The notes below the pieces were generated by a model. That model worked only from the letters and a program-made list of their open reading frames with translations, had not been told where the DNA came from and did not search any database. Made by a program: the position numbers and the translations under genes. Below are positions 1 to 50,546 of a stretch of 50,546 bases of DNA, piece after piece (positions within the stretch are counted from its first letter, which is position 1; each line of letters begins with the position of its first letter). Where the stretch lies: the NCBI GenBank assembly GCA_903927345.1, contig CAIYMO010000028.1, forward strand, positions 1 to 50,546. The letters run 5' to 3'. The DNA is from an uncultured Armatimonadota bacterium (lineage in GTDB: Bacteria > Armatimonadota > Fimbriimonadia > Fimbriimonadales > Fimbriimonadaceae).

Positions 1-141
1 CCATCATCTGACCATTCACAGTATAGAAACGCTTCTTCATTGCCATTAGATCTCACCCAGATAATCCGTTCCATCCCAAACGATTGTTGTCACAACACCG
101 TTCTTGTTCTCACTTCGCTTCTGGCCATCGCCATCATAAGT
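1..141 (-). pseudogene. RHS-repeat protein relic (broken, runs off left edge)
   Basis: Reading leftward, positions 141-49 encode a peptide with YDGDGQKR, TTIVWDG and DYLGEI, the style of RHS/YD-repeat core proteins, then a TAA stop at 46-48. A TAA also precedes the frame at 142-144, so it cannot extend upstream. After the stop, another frame resumes RHS-like sequence (RFYTVNGQMM) to the window edge. This looks like a frameshifted remnant of a large RHS toxin/surface protein. The part left of position 1 is not visible, so an intact downstream portion cannot be excluded. Assignment rests on motif resemblance only. Confidence 0.5.
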
Positions 142-179
142 TTAAGTCCTTGCGTGTAGAACTAGGGTCAAGTAACGCA

Positions 180-521
180 CTAGAAGTCTTCAGGATCCGC
201 AACCTGAGCTGTTCCTGAGGGAAGAATGGTCCGGGGCATGCTCTCGTACCTCATCTGACCCGTTTGGGGTTCCAGTCTGTAAACAATGTTCCCATTTTTG
301 AATGAGTACACCGTTACTAGCCACTTCACTGGCTTTTTCGACAAACCATCAGGGTACACCTCGCTGATCAGTGCCTTCAGCTGTTGAGGAGTCAAACGGG
401 CGAGGATGGGTTGTTGCCCTGGCTTTTGCTGGAAACCTGCAACTGTTTTAGAGGAACACCAAGCAAGGAGTATCGCCAGCCCGAGCAATGTCCACTTCTT
501 TGAGCTTTGATTTGTTTTCAT
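180..521 (-). CDS. small exported protein of unknown function
   Basis: About 113 residues from an ATG at 521. An upstream in-frame TTG at 557 would add 12 charged residues before the signal peptide and is less likely. The N-terminus has Lys/Ser residues, then a hydrophobic stretch (LLGLAILLAW), consistent with a Sec signal peptide. The mature part contains a region LTPQQLKALISEVYPDGLS and ends in acidic residues. I recognise no family. It lies between the RHS relic and an aldo/keto reductase on the same strand and has no evident partner. Upstream there is only a weak purine-rich site and a TACAGA box 9 bases before ATG. Confidence 0.6.
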   Translation of the reverse strand: MKTNQSSKKWTLLGLAILLAWCSSKTVAGFQQKPGQQPILARLTPQQLKALISEVYPDGLSKKPVKWLVTVYSFKNGNIVYRLEPQTGQMRYESMPRTILPSGTAQVADPEDF

Positions 522-617
522 TTCTTTGTTTCTGTAGCGAGAACTTTTTCGCACCAAGTTTTTAAGTCTGGCGGTATCTTACAATCGAGTGGCTTCTTTC
601 CGTAGTTCCGCTTCCCA

Positions 618-654
618 GCCCTTCCCCCTTTGACTTCGTAAAAGGGAGAAGGGC
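618..654. repeat. imperfect inverted repeat (hairpin)
   Basis: The arm at 618-631 is the near-perfect reverse complement of the arm at 640-654, with one mismatch, separated by about 8 bases. It lies 12 bases past the stop of the aldo/keto reductase, so the transcript could fold into a strong stem. It lacks a clear U-run, so it may be a mobile palindromic repeat or an mRNA 3' stabiliser rather than a classical terminator. Confidence 0.55.
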
Positions 655-665
655 ATCGGAGAGGC

Positions 666-1649
666 TTACCAGGCGTAATGCTCGGGGGAGGTTTTGAATG
701 CGGGGAAGATGGCGTCGATCTTCTCGTTGAGTTCGGTAGTGATCTCGATTTCGAGGGCTCGGAGGGAGCCGTCGAATTGTTCGATGGTTCGTGGGCCGAT
801 GATGGGGCCGGTGACGAAGGACTTGGAGAGGGTCCAGGCGAGGGCGACGTCGGCGGGCTTTTCGCCGATGGCTTCGCAGAGGTCTTCCCACTTGGTGAGA
901 GCGTCGCGGTGCTTCTCGATGGTCAGCTTGGATTGATCATTGAGCCGTCGTTGGCCTTCTTGGGTCTTGATGACTCCGCCAAGGATTCCGCCAGCGAGCG
1001 GGGACCAGGGGATGACGCCGACGCCGTAGGCTTCGGCTGCGGGTCCGACTTCCATTTCGATTTCGCGTTGAAGCAGGGAATACTTCGATTGCTCGGAGAC
1101 AAGGCCCATGATTCCTCGTTGCTTGGCTTCCTCGTTTGCGCGGGCGATGTGCCATCCGGCGAAGTTGGATGAGCCAATGTAGAGGACCTTGCCTTGCTGC
1201 TTGAGGATGCTGAAGGCTTCCCAGATCTCTTCCCACGGGGTGTTGCGGTAGATGTGGTGCATCTGATAGAGATCGATGTAGTCGGTCTTGAGACGTTGGA
1301 GGGAGGCTTCGCATGCTCGGCGGATGTGGAGCGCGGTGACTCGGTTGGTGTTTGGCCAGCCGTCCATGTTTCCGTTGCCCATGTCGCCGTAGAGCTTTGT
1401 GGCGATGACGGTCTTTTCTCGGCGATTTTCGCCTTTTGCGAACCAGTCACCGATGATCTTTTCGGTGATGCCTTCGCCCTTTTGCCAGCCGTAGACGTCG
1501 GCGGTGTCGAAGAAATTGATTCCGTGCTCGTGGGCACGGTCCATGATTGCAAAGCTTTCTTCGGGGGTTGCGTGTGGTCCGAAGTTCATTGTGCCGAGGC
1601 ACAGACGTGAAACTTGCAGGCCCGAGCGACCCAGCGAGGTGTATTTCAT
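666..1649 (-). CDS. aldo/keto reductase
   Basis: 327 residues, normal for the family. It opens with the typical YTSLGRSGLQVS(R)LCLGT segment. The AKR catalytic tetrad is visible: Asp48 and Tyr53 in FFDTADVYG, Lys85 in VIATK, and His131 in LYQMH. The NADPH-binding C-terminal segment (GPIIGPRTIEQ) is present. Members reduce aldehydes and ketones, often detoxifying methylglyoxal-like carbonyls or oxidising sugars; the substrate here is unknown. It is transcribed alone: a TAGAAT box ends 7 bases before the ATG, so the mRNA may be leaderless. GC content appears higher than in the flanking left edge. Confidence 0.95.
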   Translation of the reverse strand: MKYTSLGRSGLQVSRLCLGTMNFGPHATPEESFAIMDRAHEHGINFFDTADVYGWQKGEGITEKIIGDWFAKGENRREKTVIATKLYGDMGNGNMDGWPNTNRVTALHIRRACEASLQRLKTDYIDLYQMHHIYRNTPWEEIWEAFSILKQQGKVLYIGSSNFAGWHIARANEEAKQRGIMGLVSEQSKYSLLQREIEMEVGPAAEAYGVGVIPWSPLAGGILGGVIKTQEGQRRLNDQSKLTIEKHRDALTKWEDLCEAIGEKPADVALAWTLSKSFVTGPIIGPRTIEQFDGSLRALEIEITTELNEKIDAIFPAFKTSPEHYAW

Positions 1650-1656
1650 CTTCGCT

Positions 1657-1662
1657 ATTCTA
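1657..1662 (-). promoter_or_regulatory. -10 box of a probable leaderless promoter (aldo/keto reductase)
   Basis: On the minus strand TAGAAT ends exactly 7 bases before the ATG at 1649. The distance places transcription start at or next to the start codon. No convincing -35 hexamer is seen 16-18 bases upstream. The same arrangement recurs at several other genes in the window. Confidence 0.55.
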
Positions 1663-1682
1663 CGCCCGCCCTTAACGGTAAA

Positions 1683-3254
1683 TCACAGTTTTCCGTTAAG
1701 GATGGCGTCGAGGGCACGAATCTTTGCGGTGTCGGTTTTGGTGATGTCGTCGGTGAGTCCCCAGGTTCCGTATTGGCTGTCGTAGTTTGTGGCTCCGGCG
1801 ATGAAGTAGTTCATGAGATCGCCGCCTCCTGAACGCCAGGTCTTCCAGTATTTGGCAAGGATTCGTTCCATGCGTGGGTCGAACTGTGATGCCTTTTTGG
1901 CTTGGATATGCTCCGGTCCGAAGGTGTCGGGGCCGGCTTCGTAGCAGAGCCACTTGACGCCGTATTTCTGCATGATCTGCTGGTGCTCTTTGAATTTTGC
2001 CCACTTGGGCATTTCATCGACGACCTTTTCGAGCGCGTTGAGAATGTCATCTTTGGTGGCGTTGGGGAGCTTCTTTGCTTCTTCGGCATTGAAGTACGGA
2101 GCGCCGGCGATGGCGTAGATCACTTCGTTTGGTTTGGCGTAGTTGTGGGCGATGTAGTTTATGCCCTCGTAGAGCCAGTTTTCGGGCCAGACGACTTGGG
2201 TGCAGAGGACGGGTCGGACCTTGTCCTTGAATTCGGCTCCGTAGACGGCTTTGAAGGTGTCGGAGATTTCGGCGGTGCGTTTGCCGATGCGGCGGGCAGG
2301 CCAGGTCCAGTTGGCGCCTTGGCCGTCCCAGCTTATTTTGGGATCTTTGGGGGCTTCGGCGTTGGCGCGGTCTTTGTTGTAGGTGGCTTGTTCGAAGCCC
2401 CAGTTCCAGACTTCATTGCTGTACTCGACGTAGAGCTTGAGACCGGGATTGAGGCGCTTTTTGCAGAGTTCGGCGAGGTTGCGGACGTATTGGTCGTTGG
2501 CTCGGGCGGGGACACAGATCCAGGCATCGGCTTTGATCGTGTTGGAGAGGTCGATCATGGCCTCGTAGGAAACGCCTTTGGACGTTGCGTAGCTTGGAGT
2601 GGCGAGCGTGGGGCGGTCCTCCCATCGCTCGAGACGATTGCTGTTGGTGCTGCCCCAGTCCATGTAGCGGATTGTGGTGAATCGACGAACATGGTCGAGG
2701 AAGGGTTTGTAGAACTGATCCGTGGGTTGGGTTCCGGGGCGCATGATTTTGAGATCTCGCACACCGCCGCTTGTGTTGGTGAAGCTCAGCATGAGCTGTT
2801 CGAATTCTTGAGGAGGGGTGAGGTCGGCGGTCCAGGTGTCGCCCGTCCTGCGAATATTGGTGATTGTTGCCGCGCTGGCGACGGGTTTGATCTGCGGTGA
2901 ACCGGCGCAGCGGAAGGACACCTTGTAGGTTCCGCCCATGCCTTTGACCCCGTTTAGGGCGGCGAAGAGGATGACCCCGAAATCCTCTTTGGGCCATCCG
3001 TTGACGTCGAGATTGGTGATGGCTTCCCAGGGGCGGTCGGGTTTGCCGAATGATCGGGAGGATTTCATTACATCGGCGAATGGCATTGATCGCATCCAGT
3101 CGGCGAGTCCTTCGACGTTTGCGCCGAGGGGAGCCTTTCTCGCGGGGATCGGAGGCTGTTGGAGCGAACACGACGCGATGAGACAGGCAGTGAGGATCAT
3201 TGCCGTATATCTTACGACGTTACGGCAGGAATTCGTAAACGCGAGCGTATTCAT
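1683..3254 (-). CDS. exported lipoprotein, glycoside-hydrolase-like
   Basis: The C-terminal body contains KLYVEYSNEVWNWGFEQ and an earlier RYMDWGSTNSN segment, in the style of TIM-barrel glycosidase-like proteins, with ...WICVPARAND between. The front half looks like a beta-rich binding domain. I infer cleavage or binding of a polysaccharide outside the cytoplasm, but no catalytic pair is proven. The start at 3254 gives an n-region with two Arg, then a hydrophobic segment and lipobox LIASC. It overlaps the upstream gene by 35 bases. An ATG at 3200 avoids the overlap but leaves only 10 residues before the Cys. Upstream sense partners are a membrane glycosyltransferase-like protein and an MFS transporter. 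Confidence 0.7.
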   Translation of the reverse strand: MNTLAFTNSCRNVVRYTAMILTACLIASCSLQQPPIPARKAPLGANVEGLADWMRSMPFADVMKSSRSFGKPDRPWEAITNLDVNGWPKEDFGVILFAALNGVKGMGGTYKVSFRCAGSPQIKPVASAATITNIRRTGDTWTADLTPPQEFEQLMLSFTNTSGGVRDLKIMRPGTQPTDQFYKPFLDHVRRFTTIRYMDWGSTNSNRLERWEDRPTLATPSYATSKGVSYEAMIDLSNTIKADAWICVPARANDQYVRNLAELCKKRLNPGLKLYVEYSNEVWNWGFEQATYNKDRANAEAPKDPKISWDGQGANWTWPARRIGKRTAEISDTFKAVYGAEFKDKVRPVLCTQVVWPENWLYEGINYIAHNYAKPNEVIYAIAGAPYFNAEEAKKLPNATKDDILNALEKVVDEMPKWAKFKEHQQIMQKYGVKWLCYEAGPDTFGPEHIQAKKASQFDPRMERILAKYWKTWRSGGGDLMNYFIAGATNYDSQYGTWGLTDDITKTDTAKIRALDAILNGKL

Positions 3255-4701
3255 CTTCAAACCGAATTTTGACTTTGGGGTCTTCTTTGAGGGCGTCCTG
3301 CATGGCGGGACTAGTGAACTTGTGGGTGATGAGCCAGCGGGTCTTGAAGAGCTTGGGATAGACGACGGAGATCGGTTCTTCTTCTCCGAGTTTCTTGGGG
3401 TCATCGGTGCCGGTTTGGCCGGGGATTCTCATCGGGGCGGTGAGGCTCATCGCCCAATAGGTTTTCTTGGAGTACGTGTATTGGAAGATGGGGTCCATGC
3501 CGCCGAAGAATCGGTTGTGCTGGTTCCAGAAGAAGAGGGGACCAAACTCGGACCAGACGGCTTGACCGACGATTTCTCCCTTTTGGGTGTTGGCGATGAG
3601 CCACTGGCTGGCGCCTCGGAAGTCGATTGCGTTGAGTTTGTGCTTGCGCTGGTGGTGTTGCCAGACGAAACCGCCGGCGGAGATCAGCGAGTTTGTGGCG
3701 AAGATAAGCCCGGCGAAGAAGTTGAGGCCGCCGGTTTGGCGGATCAGAAGGAGCGAGGACGTGATGGCGAAGGGGACGAATTGGTCGACGCCTCTGCGGG
3801 TGATGAGCATCGAGACTCCGATGGCTCCGAGGGAGATGAGGAGGCCCGAGGCGAGGGCGTGACCGTCTTTTTCGCGTTTTGAGCGGAGGGCGAAGAAGAG
3901 GGAGATGACGAAGACTACGGTAGGACCGAGCATCGAGCGGATGAAGTAGGAAGGCTCAACGGGGGATAGCTCCGAGCCGAAGTTCGGAATGGCCCCGGCC
4001 TTTTTGGCGATCATGAGATCGATGAGCTGGACCTTGAGAAGGGCTAGACCGTCGGGGATGCCAGGTCGGAGGACGGCTACGGTAAGGGCGACGGCAACAC
4101 AGGAGAGTTCGACCCAGGGCGACCACTCTCCCTTCATCATTCGCCTGGTGAGTATTGTCGCGAGGGCAACGAGGATGACCATGTAGCTCAGAGTTGGGTG
4201 GAGGAATCCAAGGAGGGCACTTGCACCGATTGAGAGCCATGGTGCGCCGGTCACCAAAGCCGAGAAGACTAGGAGCAACAAGACTGAGGACAGGGCTTGA
4301 GGGCGAACGGTGTCCATTCGGGTGAAGAAGGACATGCTCCCGAACGCGACCGCTAGGGCGTACCATTGAGAGATCTTTAGTCGTACTAAGGCGAGGCGGG
4401 CGATGAGGACATGGAGGAGGAGGAGGAACGCCGGTGCGACTCCGAGGACCCAGACAGGGTCGCGGAGCACCCAGAGCGGGGTGAGGAGGAGGTGGAAGCC
4501 CCACCACATATCGCTGTTATGCTGGCTGATGACGCTGTAGGTGACCCAGGGGAACGGTCGGTAAGCGGGACCCTTCCGCCAATAGAGGTTTGCGTGACCC
4601 AGGTGGTAGAAGTTGTCGAAGTCGTAGTTGTACTGGCTGTACCAGCAGAGGAAACCGATGATTGCGGAGGTGGTGGCAAAAAAGACGGCAAAGCCTTTCA
4701 T
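3220..4701 (-). CDS. polytopic membrane protein, GT-C glycosyltransferase-like
   Basis: 493 residues with roughly 9-11 hydrophobic segments. The N-terminal helix is followed by a loop with YDFDNFYHLGHA, resembling the acidic motif in the first periplasmic loop of GT-C (PMT/ArnT-like) glycosyltransferases. The last ~110 residues are a soluble periplasmic-type domain (WLIANTQKGEIV...). Such enzymes transfer sugars from polyprenyl-phosphate donors. The ATG overlaps the TGA of the MFS gene (ATGA), so the two are co-translated, and an exported glycosidase-like lipoprotein follows. The family is inferred from topology and the loop motif only; it may be an uncharacterised membrane protein. Confidence 0.7.
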   Translation of the reverse strand: MKGFAVFFATTSAIIGFLCWYSQYNYDFDNFYHLGHANLYWRKGPAYRPFPWVTYSVISQHNSDMWWGFHLLLTPLWVLRDPVWVLGVAPAFLLLLHVLIARLALVRLKISQWYALAVAFGSMSFFTRMDTVRPQALSSVLLLLVFSALVTGAPWLSIGASALLGFLHPTLSYMVILVALATILTRRMMKGEWSPWVELSCVAVALTVAVLRPGIPDGLALLKVQLIDLMIAKKAGAIPNFGSELSPVEPSYFIRSMLGPTVVFVISLFFALRSKREKDGHALASGLLISLGAIGVSMLITRRGVDQFVPFAITSSLLLIRQTGGLNFFAGLIFATNSLISAGGFVWQHHQRKHKLNAIDFRGASQWLIANTQKGEIVGQAVWSEFGPLFFWNQHNRFFGGMDPIFQYTYSKKTYWAMSLTAPMRIPGQTGTDDPKKLGEEEPISVVYPKLFKTRWLITHKFTSPAMQDALKEDPKVKIRFEDEYARVYEFLP

Positions 4702-6044
4702 TTAACGCCTTTTACATTTCGGAGAAGATAGGCACCGAGTGCGAAGCAGATGCTGCAAAGACCAAATACCATCGCGTAGCCAGCTAATTTGTAATGGGTC
4801 ACGGCTGGTCCGCCGACTTCGAGGGCAGGTGAGATTGTCTTGCCGGGGAGGCTGATCAGGACTCCGGCTAAGGGTGCGGTGATTGATTGGGGCAGTGTCA
4901 TGGCGATGTGCCAGACAGCCATGTCTTTACCAGCGTCTGTGTTGCTTGGGAGGACGTCGGTGCCGAGTGCGTAGTCGACCGAGATGTAGGCTCCGTAACC
5001 AAAACCGAACAGCGCTCCGACGATGAGGGCAATCGGCATTGAATGCGCTAGTACGAAAAGCGGAGCAACTACCGCGATGACCGTGTTGGCGATATAGACG
5101 ACCTTTTTGCGGCCTATGGCGTCGCTGATTGTGCCGCCGAAGTAACCGGAGAGGGAAGAGACGATGAGGACTATTCCCAGGAGCATGGGTGCAGTGCCGT
5201 CGACTTTGTCCTGCGCTACTCCGACGACATCGACCAGGTAGTAGTTGATGAAGGGCATGATGGCGTAGAAGCCCATCATGACTAGGAAGCGAGTGATCCA
5301 GACCCAGGCGAAATCTGGGTATTGCTTAGGGTCAATCCAGATACTTTTCCAGTAGGTGCTCCAATCAATCGGTTCTGATGTGGTCTGGTGGTGCTCCTTG
5401 ATTTTGCGAGTTGAGAAGCCGACGAGGACTAGCACTATGGCAACCGCGAGGTATCTCTCGAGAGTGCCTTTGAGGATCATTCCTGCTCCGACAGCCCCGA
5501 GGAGGGTGCCGAATTGGGTCATGAGTGCCATGTAACCGGAAGCTTTGCCACGCTCTTTGTCCGGAACAACGTCGGGTATCACGCCCATGAAGGCGCCAGA
5601 GGCGATGTTGTTGCCGATTTGGACGACGGTGTAGCCGAGCAGATAAAACGCGAGTGGCGCGGGAAGTTGGGCGTGGAGTTGGACGGTAGCCGCCATCATC
5701 ATTAGCCCGATGACATTGAGCGCGATGCCTTTAGCTAGGTAAGGCTTACGCCGGCCCTTGGGGTTCGTGCAACGGTCGCTTAGGGCACCGGCGATGAGGG
5801 GGACAATAAGGGCAGGGATGGCTCCGAGACCGGTTACTAGTCCGAGAACGGTGGCTTTGTTGTCGGGCGCGAGGATTCGGATATCGCTGGGCAGCAGAAT
5901 CAGGAGCAGAGCTCCCCAGTGGAAGTTCGTGGCGAACCAGTAGGCGGCGATGGTTAGGTGCTCGGCGAGCGTGAGGGCACGGTCGCCGTATGGCGAGAGG
6001 TGCCCTTTGTCATCTTCTATCGGAACCTGGAAGTGGGTTTCCAT
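4698..6044 (-). CDS. MFS transporter (sugar-like)
   Basis: 448 residues with 12 predicted membrane segments. The loop between TM2 and TM3 carries GALSDRCTNPKGRRKPY, a form of the MFS G-x-x-x-D-R-x-G-R-R/K signature, and a second similar loop reads GTISDAIGRKKV. The style is closest to glycoside/sugar-cation symporters of the MFS. It starts directly after the stop of the nucleotidyltransferase gene (no intergenic bases) and overlaps the next gene by 4 bases. Substrate is unknown; the neighbours (sugar-nucleotide-type transferase, GT-C-like protein, glycosidase-like lipoprotein) suggest a saccharide. Confidence 0.9.
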   Translation of the reverse strand: METHFQVPIEDDKGHLSPYGDRALTLAEHLTIAAYWFATNFHWGALLLILLPSDIRILAPDNKATVLGLVTGLGAIPALIVPLIAGALSDRCTNPKGRRKPYLAKGIALNVIGLMMMAATVQLHAQLPAPLAFYLLGYTVVQIGNNIASGAFMGVIPDVVPDKERGKASGYMALMTQFGTLLGAVGAGMILKGTLERYLAVAIVLVLVGFSTRKIKEHHQTTSEPIDWSTYWKSIWIDPKQYPDFAWVWITRFLVMMGFYAIMPFINYYLVDVVGVAQDKVDGTAPMLLGIVLIVSSLSGYFGGTISDAIGRKKVVYIANTVIAVVAPLFVLAHSMPIALIVGALFGFGYGAYISVDYALGTDVLPSNTDAGKDMAVWHIAMTLPQSITAPLAGVLISLPGKTISPALEVGGPAVTHYKLAGYAMVFGLCSICFALGAYLLRNVKGVK

Positions 6045-6821
6045 TTACTTGTTCCGCAGAGCGTACTCGTAATCTGGAATATCGTCCACGTCGAATGCCA
6101 GTTCGGCGGGTCCGTTTTTGACGGCGGCAATCTTGCACCCGATGACTCCCTCGATCTTGGTGACTACTTCGGGAACTGAGATTGCTCGGGTCATTACCTT
6201 CCAGAGGAAGCCAAGACCGAGGATGCTGGCGAGTTTGGGAACGCTCTTACGGTTGGCAACGACTTGCTCGATCTTTGGGAGTGCCTTCATGAATACATCC
6301 GGCTTGAACAGATACGCGCAACCGATGGTCCACTCACCGTCTCTGAGCTTGGCGAAGGTTCCGGTAGCGGAAGGGAATCGCTCTAAATACTCAGCTTTGC
6401 TGATCAAGGGGACTGCGAGGTCTACATCTGGGCAGAGGTCGAGGAACTGATCGATGACCTTGGTTTCGAGATAGGGAAGGTCGGTGGTCACGATCAGAAC
6501 TCGGCTTGAGACATTTCCGAGAGACTTGAGCTCTTGGAGCCCCATGCTGATGTTCTTGGTGAGGTCGCCGGTGTCGTTTAGAACTGACGTGCAGCGGCCG
6601 CCGAGCTTCTCTTTCACTTCCTGGGATGCAATCAGAACCGTTCGACCAACTCGCTGGGAGCTGAGTACGGCGTCGATGACTTTGTAGCCGATCGCAGAAT
6701 CCTGTACGTTGATGAGCGCTTTGTAGGGCGTCAATGCAACGCGTGCAAAATGCTCGTCAATACGACCGCCGGCCGGCAAAATAACGTCAAACTTCTCCAA
6801 ATCTCCACCCTTGAGGCGCAA
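6045..6821 (-). CDS. MobA-like / sugar-phosphate nucleotidyltransferase family protein
   Basis: 258 residues. N-terminal DVILPAGGRIDEHFAR followed by TPYKALINV is the NTP-transferase start (a modified G-G-x-G-x-R loop and a PK signature), and IVTTDLPYLE matches the metal-binding D-x-P region. The C-terminus TKIEGVIGCKIA...ELAFDVDDIPDYEYA resembles the GVDIDTPEDY end of MobA/IspD-type enzymes. It would join an NTP to a sugar phosphate or cofactor precursor. The first start is TTG; a second TTG seven codons downstream is equally possible because neither has a well-spaced ribosome site. It heads the minus-strand run ending at 1683. Confidence 0.8.
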   Translation of the reverse strand: MRLKGGDLEKFDVILPAGGRIDEHFARVALTPYKALINVQDSAIGYKVIDAVLSSQRVGRTVLIASQEVKEKLGGRCTSVLNDTGDLTKNISMGLQELKSLGNVSSRVLIVTTDLPYLETKVIDQFLDLCPDVDLAVPLISKAEYLERFPSATGTFAKLRDGEWTIGCAYLFKPDVFMKALPKIEQVVANRKSVPKLASILGLGFLWKVMTRAISVPEVVTKIEGVIGCKIAAVKNGPAELAFDVDDIPDYEYALRNK

Positions 6822-6853
6822 AGCCTTTCGGGTTATGACGATTCAGGAACCGA

Positions 6854-7747
6854 TTAAGCTGCAATTTGCGACGAATATTGCGAGATCGACTTTGCTAACT
6901 GGTAGCAGTCGAGGAAGCTTTGCGTCGCTCGTCGAGAGTGGTATCCGACGCTGATTCGATTCGTGAAGCCTTGAAGGAGCGTCAGAATCTCCTGTTGCTT
7001 GTTCTCGCTGATGTTGCACATGAGAATCGCAAGCTCGTGAGTTCCGATCTTGTAGATCTTGCTGAACTTGCCAAGTTTGGACTGAAGGTTCGCAACAAAT
7101 GCTGCTGCGTCGGCGGAGGCAAAATCGTGGTGTATAACAATAACCCCGCCAGGTTGGGCCGTGACCTCAACTTCCAGCTCGGCGGTTCGCAGATCGTGCT
7201 CCCAGGCTCGCAGAGTGTGGGCACCGGTTTGGGTATCCGTCCAAGAGTCGTTCGCCAATCCGAGCGATCTTCGTTCAATACGATTCTTCTCGATTTCTCC
7301 TTCATAGATGTGCATCAGAAGAGAAGCGATCAGTTCAATTTCTGGGAGGCTCTCTGCAAGAGTCTCTGGTTGAACACATGGATCGATGGCGCAGAGGGTG
7401 CCAAAGAAGTCGTGATGATGATCGTAAAGGGGAATACCGACGTAAGCGGCGATGTCAATTTGGTTACCGATCGGAGCTTCTGCGTATGCCTCAACTTTAC
7501 TGGAGTCCGGAGCGATACGTGGTCCTTCACCCTTAATCATCCGGCTACAGAAACTGTCAGACCATCGGAAGACTTCCCCACCCTTGACCCCATATGACCT
7601 ATCCATCGAGTCGAGAACGATCCAGTCTTCACCATTCGCTCTGGTCACCATCCAAAGAGACATTGGGTGACGGTGGGCCAAATAGGTCAAAACCTCTTTG
7701 GTTGCCCTTCTGAAGACGGAATGCGATATCAAATCGACTGATGACAT
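6854..7747 (-). CDS. GAF-domain protein with degenerate GGDEF domain
   Basis: From the ATG at 7747, residues 10-150 form a GAF-type sensor (SLWMVTRANGEDWIVLD; AYVGIPL; FFGTLCAID). Residues 168-290 align with a GGDEF domain: DTQTGAHTLRAWEHDL for the usual D-x-L-T-G-L-x-N-R-R start, GGVIVIHHDF for the I-D-I-D-x-F strand, and GTHEL at 235-239 in place of GGDEF. Loss of the active loop predicts no cyclase activity, so it may bind c-di-GMP/GTP or only dimerise. An alternative ATG at 7774 adds nine residues. AGGAG lies 13 bases before the chosen ATG. It follows the DAHP synthase gene on the same strand. Confidence 0.75.
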   Translation of the reverse strand: MSSVDLISHSVFRRATKEVLTYLAHRHPMSLWMVTRANGEDWIVLDSMDRSYGVKGGEVFRWSDSFCSRMIKGEGPRIAPDSSKVEAYAEAPIGNQIDIAAYVGIPLYDHHHDFFGTLCAIDPCVQPETLAESLPEIELIASLLMHIYEGEIEKNRIERRSLGLANDSWTDTQTGAHTLRAWEHDLRTAELEVEVTAQPGGVIVIHHDFASADAAAFVANLQSKLGKFSKIYKIGTHELAILMCNISENKQQEILTLLQGFTNRISVGYHSRRATQSFLDCYQLAKSISQYSSQIAA

Positions 7748-7811
7748 AGTGATAGATGATCTCCTATTCACCATATCGGCAGTCTGAAACTGACTTTTCA
7801 GAGAATCTGTA

Positions 7812-8858
7812 TTAAGATTTCGCAGATTCTGCCGAAGCAAGTGTTTCTAGCAGGGTCACCGTCTCATCGAAACCAATGCAGGCATCGGTGACGCTTTGTC
7901 CGTACACCATGTGAGGACCAACTTTTTGAGTCCCTTCTACGAGGAAGCTCTCAATCATCACACCCATAATGCCGTGATTTTCTGTCTTCAACTGCTCGAC
8001 GATCGAGTCGACGACAAGTGCTTGATTACGGTGGTTCTTGTTGGAATTGCCGTGACTGCAGTCGATCATAAGACGCGCAGGCAGTTCGTTCTTGAGGAGA
8101 AGCTCCCTTGCGGCTTTGACTGACTCTGAATCGAAATTCGTTCCGGTCTGACTTCCGCCACGGAGGATGATGTGGCAATCATCGTTGCCGCTTGTTTTAA
8201 ACAGAGAGGAAACACCCTGCTTGGTGATGGATGGGAACCAGTGTGACTGCTTGGCGGCAATGACGGCTTCGACGGCTCTGAGAACGTTGCCTTCTGTCGT
8301 GTTTTTGAACCCGACGGGCATTGACAAGCCGCTGCTGAGTTCTCGGTGAACTTGGCTCTCGGTCGTTCTTGCACCGATGGCAACCCAGCTGGTTACATCT
8401 GCGATGTGCTGTGGGAGTTGAAGATCGAGATACTCGCTAGCCGTTGGCAACCCGAGTTCGTTGATATCGAGGAGAAGCTTTCGAGCAGCGCGTAGCCCTT
8501 TATTGACGTGGTAGCTCTCGTCCAGGTCTGGATCGTTGATGAACCCTTTCCAACCAACACTGGTTCGGGGCTTCTCAAAGTAGGCGCGCATAAGGACGAT
8601 GATTTTGTCCTCGAGGCGGCACGCGTGGGGAAGAAGCTTTTCGGCGTATTCGAGGACCGCTTTGGGATCGTGAACGCTGCATGGTCCGACGACAACAACG
8701 AGACGGTTGTCTCGGCCGTGGATGGTGTCGGCGACGGAGTTCCGGGCATCGGCAACCCGACGCGCGATGTCATTCGTTAGCGGCATTTCCTCATGGAGAA
8801 TCGCCGGAGGAATCATGGGGCGGGCGTCGGTGATTCTTAAGTCGTCTGTGAGGCGCAT
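7812..8858 (-). CDS. aroG: 3-deoxy-7-phosphoheptulonate (DAHP) synthase, class I AroG/F/H type
   Basis: 348 residues, as in E. coli AroG. It joins phosphoenolpyruvate and erythrose 4-phosphate in the first step of the shikimate pathway, in the cytoplasm. Visible signatures: VVGPCSVHDP with metal ligand Cys60, FEKPRTSVGWKG, GARTTESQVHRELSSGLS, GFKNTTEG, metal His in MIDCSHGN, Glu in IESFLVEG, and Asp in DACIGFDE. The ATG at 8858 (MRLTDDLRI) matches the family start; the longer TTG reading at 8876 does not. A good promoter lies upstream. The E. coli enzymes of this type are feedback inhibited by aromatic amino acids; which one applies here cannot be read. Confidence 0.97.
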   Translation of the reverse strand: MRLTDDLRITDARPMIPPAILHEEMPLTNDIARRVADARNSVADTIHGRDNRLVVVVGPCSVHDPKAVLEYAEKLLPHACRLEDKIIVLMRAYFEKPRTSVGWKGFINDPDLDESYHVNKGLRAARKLLLDINELGLPTASEYLDLQLPQHIADVTSWVAIGARTTESQVHRELSSGLSMPVGFKNTTEGNVLRAVEAVIAAKQSHWFPSITKQGVSSLFKTSGNDDCHIILRGGSQTGTNFDSESVKAARELLLKNELPARLMIDCSHGNSNKNHRNQALVVDSIVEQLKTENHGIMGVMIESFLVEGTQKVGPHMVYGQSVTDACIGFDETVTLLETLASAESAKS

Positions 8859-8900
8859 AACGGGTCTGCCGCCCAAACTTCATCGTTCGCTCGGAGTTCG

Positions 8901-8928
8901 ATTATATCCGATTTGAACCTATCAGCAA
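8901..8928 (-). promoter_or_regulatory. sigma-70-type promoter for aroG
   Basis: Minus strand TTGCTG (8923-8928) and TATAAT (8901-8906) are 16 bases apart. The -10 is a perfect consensus. Transcription would start near 8894, leaving a leader of roughly 35 bases before the ATG at 8858, in contrast to the leaderless signals elsewhere. Confidence 0.65.
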
Positions 8929-8958
8929 TTTATGCTGAACCAACTGATGTTTTCAGCG

Positions 8959-8964
8959 TACAAT
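8959..8964 (+). promoter_or_regulatory. -10 box of a probable leaderless promoter (cytochrome)
   Basis: TACAAT ends exactly 7 bases before the ATG at 8972. It overlaps the alternative ATG at 8963, which argues that 8972 is the real start. A partial -35 (CTGAAC) lies 18 bases upstream. Confidence 0.55.
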
Positions 8965-8971
8965 GCTCGTG

Positions 8972-9394
8972 ATGAAAGCTATCGCTCTCGTTCCCGCGTT
9001 GGCAGTGGTTGCTCTTGCCGGTATGGTCTTCGCACAAGACCCTCCTAAAGAACCCGCCAAGACTACTAAGTTGGACTTCAAGAAGGACATCATCCCTATT
9101 ATCAAGGCGAACTGCATCAGCTGCCACAACAAGGATAAGGCTGAGCACAACGTTATGTTCCCAGACAAGATGACTGAGGAAGATGCTCTGAAGAACGCGC
9201 GAATGTGGCGAAACTCGGCTCGCGAAGTGAAGAAGGGTTCGATGCCCCCTAAGAACAATGGAACGATGGGTGACAAAGACCGTGCGAAGCTCGTTGAGTG
9301 GATTGAGGCGAAGATTCCTCGCCCAGCGCGCCGACCAGGTGGAACTACTCCACCACCAACCACACCTCCACCCACTACTACTGGCGGCAACTAA
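8972..9394 (+). CDS. exported mono-haem c-type cytochrome
   Basis: 140 residues: signal peptide (MKAIALVPALAVVALAG...FA), then one haem-binding motif CISCH after KKDIIPIIKAN, and a likely axial Met in GSMPPKN. The C-terminus is a Pro/Thr/Gly-rich tail. The layout IxPIxxxNCxxCH resembles the small planctomycete-type cytochromes. It should act as an electron carrier on the outer side of the inner membrane. It stands alone, divergent from aroG and followed by a strong terminator. The start at 8972 is chosen because the -10 box covers the ATG at 8963. Confidence 0.85.
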   Translation: MKAIALVPALAVVALAGMVFAQDPPKEPAKTTKLDFKKDIIPIIKANCISCHNKDKAEHNVMFPDKMTEEDALKNARMWRNSAREVKKGSMPPKNNGTMGDKDRAKLVEWIEAKIPRPARRPGGTTPPPTTPPPTTTGGN

Positions 9395-9414
9395 AGTTAG
9401 CCATTGCAGATTAG

Positions 9415-9448
9415 AAAAGTGGATACCAACTCGGTATCCACTTTTTTT
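9415..9448 (+). terminator. rho-independent terminator after the cytochrome gene
   Basis: A 13-base perfect stem (9415-9427 with 9433-9445) with a 5-base loop is followed by a T-run to 9448. It lies about 20 bases past the cytochrome stop. Confidence 0.9.
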
Positions 9449-9536
9449 GTTCATTCTGCTTTGTCTCGGAACCCGGTGCGTTCGGGCGTCCGTATTTTCT
9501 AACAGCCAATCTTGAATTGGAAATTGGAGACCTGAA

Positions 9537-10532
9537 ATGCCAATCCTAACCGGACTAGTTTTTGCGGCGAGTTTGATGAATTCGACTCAAGACGATTTGA
9601 TCAATGATAAGCACTACGTTGTCGTGAAGAACGGAGAGCAATCAGCTCCGACGACGACAAAAGGAGCAACAGCGCCGGTACAAGGCAACCCAGCGGTTCC
9701 GCCGGTTACCGTCGACGTGCGAGGGGTTGATTTTCCACAGGGACGATCCGTTATCGAAGTTCCGGCAATGGGAGCACCCGTGATTGCCGTTATGGGAAGC
9801 CAGTTGGAGTTGATTCCCGAGTTTGCACGCGTAGTTTCTTGCTCGTTCATTGATGCAAGTGCGACCGAAGTTTTGAAGTGGTTAACCAAGCAGGGTGTCA
9901 ACTTTGCGGGCTCGAGTGACGCGATGCCGAAGAGCAAGTTGTCGCTCAATCTTAAGAATGTTCCGCTTCATGAGGCGCTCGATGCGATTGCTGAGGTCTT
10001 CGGTGGAGTTTGGTCGGTGCGAGGAAAGACTCTGGTTTACCGACCGGGTCGATCGTTTGCCATGTCCTCCGCTCCTTTTGGGATGGCCGCACCGTTGCGC
10101 GGACGGGTTGATCCCAAGCGACCCTATGATCTTGCTATTCCCCCAATGATTGAGGGCTTTGAGCTCAAGCTAGACGGAAATGGCGTTGCACGGGCTCCAG
10201 GTTTTAAGGAACTTCCAGGTGGGCTTTCCAAAGAAGAGGTCGCGAAGATTCAAATTGAAATCGGAAAGGCTCATGAGGAGATGAAGAAGGCGATGGAGGA
10301 AACCCGAACGAAAGAAGTTCGAGTTGGGGGACAGCTGGGTCCTGACAACATGGGCAAGCTCTTGAAGTCTTTGACAGACAAGCAATGGGATCTCCACAAA
10401 AAACAGGGTTACCTCAAGTTTTCCGACCTAACTCAGGAGCAGTTGAAGATGGTTGTTCCGAACGGCAAGGTGGAAGGGAAGATGACCTTGAGCTGCACCA
10501 TTGATGGCAAATCCTTGACCTTGAAGAACTAG
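9537..10532 (+). CDS. exported protein with a secretin/TonB short N-terminal (STN)-like domain
   Basis: 331 residues with a short hydrophobic start, probably a signal peptide, and a Pro/Thr-rich linker. Residues ~102-169 have the STN layout: SFIDASATEVLKWLTKQ, then a strand with SKLSLNLKNVPLHEALDAIAEVFG and VRGKTLVYRP. This domain occurs in secretins and TonB-dependent receptors as an interaction module. The remaining 160 residues include a Lys/Glu-rich helical part and match nothing I know. GGAG sits 8 bases before the ATG and a TATTTT box lies further upstream, so this gene has a leader. It has no beta-barrel, so it is not itself a receptor. Confidence 0.7.
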   Translation: MPILTGLVFAASLMNSTQDDLINDKHYVVVKNGEQSAPTTTKGATAPVQGNPAVPPVTVDVRGVDFPQGRSVIEVPAMGAPVIAVMGSQLELIPEFARVVSCSFIDASATEVLKWLTKQGVNFAGSSDAMPKSKLSLNLKNVPLHEALDAIAEVFGGVWSVRGKTLVYRPGRSFAMSSAPFGMAAPLRGRVDPKRPYDLAIPPMIEGFELKLDGNGVARAPGFKELPGGLSKEEVAKIQIEIGKAHEEMKKAMEETRTKEVRVGGQLGPDNMGKLLKSLTDKQWDLHKKQGYLKFSDLTQEQLKMVVPNGKVEGKMTLSCTIDGKSLTLKN

Positions 10533-10582
10533 ATTCACGTTTGGGCGAGTTGTTCTCGCTGAGGAAATCGGCGCGGCTCAAG

Positions 10583-10588
10583 TATTCT
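10583..10588 (+). promoter_or_regulatory. -10 box of a probable leaderless promoter (DUF423 gene)
   Basis: TATTCT ends exactly 7 bases before the ATG at 10596. There is no clear -35 and no ribosome-binding site between the box and the ATG. Confidence 0.5.
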
Positions 10589-10595
10589 TTATCAG

Positions 10596-10958
10596 ATGAA
10601 TACTTGGGCTCGCGTCGCGGCTATTTCAGGCGCTCTCGCAGTAGCGTTGGGAGCCTTTGGTGCGCACGGTCTCAAGGCTCACGTTACTGTCGAGGGGCTA
10701 GAAACGTGGAAGACTGCGGCTCACTATCACCTGATTCATTCGGTGTTGCTGTTCGTTTGCGCGCTTGCGCCGTTGGAAGCTAAGTGGACCAAGCGTTTGA
10801 TCTCAACTGGGATCATCATCTTTGCGGGATCGCTTTACATCTATGTGCTCAGCGGAGTGAAGTTCTTCGCGATCATCACTCCGCTAGGTGGGTTATCGCT
10901 GATCTTGGGTTGGATCAGCCTTTTGTTCGCTCGGCCGAACGAATCAGCGCCAAGCTAG
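10596..10958 (+). CDS. DUF423 (YgdD-like) small membrane protein
   Basis: 120 residues, four hydrophobic helices. The conserved features of DUF423 are all here: GALAVALGAFGAHGLK near the N-terminus, TAAHYHLIHSV in the middle, and ITPLGGLSLILGW near the end. Role unknown in all members; it is an inner-membrane protein. Its last 15 bases overlap the convergent small gene ending at 10944. Confidence 0.92.
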   Translation: MNTWARVAAISGALAVALGAFGAHGLKAHVTVEGLETWKTAAHYHLIHSVLLFVCALAPLEAKWTKRLISTGIIIFAGSLYIYVLSGVKFFAIITPLGGLSLILGWISLLFARPNESAPS

Positions 10959-11216
10959 GTTGTTTCGAGGATCCTTAGGATAAGAGCCTTTGGGTGTGAA
11001 CTTCTGGCTTGCGACCGGGGTTCCTGTGGCAGGCTTTGCCAAGTTTGCAACGATGTCCTTCGGATAGGCACCATTCTTTCCGATCACCGGAGCGTCGGCT
11101 GACGACTTGGAGACGCGGGCGATGTTCTGCCGTGGATCCTTGGGATACGCCAGGGCGGATTGGGTTTGAATGTCAGCCTTTGGAAGAACTAGAGTGAGCA
11201 ACAGCGTTGTGACCAT
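10944..11216 (-). CDS. small exported protein with three YPKD repeats
   Basis: 90 residues. After a short signal peptide (TTLLLTLVLPKA) the mature chain has three spaced copies of a motif: AYPKDPRQNIAR, AYPKDIVANLAK and SYPKDPRNNLAW. Each is Tyr-Pro-Lys-Asp followed by a short Asn-Leu/Ile-Ala helix-like stretch, with Gly/Ala/Thr/Val-rich spacers. I do not recognise it. A TAGAAC box 8 bases upstream of the ATG resembles the leaderless signals. It ends inside the convergent DUF423 gene (15-base overlap) and lies just downstream of uppS. Confidence 0.65.
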   Translation of the reverse strand: MVTTLLLTLVLPKADIQTQSALAYPKDPRQNIARVSKSSADAPVIGKNGAYPKDIVANLAKPATGTPVASQKFTPKGSYPKDPRNNLAWR

Positions 11217-11268
11217 CTCACAAAGTTCTACGCATCAGTGATGCTTTGCGACGAGTCGTTGAGTGTTC

Positions 11269-12018
11269 TTACTGAACGACAGCGCCAAACTTTCGAGTCC
11301 GTCGTTGATACTCTTTGACTGCATCGAGAAGGTGCTGTTTGGAAAAATCTGGCCATGGGTCCTGGGTCACCCAGAGTTCGCAGTAGGCGCCTTGGAACAG
11401 GAGGAAATTACTCCAACGCATCTCTCCGGCTGTGCGGATCATCAGGTCGGGGTCCGGCTGATGCGGATTATACAGATGGGCCGAAATGAGCTCTTCGGTG
11501 ATGTCTTCCGGATCAAACTCGGCGGCGATTAGGTCTTTGACTGCGTCGACGATTTCGGCTCGTCCACCATAATTCACCGCCAGCGTGAAAACGATACCGG
11601 TGTTGTTCGCGGTCATCTCCATCCCGGTTTCTAGAGCGTTTCGGAGACCGGCAGGAAGTTCTTCGATTCGCCCAGAGAAGTTAAGGCGAACGTTGTTGGT
11701 GTGCATGATCCGCAGCTCTTCGCGAGTGGCGGTTTCGATGAGCTTCATCAAGCCCTCGACTTCTTCTGAGGGACGTCGCCAGTTCTCGGCAGAGAAGGCG
11801 TAGACCGTTAGATACTTGATTCCTAGGTCGCTTGAGTTGAGGAGGGCGCCACGGAGGGCTTTGTAGCCTTCGCGGTGCCCTAGGAGGCGCTGCCATCCCT
11901 TCTTGTTTGCCCAGCGGCCGTTGCCGTCCATGATGATGGCAACATGTTGCGGAAGAGCAGACAAATCAATGCCTTGTTCTTCCGCTTGAATTTGAATCTT
12001 TTTTAGCTTGGTGTCCAT
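11269..12018 (-). CDS. uppS: isoprenyl transferase (undecaprenyl diphosphate synthase)
   Basis: 249 residues, normal length. It condenses isopentenyl diphosphates onto farnesyl diphosphate to give the C55 lipid carrier for cell wall sugars. Signatures: HVAIIMDGNGRWA with catalytic Asp31, GHREGYKAL with His48, LTVYAFSAENWRRP, and AVNYGGRAEI. The C-terminal motif usually R-T-S-G-E-x-R-x-S-N-F reads RTAGEMRWSNF (195-205), a Ser to Ala change in the diphosphate-binding loop. It follows frr by 20 bases in the conserved pyrH-frr-uppS order. cdsA, usually next, is absent. Confidence 0.97.
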   Translation of the reverse strand: MDTKLKKIQIQAEEQGIDLSALPQHVAIIMDGNGRWANKKGWQRLLGHREGYKALRGALLNSSDLGIKYLTVYAFSAENWRRPSEEVEGLMKLIETATREELRIMHTNNVRLNFSGRIEELPAGLRNALETGMEMTANNTGIVFTLAVNYGGRAEIVDAVKDLIAAEFDPEDITEELISAHLYNPHQPDPDLMIRTAGEMRWSNFLLFQGAYCELWVTQDPWPDFSKQHLLDAVKEYQRRTRKFGAVVQ

Positions 12019-12038
12019 ACCCTCGTAGGAACCTTGCT

Positions 12039-12599
12039 TTAGACCTGCATCAGTTCTTCTTCTTTCTTCTTTCCGAGCTCATCTGCTTTGCCGATGTAGG
12101 TATCGGTTAGCTTTTGAACCTTGGCTTCGCCGCCTTTAACTTCGTCTTCAGTGATCTCTTTCTTCTTTTCGAGACCCTTGATGGCGTCGTTGGCGTCGCG
12201 TCGGACGTTTCGGATGGCGACTCGGCCTTGCTCGGTTCGAGCGTGGACTTGCTTGACCATGTCCTTTCGTCGATCTTCGGTCATGGCTGGGAAGACGAGG
12301 CGGATACCGGTTCCGTCATTGTTCGGGTTGATTCCGAGGTCGCTCTTCATGATCGCTCGCTCGATCGGGCCGACCATGTTCTTCTCGTAAGGTTGAATCA
12401 TCAGCTGTCGAGGCTCGGGGACAGAAACGTTTGCGATCTGGGTGATCGGGGTTTCTACTCCGTAGTATTCGACGTGCACGCGATCCAGGATCGCAGGGGA
12501 AGCGCGACCAGTTCGGTAACTAGCAAAGTCGTGGATCATGGCCTCTAGGGCCTGCTTCATTTTGTGTTCTGCATCCTGCAGGGCTTCGTTTACGCTCAT
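12039..12599 (-). CDS. frr: ribosome recycling factor
   Basis: 186 residues, one more than E. coli RRF. It splits post-termination ribosomes with EF-G. Family segments seen: YRTGRASPAILD, VEYYGVETPITQIANVSVPEPR, KSDLGINPNNDGTGIRLVFPAMTEDRRK, and VRNVRRDAND. The ATG overlaps the pyrH stop by 4 bases. Confidence 0.98.
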   Translation of the reverse strand: MSVNEALQDAEHKMKQALEAMIHDFASYRTGRASPAILDRVHVEYYGVETPITQIANVSVPEPRQLMIQPYEKNMVGPIERAIMKSDLGINPNNDGTGIRLVFPAMTEDRRKDMVKQVHARTEQGRVAIRNVRRDANDAIKGLEKKKEITEDEVKGGEAKVQKLTDTYIGKADELGKKKEEELMQV

Positions 12600-13330
12600 A
12601 GTGATTCGTCTCCAACGAGGGTTCCTGTCGGTCCGCCACTAAGGGCATCGAGCAGGGCACCGGGCTTGTGAAAGTCTAGAACAATTAGCGGAAGCTTGTG
12701 TTCTTCCGCCATGGTGAACGCGGTTTGGTCCATGACCTTGAGGCGATCTGTGATGGCTGTGTTGTAGCTCAGCCGATCGTATCGCTTGGCGTCTGGGTTC
12801 TTCTTGGGATCGCTGTCGTAAACGCCGTCGACCTTTGTCGCCTTGACGATGACGTCGGCGTCGATTTCGAGGGCTCGTAGGACTGCGGCGGTATCGGTGG
12901 AGAAGTATGGGTTACCAGTTCCGGCGGCGAAGATCACCATACGACCTTTTTGAAGGTGTCGCATAGCGCGTCGCTTGATGAATGGTTCGGCGACCGCGGC
13001 GATTGTGATTGCGCTTTGGACTCGGACTTCGACACCCTTCTTCTCGATTGCGGAGAGCAATCCGAGGGAATTCATTAGGGTGCCCAGCATTCCCATTTGG
13101 TCTGCGACGGATCGGTCGATGCCGCCTTCAGCTGAAAAGGTTTCGCCTCGGATGAAGTTCCCTCCACCAACGACGATTGCAGCCTCGATGCCAGCGCGGT
13201 GAACTGCCGCTACTTCGTTCGCAATGTAGTTGAGAATGTGGGGGTCGAGACCAAATTTCAGATCACCAGCGAGAGCCTCGCCGCTGAGTTTGATGAGTGC
13301 ACGTTTGAATGGTCGTCTACCGCTCGCCAA
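12596..13330 (-). CDS. pyrH: UMP kinase
   Basis: 244 residues. It phosphorylates UMP to UDP with ATP, in the bacterial hexameric amino-acid-kinase-fold family. Signatures: ALIKLSGEALAG, IVVGGGNFIRG, DQMGMLGTLMNSL, GTGNPYFSTDTAAVLRA and ATKVDGVYDSDPKK. The only plausible start is TTG at 13330; TACACT lies 9 bases before it, similar to the near-leaderless signals in this window. rpsB and tsf, the usual upstream neighbours, are not here; instead a zinc-ribbon membrane protein precedes it by 25 bases. Confidence 0.98.
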   Translation of the reverse strand: MASGRRPFKRALIKLSGEALAGDLKFGLDPHILNYIANEVAAVHRAGIEAAIVVGGGNFIRGETFSAEGGIDRSVADQMGMLGTLMNSLGLLSAIEKKGVEVRVQSAITIAAVAEPFIKRRAMRHLQKGRMVIFAAGTGNPYFSTDTAAVLRALEIDADVIVKATKVDGVYDSDPKKNPDAKRYDRLSYNTAITDRLKVMDQTAFTMAEEHKLPLIVLDFHKPGALLDALSGGPTGTLVGDESL

Positions 13331-13355
13331 GGTGGGAGAAGTGTACCCGCCACTC

Positions 13356-14081
13356 TTACTGGCTCAGGACGCGCATTTCGGCTTTTGCTCCGTGGCTGCC
13401 AATTTGTGCAGCGAGCATCTCGGCCTTCATGCGTGGAATTCCCTGCAGAAGGGTCACTGGAACCTCTTCGAGCATATCCTTGACCTGATTTCGGTTAAGC
13501 GCCAGCATGTGCTGGAGGACCTTGATGATTTCTTCGTCCTTTTTGCCACCATCGATCAGAACAAGCTCATAGCTTTGGTTATCATCCACGACTGCATATC
13601 CCTTGGGAAGTTGCTTTGTGGGCTTTCCTTCTTCTTGGGTGATGGGGATTTCATGGTTGCAGGTTTCGCAGATGAGGAGTTCTGTTTTCTCTGAGTAGTA
13701 GTTCAGGGAGTTGCAGAAGCCGCAACGCACTTGCTCGACCGGGAGAACCTTGCCGTCTTTGATCGGGATGAGGTGGTTGCAGGCAACGCAGGTGACGTCT
13801 TCGTTCTCGGGCTTAGCGACCAGTTCGTTTCGTTCGGTGCAGATGGGGCAGTCAATCGGATAGGACTTGACGCTCCGAGTTCCTAGTGCGACCTTGATTC
13901 CGTAGCCAATGCACCCAATGGCGGCGAGAGCGAGAACCGAACCCAGACCGACGAACATTCCATCGCCTTTGTATTTCAGGAAGAGGAAGGATAGTGCTGC
14001 ACAGAGCACGCCTCCACCGAAGAAGTAGAAGGCTCGCTCGCTAATGAGCTCGATTACGTCGGAAGTGCGTTTGATTCGCAT
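13356..14081 (-). CDS. membrane protein with two zinc ribbons and an L7/L12-like C-terminal domain
   Basis: 241 residues from the ATG at 14081; an in-frame GTG ten codons upstream is less likely. Two membrane helices (17-36, 42-64) are followed by four Cys pairs: CPIC 78-81, CVAC 98-101, CGFC 120-123, CETC 138-141, forming two treble-clef/rubredoxin-like knuckles. Residues 171-237 (YELVLIDGGKKDEEIIKVLQ...) share the layout of the ribosomal L7/L12 C-terminal or ClpS-like fold, found in several bacterial membrane proteins. Function is unknown; a role at the membrane-ribosome interface is speculation. It precedes pyrH by 25 bases and may be co-transcribed. Confidence 0.7.
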   Translation of the reverse strand: MRIKRTSDVIELISERAFYFFGGGVLCAALSFLFLKYKGDGMFVGLGSVLALAAIGCIGYGIKVALGTRSVKSYPIDCPICTERNELVAKPENEDVTCVACNHLIPIKDGKVLPVEQVRCGFCNSLNYYSEKTELLICETCNHEIPITQEEGKPTKQLPKGYAVVDDNQSYELVLIDGGKKDEEIIKVLQHMLALNRNQVKDMLEEVPVTLLQGIPRMKAEMLAAQIGSHGAKAEMRVLSQ

Positions 14082-14128
14082 AGAGATACCAAGTGAATAT
14101 AGCTGATTCACAGAATTCCCACAAGGGG

Positions 14129-14845
14129 TTAATTCAGTTCTTCTTTGCCTTCGTTCGGTTCGGAGTCATCCTTAACAGGAAGAATTAGGATGTCATTCTC
14201 GCCATTGATGACAGGTGTAAAGGCGTAGTCCTTGCCTAGAGCGACCAGCATTTCCATTGCTGTCATGTGAGTGAAATTCACTTGAACCTCTGGATTTTCC
14301 AGTCCGGGGGCGATTGTCACCGTGACCTTGCCACTCATTGCGATCATTTGGATTGCGTCGTGGAGTTTCGCGACTTCTATGACGGCATCAAATTTCTTTA
14401 GCGTGTCGGCTTGTTGGATCGGCGGATTCTTTGCCGGGTCTATTGGTGCGGTTGCTACCGCAGGAGCCGGGGAGTTGCGGGGAACGAGGCGAACTTTTGT
14501 GGGCTCGGGAGCCTTCACCGATATTGGAGCTGGACCCTGAGTTGGGGTGGGCTTGTTCCTGGTTGCGGCTAGCACTGCGGTCGAGATGACGGCGATTGAA
14601 ATTGCGGCGTAGCCAAGCCATTGGACTGGTTTGGAATCGACGGTGACAGGGCGGGCTTGGAACGCGGGGATGTCTCTGGCTGGTACGGTTCGGCCCTGCG
14701 CGCGTAGGGCTTGAACTGTTTTGATTCGGCGCATCAACTCTTGTTGATACTTGGGGAATCGGTGCTCGAATTCGTAGACTGCATCGGGAGTGTCGTTCTC
14801 AGCGATCGCCCACATGAGCTCGTCGATATCTGGGGGAATTGGCAT
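14129..14845 (-). CDS. probable anti-sigma factor with a periplasmic STN-like domain
   Basis: 238 residues: cytoplasmic N-terminus 1-70, one membrane helix 76-95, a Pro-rich linker 98-145, then 157-224 with the STN layout (HDAIQMIAMSGKVTVTIAP, a central strand, MTAMEMLVALGKDY, and a final strand DILILPVKD). Its ATG shares one base with the stop of the ECF sigma gene (TGATG), a tight coupling typical of sigma/anti-sigma pairs. I infer that it holds the sigma factor at the membrane and senses something through the STN-like part. No zinc-binding H-x-x-x-C-x-x-C motif is present, so it is not a ZAS-type anti-sigma factor. Confidence 0.65.
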   Translation of the reverse strand: MPIPPDIDELMWAIAENDTPDAVYEFEHRFPKYQQELMRRIKTVQALRAQGRTVPARDIPAFQARPVTVDSKPVQWLGYAAISIAVISTAVLAATRNKPTPTQGPAPISVKAPEPTKVRLVPRNSPAPAVATAPIDPAKNPPIQQADTLKKFDAVIEVAKLHDAIQMIAMSGKVTVTIAPGLENPEVQVNFTHMTAMEMLVALGKDYAFTPVINGENDILILPVKDDSEPNEGKEELN

Positions 14846-15399
14846 CAGATTTCGGGCTCCTGTTCAAAGTATTGTCGGAATCGTTCACGCGCTCGGTAGA
14901 GCCGAGTTTTGGCGGCGTTGAGGTTGATATCCATCGAGTCGGCGATCTCTTGAAGACTTAGCTCTTGCCAGTAGAAGAGGGTGATGATAGCTCGGTCCTG
15001 GGGAGCAAGCTTTTCCATGGCGAGTTGGACTCTTGGATCTGGCTCGTCGCCGCCTTGGGACGGAGCGGGTTGTTCGGCAGCTTGGTCGAGCTCGAGGGTC
15101 TTGTTTCGGAATCTACGTTTGCGTGACTCCTGGATCGCTCGGTTGACGGAGATGCGGAATAGCCAGGTACTGAACTTGCTTTGGCGGTGGAACTTCGGTA
15201 GGTTGCGGTAGACCAGTGCGAAGATCTCTTGCGTTGCGTCAGCGGCTTCTTCGGGGTCTATGAGGACGCCTCGGGCTAGGTTGTAGACGCGGGTGTAGTA
15301 GCGTGCGTATAAGGTTTCGAAGGCGGACGAGTCACCAGCGACAAAGCGCTCGACGAGGATTGTATCCTCGTCGAAACTTCCTGTCCCTTCATAGACCAT
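14845..15399 (-). CDS. ECF-family RNA polymerase sigma factor
   Basis: 184 residues. Region 2 (FVAGDSSAFETLYARYYTRVYNLARG ... split here for length: ATQEIFALVYRNLPKF and STWLFRISVNRAIQESRK) and region 4 (LAPQDRAIITLFYWQ; LSLQEIADSMDINLNAAKTR) are both clear; regions 1 and 3 are absent, as in ECF factors. The ATG at 15399 is preferred to a GTG five codons upstream. It is coupled by a TGATG overlap to the downstream membrane regulator. Its target promoters cannot be read here. Confidence 0.93.
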   Translation of the reverse strand: MVYEGTGSFDEDTILVERFVAGDSSAFETLYARYYTRVYNLARGVLIDPEEAADATQEIFALVYRNLPKFHRQSKFSTWLFRISVNRAIQESRKRRFRNKTLELDQAAEQPAPSQGGDEPDPRVQLAMEKLAPQDRAIITLFYWQELSLQEIADSMDINLNAAKTRLYRARERFRQYFEQEPEI

Positions 15400-15432
15400 C
15401 GACACCACGATCACTTAATTTGGACGCAGTCA

Positions 15433-16857
15433 TTACGGTAAAGGTGACGCAGTTTGGGTTCGTTTGGCAAATTCGCTGGGCAACTGGGTTCCGGCGTAGA
15501 CCGTGAAGCCCCCGAAGATGACCACCACGAGCGCGAGGGCGATTTGCCACTTCTTAAAGATGTGAACCCAGCCGATCGCCATCAGTGTTGCGAAGGCGCT
15601 GAGGGCAGGGAAGAGGTAGCGGGCTTGGGCCTGGAAGTAGGTGTTGTTGAACATCACAAATAAGGCGAGGGTGAGTCCGATGAGGCCGAGGGTGATCGCT
15701 CCGAGTCGCTTGTTCTCCTTCCAGTTGTTTCGTAGCCAGAAGACGCCTCCGCCAAGGCCGAGGAAGTTGAAGAGGATGATGGCTTTGTAGAGGATATTTG
15801 GGTCGCTGCTGCTGTTGGCTTTACCGCTGGCGTTGAACCAGATGTCCATGTAGCCAAATACGCCAATGAAGGATCGGGCGGTCCAGTAGCCGATCCAGTT
15901 GATCCAGTATTGAACTTCGGGAGAGCCTGCGCTGGGGCCAGCTTCGATCGCGCCGAGGATGGCGGATTTTTGGGCGGAGCCAACGAAGGCTTCTTTGAAG
16001 GCTGATTGCGCAAGCATGTCGCCGTACAGGGATTGGTTTCGCAACCATATGGGGAGACCAATAACAAACGGCAAAGCCATGATTCCGATAATCTTTGCGC
16101 CCGCAGTGCGCAGAGGAACAAGGTCTTCCTTAGGCAATTTCCTGAATTCTCCGCCTGCCCAGGCAAATGAAAACGTGAACAATACTAGAGAAGTCAGAGC
16201 CGAAGATTTCGTGACATGAGCAAGCCCCACTAGCACAGCAGCAACAGCAGCAGCCCTGAAAAAGCGCTGAGACGGAGCTTCTTCCATCAAGAATCGTGCA
16301 CTAAAAGCGATAACCCACGAAACCAACGCTATCAATAACGGATCATTTGATATCGCCCCGCTGAGAGCTACGTTCAACGGAAGAAGAGCTGCAAACGCGG
16401 CCGCAACGACCGCGACGTCCTCACGTTTGGTCGACCATAGGGCGGCAAAGAAGACTCCCGCGACCCCCACCGTGCCGATGAGACAGTTGAACACGCGAAT
16501 TGTCCTTCCAAATGATTGAGACTCCATATCCGTCTGCCCGGTTACCTTGGCAACACCAGCTGCTAACCCATAGAACAGAGGTGGTTGGTGGCTCTGATAG
16601 TCTTCATAAAGCGTGGGCGACTTCGGATTGAAGACGGGAAGTTTGCCTTGTTTAAGGAGGTAGCCGATGTAGTTTGCGTGTTGTCGCTCGTCGGGCGCAC
16701 CGATGTCTTTCGAGAATGCAGGTTGTGCGTCTGGGCCACGTTGGTTCAGCAGAATCCCGCCTGTCCGGTACGGCGTGATCATTGCGAACCACGCGGCGAG
16801 GCAGAAGTGGGTGACCATCAAAACGATCAAAGAAATTCGAGCAAATTTCGCTGACAT
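15433..16857 (-). CDS. polytopic membrane protein, GT-C / DUF2142-like glycosyltransferase
   Basis: About 474 residues with ~11 membrane helices. The first external loop has GAPDERQHANYIGYLL, the acidic and His motif usual in GT-C transferases (PMT/ArnT/DUF2142), and a later loop GLAHVTKSSALTSL fits the same group. It would transfer a sugar or modify a cell-surface polymer on the outer face of the inner membrane. The start at 16857 (MSAKFARIS) is ATG; a TTG two codons upstream is possible. It sits before the sigma factor on the same strand (33-base gap) but functional linkage is unproven. Confidence 0.75.
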   Translation of the reverse strand: MSAKFARISLIVLMVTHFCLAAWFAMITPYRTGGILLNQRGPDAQPAFSKDIGAPDERQHANYIGYLLKQGKLPVFNPKSPTLYEDYQSHQPPLFYGLAAGVAKVTGQTDMESQSFGRTIRVFNCLIGTVGVAGVFFAALWSTKREDVAVVAAAFAALLPLNVALSGAISNDPLLIALVSWVIAFSARFLMEEAPSQRFFRAAAVAAVLVGLAHVTKSSALTSLVLFTFSFAWAGGEFRKLPKEDLVPLRTAGAKIIGIMALPFVIGLPIWLRNQSLYGDMLAQSAFKEAFVGSAQKSAILGAIEAGPSAGSPEVQYWINWIGYWTARSFIGVFGYMDIWFNASGKANSSSDPNILYKAIILFNFLGLGGGVFWLRNNWKENKRLGAITLGLIGLTLALFVMFNNTYFQAQARYLFPALSAFATLMAIGWVHIFKKWQIALALVVVIFGGFTVYAGTQLPSEFAKRTQTASPLP

Positions 16858-16912
16858 GAGCAATCTCTGTGTATGATAGCTTTAACTCACTGTTCAAGCG
16901 AGGGAAAAAGTC

Positions 16913-17887
16913 ATGACAACACTCATCGCGCTCTCCGCAATCGCGGGATTCTTTGACACTCCCAGCAAGGGCTTCATCGACTGGCAGACTGCACTCGCCG
17001 GAAAGAAGTCGGTCTCGGCGACCGTTACCGTTAACGAAGTTGGCGGCGGTTCGAGCAGCTACAAGATCGACATGAAGAAGCCAGCGTCGCTTCGATTGGA
17101 GACCTCTGACGAAACGATCGTTGCGGACGGAACGAATATCACTGTTTTTTCAAAGAAGGACAATATCTTCTACAAGAAGCCCCAGACTCTCGACGAGCTG
17201 AAGGTGACTTTGAATGAAGATCAGTACTCGATGTTCAGCGGCTTTTTCGGTTCTTCGCTCAAGCCAGTGAAGACGGTTGATGCAGGAGCGAAATCCCTCG
17301 GTGGCGAGCAAGTCAGCGAGATCAAGGCATTCTTCGACAAATCCGGAAAGAAGACAACCTCGTTCTTCGTTTCGCCAGATGGAGTTGCTCGAAAGGCTCA
17401 GTTGACGGCAACGGCTAAGGGCCAAACCAAGCCTAAGCAGCTCGTCTTCTCAGCTAAAAACGTTGTTATCGATGGCGTCGCAGTTGATACGCTGTTCGCC
17501 TTCAAGGCACCAACCGGCGCGACCGAGATGTCCTACGAGGACTTCTTTGGCTCACGATGGGTTTACGACTTTGAAGAAGCTAAGATGATCGCGGCGAAGA
17601 CCAACAAGGGAATCTTTGTTGACTTCATGGCTAGCTGGTGTGGTCCTTGCAAGCGCATGGCCGCAGATGCGTTCGAAACTCCAGAGTTCAAGGCGTTTGG
17701 TAAGAAGGTTGTCTTCTGCCAAATCGATATTGACTTGAACCCAACGCTGGCTGAGCAGTACGGAATTGACGCGATTCCACACGTGTTTGTACTCAAGGCA
17801 GACGGCTCTAAGGTTGGCGATATTCTTGGTTATGGTGACCTCGGCGGCTTCATGACCGAGATCACTGGGATTATCAACTCACTCTGA
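16913..17887 (+). CDS. LolA/DUF2092-like domain fused to thioredoxin
   Basis: 324 residues. Residues ~20-200 look like the beta-rich LolA/LppX superfamily: FYKKPQTLDEL, SMFSGFFG, KTTSFFVSPDG, and NVVIDGVAVDTLFAFKAPTGA, ending as DUF2092/LolA-like proteins do. Residues 215-324 are a thioredoxin fold: GIFVDFMASWCGPCKRM with active site Cys243-Gly-Pro-Cys246, and cis-Pro289 in AIPHVFVL. The N-terminus is hydrophobic and may be a short signal peptide, placing it in the periplasm. AGGG lies before the ATG and a TATGAT box ~35 bases upstream. It is followed by a strong terminator, so it is probably a single-gene unit. A role in periplasmic disulfide reduction tied to lipid/lipoprotein handling is inference. 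Confidence 0.8.
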   Translation: MTTLIALSAIAGFFDTPSKGFIDWQTALAGKKSVSATVTVNEVGGGSSSYKIDMKKPASLRLETSDETIVADGTNITVFSKKDNIFYKKPQTLDELKVTLNEDQYSMFSGFFGSSLKPVKTVDAGAKSLGGEQVSEIKAFFDKSGKKTTSFFVSPDGVARKAQLTATAKGQTKPKQLVFSAKNVVIDGVAVDTLFAFKAPTGATEMSYEDFFGSRWVYDFEEAKMIAAKTNKGIFVDFMASWCGPCKRMAADAFETPEFKAFGKKVVFCQIDIDLNPTLAEQYGIDAIPHVFVLKADGSKVGDILGYGDLGGFMTEITGIINSL

Positions 17888-17905
17888 GGTTTGTGTCATA
17901 ACTGG

Positions 17906-17946
17906 CAACCCCGAAGCACACGCTTCGGGGTTGTTTCGCTTTTTAG
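17906..17946 (+). terminator. rho-independent terminator after the thioredoxin fusion gene
   Basis: A perfect 12-base GC-rich stem (17906-17917 with 17922-17933), 4-base loop, then TTTCGCTTTTT. Confidence 0.9.
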
Positions 17947-18021
17947 ACCTTTTTGAACCTGGATTGCTACTTTTCCTTGGGTATTCTCCGAAGTAATAGT
18001 TGTACTGCGACTGGAGAAAGT

Positions 18022-19149
18022 GTGAGCGCAAAATCTGGAAGTGCGACCGCCGAGAGAGCGGAGCAAGGGCAAGGTAGCCGTCGACCAAGCGAGTCATTGA
18101 CTCGCGACGAGTGTTTGGAGCTTTTTAAGCAGCTCTATCTCGCACGATATTTTGATATTCGCCTGATCAAGGAAAAGAAACGCGGACGACTTCGCGGGAC
18201 CCTCTATTCCTCTCACAACCAAGAAGCGATTCTCGTAGGCTCGCTTTTCGGATTGCTGAGCACCGACTGGATCAGCCCAATTCACCGCGATATGCCCGCC
18301 TTCTTCTTGAAGGACATACGACAAGGGTGGGACAACGATTCTCGATTGGGAATGACCATTGAGGAAGTTTGCTGCCAAGTTTGGGGCAAAGAAGGGTCAC
18401 CTGGTCGCGCTCGAGATAACTGGTCGCACATCGGATCTAAGGCGAACAAGATCATTCACTCCACCTCAATGCTTGCCGGAACGATTCCTGCGGCTGCCGG
18501 AGTTGCTTATGCCGACCGGATGCAGGGTGGTAACTGCGTCGTTCTCACCTACAACGGTGAGGGTTCGACTGCTCAAGGCATCTTCCACGAAGCGATCAAC
18601 TACGCTGCGGTTCATAAGCTGCCTGTCATCACGATTATTGAGAACAATCACTGGGCTTACGGAACGCCAACCGAACTGGAGTCTCCAGTTGAGGACTTTG
18701 CGGACCGAGCCAAGGGTTACGGAATTCCTGGACTGATCGCTGATGGTCAGGACGTCTTTGATGTTTACGACAAGGTTATGGAAGCTGTTGAGCACGCACG
18801 ATCGGGCAAGGGTCCAGCGATTGTTGAGTGCAAGACCTTCCGAGCCTACGGACACGGCGACCACGACGACGACCGAGCGATGAAGTACCGACCGGCGGAA
18901 GAAGTCGAGAAGGGCCGATCACGAGATCCGATTGCGGTTTGTCGTCAGCGACTCATCGAGCTCGGCTACCTGACCGGCGAAGAGGCTACGAGCTTCATGG
19001 CTGAAGGAAAGAGCGCGACTGAGGCGACCAACGAGGACTTCCCGCCAGAAGTCGTTGCATATCTGAACAAAGGCATTGAGGCTGCAATCGCCTCCCCGCT
19101 CCCAGCGGCAGAAGAAGGCGCTATGTGGGTCTTCAAGGAGAACAACTAA
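18022..19149 (+). CDS. pdhA: 2-oxoacid dehydrogenase E1 component, alpha subunit
   Basis: 375 residues. With the beta subunit it decarboxylates a 2-oxoacid using thiamine diphosphate and passes the acyl group to E2. Signatures: RGTLYSSHNQEAI, HRDMPAFFL, HSTSMLAGTIPAAAGVAYA, the TPP motif NGEGST...ENNHWAYGTPTELE (Glu in place of the more usual Asp of G-D-G), and a phosphorylation-loop-like YGHGDHDDDR. The GTG at 18022 is chosen because GGAG lies 5 bases upstream; a longer reading to TTG 17953 runs into the terminator. The E1 beta gene starts 2 bases after its stop. Whether the substrate is pyruvate or a branched-chain oxoacid cannot be told; no E2 or E3 gene lies nearby. Confidence 0.92.
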   Translation: MSAKSGSATAERAEQGQGSRRPSESLTRDECLELFKQLYLARYFDIRLIKEKKRGRLRGTLYSSHNQEAILVGSLFGLLSTDWISPIHRDMPAFFLKDIRQGWDNDSRLGMTIEEVCCQVWGKEGSPGRARDNWSHIGSKANKIIHSTSMLAGTIPAAAGVAYADRMQGGNCVVLTYNGEGSTAQGIFHEAINYAAVHKLPVITIIENNHWAYGTPTELESPVEDFADRAKGYGIPGLIADGQDVFDVYDKVMEAVEHARSGKGPAIVECKTFRAYGHGDHDDDRAMKYRPAEEVEKGRSRDPIAVCRQRLIELGYLTGEEATSFMAEGKSATEATNEDFPPEVVAYLNKGIEAAIASPLPAAEEGAMWVFKENN

Positions 19150-19151
19150 TC

Positions 19152-20165
19152 ATGGCTGCTACAACTGACGCACCGGTTGCGTTGAAGAAGAATTACCTCA
19201 CGGCTCTGAAAGAAGCTCTGGATGAGGAGATGCAACGTAACTCGCTCATGCTTTGTCAGGGCGAGGATATTGGTCGATTGGGCGGAGCGTTCGGTGTTAC
19301 TGACGGTTTGCAGGCTAAGTACGGCGAGGATCGAGTTGTGGATATGCCGATTTCGGAAGCCGCAATTGTTGGCTCCGCGGTTGGAATGGCTTTGAACGGC
19401 ATGACCGTTATGGCGGAGATGCAGTTCATCGACTTCATCTCTTGTGGTTTTGACCAGATTGTCAACATGATGGCGACCTACCACTACCGCACTGCGGGAG
19501 AGGTCAACATTCCGGTCGTCGTTCGCGGTCCTGCTGGAGCTTATGGCGGTGGTGCTCTTTATCACAGCCAGATGAATGAAGCTTGGTTCTGCAACTCGCC
19601 TGGTCTGAAGGTCGTTTGCCCTTCAACACCATACGATGCGAAGGGAATGCTTAAGGCGGCTTTGCGCGACGGGAACCCAGTCATCTTCTACGAGATCAAG
19701 GAGCTTTATCGAAAGCGTGAGATTGAGGAAGAACTTCCAACCGAGGACTACATTGTTCCCTTGGGCAAGGCTGCTGTTCGACGCGAAGGAACCGACGTTA
19801 CTCTAGTCTCTTATGGCCAGAACGTTTATCACTGCCTCGACGCTGCCACTGAACTTGAGAAGCAAGGCATCTCTGCTGAAGTCATCGACCTTCGCTCCTT
19901 GGTTCCTTTGGACGAAGAGACGATCTTCAACTCGATTGCTAAGACTTCGCGGGTGATCGTTGTCAACGAAGCGCCGATGACCTGTGGCTTTGCAGGTGAG
20001 GTTGTTGCTCGAATCACGACGAAGGCGTTCCACTTGCTGGATGCTCCTCCGAGCCGCGTCACACGAATGGATACTCCGGTGCCTTGGGTGAAGCCGCTTG
20101 AGCTGCATGTCCTTCCATCGGTGGATAAGATCGTCAACGAGGCAGTTCGGCTCGTTAAGTTCTGA
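19152..20165 (+). CDS. pdhB: 2-oxoacid dehydrogenase E1 component, beta subunit
   Basis: 337 residues, typical length. Signatures: CQGEDIGRLGGAFGVTDGL, RVVDMPISEAAIVGSAVGMAL, MAEMQFIDFISCGFDQI, VVRGPAGAYGGGALYHSQ, and a C-terminal transketolase domain with SYGQNVYHCLDAA and DTPVPWVKPLE. It forms the alpha2beta2 E1 enzyme with the upstream product. The ATG at 19152 is preceded by AAGGAG 12 bases upstream. Ends at a bidirectional terminator. Confidence 0.95.
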   Translation: MAATTDAPVALKKNYLTALKEALDEEMQRNSLMLCQGEDIGRLGGAFGVTDGLQAKYGEDRVVDMPISEAAIVGSAVGMALNGMTVMAEMQFIDFISCGFDQIVNMMATYHYRTAGEVNIPVVVRGPAGAYGGGALYHSQMNEAWFCNSPGLKVVCPSTPYDAKGMLKAALRDGNPVIFYEIKELYRKREIEEELPTEDYIVPLGKAAVRREGTDVTLVSYGQNVYHCLDAATELEKQGISAEVIDLRSLVPLDEETIFNSIAKTSRVIVVNEAPMTCGFAGEVVARITTKAFHLLDAPPSRVTRMDTPVPWVKPLELHVLPSVDKIVNEAVRLVKF

Positions 20166-20180
20166 TCTCCGTTCGGAGAC

Positions 20181-20217
20181 AAAAAGAAGAGGCTCCTTAG
20201 AGGAGCCTCTTCTTTTT
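20181..20217. terminator. bidirectional rho-independent terminator between E1 beta and livG
   Basis: A 13-base perfect stem (20185-20197 with 20201-20213), 3-base loop, flanked by A-rich sequence on the left and T-run on the right, so it can end both the plus-strand E1 operon and the minus-strand Liv operon. Confidence 0.9.
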
Positions 20218-20233
20218 TTGACCACCTTTTGGT

Positions 20234-20998
20234 CTAGACGGCTTCGCCAAGATAGGCAGCGATGACCTTAGGGTTGCTGCGGATCTCGGCGGGAGGTCCT
20301 TGCGCGATTTCCTCACCGTGATCGAGGACGAGGATTCTTTCACAGAGGTTCATGACGAACTTCATGTCGTGCTCGATGAGGAGCACGGTTACGCCGAGGA
20401 CATCGCGAATCTTCTTCACCATCTGGAGGAGTTCCATCTTCTCCTGAGGGTTCATTCCTGCGGCAGGCTCGTCGAGGAGGAGCAGCTTTGGCTGAGTCGC
20501 AAGCGCTCTTGCGATTTCGAGCCTTCGTTGCTTGCCGTAGGGAAGATCTCGCGAGCGAGTGTTTGCCACGTCGGCGAGATCAACTAGCTCAAGGAGCTCC
20601 ATGGCTTTTGCTTTGAGTTCGTCGGTTTCCTTGATGGCTGAAGGAAGGTAGCAAAGAGCCGAGCCGAGGACTGTCTTGTGTCGAAGGAAGCCTCCGACGA
20701 CGACGTTCTCTAGCGACGACAGCGAGTGGAACAGCCGAATGTTTTGGAACGTTCGACAGATGCCTTGCTGAGCGATTTTGTTGGATGGGGTGCCAGTGAT
20801 GTCGCGGCCATCGAAGTTGATCTTGCCGCTGGTTGGGGCGTATACGCCGGTGATGATGTTGAAGCAAGTCGTCTTTCCGGCGCCGTTGGGGCCGATCAAG
20901 CCGAAGAGATCGCCTTTTTCAAGTTCGAACGACACGGAGTTCACTGCGACTAGGCCGCCAAACTTGATCGTTGCTTGTTCCAGTTTTAGAAGGCTCAT
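20234..20998 (-). CDS. livG: branched-chain amino acid-type ABC transporter ATP-binding protein (LivG)
   Basis: 254 residues. Walker [11 protein letters not shown]-loop region [16 protein letters not shown], signature [16 protein letters not shown] (a Y in place of S as usual in LivG), Walker [15 protein letters not shown]-loop [11 protein letters not shown], and the LivG C-terminal tail [14 protein letters not shown]. It energises import through LivH/LivM. The ATG overlaps the livM stop by 4 bases. It is the last gene of the operon; LivF, the usual second ATPase, is not found in this window. Confidence 0.95.
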
Positions 20999-22200
20999 GC
21001 TGCCACCTCCGTTTCGGGTGACTTCTTACCAAGCAGCTTCTGCACCCAGCTCCAGGAGAACTCGTGGTGCCCGAAGATTCCTTGAGGCCTGAGTAGCATA
21101 AGGACGACGAGCGTGACCGCGAGAACAGGCATTCGGAAGAGCGCGCCGTTGATCATCGATTGGAACGCAGGAACCATGACCAAGACCTTCGCCATGACAA
21201 ATGCCACGACGATGCCGATTCCAACGGAGCCAAGATTGCGTCCGAGGCGCTCGGAAGCTGAACCATGGAATGATTCTTGAATCTTGCGAAGGAGGACGAC
21301 AGCGACGATGATTCCGATGGCAACGCCGAGTGGGGTTCCCATTTGGACGTAGGGAAGGTCCCGCATCTTCTCGGGGATGAGGAAGAGGACGACCGCGGCG
21401 ATGGTCGTTCCTGTGATCGAACCGGTTCCTCCGAGGACGACCATGGTTAGAATCAAGAACGAGACATCCATTGAGAAGTCTGGAGGGCTGACGAACGCCT
21501 TCGTGTGGGCATAGAGTGCTCCGGCGGCTCCGGCGAAGGCTGAACCAAGGACGAACGCGGTGACCTTGACTCGAGTCAAGTTGACGCCCATCGCGGCCGA
21601 AGCGACTTCATCTTCACGAACAGCAAGGAACGCTAGACCGTGTGCACTCTTGAGCAAGTTTCGGCAGACTGCAATGCAGACGATTGCCAGAAGCGAGATC
21701 AGGAAGACTGATTCAATCTTGGCGGTCGAAAGTCCGTAGGCTTCTCCGAGAGACTTTTGGTTTTTGGCGATGATGGTGACGATCTCACCGATTCCCAGCG
21801 TGACAACCGCGAGGTAGTCACCTTTTAGGCGGAGCGATGGCAAACCGACGATGAGACCAGCAAGTCCTGCGGCGATTGCTCCGAAGAGCGCAGCAAGGAA
21901 GAGCCAGAGCAGCGGCTTGGTCGCCGCAAGGTGGGAGAACTTGTTTGCGGCAAGAACTGCACCTGTGTAGGCTCCAATCTGATAGAAGGCGGCGTGACCA
22001 ATCGAGAACTGGCCAGTAATACCGTTGATCAAGTTCAGACTAACAGCAAGGGTGACGTAGATCCCCGCGAGTGACATCAAGAATCGATAGTAGGATTTAT
22101 CTGGACCTTGCATGACCTTGTCGAGCAAGAGACAGAAGAGAACGGCTACGATTACCGAGATCGCTCGAGTGCCAAACCATTTTCCAAAGTTGAACTGCAT
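20995..22200 (-). CDS. livM: branched-chain amino acid-type ABC transporter permease (LivM)
   Basis: 401 residues, about ten membrane helices. Motifs: [41 protein letters not shown], and the EAA-like loop [20 protein letters not shown], then [12 protein letters not shown]. It starts one base inside the livH stop (shared A of TGATG). The C-terminal 100 residues add extra helices before the final ...[10 protein letters not shown]. Confidence 0.95.
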
Positions 22201-23372
22201 TAGACCTTCTCCACCTTGTTAGAACCGAGCAGTCCGCCTGGTTTGAAGAGCAGAACAGCGATAAGGATGACGAATGCGATTGCGTCGCGGTAGGACGAGT
22301 AACCAGCCCATGTGACTAGGTTCTCGGCAACGCCCATGAGGATTGCGCCTACGACCGCACCAGGGATGTTTCCGATTCCACCGAGAACGGCGGCGACGAA
22401 CGCCTTGACGCCAGGAGCGGTACCGCTGAATGGGTCAATTGGTGCGCTTTGGAACGTTGAGTACATCATCGCACCGGCTCCGGCAAGAACGGACCCGAGA
22501 ATGAACGTGAAGGAGATCACGGTATTCAGGTTGATTCCCATGAGGGAAGACGCGTTGAAGTCGACTGAGACTGCGCGCATTGCACGCCCCATCCGGGTTT
22601 TCATAACCAAGTACCACAGGCCGATCATGAGCAGAATGGTCGTGGTGAGCATGATCAGTTTGCCCTTGGGGAGGCGAATTGTGACCGCGCTGGTTGTCGC
22701 TTGGTTTTGCAGGCTGTCTCGTTTTGCAGTGATCTCTGCCAGTGCCTTATTGAGACGGTCGCCTTCTGGAGAGAGCTCAAACTTGCTCTTCTCGAATGGC
22801 AGGCGTGCGTCGAAGGCTTTTTGCGCCGCGTCGACTTCGGGCTGAAGGGCGGCGGCTTGTGCGACGAGAGCAGCGTCTGCTTTCTTTGGAGTGAAAACGA
22901 AGTCATCCGAGAATGGATTGACCTTGGAAGTGATTGCTTGCTTCTTTCCTTCGAGCAGGAAGGCTTGGCCGCCGTACTGGAGGAGCAAGGAGAGTCCGAT
23001 TGCCGTGATCAGCGAGGCAATCCGGGGGTGGTTTCGGATCGGTCGGTACGCAAATCGCTCGATTACGAATCCGGCGGAGCCACTTACGAGCATCGCCATC
23101 AGCAACATCAAGAGGAGGGTGACCCAAGATCCGGCTACTGCAGAACCACCGGGGCCAAAGCCCATCATCCACGATGCGAACATTGCACCGTAGGAGCCGA
23201 GCATGAAGACTTCGCCATGGGCAAAGTTAATCAGCTTAAGAACGCCATACACCATCGTGTAACCGAGGGCGACAAGCGCGTAGATGGCTCCCAATAGGAA
23301 GCCATTTACGAGTTGCTGAGGCAGGGTTGTAAAATCCAACCCTGCCACGTTGAGCGATACGAGGTCTAGCAC
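22200..23372 (-). CDS. livH: branched-chain amino acid-type ABC transporter permease (LivH) with a central insertion
   Basis: 390 residues, some 90 more than a usual LivH. N-terminal ALVALGYTMVYGVLKLINFAHG and C-terminal MGRAMRAVSVDFNASSLMGI and LGGIGNIPGAVVG are typical. Between the fourth and fifth helices lies an inserted stretch (about 162-228) rich in Ala, Glu, Lys and Gln that should form amphipathic helices outside the membrane. It is coupled by one base overlaps to the binding-protein gene and livM. The insertion reads in frame without stops or repeats, so it is not an assembly error by appearance. Confidence 0.93.
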   Translation of the reverse strand: MLDLVSLNVAGLDFTTLPQQLVNGFLLGAIYALVALGYTMVYGVLKLINFAHGEVFMLGSYGAMFASWMMGFGPGGSAVAGSWVTLLLMLLMAMLVSGSAGFVIERFAYRPIRNHPRIASLITAIGLSLLLQYGGQAFLLEGKKQAITSKVNPFSDDFVFTPKKADAALVAQAAALQPEVDAAQKAFDARLPFEKSKFELSPEGDRLNKALAEITAKRDSLQNQATTSAVTIRLPKGKLIMLTTTILLMIGLWYLVMKTRMGRAMRAVSVDFNASSLMGINLNTVISFTFILGSVLAGAGAMMYSTFQSAPIDPFSGTAPGVKAFVAAVLGGIGNIPGAVVGAILMGVAENLVTWAGYSSYRDAIAFVILIAVLLFKPGGLLGSNKVEKV

Positions 23373-24670
23373 TACTTGATTTGATCCGGGGTGTAGCTTG
23401 TGGCGTACTTCTGCCAGTTGTTGCCGGTCTTCGGTACAACTTCAACGACGATGAGCTTCTTCGGTGGGTTACCGTTCATACCCTTGAGGGTGATGGTTCC
23501 AGAAACTCCCTTGAAAGCGCTGGTGTCTTCGATCGCTGCCATGAGACCTTTGGAGTCGAGGCTCTTTGCTCGCTTGAGAGCGTCAAGTGTGACAGCCATC
23601 GCGTCGTAGCCGAGGGCACCCATCGTGGTTGATGGTTCAGCTCCGCCGTGAGCAGCCTTCCACTTAGCCAAGAATCCTTGAACTTCTGCACTTGGATCGA
23701 GGTTGTTGTAGTGGTTTGCGAAGTATCCGCCGAGGATGGCGTCGCCAGCTCCGGCAAGGATCGTGTCGCTGTCCCAGCCGTCTCCACCGAGGAAGACTGC
23801 CTTGATACCTGCTGCGCGAGCTTGCTTAGCGATTGGACCGACTTCGGTGAAGTAACCGCTGAGGAACAGTGCCTCTGGGTTAGCCTTTGCGATGTTGGTG
23901 AGAACGCCTTGGTAGTCGGTTCCTTGCTTGGATCCGGACTCATATTTCTCGTCAGCTACGATTGAATCTTCGCCAGCGAGCTTCTTGAACTCAGCACGGA
24001 AGCTGTCGCTCAGACCTTGCGAGTAGGGAAGTGCGTTGTCGGTCAGGATTGCGACCTTCTTCTTGTTCAGCTTCTCGAACGCGAAGTGAGCCATTGCAGG
24101 ACCCTGGAATGCGTCGGTGTAGCAGACTCGGAAGACGTGAGCGCCTTCGTCGGTCAAGTCAGTTTTGGTTGCGCCAACGGCCACAACAGGAACTCCCTTG
24201 TCGAATGCCGACTTAGCGATCTGGATGGTGTTACCGCTGGACACTTCGCCAACGATTCCGATGACGCCTTGTCCGAGCACTTTTTCAGCAGCGAGCTTAG
24301 CTTGGTCTGGCTTAGAGGCGGTGTCACCTTCGACGATCTCAACCTTCTTTCCGTTGAGGCCGCCAGCTTTGTTGAACTCGTCAACAGCTAGCTTACAGCC
24401 GTCAAGCTGGTCCGTTCCCCATGGCTTGTTGTCGCCTGAAATGCTGGTGACAACCGCGATCTTGATCGTGTCGCCTTCAACTTTAAAGCCTTCGCCAGCT
24501 GGAGCTTTGCGTGAGCCGGTGGTTGGAGCGGCTGCGCCACCACCTGCGGTTGCATTGCTGTCTGGGGTGGTTGAGCTCGAGCTTGCTGAGCCACCATCGC
24601 ATCCGACGAGAGCGCCGCTAATGATTGCAGCCAGCGCGAGTATGTTAAGATTGCTTCCCCCGATTTTCAC
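23372..24670 (-). CDS. livK: Liv-type substrate-binding lipoprotein
   Basis: 432 residues. GTG start at 24670 with AGGTG 6 bases upstream. Lipobox LVGC ends the signal peptide, then a Ser/Thr/Gly/Ala linker anchors it to the membrane. The mature protein has the type I periplasmic-binding fold of LivJ/LivK: IKIAVVTSISGDNKPWGTDQ, DGCKLAVDEFNKAGGLNGKKVEI (read in two parts here), VGEVSSGNTIQIAKSAFDKG, and GALGYDAMAVTLDAL. It would deliver a branched-chain or other amino acid, or urea-like solute, to LivHMG. A TATACT box ~60 bases upstream may start the operon. Confidence 0.92.
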   Translation of the reverse strand: MKIGGSNLNILALAAIISGALVGCDGGSASSSSTTPDSNATAGGGAAAPTTGSRKAPAGEGFKVEGDTIKIAVVTSISGDNKPWGTDQLDGCKLAVDEFNKAGGLNGKKVEIVEGDTASKPDQAKLAAEKVLGQGVIGIVGEVSSGNTIQIAKSAFDKGVPVVAVGATKTDLTDEGAHVFRVCYTDAFQGPAMAHFAFEKLNKKKVAILTDNALPYSQGLSDSFRAEFKKLAGEDSIVADEKYESGSKQGTDYQGVLTNIAKANPEALFLSGYFTEVGPIAKQARAAGIKAVFLGGDGWDSDTILAGAGDAILGGYFANHYNNLDPSAEVQGFLAKWKAAHGGAEPSTTMGALGYDAMAVTLDALKRAKSLDSKGLMAAIEDTSAFKGVSGTITLKGMNGNPPKKLIVVEVVPKTGNNWQKYATSYTPDQIK

Positions 24671-24775
24671 TTGGTTTCACCTGTGGTTGCCGAGCGGTCC
24701 CGGCGTGTTTGGAGTTCGGCAAGTATACAGAAAATTGCACCGAAACATCTTCGGCGTTCGTACAAACTTTAAGAA

Positions 24776-25558
24776 ATGAGTTCTCAACTTGAAGTTTTGG
24801 TCAGCGAATGCACTGATCTTGTTAACGCTGGTCAATTCGCTGAGGCTCTTGTGAAAGCCGACGCTGCGCTTGCAATTGATCCCAATTCGCCAGGAGCGGC
24901 CCTTGCAAAGGCGGTCTGCCTTTCTCAGCTAGGAAACTCGAGCGAAGCCTCAGCTGCGTTCGATCACGCCATCAAGGTCGGACCGGGGGATGCGAAGACC
25001 CGGTTTAACGCTGCGGTTCACGAATTCAATTTGGGAAATGTCGACGTCGCTCGCTCACTCGCTCAGCAGGCTCTGGAGCTAGACAGCCGACATGAAGGGG
25101 CGAAGAACTTGCTCCAACGAATTCCAGCTCCGGCAGGTCAAGCGGCTTCATATCCTCGGGACCAGATGATGGCGGACGATGTGCAGCACGCTGGACTGCC
25201 GTTCATCACGAAGCTCGGTTCGACTTGGGTGATTCTTGGTTGGATCCTTGCGGTTGCTGCTCTCGCGTTCTTTATTCTTGATTTGGGACCGGCGCTGGAA
25301 GGTTTTAGAACCGCCATGGCTGCCCAGGGTGACCCAGAGAAGATCAAGCAGATGCAGGCGGACCTTCAGGCCAAGCAGAATATGGTTTTGTCGGTATTGG
25401 GATTGGGAGTCCGAATCTTGACGGTTCTCTGGGGTTTGCTCGACCTCATCCATCGCCGTGGGAACATGGTTTGGCTGATTCCACACCTTCCTTGCTCCTG
25501 CTGTGGTTTGGGGTGGCTCACGTTGCCAATCTACATTCTGTTCGGTCGCAAATCATAG
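24776..25558 (+). CDS. TPR-repeat protein with C-terminal membrane helices
   Basis: 260 residues. Residues ~5-115 hold three tetratricopeptide-type helix pairs (for example AGQFAEALVKADAALAIDPN, LGNSSEASAAFDHAIKVGPG, LGNVDVARSLAQQALELDS). Then come a membrane helix (STWVILGWILAVAALAFFIL), a charged loop with a short coiled segment, and two further hydrophobic segments with the cluster CSCCG. The TPR part should face the cytoplasm and bind proteins. It diverges from the livK promoter. TACAAA 9 bases before the ATG may be a near-leaderless promoter. No specific family recognised. Confidence 0.8.
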   Translation: MSSQLEVLVSECTDLVNAGQFAEALVKADAALAIDPNSPGAALAKAVCLSQLGNSSEASAAFDHAIKVGPGDAKTRFNAAVHEFNLGNVDVARSLAQQALELDSRHEGAKNLLQRIPAPAGQAASYPRDQMMADDVQHAGLPFITKLGSTWVILGWILAVAALAFFILDLGPALEGFRTAMAAQGDPEKIKQMQADLQAKQNMVLSVLGLGVRILTVLWGLLDLIHRRGNMVWLIPHLPCSCCGLGWLTLPIYILFGRKS

Positions 25559-25594
25559 ACACACCAACAGGAATTTGTACGTCACAATAGTTTG

Positions 25595-26800
25595 ATGTTA
25601 ACAATTCTTGGCGCGTTTGTTCTGGGGCAGTCAGCCGCGAAGGCTCAGACTGTCCCGGTGAAGGACATCACCGCGCCAGTTGAGGTTCCGTTTAGAACTT
25701 CCGAGACGGCGATTATCGTCGATGCGGAAGTCAACGGCAAGCTTGTCTCCTTGATGTTCGACACGGGTTTTAGTGGGTACGTCACCTGCGACGCCGGAAT
25801 CAACTTAGGGAAGCCTGATGGCAAGATGTCGTTGCGTGACTTCGTTGGTTCCTTTGAAGTCGACACGGTTAAGATTAAGAGCCTCAAGTTGGGGAACATG
25901 AGCATCCCGGTTGCGGGAACCGATGCCGCAGCCGTTTTGCGACCTGGCGAAGATAACTCTTCGAGCTATGGCCAACACTGTGACGGCATCATGGGATATG
26001 CCGTGATCTCGCAGAACATAACGGAGATCAATTTTGAAAAGAAGAAGTTCATCTTCTATCCGAAGAATTACGACATCACCACAAAGAAGCCAGATGGTGT
26101 GAAGACGTTCCTCACCAAACTCTTGCCGACCGGACACGACTCACTTGAGATGCTGGTTAAAACCGAAGCAGGGAAGTCGTTGATCCTTGCTCTGGACACT
26201 GGCAATAGCTTTTACGCGACAACGCACAAGGATGTACTGGACCGAGTTGGGGTGATGCCGCTGTCCAAGAAGCCCACCTTTGTGTCGCAGTCGTTCGTTG
26301 CTTCTGGTGCGGTTGATTCTTACAGCGTTCGAATGCCCAAGATGTCAATCTTTGGGATTCCGGTTGAATCCAGCGTATGGGACATCATTGACCTCCCTTC
26401 CTCATCTGCAGAAGGTGACGGTACAGTGGGATTCGGATTCCTGAAGAATTTTAACGTTACGGTTGATTATCAGCGCCGCCGCGTCTGGTTCGAAAACTTT
26501 ACGGGAAAGACTCATGACGAACCCGATTCGGAGGCAGGCATGGTCTGTGTTTGGGAACCAAAGGGTAAGAACTGGGTCGTGGTTTACATTGTCAAAGGCG
26601 GCCCTGCTGAAAAGGTGGGAATCAAGCGTGGCGATGTCTTCCTCGGATTTGGAACCGAGGACGTTGGGAATATAGGTTACGCACGCATGCGAAAGCGCTT
26701 TGAGGGTCCCGAAGGAACCGAACTCAAGATGACGCTCTCACGAAAAGGGGAAATCTATCGGACTTCCGTTAAGCTGGCTCCGCTGGTAAACGTTCCGTAG
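25595..26800 (+). CDS. exported retropepsin-like aspartyl protease with PDZ domain
   Basis: 401 residues. After a signal peptide (MLTILGAFVLGQSAAKA) two aspartyl protease half-motifs appear: VSLMFDTGFSGYVT near residue 55 and ILALDTGNSFYATTHKDVL near 198, as in gag-polyprotein-like/retropepsin bacterial proteases. The last ~85 residues form a PDZ-like domain: YIVKGGPAEKVGIKRGDVFLG and LSRKGE. It probably acts on proteins or peptides outside the inner membrane. ATG 25595 is preceded by CACAAT at 6 bases; a TTG directly before it is ignored. Its 3' end overlaps the convergent symporter gene by 32 bases. Confidence 0.85.
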   Translation: MLTILGAFVLGQSAAKAQTVPVKDITAPVEVPFRTSETAIIVDAEVNGKLVSLMFDTGFSGYVTCDAGINLGKPDGKMSLRDFVGSFEVDTVKIKSLKLGNMSIPVAGTDAAAVLRPGEDNSSSYGQHCDGIMGYAVISQNITEINFEKKKFIFYPKNYDITTKKPDGVKTFLTKLLPTGHDSLEMLVKTEAGKSLILALDTGNSFYATTHKDVLDRVGVMPLSKKPTFVSQSFVASGAVDSYSVRMPKMSIFGIPVESSVWDIIDLPSSSAEGDGTVGFGFLKNFNVTVDYQRRRVWFENFTGKTHDEPDSEAGMVCVWEPKGKNWVVVYIVKGGPAEKVGIKRGDVFLGFGTEDVGNIGYARMRKRFEGPEGTELKMTLSRKGEIYRTSVKLAPLVNVP

Positions 26801-28049
26801 AATCTCCTCGGCCTTCCAGGATCGCGGTTGACGCCATGTCGCCCATCACGTTGATGGTGGTGCGACATCGGTCAAGGAACCAATCGACGGTGAGAAGAAG
26901 CGGAATGTATTCGACCGGCAAGTTCACCGCCTTAAAGACGGCGAGCATCGTGACTAGACCAGCTTCTGGAATGCCTGCTGCGCCAACGCTGGCAATCACC
27001 GACATGATCACGACGATTACTTGCTGACCTACGGGGAGGTGCATTCCAATACCTTGGGCAATAAACAGTGCCGCCATCGCCTCGTAGAGCGCGGTTCCGT
27101 CGTGGTTAAACGTTCCGCCGACCATGATTCCCATGCTCGCGTTCTCATCCTTGATTTTCAGGTTCTCGGTGGCGCAACGGTAGGTAACGGGAAGAGTCGC
27201 GGCTGACGAGGCCGTTGAGAATGCCATAAAGAACGCGTCCTTGCCACCTTTGAGGAATGCAATTGGGGAGATGCGGCTGGATATTGACATCCTGATTAGG
27301 TAGAAGGCACCCATGATGAGAAGGGCGAAGACAACGCTCAGGACCCAAACGCCCATTCCGGTCAGGCTTTCTAGACCCTTGGTTGCCACAACTCGAGTAA
27401 CGACCGCAAACACGGCAAGTGGAACCAGTTCGAAGACCCAGTGAAGCACCTTCGAGGTGAGTTGGAAGAAAGCGTTGAGAGTCTTTTGGAAGTGCTCAAT
27501 ACTCGATTTGAGGGCTGGATTCTCGGAGAGGAGGAGCATCCGCATGGCAACGCCAAACGCGATCGCGATGAGGATAATGCCAATGATGTCGTTCTTTTGG
27601 AACGGCGAAATGAAGTCGGTGGGTACGGAGTCAAGAAGGTGATTCCAGATGTTGTAAGGTTCCTTCTCTGGCGCGGCGCCCTTCTCGGTGAAGACATTAC
27701 GCAGGTGGCTTCCGGGTTGGAAGACATTGGCAACGACAAGTCCAACAAGAATGGCAACGATTGTGTTGCTCATCAGCAACCACATCAGCTTGCCGGCTTT
27801 ACGTCCGGTAATGTTGGCTCCGATGATGGAGCCGATGACCGCGGTGAAGATCAGCGGGGTTGCTAGAAGGCGAAGGACCCGCAACACCAGGTCGGAGATC
27901 CACTTGAAGGACTCTCCGCTAATTCCCGTAGACTCGGATAGGCTAACCAAAGGACCAAAGCCCGAGTGCCACGCGTGACCCAAGATCGCCCCAATGAAGA
28001 GCGAAAGAATGATCTTGAGGAACAGAGGTATGCGCTTGTACGCCGCCAT
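26769..28049 (-). CDS. dicarboxylate/amino acid:cation symporter (DAACS family)
   Basis: 426 residues, normal for DctA/GltP. Family landmarks: LLATPLIFTAVIGSI, the serine-rich re-entrant loop AFSTASSAATLPVTYR, the NMDGT-like motif reading FNHDGTALYEA, IASVGAAGIPEAGLVTM, and DWFLDRCRTTINVMGD. It imports C4-dicarboxylates or acidic amino acids with protons or sodium. The start ATG 28049 is chosen because TAGAAT ends 7 bases upstream; an ATG three codons earlier lies inside that spacer. The C-terminal end overlaps the convergent protease gene. Confidence 0.93.
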   Translation of the reverse strand: MAAYKRIPLFLKIILSLFIGAILGHAWHSGFGPLVSLSESTGISGESFKWISDLVLRVLRLLATPLIFTAVIGSIIGANITGRKAGKLMWLLMSNTIVAILVGLVVANVFQPGSHLRNVFTEKGAAPEKEPYNIWNHLLDSVPTDFISPFQKNDIIGIILIAIAFGVAMRMLLLSENPALKSSIEHFQKTLNAFFQLTSKVLHWVFELVPLAVFAVVTRVVATKGLESLTGMGVWVLSVVFALLIMGAFYLIRMSISSRISPIAFLKGGKDAFFMAFSTASSAATLPVTYRCATENLKIKDENASMGIMVGGTFNHDGTALYEAMAALFIAQGIGMHLPVGQQVIVVIMSVIASVGAAGIPEAGLVTMLAVFKAVNLPVEYIPLLLTVDWFLDRCRTTINVMGDMASTAILEGRGDSTERLPAEPA

Positions 28050-28056
28050 ACTGGGC

Positions 28057-28062
28057 ATTCTA
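28057..28062 (-). promoter_or_regulatory. -10 box of a probable leaderless promoter (symporter)
   Basis: On the minus strand TAGAAT ends exactly 7 bases before ATG 28049, the same spacing as at the aldo/keto reductase, cytochrome, PPK2 and BMP genes. It decides between the two candidate ATGs. Confidence 0.55.
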
Positions 28063-28078
28063 CTTGAGTGTGACCCGC

Positions 28079-28768
28079 TTAGAGGATGCCAAGTGACTCT
28101 TCGAGTCCGCACATCACATTCATCATGTGAACGTACTGCGCAGCGCCAAGCTTGCCGTTGATGTCTGCCATGACGTGGATGCTCAAGAGGCTTTCCTGCT
28201 CTCCCGGCGAGAGTTCGAGATAGTAGTAGGCGTACGGAGAATCTGCTACGAGCTCTTTTGTCCACTCAGCGTCGCCGCGCTCTCGGATAAAAAAGGAGCG
28301 CGCATAACGTTCCCGGTAGATCTCGTCGAGGTCATCAAAGTTATCTGGATTTCTAATTTTTGCGACGACATACGCGCCACGAACGGAGCCGAGATCATGG
28401 TTCTCGGTTTGCAGCATGATTCCGTCGCGCCAGTTCGCCGAGACCAGCTCCTGTTCAACGACCTCTTGCTCCACGTCGGGGAACGAAGTGAGGACGGCTG
28501 GGGGCTCGACGAGAAGCCCGGCTTCGGCAATGGGACCGAGAGCGATAAGCGCAAGGGTTCCGGCTGGGGAGGGAACCCATCCATGATCGGAGCAGACGAG
28601 GGGGTTGTTATCGATGAGCTCAATCAGCCCGCCAACTTCGCCTGAAGATTGCGCGACGCTTCGAGAGGCAAAGGTAATCCCCTTTGCTTCTGACTGGGTC
28701 ACCTCGACCTTAGGGTGACAGAGGAGCAACTCAGAAATGATCGGATTGGACGAGCCTGCTGAAATCAC
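28079..28768 (-). CDS. shrunken N-acetyl-glutamyl-phosphate-reductase-like protein (probable pseudoenzyme)
   Basis: 229 residues against ~345 in ArgC. Similarities in order: SSNPIISELLLCHPKVEV matches the G-A-x-G-Y-x-G-x-E-L-x-R-L-L-x-x-H-P start; DHGWVPSPAGTLALIALGPI matches the active-site segment usually N-P-G-C-Y-P-T but with no Cys; and NGKLGAAQYVHMMNVMCGLEE matches the C-terminal K-G-A-x-G-Q-A-x-Q-N-x-N-L-M. The cofactor loop and about 100 residues of the Rossmann part are missing. No arginine pathway gene is nearby. The GTG start overlaps the preceding stop (GTGA). Dehydrogenase activity is unlikely; function unknown. Confidence 0.55.
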   Translation of the reverse strand: MISAGSSNPIISELLLCHPKVEVTQSEAKGITFASRSVAQSSGEVGGLIELIDNNPLVCSDHGWVPSPAGTLALIALGPIAEAGLLVEPPAVLTSFPDVEQEVVEQELVSANWRDGIMLQTENHDLGSVRGAYVVAKIRNPDNFDDLDEIYRERYARSFFIRERGDAEWTKELVADSPYAYYYLELSPGEQESLLSIHVMADINGKLGAAQYVHMMNVMCGLEESLGIL

Positions 28769-29421
28769 TTTGTGAGGGCCACCGACATATTGATCTTCGC
28801 TTTGGCGATTTTCTTGGTGTTGGGGTTTGGAATGTCCATGTTCATCACCATGTTCATCGAATAGAGTTGACCGTCTGAGACGCGCACAACCTGAGTTCCC
28901 GATCCGGTTGCATTGAACAGGGCTTTCATGTCCATATCGAAAACGATGGTGGCCACTTTGGTCCCGTTGATGGTCGAAAAGCCCTTGAAGGTGTATTTGC
29001 CCTTGATCGGAACACCGCCAGCAACGCCACCGGCCATTTGGACGTCACCTGACCACTTTTCGCCAATTTTGATGGGGCTAAGGGGAAGACCGAGCGAGCC
29101 CGTAAATGACCCAAAGTTGTTGTCGACGGGCTTGCTGTATTTGTCCAGTGTGATGGTACTGACCTGTGGCTTTTGACCAGCAATATTGGTTGTGGTCTGG
29201 ATGGTCTTATTCCCGTTCGGTTTAACGTCGAGAACCTTTACGACTACGCCGAGCTTCTGATTACCGGGTTGCGGTCCGGTGAATTGAACGCCCATGTTGT
29301 ACTTGAACACTTGCCCTTTCACATACTTTGTCGCGAAGGTGTATCTCCCTCCGGAAGTAGGGGATACCTGTCCGGCAGAAATCGCACTGATCGCAATGGT
29401 GAGAGTCGCAAGGTATTTCAT
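28765..29421 (-). CDS. exported protein of unknown function
   Basis: 218 residues from ATG 29421 (MKYLATLTIAISAISAG, a clear signal peptide). The longer reading upstream would be Arg-rich, lacks a signal and overlaps the divergent M16 gene. The mature part is beta-rich: GQVFKYNMGVQF, LPLSPIKIGEKWSGD, GKYTFKGFSTINGTKVATI, and MNMVMNMDIPN, a layout like DUF6263 or other lipocalin-like exported proteins. TACAAT lies ~40 bases upstream, so a leader is expected. Overlaps the following gene by 4 bases (GTGA). Confidence 0.75.
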   Translation of the reverse strand: MKYLATLTIAISAISAGQVSPTSGGRYTFATKYVKGQVFKYNMGVQFTGPQPGNQKLGVVVKVLDVKPNGNKTIQTTTNIAGQKPQVSTITLDKYSKPVDNNFGSFTGSLGLPLSPIKIGEKWSGDVQMAGGVAGGVPIKGKYTFKGFSTINGTKVATIVFDMDMKALFNATGSGTQVVRVSDGQLYSMNMVMNMDIPNPNTKKIAKAKINMSVALTK

Positions 29422-29493
29422 GGCAGTTTTACGGGCGGTTTTCGCCTCTACGGCGATAGCTGGATTGTACCGCCGTCGTATACTTCCTACGTT

Positions 29494-30609
29494 TTGCCGT
29501 TGACTTCGATCGCTGCTACCTTGCTGCTTACACAGTCTCGATTCCGGGAGGAGTCGGCACTTCGGACGGTGCTCCCGAATGATGCGGTCGTTTATGTGCA
29601 GAAGGCTTCTTCGCCGTTGGTCAGCATCCAGATCTTTGTCGCCAATGCAAATGCACCTGACACGGCGGCGACGTACGGGTATCGGCACCTTTTAGAGCAC
29701 ATTATCGCGAGGTCGATCCCGGGGCACGACATCTTGGTTGAGACAGCCGGGGGTTCTCTAGATGCGACGACGACGCGCGATACGATCCGGTTTGAGTGGA
29801 ATGTTCCTCCTTCGCTTGTACCGACGGTTGCTTCAACGATGCGTAAGTTTCTTGAGTGGAAGAACACCACCCCGACCGAAATTCAGCGAGAAGCGGAGAT
29901 CATTCGACACGAAGTCGCGCTTCAGGACGGAAATGCTCGATCTGCCAAAGAAGCCTGGGACGCAGTTTTTGAAGATCAAGCAATCTCGATGTTGGGAGAT
30001 GCAGAGTCGTGCCTGAAGGCAACACCCTCTCAACTCGTGACGTTGTGGAAAAAGCTGACGGTCGGCAGTCAAATTGTGGTTTCTGTTATCGGACCAGTTG
30101 ATCTTTCGGGAACGACGAAACTCATCCGTAATGAAATCGAGGGTCTGCCTAAAGGTGGTCCCAAGCAGTGGTTGTCCAGATCAATTAATGGATCTTACGG
30201 GACCAAGCAGACTGCGGCGATCGTCGTGCCTCCGATTGGGTCCTCTGGTTCGGTTTCGGCCTTGATCGCGGCTTTTGGTGCGAGCGGGAAGCTCTCGCGG
30301 CCGTTCGTGACTTATACACCTTCGGCACGGCCGTCGGTTGTGCTGTTGGGCTCGCAAGACCCTGCCGAGGAGATCGGGAAGTCACTTAAGGATGAAGACC
30401 CGGCAGTTGCGTTCCGATATGGTCAGGCTTATCTGTATGCATGGATTCGCAACCAGCTAGCGACACCTTCCCGCGCAGCAACATTTCATGGGACGCTTCT
30501 TAGCGCGGGACTCAGTCAGCGCCCGTCAAAGCTGTGGGACCAAGTTGAGTATGCGGATTATCAACAGTTTCTGAACTACTGGCGGCAGATTCAGGCGGTG
30601 GCGAAGTGA
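29494..30609 (+). CDS. M16-family metallopeptidase, zinc-binding subunit
   Basis: About 371 residues. TTG at 29494 gives a short signal peptide (PLTSIAATLLLTQS); the longer reading overlaps the divergent gene. The inverted zinc motif HLLEH appears in YRHLLEHIIA, with the downstream third ligand region EIIRHEVALQ. Members are pitrilysin/insulinase-like proteases acting on peptides in the periplasm. The next gene overlaps by 4 bases and encodes a second M16-like chain. TATACT lies 9 bases before the TTG. The exact start is uncertain: another TTG two codons on is possible. Confidence 0.85.
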   Translation: MPLTSIAATLLLTQSRFREESALRTVLPNDAVVYVQKASSPLVSIQIFVANANAPDTAATYGYRHLLEHIIARSIPGHDILVETAGGSLDATTTRDTIRFEWNVPPSLVPTVASTMRKFLEWKNTTPTEIQREAEIIRHEVALQDGNARSAKEAWDAVFEDQAISMLGDAESCLKATPSQLVTLWKKLTVGSQIVVSVIGPVDLSGTTKLIRNEIEGLPKGGPKQWLSRSINGSYGTKQTAAIVVPPIGSSGSVSALIAAFGASGKLSRPFVTYTPSARPSVVLLGSQDPAEEIGKSLKDEDPAVAFRYGQAYLYAWIRNQLATPSRAATFHGTLLSAGLSQRPSKLWDQVEYADYQQFLNYWRQIQAVAK

Positions 30610-31748
30610 TTCTTGCCGGTCTGATGTTGGCTCAGGCGGTGGTCGTGCCGAAACTATTGGAGTTTCCCGTCGCGACCGATGAACTGGTGGCGATTGAGGC
30701 GGTGATTCGGTTGCCCAAGCTTGAGGTGGGGCACCGTTACCGGTTGGACCAAGCGGCTTTGAATGCGGTGAAGATGACTCCGCAATACGGCCGCCGGGAT
30801 ATTTCACGCATCCTGTCACCTGGCTACCGATTCAGAATCGATCAGCTTGCAGACGCTTTGCGGATTGGTTTGACTGTTGATCCCAAGGACCTTGGGGCGG
30901 GGTTGAGCGTTCTCTCGAGCGTTCTGACCGAACCGACCTTTCTTCCGGATGCGATCAAGGTTGACAAGCTTCCCGAGAGCTTTCCATGGAGACGGGCTTT
31001 GCGCTCTTATGACAGTGCGCAAATGGACATTAGCCAGGAGTCACTTCGCGATGTTTGGAAGTATGTCGTTCAGCCAAACTTGGTCACGATTGGGGTTCGT
31101 GGCCCCTTCAATCCAGGTTCGGCTAAAGCGCTGTGGAAGGACCGAGAGCGATTCTGGAGTGATTACCAGCCAAACAAAACAGTGAGCGGGAGATCGCCCA
31201 GCCCTCGACTTGATATTGGTGAACCTCCGATCTTGCTTATGAGTAGCGAGGTTCCGGTTCTGACCACCCTTGATCTCGTCGTGGCGACATTGATGGGCGG
31301 CGGAAAAGATTCTGTTCTTTGGTCAGTGTGTCGGGAACAGCTGAGAATGAGCTACCAGCAGGGCGCGTATCTGCTTCCCACGCTAACTGGGTGGGAATAT
31401 CGGCTGGCGATTGCGACCGACAAATCAATTCTTGATCCCGAAAAGGTGGAGAGCCTTAGAGCACGGCTACACGAAGGAATTGAAAAGCTCAGTCAAGTTG
31501 ACCTTGCTCATGCAAATGGATTGCTTCGGGGATACATCGCATATGGTCAACCAGGGATTCCAATTCTGCTTGGAAACTCGTCGGTCACGGGTGGCGATGC
31601 AAATGATGCGCTTTTCAGAGACATGTACCTTTCGATGAAAGGTGTCCCTCCAATCGATAAAACCGACTGGACGGTAGATGTCAGCGTTGCGGAGGTTAAA
31701 AGTCACCTTCACAAGCTGCTTGACCTCGCTAAGGTCAGCTACAAGTAA
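30606..31748 (+). CDS. M16-family peptidase-like protein without zinc motif
   Basis: 380 residues, GTG start inside the upstream stop (GTGA). It opens with a short signal peptide (ILAGLMLAQAVVV). It shares the M16 fold layout, for example ALRIGLTVDPKDLGAGLSVLSSVL, DVWKYVVQPNLVTIGVRGPFN, and TLMGGGKDSVLWSVCREQL, but has no H-x-x-E-H. It should be the non-catalytic partner in a two-chain M16B enzyme, helping to form the closed chamber. Ends at a strong bidirectional terminator. Confidence 0.8.
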   Translation: MILAGLMLAQAVVVPKLLEFPVATDELVAIEAVIRLPKLEVGHRYRLDQAALNAVKMTPQYGRRDISRILSPGYRFRIDQLADALRIGLTVDPKDLGAGLSVLSSVLTEPTFLPDAIKVDKLPESFPWRRALRSYDSAQMDISQESLRDVWKYVVQPNLVTIGVRGPFNPGSAKALWKDRERFWSDYQPNKTVSGRSPSPRLDIGEPPILLMSSEVPVLTTLDLVVATLMGGGKDSVLWSVCREQLRMSYQQGAYLLPTLTGWEYRLAIATDKSILDPEKVESLRARLHEGIEKLSQVDLAHANGLLRGYIAYGQPGIPILLGNSSVTGGDANDALFRDMYLSMKGVPPIDKTDWTVDVSVAEVKSHLHKLLDLAKVSYK

Positions 31749-31783
31749 AAAAGGGTTGCCAACTGAGTTGACAACCCTTTTTC
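31749..31783. terminator. bidirectional terminator between the M16 pair and the convergent gene
   Basis: Stem of 5 A-T pairs, 6 and 4 GC-containing pairs with one mismatch (31749-31764 with 31768-31783), 3-base loop, then T-run. The A/T flanks on both sides let it serve both strands. Confidence 0.85.
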
Positions 31784-31803
31784 TTGATGTTTCCGGCCAG
31801 AGA

Positions 31804-32415
31804 TTATTCGGCTTCGACGGCTTCTACGACTTCGGCGACAACTGCTTCTTCGGCCTTCTTGGTCGTTCGCTTTTTGGTTGCGGTGCCTTGCTCTGATCCA
31901 ACAGCACCTTCGGTGAAGTTTGCCTTGATCTTGATTCGTCGGCTGAGGTCACCGTCGCTGATGGTGTTCCAGTTTGCTCGATCGAGCGCCCACTGCCATC
32001 CGATGTCAGCGCTGGAGTAGCTGAACTCTACGCCAGCCTGGAGAATGTCTGAGAGCAACGTCTTGAGGTCTTCTCGGGTGTTGAGCAGTTCTTCGCCAGC
32101 GGCGAGGTTTGGCGCAAGTCCGATGTTGACGAGAACCGGCTCTTCGTCGACGACAGCGTTCTTGGCAACCTTTTTGGGCGTTGCTTCGACGATTGCCTCG
32201 TTGATTGAGTGCAGGTGAGCCGACATCGATTGCATCAGCTTCTCGTTGTCGTTTGGCCACAAGAAATATTCGCCTTCGTACACTGCCTTGGCGTGTCGCC
32301 CAGTGAGGCTAAGCGCTGAGGCAACCAAGGCTGCGTCTGCGGCAAGAAGCTTAGGGTGCGTCTTTCGGATCTGATCGACGGCGGATTCAAGCTTCGTGAG
32401 GTTACAAATGATCAA
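31804..32415 (-). CDS. unknown protein with Lys-rich and acidic C-terminal tail
   Basis: 203 residues from TTG 32415. It has no signal peptide or membrane helix. It is largely alpha-helical (KLESAVDQIRKTHPKLLAADA), with a middle strand region and an aromatic segment (GWQWALDRANWN). The last 30 residues are Lys/Thr then Ala/Val/Glu repeats (TKKRTTKKAEEAVVAEVVEA). I know no family. The start is set by AAAGGAG 9 bases upstream. It diverges from the BMP lipoprotein gene. Confidence 0.65.
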   Translation of the reverse strand: MIICNLTKLESAVDQIRKTHPKLLAADAALVASALSLTGRHAKAVYEGEYFLWPNDNEKLMQSMSAHLHSINEAIVEATPKKVAKNAVVDEEPVLVNIGLAPNLAAGEELLNTREDLKTLLSDILQAGVEFSYSSADIGWQWALDRANWNTISDGDLSRRIKIKANFTEGAVGSEQGTATKKRTTKKAEEAVVAEVVEAVEAE

Positions 32416-32424
32416 ACTGGGTGG

Positions 32425-32431
32425 CTCCTTT
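32425..32431 (-). promoter_or_regulatory. strong ribosome-binding site deciding a TTG start
   Basis: AAAGGAG on the minus strand lies 9 bases before TTG at 32413-32415. A longer reading from TTG 32442 would place this site inside the coding region, so the short form is favoured. Confidence 0.65.
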
Positions 32432-32501
32432 CGACGCAACACAAAATTGCGCCATAATGTGCCAGTTTACCTCGCCGATGAATGTCGGTGTCGTACCTGA
32501 G

Positions 32502-33542
32502 ATGAGTATGAAAAGGATTCTGTTTGCCCTACTAGGAGCTTCGATGGTCTACGCCTTGGCGGGATGCACCGGTGGCTCGACTGATTCGACGAGTTCGAGC
32601 TCAGCAAATTCAGCTACTACTACACCTGACGCTGGAGGAAAGAAGCTCCGGATTGGAATGGTCTTCGATAGCGGTGGGCGCGGAGACAAGTCATTCAACG
32701 ACTCAGCTTATGCCGGCTTGGAGCGGGCTGAGAAGGAACTGGGCGTTGAGATTCAGACGGTTGATAGCAAGGCTGAGAAGGACTACACCATCAACCTGAC
32801 CACCCTCGCTGAGCAGAAGTTCGATGTCATTTTTGCGATTGGAATCACCCAAGGTGAGGCACTGACTGCAGTTGCTCCAAAGTTCCCAGACGTGAAGTTT
32901 GCAATCGTAGACGCGACGGTCGAGGCTCCTAACGTTCGATCGCTTCTGTTTAGCGAAGAAGAGGGCAGCTATCTGGCGGGTTATGCCGCTGGGCTTGCTA
33001 CCAAGGCAAACAAGATCGGATTTGTCGGGGGAAAGAAGATTCCTCTTATCGAGAAGTTTGAGGCTGGATTCAAAGCTGGCGCTACCGCTGCGAACCCGAA
33101 GGTTGAGATGCTTCCTAGCAAGTACACCGAAAGCTGGGATGACACTCAGCTGGGCAAGGAATCAGCTAAGTCGCTCTTCAACGCTGGCGCAGACATCGTC
33201 TACCACGCTGCCGGACGATGCGGAGTCGGTGTAATCGCGGCTGCAAAGGAAGCTGGAAAGCTTGCAATCGGTGTGGACAGCAACCAGGACGATCAGGCAC
33301 CTGGATTCGTTTTGACCTCGATGATCAAGCGAGTTGATGAGTCGGTTTACCAGACGATTAAGGACATCAAGGAAGGCACTTTCGCCGCTGGTTCGAAGGT
33401 TTACGACCTGAAATCAAACGGTGTTGGTCTTAGCGATTTCAAGAACACCAAGGACAAGATCGGCGAAGATAATCTGAAGAAACTTGATGAAATCAAGGCT
33501 GATATCGTCGCTGGAAAGATCAAGGTTCCGACCAAACTCTGA
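32502..33542 (+). CDS. BMP-family ABC transporter substrate-binding lipoprotein
   Basis: 346 residues. Signal peptide with lipobox LAGC, then a Ser/Thr linker. The mature protein is a BMP/Med/PnrA type I binding fold: KLRIGMVFDSGGRGDKSFND (opening), FAIGITQGEALTAVAPKFPDVKFAIVD (in two parts), SYLAGYAAGLATKANKIGFVGG, IVYHAAGRCGVGVIAAAKEAG, and a C-terminal KVPTKL. Such proteins bind purine nucleosides and related compounds. It stands without a transporter here, so it may share the ATPase and permeases of the operon at 42898-47118 or serve a distant one. ATG 32508 is an equal alternative start. Confidence 0.9.
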   Translation: MSMKRILFALLGASMVYALAGCTGGSTDSTSSSSANSATTTPDAGGKKLRIGMVFDSGGRGDKSFNDSAYAGLERAEKELGVEIQTVDSKAEKDYTINLTTLAEQKFDVIFAIGITQGEALTAVAPKFPDVKFAIVDATVEAPNVRSLLFSEEEGSYLAGYAAGLATKANKIGFVGGKKIPLIEKFEAGFKAGATAANPKVEMLPSKYTESWDDTQLGKESAKSLFNAGADIVYHAAGRCGVGVIAAAKEAGKLAIGVDSNQDDQAPGFVLTSMIKRVDESVYQTIKDIKEGTFAAGSKVYDLKSNGVGLSDFKNTKDKIGEDNLKKLDEIKADIVAGKIKVPTKL

Positions 33543-33589
33543 ACCGATTAGGCTGACCGTTCCGTAGTTATATACGGGGACAACCAACC

Positions 33590-33640
33590 AACCCCGACCA
33601 GAAAGAAGTGCTAGACTCAACTGGTCGGGGTTGTTTTGTT
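33590..33640 (+). terminator. terminator after the BMP lipoprotein gene
   Basis: Perfect 12-base GC-rich arms (33590-33601 and 33621-33632) with a 19-base loop, followed by GTTTTGTT. The long loop makes it weaker than the others in the window but the stem is strong. Confidence 0.7.
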
Positions 33641-33672
33641 CCGGGTTTTCCGACTCGTCCCCGCCTGCAGCT

Positions 33673-35094
33673 ATGTCTGAAACGCACATGACCGCGAACC
33701 GCCGATTTGAACTTGCAATCATCGGCTTTTTCATTTTCTCTCCACCTGTCGGAGGGCTTGTCGTCCTCTACCAGGCCATGCAGAACCCCACAAAGTTCGC
33801 CCAAACTGTCGGGCTGCTCGCGTGGTTGTGTTTGCTCATCGGCGCTCATATCAAATTTGTTCGGCCTGTCTTCCGGCGATATCCCATCGTTCGTGGCTAT
33901 CGAGAGATTGCCGAAAAGATCAAAAGCTTTAACGGGCGCCACACCAAGCTTTCTGGTGCGGTTTGGCGTACCCGAATCCTTCGATCCGCTTATCGGATTG
34001 GGTTCACGTTGCTCACCCTTCCATTTTTCGTCGGCGAGTACATGCTCCACGGTCACCATTTCGTGTGGTTTACAATGGGCTGGGTAGTTGCAGGGTTTGG
34101 AATTACCGTCGGCTACCACCGAATCGGAACGCACCCTTCGTTTAAGGCTCCTGAGTGGGTCCGGGCGATTTTGCTCATCATGGGTTCCATGGCGGTTCAA
34201 GGGCCGGTTAGCGAATGGACGAAGAAGCACTCCAAGCACCACGCGTTTGGAGAGACCTCTGCTGACGTCCACTCTCCCTATGTTTTTGAGGAGTCTAAGC
34301 GTGGGATCTTTATCGAGCAGTTTTATGCTTTCATGCATAGCTTCATGATGTGGGCCTTCCGAGAGCCGTCCTTGCGACGGCCAAAGGGAATGTCGATTGA
34401 GGATTGGAAGGCAGATCTGCTCAACAACTCCCCTGATCCCGCAACGTTCAAGTTCCGAGAGGAAGACCGAAACTATTGGGAAGTCAAGGACAAGTCCGGC
34501 AAGATCGTAGCCTCAACAGAAACCTTGATCAAGAAGCGCTGGGCACGATTTGTCGATGTCATCGTTGGAATTGAACAAGATAAGACGATTACCATGCTCG
34601 GTAATCCGCTGGTCTACATCGGAATTCTTGTTGTTAGCGTTGGTGCTCCCATGGTCCTTGGTGGCATTTCGATCTGGGAAGTCTTGGCTCGCATCTGTTA
34701 TGTGAACTGGGCAACGTTCTGTGTTAACTCGGTGAGCCACATTTGGGGCGAGCAACCTTTCCAGGTTGCTGACAACTCTCGAAACAACGCCGTCGTCGAG
34801 ATATTGGCACTTGGAGAGGGTGGACACAACACTCACCACAAATCCGAGCTTTGGGCGCAGCACGGTGTGTTTGCATGGCAATTCGATCCGTCAGCCATGT
34901 TGATCAAGACGCTCGCTTTCTTTGGGCTAGCTCGGGAACTCAACCTTCCTAGCCGCTCACAACTCAAGGCCGCCTGGCGATCTTGGCGACGACGCGAACC
35001 AACGATGCAAGGTTATGCTGCTCCAACTTGGGAACAATCAATTTCTCCAAGTCTTGTCGAACAGATTTCGGCCGGCGAAGAAGTTTCTGTTTAA
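33673..35094 (+). CDS. membrane fatty acid (acyl-CoA/acyl-lipid) desaturase
   Basis: 473 residues, longer than the usual 300-380. Three histidine boxes are visible: GYHRIGTH (about 147-154), WTKKHSKHH (about 182-190), and GHNTHH near 390, plus NSVSHIWG between. They bind the di-iron centre that introduces a double bond, usually delta-9, into a fatty acyl chain. Hydrophobic pairs flank each box. A charged insertion of ~80 residues (MSIEDWKADLLNNSPDP...) lies between boxes 2 and 3. ATG 33673 is chosen because longer readings enter the terminator; ATG 33688 is possible. Role: membrane fluidity. Confidence 0.9.
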   Translation: MSETHMTANRRFELAIIGFFIFSPPVGGLVVLYQAMQNPTKFAQTVGLLAWLCLLIGAHIKFVRPVFRRYPIVRGYREIAEKIKSFNGRHTKLSGAVWRTRILRSAYRIGFTLLTLPFFVGEYMLHGHHFVWFTMGWVVAGFGITVGYHRIGTHPSFKAPEWVRAILLIMGSMAVQGPVSEWTKKHSKHHAFGETSADVHSPYVFEESKRGIFIEQFYAFMHSFMMWAFREPSLRRPKGMSIEDWKADLLNNSPDPATFKFREEDRNYWEVKDKSGKIVASTETLIKKRWARFVDVIVGIEQDKTITMLGNPLVYIGILVVSVGAPMVLGGISIWEVLARICYVNWATFCVNSVSHIWGEQPFQVADNSRNNAVVEILALGEGGHNTHHKSELWAQHGVFAWQFDPSAMLIKTLAFFGLARELNLPSRSQLKAAWRSWRRREPTMQGYAAPTWEQSISPSLVEQISAGEEVSV

Positions 35095-35100
35095 CGCTAA

Positions 35101-35129
35101 TTGCGCATTCCGACTTATTTAGATACAAT
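35101..35129 (+). promoter_or_regulatory. promoter with -35 and -10, placed for a leaderless transcript
   Basis: TTGCGC (35101-35106) and TACAAT (35124-35129) are 17 bases apart, and the ATG follows 7 bases after the -10. Transcription would begin at or next to the A of ATG 35137. It is the clearest leaderless promoter in the window because both hexamers are seen. Confidence 0.65.
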
Positions 35130-35136
35130 AGTCGGG

Positions 35137-35841
35137 ATGCGTACGTTTGGCTTATTTATCTTGATTTTGCTTTGCGGCTGCGGCGGTCCGGCAATTGAGA
35201 CCAAAAAAGTAGCATTTGCGCTCCCAACAGGTTGGACCAAAGGCGCAAGCGACGATGAGCTCGTTGAACTCGGTATCCCGAGCGGCTGGCGCCAGGGCGT
35301 TGATCGCATGATGGAAAGTCCAATGCTTGGTGCTGGTATCGGGTTAGGAGACATTCCGGTACCTCCAGCTTCATCAAACCCCAATGCTTCGGATGCCTCC
35401 AAGTCGATTGAACAACTCTCCAATGCCATGACGGAGATGTCGAACGAGGCGGAACGAGAGGCTTTGGAACGACTGAAGAAGAAGGGAATCATCCTCAATG
35501 TCATCTCTAAAGGCGCAAGGCCGACGATTGGAGAAGCAAGAACTCGATACTACGTCCAGCGGTACACCCAAGGCGGAAACTGGAATTGGGATAGCGCACA
35601 TGCGAAAGAGCGCGACCATTACCTTCACAAGCCAGTGGCACGCGAGCTTGATCTGCCGACGGGGAAGGCGCACCGGATGGAGGAGACAAAGACTCTCGTT
35701 GACGGTGGAACCTACACAATCATTAGCTATTTGATTCCGAATGGGAAAGATCTTTATGCGCTCAGGTTCATCACCCAAGAGCAGGCGACGGTCATCCAGT
35801 CCATCGAAAAGAAAGTTGCAGAATCGATCCGGATTAAATAG
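35137..35841 (+). CDS. lipoprotein of unknown function
   Basis: 234 residues. Signal peptide MRTFGLFILILLCGC with lipobox LCGC, then a mature part with FALPTGWTKG near the front, an alpha-helical middle (AMTEMSNEAEREALERLKKK), and a beta-rich end (TYTIISYLIPNGKDLYALRF, ...EKKVAESIRIK), reminiscent of proteins that measure lipid or protein partition, such as DUF1795-like domains. Function unknown. Its last 8 bases overlap the convergent PPK2 gene. Confidence 0.75.
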   Translation: MRTFGLFILILLCGCGGPAIETKKVAFALPTGWTKGASDDELVELGIPSGWRQGVDRMMESPMLGAGIGLGDIPVPPASSNPNASDASKSIEQLSNAMTEMSNEAEREALERLKKKGIILNVISKGARPTIGEARTRYYVQRYTQGGNWNWDSAHAKERDHYLHKPVARELDLPTGKAHRMEETKTLVDGGTYTIISYLIPNGKDLYALRFITQEQATVIQSIEKKVAESIRIK

Positions 35842-36652
35842 TCTTTCGGTATTCCGCTACTTCAGCTCTCATTTGAACGCTCAGAGATTCTAGCTTTGCC
35901 TTCCACTGTTCCTCGAGAGGCTCAAGGGTTTCTAAGATGGTTTTTGTGATGAGATAGTTGCGGTACCACTTTCGGTTCGCGGGAATGACATGCCAAGGCG
36001 CGACGTCCGTTGCGCACTTCTCAACCGCGTCCTCGTATGCCTCCGTATAGTCGTCCCAGAATTCGCGTTCCTTCCAGTCTCCTACCGAAAGCTTCCATGC
36101 CTTAACCGGGTCCTGCTCACGCTCCAACAGACGTTGCTCTTGCTCTTCTTTACTGATATGAAGGAAGAATTTGAGAATCGTCGTTCCTGAGTCGGTCAAG
36201 AGTTTTTCGAAGTTGTTGATATGCTCGTAGCGCTTACTCCAGACCTCCTTCGGGGCGATGTCGTGAACTCGTACAACAAGAACATCTTCATAGTGCGAGC
36301 GGTTGAAGATCACGGTCTCGCCTTTCATTGGAGTTTGTTGGTGAAGGCGCCACAGGAAATCGTGACCGATTTCGATTGGTGTGGGGACTTTGAACGGAGC
36401 TATTCTGGTAGCGGCGGCGTTCATGAATCGCAATAGGTGGCGGATGGTGCCGTCCTTTCCGCTTGTATCCCGTCCTTGAAGAACAATCAACAGGGGAGTT
36501 TGTCCTGCAGCGAACATGAGTTCCTGAAGCTCCGAAATACGCTCAGCGTACTCCTCAGTCTTCGTACGAGCTTCGTCTTCGGAAATGCCGCATGAGTCTG
36601 AAGGATCAAATTCTTTGAGTTTGAACTTGGAACCGGGCTTGATTGTGGGCAT
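35834..36652 (-). CDS. ppk2: polyphosphate kinase 2 family protein
   Basis: 272 residues, short one-domain PPK2 type. Walker A GRDTSGKDG (60-68), lid/Walker-B-like segment FNRSHYEDVLVVRVH (116-130) and the C-terminal WYRNYLITKTILETLE are diagnostic. It moves phosphate between polyphosphate and nucleoside mono- or diphosphates; length and motifs fit class I or III, so ADP/GDP or AMP substrates are both possible. Transcribed from a TAAACT box 7 bases before the ATG; the promoter overlaps the 3' end of the diguanylate cyclase gene upstream. Confidence 0.95.
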   Translation of the reverse strand: MPTIKPGSKFKLKEFDPSDSCGISEDEARTKTEEYAERISELQELMFAAGQTPLLIVLQGRDTSGKDGTIRHLLRFMNAAATRIAPFKVPTPIEIGHDFLWRLHQQTPMKGETVIFNRSHYEDVLVVRVHDIAPKEVWSKRYEHINNFEKLLTDSGTTILKFFLHISKEEQEQRLLEREQDPVKAWKLSVGDWKEREFWDDYTEAYEDAVEKCATDVAPWHVIPANRKWYRNYLITKTILETLEPLEEQWKAKLESLSVQMRAEVAEYRKTI

Positions 36653-36659
36653 ATCCCAC

Positions 36660-36665
36660 AGTTTA
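36660..36665 (-). promoter_or_regulatory. -10 box of a probable leaderless promoter (PPK2)
   Basis: On the minus strand TAAACT ends exactly 7 bases before the ATG at 36652. It lies just past the upstream cyclase stop (36670). No -35 is seen at the expected place. Confidence 0.5.
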
Positions 36666-36669
36666 GCCC

Positions 36670-38070
36670 TTAGGCAGCATTGAGCTGGTCTTCCGTAAGA
36701 TCGCGATAATGCGTTACCCTGTTACGACCTGTTCGCTTGGAGTGATAAAGAGCTTGGTCAGCTTGTTCAATCATCCCTCGCGCACTATCAACACCAGAGA
36801 ATGTTGAGCAACCGACAGAGGCAGTGATGTTGCGGTGTGGCCAGATCTCGGCGAGGATTGCTGCGCGGAAGCGTTCTGCGGCGAGCAATGCAGCCGCAGC
36901 GTCGCAGTTATCGAGAATAATGGCAAACTCTTCGCCGCCATATCTAGCTGGGCGCTCATAACGTCGCGCAGTGCCCGTCAATACGGAAGCAAACTTGATC
37001 AAGATCTCGTCACCAGCTTGGTGCCCGAAGTTGTCATTGAGCGGCTTAAAGTGGTCGATATCAAACAGCAACAGTGAGAAACGGTGATCTTGTCGAATGG
37101 CACGATCTAAGGTTTCATCGAGTAGCTCGTTGAACCTTCTTCGGTTCATCAATCCGGTCAAGCCATCAGTCACGGCAAGGCGTCGCAGTTGTCGATTTGC
37201 TTCTTGGAGCTTTAGTCGCTGACGCTCCATCACCTTCATGTAATTCTTAATTTCGCGCATCTGCTCGTCGACCTTGCGCTGAGCTTGGACGCGTTCTGTG
37301 ATGTCGAGGTTTCCGGCAACGGCTGCGATTACCTCACCGCGTCGATTAGTCAAGCACACGACTTTACAGGCGAGATGAACCTCGGTGTTATCAGCCTTGA
37401 TAAAGACCCAATCAAACTCGATACCCTGGTTGGCAGCAAACAGTGCATCGACCTTCTGCTGATTCCAGGCGCCAGTCTCTTCAGGATCTAGGACTGTCCA
37501 AACAGTATTAAAGAAGGCTTCGTAAGCTTCAATTCCGAAGGTTTCGGTTGCAAGGCTGTTCCACTCATGAACCAGACCTTGGGCATCAAAGGTAAAGCAC
37601 GCAACCGGAAGTCCATTGAACAAGGCTTCGAAGCGACGAGAAGCGAACTCAAGGCTTTCCACTGTAGCGTGGAGATCCTCGTGAGCACGAGTGAATTTTT
37701 CTTCAGTGTCTTGCCACTTCTTACGTTCATCGAGAAGGTTTGCAATAAAGTGGATGTTCGCTGACCAACGGTCATCCGGCGGACCAATAACAACGTGGTC
37801 AGCTCCAGCCTCGTACCATGCCAGCTCGTTCTCTACGCTTGTCCAGACTAAAACAAAATGCCCAAGACGATTGGCTGAGCATAAGTTAACCGCGTCGTTT
37901 TGTTTCGGAGAGCCTTGGTCTTCGACTAAATAGAAATAGAATCCTTCTTGCGAAAAGTCATGGAATGACTCGAATGACTTGGGCTTGATGGTAAAGCCTT
38001 CCCGCTCTAGAAATGCGGTTGCCACCGGATTTTCCGCTCCAATCCAATAACACGTACCTCGGGAAACCAT
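36670..38070 (-). CDS. PAS-domain diguanylate cyclase
   Basis: 466 residues. Residues ~40-115 look like a receiver-type fold without a clear phospho-acceptor (FYLVEDQGS, HFVLVWTSVENELAWYEAGAD). A PAS domain follows at ~142-260 (RRFEALFNGLPVACFTFD...GNLDITERV), then a helical linker (261-299) and GGDEF 300-455: DGLTGLMNRRRF, LLLFDIDHFKPLND, active loop GGEEF 378-382, and ASVGCSTF. It should make c-di-GMP in the cytoplasm in response to a PAS ligand. The inhibitory I-site R-x-x-D reads RRYE (369-372), so feedback may be weak. GGTGG lies 3 bases before the ATG. Confidence 0.93.
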   Translation of the reverse strand: MVSRGTCYWIGAENPVATAFLEREGFTIKPKSFESFHDFSQEGFYFYLVEDQGSPKQNDAVNLCSANRLGHFVLVWTSVENELAWYEAGADHVVIGPPDDRWSANIHFIANLLDERKKWQDTEEKFTRAHEDLHATVESLEFASRRFEALFNGLPVACFTFDAQGLVHEWNSLATETFGIEAYEAFFNTVWTVLDPEETGAWNQQKVDALFAANQGIEFDWVFIKADNTEVHLACKVVCLTNRRGEVIAAVAGNLDITERVQAQRKVDEQMREIKNYMKVMERQRLKLQEANRQLRRLAVTDGLTGLMNRRRFNELLDETLDRAIRQDHRFSLLLFDIDHFKPLNDNFGHQAGDEILIKFASVLTGTARRYERPARYGGEEFAIILDNCDAAAALLAAERFRAAILAEIWPHRNITASVGCSTFSGVDSARGMIEQADQALYHSKRTGRNRVTHYRDLTEDQLNAA

Positions 38071-38078
38071 GATCCACC

Positions 38079-38103
38079 AAAAACAAGAACTGAGTAGTTC
38101 TTG
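38079..38103 (-). terminator. terminator after the deacetylase-like gene
   Basis: On the minus strand a perfect 7-base stem (38084-38090 with 38097-38103) and 6-base loop are followed by five T. It ends the minus-strand run that begins near 42836 and separates it from the cyclase gene. Confidence 0.75.
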
Positions 38104-38134
38104 AGGAAGTTATCAGCATCTCGGACGCTTAAAA

Positions 38135-38845
38135 TTAGGATTTACCGAAATTTTCTAGTATCGCCCTTTTATATTTGGTGTGAACGTAGCGAGGAACCCG
38201 GTAGATATCCGCTCGTTTCTCCGCAGATTGGGTGACTTCGGTAAACCCAATGAGATAATTGGCTTCCCTCGCAGCTCGGCTCACTCTTGTGTCGTACTTG
38301 CCATTTGGATAAGCGATTGAGGTGACAGCATGTCCTAATCTTTGCTCAAGGACTCGCTTCGAGTCGGCCATTTCATGGCGCAGGCGTACATCCGAGAGCT
38401 TGGTCAGGTCTTCGGGGTGCGAGCAGGTCTGTGAACCAATCGTTACCAAACCTGACCGGTCAAGCTCAGTGAGTTGCCTCCAAGTCATCTTTGGACGGCC
38501 AGAGGTGTTACCAACGAAATCCGTATGAACAAATTGCGCCACTGGGATGCGCTTCTTCTTTAGGATGGGCCAGGCGTATTTGTAGAAGCCCTGATAGTTG
38601 TCGGCAAAGGTGATGCAGATCGCATTCTTTGGCAGTTTCAATTTCCCACTCAGCGACAATCGGAGTTGTTCGATCGTGACGAACTTCGCCCCTTTGCGTT
38701 CAAAATAGTCGATTTGCTCTTGAAACTCACCAACGGTGCAATCGAACCAGAGACTCTTGGCATCTCGAGCGGGAATGACATCGTGATAAGTCAGTACTGG
38801 CGTCAGCTGGGTAGGAAGGGCATTGAGAATGGCGGCGAGGATCAT
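38135..38845 (-). CDS. polysaccharide deacetylase (NodB)-like protein with altered active site
   Basis: 236 residues with a short hydrophobic start, probably exported. NodB-fold landmarks: PVLTYHDVIP, CITFADNYQGFYKYAWPIL, GSQTCSHPEDL and IAYPNGKYD. Motif 1, usually T-F-D-D-G, reads TFADN (79-83), losing the catalytic base Asp; motif 2, usually H-x-x-x-H, reads SQTCSH (138-143), with Gln for the first metal His. The GxYD end is kept. Classical de-N-acetylase activity is therefore doubtful; it may bind sugar or use other chemistry. The ATG overlaps the phosphatase stop by 4 bases. Confidence 0.85.
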   Translation of the reverse strand: MILAAILNALPTQLTPVLTYHDVIPARDAKSLWFDCTVGEFQEQIDYFERKGAKFVTIEQLRLSLSGKLKLPKNAICITFADNYQGFYKYAWPILKKKRIPVAQFVHTDFVGNTSGRPKMTWRQLTELDRSGLVTIGSQTCSHPEDLTKLSDVRLRHEMADSKRVLEQRLGHAVTSIAYPNGKYDTRVSRAAREANYLIGFTEVTQSAEKRADIYRVPRYVHTKYKRAILENFGKS

Positions 38846-39435
38846 GCTAGATGGCTTGTGTCATTGAAACGCTCTAGAACCCACACATCTTGGGCCCATC
38901 GCAGCTCTGTGATTGAGGCGTTATCGAATCGAAATGAGCGGCTTGTTTCGACGGGGGCGCCAAGGAGGCGGCACAAGATCACTTCTTTCGTCATCCCATG
39001 CGTGAAAATTGCAATAGATCGCTTCTCAAGGTGAAGATCGTCAACGAGACCGGAGATGCGGTCCATCACTTCGTAAGCACTCTCTGCCCCCTTTGGTTTG
39101 ACGGTAAAGCGACTTTCTCCGTTGCGGCAAGCCTCGTCCCACGCCTTTACCAAGGTGGGCAAGGGAACTCCCTCGAGCTCTCCGAGCGAGCGCTCACGCA
39201 AAAGAGAAGTCGATTCAATGTGGACGCTGAGGGCTGCACTGGCGAGACTCGCAGTGTGCATTGATCGTTGGCTGTCTGAGCTCAAGATACGTTGGACCGG
39301 GTTCTTAACGAAGAACTGGGCGAGGCGAATCGCCTGGTCTTGTCCAACCTCATCCAGGGGCACATCGAGATGCCCCTGGGCGAGGTGATTTACGTTGTAG
39401 TCGGTCCTTCCGTGGCGAACGAGGTAGAGCCTCAT
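38842..39435 (-). CDS. histidine phosphatase superfamily (phosphoglycerate-mutase-like)
   Basis: 197 residues. The active-site RHG motif opens it (RLYLVRHGRTDYN), with ILSSDSQRSMHTA, a Glu in RERSLGELEG and the second His in IFTHGMTKEV. These small enzymes dephosphorylate metabolites; alpha-ribazole phosphatase (CobC) and broad phosphatases share this layout. Start ATG 39435 is preferred over 39483 because the motif begins at once and its first bases overlap the upstream stop (ATGA). Substrate unknown. Confidence 0.9.
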   Translation of the reverse strand: MRLYLVRHGRTDYNVNHLAQGHLDVPLDEVGQDQAIRLAQFFVKNPVQRILSSDSQRSMHTASLASAALSVHIESTSLLRERSLGELEGVPLPTLVKAWDEACRNGESRFTVKPKGAESAYEVMDRISGLVDDLHLEKRSIAIFTHGMTKEVILCRLLGAPVETSRSFRFDNASITELRWAQDVWVLERFNDTSHLA

Positions 39436-41225
39436 TTGGTCAGTTGACGGAATACAATCTTCGAGCTCTTGCTTCCACCCCAAAGCAGGGAGATGTTGGC
39501 CTTTTGGAAGTCAGCATCGGTCGCCTTGTGGATGTTCATGAACTTGTTTGGGTTTCGATCTGCGATAGGGAACCAGTTGCTCTGAATCTGCACCACGACA
39601 CGGTGTCCCTTTCGGAATGTATGCATCGTCTCGTTGAGATCGAACTTAACTCTTGTGGGCTGACCAGGAACCATTGGGATTGGCTTTTCGAACGAATTCC
39701 GGAACTTAGCTCGGAAGATGTCGGACCGAACCATCATCTGGAATCCTGCCATAGACTTCTCTTCCGTTCCTGCCGTTGTTTCGGAGGTATCGGCAGGGAA
39801 CTGGTCGATAACTTTGACGACGATATCGCAGTCAGTCCCGGTGGTTTTCACCCATAGATCAGCCTTAGGCTTTCCGATGATCTGCATGTCGGCATCGAGG
39901 GGATCCGTCTTGTAGGTCAGGACGTCACCGCGCTTTTCTGCCCATGCTTGGTTGTGAATCAACCAGTCACCGGGTGCCCGCTTGCTGCTTTGCCAATCCT
40001 CAAGATAAGGCGTGGGGTTCGCGGGATCATTGACATAGGAGTCCTGTCCAGCTCGCTTCTCAGGGACCCATTGGAGCGAATTCTTCTCATCGAAGTAAAG
40101 AGCCTTTTCCTTTAGCCCTTTAGGGGGCCACTGAGCAAAGGTGTGCCACTTGTTCGCACCTGTCTCGAAGATGTTCGCCTCCGCCGTTGCCGAAGCCTTG
40201 TTGTTGAGGAATTTCTCGAAGAACGGGAATTCGATCTTCTCCATGAAGAACTCCGATGTGTTTTGGTAGAACTTGACTTGTCCTAGGCTCGCTCCTGTGC
40301 CTCGAGCAAACCCTCCGTGGAGCCATGGGCCCATCACCAAGTAGTTGTTTGTCCGATTCTTGGACTCGCCGGCTTGGTACAGGTTCAGCGCGCCCCATAG
40401 ATCTTCCTTGTCGAAGAATCCACCAACTGTCATGACAGCACAGTTGACGTTTTTGAAATTTCGGGGAAGCGAACGATCCTTCCAGTACTGATCGTAGGTG
40501 TCGTGAACCATCAGTTCATCGTTCCAATAGGGAATCAGGCCCTTGTAGTGCTTCGCGTCAAAGTTGGGAAGAGCACCGGTGTCGAGATAGAACTGATATG
40601 CCGACTTATCGCCTCGTTCGATCACGGGTCGTTGACCTCCACGAGGAACGTTAAAGCCGCCGCAGAAATCGAAGGTTTCTTGGAGGAATAGGGCACCGTT
40701 ATGATGGCAGTCATCACCGAGGAACCAATCGCTGACCGGAGCGCCAGGCTCCACTGCCTTCAGAGCTGGGTGATTGTTGATTGCCCCGATCCCGGCGTAG
40801 AAGCCAGGATATGAGATGCCCCAGAGACCTACGTTGCCATTGTTTTTTGGCACTTTGTTGATGAGGAACTCGACGGTATCGTAGGTGTCGGTCGTCTCGT
40901 CGATCTTTTCACCTGGTTTCCGCAGTGGCCGCACGTTGACGAATTCTCCTTCGCTTTTGCCCTTACCGCGAACGTCTTGGTAAACATAGATGTACTTGGC
41001 CGCCGTGAGATACGTTGACCGGCGACGAGGCCCCGTGGTTGGAGATCCGGCCCCGTAAGGAGTCCGCTCCATCAGCAGTGGAGATTTTCCATCAAGGTCC
41101 TTTGGAACCCAGGCAACGGTGTAGAGCTTTACGCCGTCCCGCATTGAAATGTTGAATTCGTAGGCGTCGTACTGAGCGGCGAAGCCACCTTGCGTGATGA
41201 GTGCGAATGCAAGCGCGGAGGTCAT
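39432..41225 (-). CDS. exported CocE/NonD-type hydrolase (X-Pro dipeptidyl peptidase S15 family)
   Basis: 597 residues: short signal peptide (TSALAFALITQGGFA), alpha/beta hydrolase domain with ERTPYGAG, nucleophile motif GISYPG (Ser138), a cap region, and the jelly-roll C-terminal domain (SNWFPIADRNPNKF). Members hydrolyse acyl-proline peptides, cocaine-like esters or beta-lactams. Here the product would act on peptides or esters in the periplasm. It is first of a 4-base-overlap chain with the phosphatase and the deacetylase-like gene. TAAGAT lies 9 bases before the ATG. Confidence 0.9.
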   Translation of the reverse strand: MTSALAFALITQGGFAAQYDAYEFNISMRDGVKLYTVAWVPKDLDGKSPLLMERTPYGAGSPTTGPRRRSTYLTAAKYIYVYQDVRGKGKSEGEFVNVRPLRKPGEKIDETTDTYDTVEFLINKVPKNNGNVGLWGISYPGFYAGIGAINNHPALKAVEPGAPVSDWFLGDDCHHNGALFLQETFDFCGGFNVPRGGQRPVIERGDKSAYQFYLDTGALPNFDAKHYKGLIPYWNDELMVHDTYDQYWKDRSLPRNFKNVNCAVMTVGGFFDKEDLWGALNLYQAGESKNRTNNYLVMGPWLHGGFARGTGASLGQVKFYQNTSEFFMEKIEFPFFEKFLNNKASATAEANIFETGANKWHTFAQWPPKGLKEKALYFDEKNSLQWVPEKRAGQDSYVNDPANPTPYLEDWQSSKRAPGDWLIHNQAWAEKRGDVLTYKTDPLDADMQIIGKPKADLWVKTTGTDCDIVVKVIDQFPADTSETTAGTEEKSMAGFQMMVRSDIFRAKFRNSFEKPIPMVPGQPTRVKFDLNETMHTFRKGHRVVVQIQSNWFPIADRNPNKFMNIHKATDADFQKANISLLWGGSKSSKIVFRQLTK

Positions 41226-41237
41226 GTCAAGCGAATC

Positions 41238-42836
41238 TTACCGCCAGAACGGCTGCCTTCCGGTTGCAATTGCGGTCACGTTGTTTCCTGTGGTTGACAT
41301 AATCACGATCTCCGAGGATTCTGCTGACCCGCGCTGCGCGGCGATCTTTGTGCCGTCTGGAGAAATCGATGGGTTTGAATAGCCACCTGAGGTCGTCAGA
41401 ACCTGAGTAGTGGCGACCTCAACGGAGATTCCGCCTGACCCGTCATTGAGAATGTTGCAATCGTAGCGGCGCAGGTTTGCGCTGGCATCAACTCCAACTA
41501 GGAAGAATGAACTTCCCGTCGTCGAACTGATTGCTAGCTGGCTCAGTCCAACGGTCTCTTGATCAATCGTTGTTCCATCGATTGTGGAGTTCCATCCGTT
41601 ACTTGTGGCTATCGACAGCCCCAGCAAAGGTCGCTCAGCAGCTGTCCACGAGCCAACAGCGACCTGGTCAACTGTTGCGGACTGTTGGATGACGCCCGTT
41701 CCGGTGTCCACGGTGAACGCGCTCAGGCCGATGTTGGGAAGAACTGCAATAAACCAGAGAACAGAGAATCCGGTCGAGGCATTGTTTGCGACAGTCGGAG
41801 CCAAGGACCACCTCGGAAGAAAGGCCCCATCGGGTTTAGAAGTCGAACTCGCAAAGAGGTCGGTCACCCCAGTGCCATCTGTGGCGCAGGTGAATAGCGA
41901 GGCATCAAGCCCGGTCGGAGTTCCTGCAAAGGCTAGCTTTGTGCGATTGTTGTTAGGAACGGGGGAAGTGATCGAAGAGTAGGTACCTGCGCCATCAAGG
42001 ACCGAGAGCAGGTCACTTCCGTCGCCGGACATTGATTTGATGATTGGACCATCGGCGATAAAGAAGATGCGACCAGTTCCGGTGGCTCCACCGCCTGTGA
42101 CATTGACTGGTGTGGCAGGGCTGGAGACTCCATTGATCTGAGCCACTAAGGAACCAACCCCACCAGCTAGACCAACGATTGCAGGTCCATTGACCCCTAG
42201 GAAGGTACTTCCCGATGAAACGGTCAGACTGGCTGAGCCGGGAGAAACTGCGACCAAGTTGAGATCGGTGTCTCGACATTCGACGAGCAGATCCTTTGTC
42301 TGACCAATCGCAACGCTCTGATTGGGCGGGATCGTCACGGAGGTAATGACTGACTGCACGGTGATGTTCCCAATGTCGCCCCCATTGAGCGAAAAGTTGA
42401 CATCGGCGGCTCCAGACGCGACGATTGATCCGGCGCCAGCAGGTTCGGAATAGAAAGCCAGGTCTACCAGCAGAGTGCCTTTACGTACGGTCCCCGGTGA
42501 TGTGTAACTGCGGGAGTAGGCGGCGGGATCGGTGTCTCGGTTTAACGTGAATGTGTAGTCGGTGGACGCATCAATACCGGCAAATACCGTGACAACCACC
42601 GATTGAGCGGCAGATGGGGCATTTACTGAACGCGACCGAGCTGCCCAATTGATCGACAACTTGACGGGAGTCGTGGTGCTACCCGTTGATGAGGTGGTGC
42701 TTGTTGTTGCGGTCGTGCTCGTCGTTGATGTCGTAGCAGTTGAGGCAGTTGTCCCACCACCCCCGCCTCCGCCGCCCCCACAGGCTATTAGGAGGGCACA
42801 CAGGATCACGAAAAGAATCGGAGCCAGACGGGACAT
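41238..42836 (-). CDS. lipoprotein with poly-Gly/Thr linker and PD40-like end
   Basis: 532 residues. Signal peptide ends in LIAC; the Cys is followed by nine Gly and a long Thr/Ser-rich tether. The middle is beta-sandwich-like (bacterial Ig-type; SVTIPPNQSVAIGQTKDL). The second half resembles TolB/PD40 beta-propeller blades, ending SNPSISPDGTKIAAQRG and a C-terminal blade with FWR. Likely a surface or periplasmic protein that binds partners. The Gly tract is coded by a C/G-rich run prone to slippage. CATCAT lies 7 bases before the ATG. Placed 12 bases upstream of the CocE-like gene. Confidence 0.75.
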   Translation of the reverse strand: MSRLAPILFVILCALLIACGGGGGGGGGTTASTATTSTTSTTATTSTTSSTGSTTTPVKLSINWAARSRSVNAPSAAQSVVVTVFAGIDASTDYTFTLNRDTDPAAYSRSYTSPGTVRKGTLLVDLAFYSEPAGAGSIVASGAADVNFSLNGGDIGNITVQSVITSVTIPPNQSVAIGQTKDLLVECRDTDLNLVAVSPGSASLTVSSGSTFLGVNGPAIVGLAGGVGSLVAQINGVSSPATPVNVTGGGATGTGRIFFIADGPIIKSMSGDGSDLLSVLDGAGTYSSITSPVPNNNRTKLAFAGTPTGLDASLFTCATDGTGVTDLFASSTSKPDGAFLPRWSLAPTVANNASTGFSVLWFIAVLPNIGLSAFTVDTGTGVIQQSATVDQVAVGSWTAAERPLLGLSIATSNGWNSTIDGTTIDQETVGLSQLAISSTTGSSFFLVGVDASANLRRYDCNILNDGSGGISVEVATTQVLTTSGGYSNPSISPDGTKIAAQRGSAESSEIVIMSTTGNNVTAIATGRQPFWR

Positions 42837-42884
42837 ATTCTTTATGATGCTCGATTAGCTAGCACTTTCGGCAGGTTCAGAGCG

Positions 42885-42890
42885 TAGAAT
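42885..42890 (+). promoter_or_regulatory. -10 box of a probable leaderless promoter (BMP/PTPS operon)
   Basis: TAGAAT ends exactly 7 bases before ATG 42898, first gene of the five-gene transport/PTPS operon. No -35 or ribosome site is clear. It is divergent from the lipoprotein gene at 42836. Confidence 0.55.
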
Positions 42891-42897
42891 CTCCGAT

Positions 42898-43908
42898 ATG
42901 AAGTCCTTCCTGCTTTCCCTGTCGATCGGTGCTCTTGCGCTGTTTGGATGCTCAGGTGGTGAGTCGAATACTGCTGCAAATTCATCTGTTGCATCGCCCG
43001 AAGCCGCCACAACAAGTTTTAAAGTTGCGCTTTTGACCCCTGGTCCCGTCAATGACTCCGGTTGGTCCGCATTGGCTTACGAAGGACTTGAGGCAATCAA
43101 GACTGATCTAGGCGCGGAGACAAGTAACCAGGTTGCTCAAGGCAACGATATTAAGGAATCGATGCGGAGTTATGCTCAGAAGGGCTACAACCTCGTGTTC
43201 GGCCACGGATTCGAGTACAACGAGCCGGGCGTTCAGGTCGCAAAGGACTTTCCCGACACAATCTTCGTTTCGTCATCCGGGAGCGCTACCGCAAAGAACG
43301 CGGGCGCGATTCGTTTTTACCTTGAGCAGTCGTTCTATCTTGCAGGAGTGCTTGCTGCGAACGTAAGCAAGAGCGGCACTGTGGGAATGGTGGGTGGACC
43401 AGACGTTCCAAGCATTCGATCTACCTTTAAAGCCTTCCGAGCTGGTGCAGAAGCGGCAAAGCCAGGGGTGAAGGTTCTTGAGGTCTTCACAGGCAAGAAC
43501 GACGACGTTGCTGCGGCGCGACAGGTTGCTGATACGATGATCAAGAGCGGGGCGGATGTTTTGATTCATCAAGCGAATGCGGCGGCTCAAGGAGTCTTTA
43601 CGGCATGTAAAGATGGCAAGGCTTGGGCGCTCGGGGCGAACCTCAACCAAAACGACAATGAGAGCGGGGTTGTGATTGGAAGCGCAACAATCTCAGCGAA
43701 AGCGGCATTCCTCGAAGTTGCGAAGTTGGTCAAAGAGAAAAAGTTTGACGGAACAGTTGTTCAACTTGGAATGGAGAAGGGCGCGATTGACTTCGTTTTC
43801 AACGACAAACTTAAGAGTCAGCTTCCTGAAGCCGCGATCAAGGCTGTCGAGTCTGCAAAAGCGGACATTCTCAGCGGCAAAATCGTCGCACCAAAAGACA
43901 AGTTCTGA
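42898..43908 (+). CDS. BMP-family ABC transporter substrate-binding lipoprotein
   Basis: 336 residues. Signal peptide with lipobox ALFGC and a Ser/Ala-rich tether. The BMP fold is clear: FKVALLTPGPVNDSGWSALAY, NLVFGHGFEYNEPGVQVAKDF (read in parts), SFYLAGVLAANVSKSGTVGMVGG, DVLIHQANAAAQGVF, and a C-terminal KDKF. Homologues (PnrA, BmpA, Med) bind purine nucleosides, and ring-binding aromatic residues are expected but not verified here. It is the solute-capture part of the import operon; its stop shares one base with the ATPase start (TGATG). Only modestly similar to the solitary BMP protein at 32502. Confidence 0.92.
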   Translation: MKSFLLSLSIGALALFGCSGGESNTAANSSVASPEAATTSFKVALLTPGPVNDSGWSALAYEGLEAIKTDLGAETSNQVAQGNDIKESMRSYAQKGYNLVFGHGFEYNEPGVQVAKDFPDTIFVSSSGSATAKNAGAIRFYLEQSFYLAGVLAANVSKSGTVGMVGGPDVPSIRSTFKAFRAGAEAAKPGVKVLEVFTGKNDDVAAARQVADTMIKSGADVLIHQANAAAQGVFTACKDGKAWALGANLNQNDNESGVVIGSATISAKAAFLEVAKLVKEKKFDGTVVQLGMEKGAIDFVFNDKLKSQLPEAAIKAVESAKADILSGKIVAPKDKF

Positions 43909-45248
43909 TGCCGGGCGGAAGTCTCGTCGCTCAGGAGCTTTCGGTTAACTTCGGTTCACTGAAGGCTCTTGACCGCGTGTCACTAGAGTTTCGATCTGGT
44001 GAAGTCCACGCGGTTGTTGGCGAGAACGGAGCAGGGAAGTCGACTCTGATGAACGTCCTTGCTGGGTTCCTTAACCCTTCGTCGGGGCAGATTCTTTTGG
44101 ACGGAAGCACGATCACTGGCGGTGCTCCCGCTCACCGGGCGAGAGGGATCGAAATGGTTCATCAGCATTTCAGACTCGTGCCGGCTTTTACGGTTGAAGA
44201 AAATCTGCGCCTGGGATTGATGCGCTCGCAGGCCTCGGTCGCTTCCGCACTGGACCTGGCCACAAAACTGGATTGGAATATTTCACCCGGAACGCAGTGC
44301 TCCGAGCTTGGAGTCGGCGAGCGTCAAAGAATTGAGATACTCAAAGCTCTCGCTTCCTCACCTCAAATCGTGATCTTTGATGAGCCGACAGCGGTTCTTT
44401 CTGAAAGCGAGGCCGAGGGCTTGCTGGATTCTCTCAAAGGGCTAGCTGCAAGAGGGCTCACCGTTATTCTCATCGCACACAAACTCGCTGAAGTCTTCGC
44501 CGTGGCGGATCGAATCTCGGTCCTGAAGGGAGGAGTTCTTCAGGGGACCTTTGAGGCGGTAAAGACCAGCCCGGATGAGGTCGCACACCTGATGATCGGT
44601 AGCTCTCTAAAGCTTGCTGCTGCCTCGGAAGTGGAAACTTCAAAGACGTTCGAGTGTAGGAATCTCCACGTGGCGGGCGGATGCCCGATCCAAGACGTCA
44701 GCTTTGAGGTTGGCTTTGGCGAAGTTTTGGGTGTGGGAGGAGTTGATGGAAACGGACAGGTGGAGCTCGCCGAAGCTTTGGCGGGAGTCCGGCCCTCAGA
44801 AGGCAGCCTGACCCCAGTTGGCTCGATTGGATACGTTCCGCAAGATCGGCATGTCGATGGACTCGCACTATCGATGTCGATTCAAGAGAACCTAGACATT
44901 GCCGACTGCGAAGTTGTTGCGGACGGCGCGATTCTAGAATTTGAGATCAAAGCTCAGTCGGGGCGTGTCAAGACCGGAACGCTTTCGGGGGGAAACCAAC
45001 AGAAGGTCGTTCTGGCGCGGGAGTTAGGGCGTAAGCCCGAGCTTCTTGTCGTGGTAAATCCCACGCGCGGTCTTGATGTTCGTGCGGCGGCGTTTGTTTT
45101 GGACAAGATACGAATTGCGGCAAAAGACGGGGCGGCTGTTATCCTCATCTCGACAGATCGGGAAGAGCTCGAAGCAATCGCTAACAGAACACTTTTCTTG
45201 GCAGCTGGGCGTCTGGTGGATAGTGCAACGGAGGCATTGTCGGCGTGA
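43908..45248 (+). CDS. BMP-type ABC transporter ATP-binding protein, two ABC domains
   Basis: 446 residues; relatives such as YufO/NupO are ~500. Domain 1: Walker A GENGAGKST, Q-loop MVHQHFRLVPAFTVEENL, signature LGVGERQRIEILKAL, Walker B IVIFDEPTAVLS. Domain 2: degenerate Walker A GVDGNGQ, YVPQDRHVDGLALSMSIQENL, signature LSGGNQQKVVLARELG, and VNPTRGLDV. The shortening falls in the helical part of domain 2 between the Q-loop region and the signature. It powers the two permeases downstream. Its last bases overlap the first permease (GTGA). Confidence 0.94.
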   Translation: MPGGSLVAQELSVNFGSLKALDRVSLEFRSGEVHAVVGENGAGKSTLMNVLAGFLNPSSGQILLDGSTITGGAPAHRARGIEMVHQHFRLVPAFTVEENLRLGLMRSQASVASALDLATKLDWNISPGTQCSELGVGERQRIEILKALASSPQIVIFDEPTAVLSESEAEGLLDSLKGLAARGLTVILIAHKLAEVFAVADRISVLKGGVLQGTFEAVKTSPDEVAHLMIGSSLKLAAASEVETSKTFECRNLHVAGGCPIQDVSFEVGFGEVLGVGGVDGNGQVELAEALAGVRPSEGSLTPVGSIGYVPQDRHVDGLALSMSIQENLDIADCEVVADGAILEFEIKAQSGRVKTGTLSGGNQQKVVLARELGRKPELLVVVNPTRGLDVRAAAFVLDKIRIAAKDGAAVILISTDREELEAIANRTLFLAAGRLVDSATEALSA

Positions 45249-46255
45249 AGGTTGCAGGACTTGCGATTCTTGGTCTATTCGGCATCCTGGTCGTCGGCCT
45301 CCTCTTAGGAGGCGTTCCAGTCGTTGACGGGCTCAGGCTGTTGTTCCAAGGGGCGTTTGGTGATCGCTTCGCGATTTCACAGTCACTCGTCCGAGCCACA
45401 CCGCTCCTTCTTGCGGGGCTAGGAGTGGCTGTCGCATGGAAGGCGGGTGTATTCAACATCGGTGGTGAGGGTCAGCTGGTAATCGGCGCACTAGCGGGGG
45501 CAACCATTGCTAAGGCTCTGCATGGTTTTGGTATCGCACCTTTGGCGACGATCTCCATCCTGCTAGCGAGCGTCGTGGGGGGTGCTGGATGGGCTGCGGT
45601 GGCAGCGTGGCTCTCCATCAAGCGAGGAGTCAATCTAGTGATCTCCACCATCCTGCTCAATTTTATTGGGCTACAACTCCTTGTGTACGGAGTGGATGGT
45701 CCGTTGCGACGAGCTGGGCAGTCTGCCCCGATGACGGAGCAAGTGCCGGATGCATGGATGCTTTGGAGACCATCGAGGCAGACGGACGTGCACTTCGGGG
45801 TTGTCATTGCGTTGCTACTTTGTATTGCGGTTGGCTACTTTCTGTTCAGAACCCGAAAAGGCTATTTGATGAGGGCGACTGGGGCCAACCCGCAGTTTGT
45901 TCGCGCAAATCGGTATCCCCCTGAGCCAATTCAGTTTCAGGCGATGCTCATCAGTGGAGCACTTTGCGGCTTGGCAGGGGGTGTTCAGTATTTGGGAATC
46001 AATGGTCAACTCACAGCTTCGTTCTCTCAGCAGTACGGGTTCCTGGCGATTCCCGTCGCGCTGGTCGGCGGACTTCATCCTGCTGGTGTTGCGGCTTCGA
46101 GTTTCTTCTTCGGTGCCCTTTTCGCGGGCACATCCAACCTTTCCCGATTTGGGGGGGGAGGAAGCTATTTCGTTTATGTTGTGCAGGGACTGGCCGTACT
46201 CGGACTCTTGGGATACCAGTTCCTTCGGGAGCGGAATGAGGTCACGAATCAATGA
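45245..46255 (+). CDS. BMP-type ABC transporter permease (first)
   Basis: 336 residues, GTG start inside the ATPase stop. About nine membrane helices. Typical landmarks: ATPLLLAGLGVAVAWKAGVFNIGGEGQ, AAWLSIKRGVNLVISTILLNFIGLQLL (read in parts), RATGANPQFVRANRYPP (the cytoplasmic coupling loop), and GFLAIPVALVGGLHPAGV. Homologous to the YufP/NupP class of guanosine/purine nucleoside permeases. Overlaps the second permease by ATGA. Confidence 0.93.
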   Translation: MKVAGLAILGLFGILVVGLLLGGVPVVDGLRLLFQGAFGDRFAISQSLVRATPLLLAGLGVAVAWKAGVFNIGGEGQLVIGALAGATIAKALHGFGIAPLATISILLASVVGGAGWAAVAAWLSIKRGVNLVISTILLNFIGLQLLVYGVDGPLRRAGQSAPMTEQVPDAWMLWRPSRQTDVHFGVVIALLLCIAVGYFLFRTRKGYLMRATGANPQFVRANRYPPEPIQFQAMLISGALCGLAGGVQYLGINGQLTASFSQQYGFLAIPVALVGGLHPAGVAASSFFFGALFAGTSNLSRFGGGGSYFVYVVQGLAVLGLLGYQFLRERNEVTNQ

Positions 46256-47118
46256 TTGATGCAGTCTTGATTCTCCGATATGCGGCGCCGATCGCCTTTG
46301 CTGCAGTGGGCGAGACTGCGGGTCAACGAGCTGGAATGATCAATATCGGGCTTGAAGGCACGATGCTTACAAGCGCATTTGTCGCGACCAAAGTGAGTTT
46401 GGCTACCGGAAGTCCATGGGTGGGAATCATTGTTGGTGCCGTCGCTGGCCTGATCTTGGCCCTGCTTACAGGCGTTTTCACCATCAGGATGCAACAAGAT
46501 CAGGTGGTTGTTGGGACGGCGGTGAATCTGTTGTGCTTTGGACTGTGCGGGATGTTGTTTGAACGTTGGAACGGTGCAACCGGTCAGCTTCTGTCTTTGC
46601 CTCCGCTTCCGAAGTTTGCCGGTGGTTTGGACGTGGTTTTGTTGTTGCTGGTCGTATCTGCGGTAGCGATTAGTTTTGCTTTGTTCCGCACAGAATGGGG
46701 TTTAAGAGCACGGACCGCGGGAGAGTATCCGGCCTCCCTAGAAGCGGCAGGCTACTCGGTGATTCGGACTCAGTTCCAAGCTCTGCTCATCTCTGGGCTG
46801 ATGGCGGGGTTAGGCGGAGCGTATTATGCAATAGGAGTCGCTGGTTCGTTTGCGCCAGACATGATTTCAGGTCGTGGATTCATGGCAATTGCAATCGTAA
46901 CATTCGCTCGATGGAAGCCCATTTGGGGTTTGCTGTCCGCGTGCCTTGTCGGCTACTTTGAGAGCCTTCAATACCAACTGCAAATGACACACCAGGACAT
47001 TCCAAAATCGCTCTTGATTGCTTTGCCTTACGCAGCCACTCTGCTGATCTTAGTGTTCTCTGGACGGTCGTCTAACGCCCCGGCCGCGCTTGGTCAGCCC
47101 TACAAGGGGATGCGATGA
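46252..47118 (+). CDS. BMP-type ABC transporter permease (second)
   Basis: 288 residues, ~8 helices. Landmarks: RYAAPIAFAAVGETAGQRAGMINIGLEGTM (read in parts), QQDQVVVGTAVNLLCFGL, LRARTAGEYPASLEAAGYSV (coupling loop), and GRGFMAIAIVTFARWKPIWG. It matches YufQ/NupQ-type permeases. ATG lies in the stop of the first permease, and its own stop is overlapped by 4 bases by the PTPS-like gene, so all five products are co-translated. Confidence 0.93.
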   Translation: MIDAVLILRYAAPIAFAAVGETAGQRAGMINIGLEGTMLTSAFVATKVSLATGSPWVGIIVGAVAGLILALLTGVFTIRMQQDQVVVGTAVNLLCFGLCGMLFERWNGATGQLLSLPPLPKFAGGLDVVLLLLVVSAVAISFALFRTEWGLRARTAGEYPASLEAAGYSVIRTQFQALLISGLMAGLGGAYYAIGVAGSFAPDMISGRGFMAIAIVTFARWKPIWGLLSACLVGYFESLQYQLQMTHQDIPKSLLIALPYAATLLILVFSGRSSNAPAALGQPYKGMR

Positions 47119-47930
47119 CACTGAGCATGACTCGCAGCCTGACTTTTTCGGCGGGGCACCGGTATTGGTTCGCGCATCTGTCTGAAGCTGAGAACCGGGA
47201 AATCTTCGGACAGTGGGCGTCGCCGTTCAGCCATGGGCACAACTATGGTCTGCAAGTCACCGTTGAAGGCCAGGTCAACGTGGCGAATGGAATGATCGTG
47301 AACATCAAGGATGTTGACGCGGTGGTCAAGGCTGAACTGTTGCCACAGTTTTCCAACCGGAGTCTGAACGACGAAGTGGAATTCTTTGCCGACCGCGCTC
47401 CCACCGTTGAGAACATCCTGAGCTACACATGGTCCGAGATCAATCGAATAGGACTGCCCAAAGAGGTGACGATGACTCACCTGAAACTAGAAGAAACTTC
47501 CACCCTTTACGGAGAATATGACGGTATGAAAACATCTTTGACCCGAATCTATGAGTTTGCAGCGAGTCACCGTTTGCATGCTCCGGCGCTTTCTCAGGAT
47601 GAGAACCTGAAGCTTTTCGGGAAGTGCAATAACCCGGCAGGTCACGGTCACAACTATGTTCTCGAAGTGACGGTGAGCGGAACGCCAAACGAGCAAACCG
47701 GCATGATCTGTTCTCTCGATGACATTGATTCGATCGTTAATGAGCGCGTCGTTGATCGGTATGATCACCGGAACTTGAATGAAGACATTTCGGAGTTTTC
47801 GGGTAGGGCTACGACAAGCGAGAACGTCGCGATAGAGATCTTTTCGCGACTTGAATCACACCTTCCTGCTCAACTTGAACGAATCAGGCTGTATGAAACG
47901 GCTCGAAATATGTTCGAAGTTTGTCGCTAG
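47115..47930 (+). CDS. tandem 6-pyruvoyl-tetrahydropterin-synthase / QueD-like protein, first domain degenerate
   Basis: 271 residues, twice the size of a QueD or PTPS subunit. Domain 1 (1-135) has zinc His15 (FSAGHRYW) and His40/His42 (SHGHNY), but Trp34 stands in the Cys position and Ser80-Asn81 replace the Asp-His pair. Domain 2 (140-271) keeps all: zinc His152, 177, 179, Cys171 in FGKCNNPAGHGHNY, Asp217-His218 in YDHRNLNE, and Glu261 in YETARNMFE. QueD converts dihydroneopterin triphosphate to 6-carboxytetrahydropterin, PTPS makes the biopterin precursor. Whether domain 2 does either is unknown. It is joined by ATGA to the nucleoside-type ABC operon, which suggests a salvage role; this is inference. 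Converges on the debranching gene with a 4-base overlap. Confidence 0.9.
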   Translation: MTLSMTRSLTFSAGHRYWFAHLSEAENREIFGQWASPFSHGHNYGLQVTVEGQVNVANGMIVNIKDVDAVVKAELLPQFSNRSLNDEVEFFADRAPTVENILSYTWSEINRIGLPKEVTMTHLKLEETSTLYGEYDGMKTSLTRIYEFAASHRLHAPALSQDENLKLFGKCNNPAGHGHNYVLEVTVSGTPNEQTGMICSLDDIDSIVNERVVDRYDHRNLNEDISEFSGRATTSENVAIEIFSRLESHLPAQLERIRLYETARNMFEVCR

Positions 47931-49819
47931 TCGCCGCCGCAGTCTTCATTCCACGCGCGGAGATACTCACCAACGCTCCAAGCTTGCCAGGGGCACCCGT
48001 TGGGTCGGTGAGGCGCATCGCCGTCGTAGCACTCGCTGATGCCGCCTAGTCCTGCCTCAACCAGCATCTCGCCTGCATGTTTAAGCACTTTTCTGAGTTG
48101 GGATACGTCGCCGCCGTAACGAGCTTTTGCGGAGATATACGAGCCCATCAACCAGGGCCATACCGTTCCTTGGTGGTATGCGGCGTCTAGATCCCGCACT
48201 GGTCCCTCGAATCTGCTAACGTAACTTGGCTCATTCGGGCCGAGAGTTCGGAGACCAACGGTTGTGAGTAGGTCGCGTTCAACGACTTCTAAAGCTCGGA
48301 CAGCGTGATCTTGAGAACAAGGCGAGAAGGGAAGCGACATTGCAATCACTTGGTTCGGCCGGAGGGAGGCATCACCGGGTTCGATTGTGTCGAAGTAATG
48401 GCCTCTTGCTTCGTGCCAGAATTTCTCCTCAAAGCTCTTGGCTGCGAGGTTCGCGAGCGTTTCTTCAGCTGACCAGTCAGAACCAAGTTTTGCTTTGAGC
48501 CAACATGTCACGCGTAACAGGTTGATCCAAAGGCCATTGATCTCCACTGGCTTACCGTGACGCGGTGTCACGACCCAATCGCCAATCTTTGCATCCATCC
48601 ATGTGAGTTGCAGACCAGGCTCACCTTGTTTGAGCAACCCATCTGAAGGATCGACAATGATGCCAAAGTCAGTTCCATGGCGGTGGTGCCAAATGATCTG
48701 ATTGAGGACCTCAAGCATTTCTTTTCCGAAACTCTCATCCCACTCAGCGAGGAGTGTTTTATAGATGGCGTTTCCGAACCAAAGGGTCGCATCAACGGTG
48801 TTGTAGTCAGGAATCTCGCCCTTTTCGACAAATCGGTTTGGAATCAGTCCGTGTCGCATTTGAGAGGCGTAATCTCGAAGGATGTTGCGCGCTTCCGAAA
48901 TGTGACCCGTTTGCAAACAGATACCGGGGAGCGCGATCATCGTGTCTCGGCCCCAGTCACTGAACCAGGGATAGCCAGCGAGGATTGTCGTTCGGGACTG
49001 AGTTTTGACGAGGAAGTTTTGCGCCGCCTGTTCTAGTTTCTTCGATAGCGAGACGGTGCTCTGGTCGGTAGACGGAGGGATATCTGAGACGGTTGGCTCC
49101 CCGACGGATGCAGAAAGAGTGATGCTTGCACCTGGCGCCAGCGAATAGAGAAGTTCGCACGGACAGAATAGATCATCCCGAGGATCTAGGCCCCGTTCAA
49201 GCTCCTTTTGATGTTCGAATCGGTAGTACCAACCCGCGACCGGGGATCGGGTGGCTCCGAGATGGGAGAGAACTACCTCAATCCCGTCTTCCTCGATTAC
49301 GGTTTGATCGGAGCCGATCTGGATTGACTGGGGATAGCTGTCTCGCTCAGAAAAGTTTGCGTGGAAGTCGCGGTGGCATACAAGTGGTCGCAATGACAGC
49401 TCTACGGACTTGGTGCCGGTGTTCTTGTACTCAAGCAAGACCTGGTTCTGTCCGGGTACCAGATAGATCGTTTTTTGAATCTGGACATGACCTCGTCGGT
49501 AGACCCAAGTTGCCCGGTCTGAGACGGTGAATGATTCGAGTTGTTCGAAACCATCTGGATGAACTGCACCTGGATATTGATTCGAACTGAGACACAGCTT
49601 GGTCGATCCGTATGTCGCCACTCCGTCGACGGCGGCCAGTAAGAGCCTACGATCGGTAGGCGGGTTGATCGCGGCGATCAATAGTCCATGGTAGCGCCGG
49701 GTATTGATCCCGCTGGCGGTACCCATTGCGAACCCGCCGATCCCATTAGGCAAGAGCCACTCGCTTTTTGTGGAAACACCGAGGTTTCGACACTGCTGGC
49801 TATCGAGCGAGTAGATCAT
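47927..49819 (-). CDS. amylo-alpha-1,6-glucosidase (archaeal-type glycogen debranching enzyme)
   Basis: 630 residues. N-terminal domain begins EWLLPNGIGGFAMGTASGINTRRYHGLL, the mark of GDE_N; the C-terminal (alpha/alpha)6 barrel has GYPWFSDWGRDTMIALPGI with the catalytic acid region, TVDATLWFGNAI and DLDAAYHQGTVWPW. It cuts alpha-1,6 branch points of glycogen in the cytoplasm. Start ATG 49819 is five bases after a TATAGT box, another near-leaderless case. It is not clustered with other glycogen genes here. Confidence 0.93.
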   Translation of the reverse strand: MIYSLDSQQCRNLGVSTKSEWLLPNGIGGFAMGTASGINTRRYHGLLIAAINPPTDRRLLLAAVDGVATYGSTKLCLSSNQYPGAVHPDGFEQLESFTVSDRATWVYRRGHVQIQKTIYLVPGQNQVLLEYKNTGTKSVELSLRPLVCHRDFHANFSERDSYPQSIQIGSDQTVIEEDGIEVVLSHLGATRSPVAGWYYRFEHQKELERGLDPRDDLFCPCELLYSLAPGASITLSASVGEPTVSDIPPSTDQSTVSLSKKLEQAAQNFLVKTQSRTTILAGYPWFSDWGRDTMIALPGICLQTGHISEARNILRDYASQMRHGLIPNRFVEKGEIPDYNTVDATLWFGNAIYKTLLAEWDESFGKEMLEVLNQIIWHHRHGTDFGIIVDPSDGLLKQGEPGLQLTWMDAKIGDWVVTPRHGKPVEINGLWINLLRVTCWLKAKLGSDWSAEETLANLAAKSFEEKFWHEARGHYFDTIEPGDASLRPNQVIAMSLPFSPCSQDHAVRALEVVERDLLTTVGLRTLGPNEPSYVSRFEGPVRDLDAAYHQGTVWPWLMGSYISAKARYGGDVSQLRKVLKHAGEMLVEAGLGGISECYDGDAPHRPNGCPWQAWSVGEYLRAWNEDCGGD

Positions 49820-49840
49820 CAGTAACTATAAGTGTGGCTT

Positions 49841-50546
49841 TTATGGACGTATTTTTGTAGGCTTTGTACCTCGACCGCCCGAACGATTTTGCAAGAGCCC
49901 CAGCACTTGGTCCATTCGGAATCTCAAGCCGATTTGATATTCGTTGGGATTCTGGCGGTAGATGATGACCGGTTCAATTGGTCCCATCACTTGCGAAATC
50001 CTAAACTGGCGATCAAACCAACCTTGTGTCGGGTCATATCGCCAAATTAAACTCACCTTTGTTGCCTTTCCAAAAACATCACTCCTCAAGGAAACTCCCT
50101 GGTTCGAATTGAAAAGATCCGCATCGTAGAGGGGCATACCGAAGGAACGATATCCATAGATTCCAACGCTTAGCCTGGTGTTCTCGCGTGGCTCATAGGA
50201 CACTCCTGCTTCTCCGCCAAACCAGCTATACCGACCTGAGTCAAGACGCATCCCTGCGTCGAGTCGGGTGGTCGAGAACATTCGACCGTTTTGCCACGCG
50301 GGGGTTGAAACAGATCCCGTGAGCAGCCCACGGCCAATCGAAGTCCCGGAGCCTTCTTGGAACATCCCTGCTCGGAGTTGGGTCATGTAGCTGAGCCCAT
50401 CCTTGGTTCCGCTTCTTTCTTGGACTGCTTCGATGGGTTTGCTGTACGTTTTCAGGAAATCGCTCTGACGCCCAAAGGACTGAATGTTGAATGAGCTAGA
50501 GAGTTGTGTGGTGTTTCTCGGAGCACCAAGAAATCCGGCCTGATCC
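49841..50546 (-). CDS. outer-membrane beta-barrel-like protein, C-terminal part (partial at window edge)
   Basis: The frame is open from the window edge (its first complete codon reads Asp-Gln-Ala-Gly) to the stop at 49841; the internal Met at 50386 is not the start. About 234 residues visible. They alternate in strand-like pieces with Arg/Tyr/Phe: YSWFGGEAGVSYEPREN, LSVGIYGYRSFGMPL, KVSLIWRYDPTQG, YQIGLRFRMDQVLGL, and a charged C-terminal tail. The pattern resembles porins or LptD-like assembly proteins, but no specific family is certain. Probably in the outer membrane. The 5' end lies beyond position 50546. Confidence 0.65.
   Translation of the reverse strand, partial: DQAGFLGAPRNTTQLSSSFNIQSFGRQSDFLKTYSKPIEAVQERSGTKDGLSYMTQLRAGMFQEGSGTSIGRGLLTGSVSTPAWQNGRMFSTTRLDAGMRLDSGRYSWFGGEAGVSYEPRENTRLSVGIYGYRSFGMPLYDADLFNSNQGVSLRSDVFGKATKVSLIWRYDPTQGWFDRQFRISQVMGPIEPVIIYRQNPNEYQIGLRFRMDQVLGLLQNRSGGRGTKPTKIRP

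Follow-up and report, generated by a model that had tools for sequence, protein, structure and literature searches.

Tandem PTPS gene and its flanking genes

The window, which is the whole analysed stretch of 50,546 nucleotides, carries a Bmp/PnrA-type ABC importer operon (42898-47118) that runs directly into a gene encoding two 6-pyruvoyl-tetrahydropterin synthase (PTPS) domains in one chain. The operon encodes, all on the forward strand, a Bmp/PnrA-type substrate-binding protein (42898-43908, PF02608), the importer ATPase (43908-45248, PF00005), a first permease (45245-46255, PF02653), and a last permease (BPD_transp_2; 46252-47118, PF02653), whose stop codon shares a four-base overlap (ATGA) with the start codon of the PTPS gene. 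In 54 of 69 Armatimonadota loci, this permease gene is likewise found directly next to the PTPS gene. When compared with NCBIfam, the importer genes resembled a putative B6 ABC transporter, but weakly and below the cut-off. Candidate substrates that would fit the biopterin pathway are a pterin and a purine nucleoside. On the other side, a glycogen debranching enzyme gene (47927-49819, reverse strand) is convergent with the PTPS gene, and the ends of the two genes overlap by four bases.

The tandem PTPS gene (47115-47930, forward strand) has an ATG start and a stop-free open frame of 271 amino acids with two PF01242 stretches. Domain 1 (D1, residues 5-135, 47127-47519, forward strand), compared alone with PF01242 of Pfam, scored 78.6 bits (E 4.8e-22), and domain 2 (D2, residues 142-269, 47538-47921, forward strand) scored 107.5 bits (E 5.4e-31). 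Both scores exceed the gathering score of 22.4 and assign each half to the PTPS family (COG0720), confirming the first-pass annotation on the presence of two PTPS domains per chain. D1 and D2 are identical at 48 of 134 aligned residues.

Catalytic and zinc-binding residues of the two domains

We mapped the residues of D1 and D2 by alignment onto human PTPS. In D2, the zinc-binding histidines are H152, H177, and H179, the catalytic cysteine is C171 (47625-47627), the Asp-His pair is D217-H218 (47763-47768), and the pterin-side glutamates are E236 and E261, so that the PTPS-II residue set (Cys-Asp-His triad, three zinc histidines, and pterin-side Glu) is complete. The best PDB match of D2 is rat/human PTPS, at about 42-44% identity. 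In D1, the zinc histidines H15, H40, and H42 are present and E99 and E127 align with the pterin-side E108 and E134 of human PTPS, whereas the cysteine position is occupied by W34 (47214-47216) and the Asp-His position by S80-N81 (47352-47357), which leaves D1 a catalytically disabled PTPS domain. The alignment agrees with every residue named in the first-pass annotation (the three zinc histidines of each half, Trp34, Ser80-Asn81, Cys171, Asp217, and His218).

The D2 motif C171-NNPAG-H177-G-H179 corresponds to CxxxxxHGH, the signature of PTPS-II (PMC5041015). The equivalent region of D1, WASPFSHGH, matches neither ExxHGH nor CxxxHGH nor CxxxxxHGH. A different reaction might be catalysed by D1 through other residues, as zinc and both glutamates are retained and PTPS-III enzymes, which carry the ExxHGH motif, perform another reaction (PMC5041015). 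However, the PTPS-III motif is found neither in D1 (ASPFSHGH) nor in D2 (NNPAGHGH), D1 also lacks CxxxHGH, and the residue at its cysteine position differs from lineage to lineage. We consider a separate D1 reaction very unlikely.

Conservation of the live/disabled division

Residue conservation was counted in 79 aligned tandem proteins, which are conserved over their full length. The D2 cysteine, zinc histidines, and glutamates are present in all 79 and the D2 Asp-His pair in 77. In D1, Cys and His never occur together and the complete triad is absent in 79 of 79. Relatives with Cys, Asp, and His in both halves, which would have contradicted the reading of one dead and one live domain, were looked for in these 79 proteins and not found, and that reading is borne out by the conservation. 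The full triad, zinc, and glutamate set is present in human PTPS and in six bacterial single-domain relatives. As about eighty related bacteria divide the roles alike, the protein is a conserved enzyme/pseudo-enzyme pair rather than the product of a decaying gene. A pseudogene or a sequencing error was ruled out by the recurrence of the pattern in 79 proteins. D1 has changed somewhat faster, with a mean pairwise identity of 54% vs 61% for D2 among the first 54 sequences of the alignment, almost all from the family of the window species.

The residues replacing the D1 triad vary among lineages. The cysteine position is Trp in 52 of the 79 proteins and Ile, Leu, Tyr, or Phe in 11 more. At the Asp-His position, Asp-Gln (34/79) and Asp-Gly (18/79) are found, and in most relatives the Asp is retained and only the His is changed; the Ser-Asn pair is particular to the window species. 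D1 in the family of the window species mostly has Trp with Asp-Gln or Asp-Gly, and both Cys and His are missing from D1 of the window species and of almost every member of its family. D1 of Bacillales has Cys with Asp-Gly, and D1 of family f2 has Ala, Thr, or Leu with Asp-His. Two tandem proteins (L068:6363-7187 and L069:6001-6840) have the D2 catalytic His replaced by Phe and Tyr, respectively, and a D1 without Cys but with Asp-His. In a Phycisphaerae PTPS (L103:7344-8192), the N-terminal domain is too degenerate for Pfam and its zinc ligands are gone, while the fusion is kept.

The binding pocket of D1 is conserved. The three zinc histidines are present in 78 of 79 proteins and both pterin-side glutamates in all 79. 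Eight D1 columns are conserved in at least 78 rows, and they include all five zinc/pterin pocket residues (hypergeometric P 1.5e-7). D1 probably still binds zinc and perhaps also binds pterin. One sub-case of our preferred reading, given below, is that D1 is a regulatory half, which would bind substrate or product without turnover and control D2 or the pathway. The retention of the pocket among the most conserved D1 columns, despite the lost catalysis, points in this direction. On the other hand, the bulky residue at the cysteine position of most of the tandem proteins may fill the pocket, zinc kept for folding would yield much of the same conservation, and the Phycisphaerae protein has kept the fusion after losing the D1 pocket altogether. 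We regard a regulatory D1 as a tentative possibility.

Distribution and history of the fusion

A search of 101 genomes gave a PTPS match of some kind in 90, the weakest of which were single-domain matches. The tandem protein is present at full or near full length in most of the 101 genomes. Most of the related Armatimonadota genomes in this search have the fusion; the exact Ser-Asn replacement is not shared. A separate scan found the tandem protein in Fimbriimonadaceae and in Bacillales (Paenibacillus, Lysinibacillus, Anoxybacillus, and others). The fusion had also been called unfamiliar from described enzymes. This holds for the literature searched, in which we found no description of a two-domain PTPS, but the fusion is not unique, being common in Armatimonadota and present in Bacillales. 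The family, fold, and pathway are already known; what is new is the conserved division of tandem PTPS into a live and a disabled half.

In Acidobacteriota, the two halves are adjacent separate genes (nine pairs: L086, L088-L091, and L093-L096). Each of the nine pairs has Ala and Asp-His at the triad positions of its first gene product and a complete set in its second. A tree of 103 domains over 138 columns, in which many forks are weak and the rooting is not established, placed the 37 sampled D1 domains in a single group (99/94). The Acidobacteriota first genes branch off between this group and all other domains; D2, the second genes of the pairs, and single-domain PTPS fall together (92/87). 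This arrangement is consistent with an ancient duplication that produced a first and a second type in a lasting order, with fusion or fission coming later.

The retained Asp-His pairs bear on whether the active site is composed of residues from both domains, combining the D2 Cys with the D1 Asp-His or the reverse, so that neither half would be dead. D1-type units keep Asp-His without Cys in the Acidobacteriota pairs and in family f2, and the residues of L068 and L069 are complementary, which suggests a composite active site in f2. The triad of PTPS is intersubunit according to the title of Burgisser 1995, cited in PMC7546909. However, D1 of the window species and of almost all members of its family supplies neither Cys nor His, the full triad of D2 is kept in 77 of 79 proteins, and D1 of Bacillales shows the opposite loss. 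A composite site is unlikely as the general explanation and may be limited to f2.

Biopterin and queuosine pathways

The gene neighbours of the tandem PTPS in relatives belong to the biopterin pathway. The Bacillales gene is flanked by folE on one side and an SDR gene on the other. At L063, a phenylalanine hydroxylase gene is located upstream in the divergent orientation and folE downstream. Of the 69 Armatimonadota loci, some of which are short, 25 have an SDR gene directly downstream and 7 have folE next to the PTPS gene. The SDR beside the tandem PTPS in relatives is sepiapterin-reductase-like. FolE, this sepiapterin-reductase-like SDR, or an aromatic amino acid hydroxylase is associated with the tandem PTPS by neighbourhood in relatives. 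At L079:7397-16798 and similar Bacillales loci, the conserved cluster extends as folE, tandem PTPS, SDR, HATPase, hydrolase, AMP-binding ligase, a protein of unknown family, STAS, and SpoIIE-type phosphatase, so that the biopterin genes are accompanied by an acyl ligase and a regulator of the partner-switching type.

The window species' own genome encodes a phenylalanine 4-monooxygenase (PAH) above the NCBIfam cut-off, a pterin-4a-carbinolamine dehydratase (PCD), and FolE2, none of them adjacent to the tandem PTPS gene. No FolE1 was found in this genome. The genome thus combines FolE2, without FolE1, with phenylalanine hydroxylase; the loci concerned are C32:41558-42304 and C48:26769-27458. 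The genome has no close copy of the SDR that adjoins PTPS in relatives; its SDRs are at 25-32% identity (best match 31%). Among genomes at least 90% complete, 67 have both the tandem PTPS and PAH, 6 the tandem PTPS only, 2 PAH only, and 8 neither, although these genomes are related and are not independent evidence.

The first-pass annotation had described the protein as QueD-like, and the QueD family model TIGR03367 (NCBIfam) indeed scored the whole tandem at 108, above its cut-off of 89. This score is the sum of two stretches, and each half alone (44.8 and 67.8 bits) is under the cut-off. The CxxxHGH motif of QueD is absent, as the spacing in D2 is five residues and D1 has no Cys. The own genome contains a separate QueD-like gene with CxxxHGH as well as a QueC gene. 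The D2 motif, the neighbours in relatives, and the own-genome gene set point to PTPS-II, and the QueD identity was rejected; a queuosine-pathway enzyme with a spare domain is extremely unlikely. Such PTPS can be mistaken for QueD because their halves pass the QueD cut-off only together.

Structural model and assembly

The AlphaFold2 model of the tandem protein is confident throughout (pLDDT 96.9, pTM 0.91). In the model, the last strand of D1 (131-135) leads through a four-residue turn into the first strand of D2 (140-152). D2 superposes on human/rat PTPS (1gtq, 3i2b) with an rmsd of 1.3-2.0 Å (1.3 Å over 134 residues). The whole-chain model aligned with uricase over 222 residues (Z 12.7, rmsd 4.3) and with GTP cyclohydrolase IB (FolE2) over 198 residues (Z 11.1). 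The modelled chain has the bimodular, uricase-like arrangement of two side-by-side T-fold domains.

PTPS is a standard example of a catalytic triad shared between subunits. The enzyme is normally a dimer of trimers, with two stacked rings of three (PMC7546909). A three-domain ring cannot be assembled from whole chains that each contribute two side-by-side domains, so an even-numbered ring is predicted from the model, and the fusion may plausibly determine the shape of the oligomer. A normal hexamer in which rings of D1 and of D2 are stacked was also considered. It is disfavoured by the short D1-D2 loop, which makes the domains sheet neighbours. Moreover, should the triad span both rings, as in the rat structure, every site in this species would miss a residue.

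Proposed function

We consider it likely that the tandem protein is a bimodular PTPS-II, or tetrahydrobiopterin synthase, with catalysis in D2 and D1 as a non-catalytic partner; here we infer the activity, the oligomer, and the role of D1. The protein would perform the second step of tetrahydrobiopterin synthesis and provide the cofactor for the genome's own phenylalanine hydroxylase, which is encoded elsewhere. D2 would carry the chemistry, and the working intersubunit triad would form between D2 of one chain and D2 of another, because D1 of the window species supplies neither Cys nor Asp-His. D1 would stem from an old duplication, after which its triad residues disappeared while the domain itself persisted as a fixed ring neighbour of D2, joined side by side as in uricase. 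It may be a zinc-stabilised structural half or a pterin-binding half without turnover, possibly regulatory; the bulky residue at the D1 cysteine position favours the former and the conservation of the pocket allows the latter. Some observations count against this proposal. Six tandem-bearing genomes at least 90% complete have no PAH match, the own genome has neither FolE1 nor a close SDR copy for the reductase step, and L068 and L069, with the D2 His lost and the D1 Asp-His kept, do not fit a simple rule of D2-only catalysis.

A broader and more speculative proposal, which we hold to be possible but doubtful, concerns a biopterin synthase of wide occurrence. Its pseudo-enzyme half, fused or encoded alongside, would keep the zinc/pterin pocket as a regulatory or ligand site, turn the usual three-fold ring into an even-numbered uricase-like one, and in some lineages lend Asp-His to the live half; in Armatimonadota, the enzyme would be coupled to the Bmp-type importer. 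Already in the preferred reading, an old duplication has divided the roles, with catalysis retained by one half and only the binding pocket by the other; the halves are fused in Armatimonadota and Bacillales and encoded by adjacent genes in Acidobacteriota. The family offers a natural test of what non-catalytic subunits give a T-fold ring, and the tandem protein marks many bacteria as likely tetrahydrobiopterin makers.

Comparison with known systems

D2 resembles the PTPS-II enzymes of rat and human (1gtq, 3i2b) in fold, triad, zinc histidines, glutamates, and the CxxxxxHGH motif. The known PTPS chains have one domain, whereas the window protein fuses two, the first without the triad. QueD (PTPS-I) shares the Pfam family and the zinc and triad residues with the tandem PTPS, but it is a single-domain protein of the queuosine pathway with CxxxHGH, in contrast to the CxxxxxHGH and the biopterin neighbours, seen in relatives, of the window protein. 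The split pairs of Acidobacteriota are like the fusion in placing the Cys-less unit first and the complete unit second, in genes that overlap or nearly do so, and unlike the window protein in being two genes and in retaining Asp-His in the first unit. Uricase and FolE2, like the tandem PTPS model, hold two T-fold domains side by side in a single chain, although their sequence identity to it is 5-9% and their chemistry is different.
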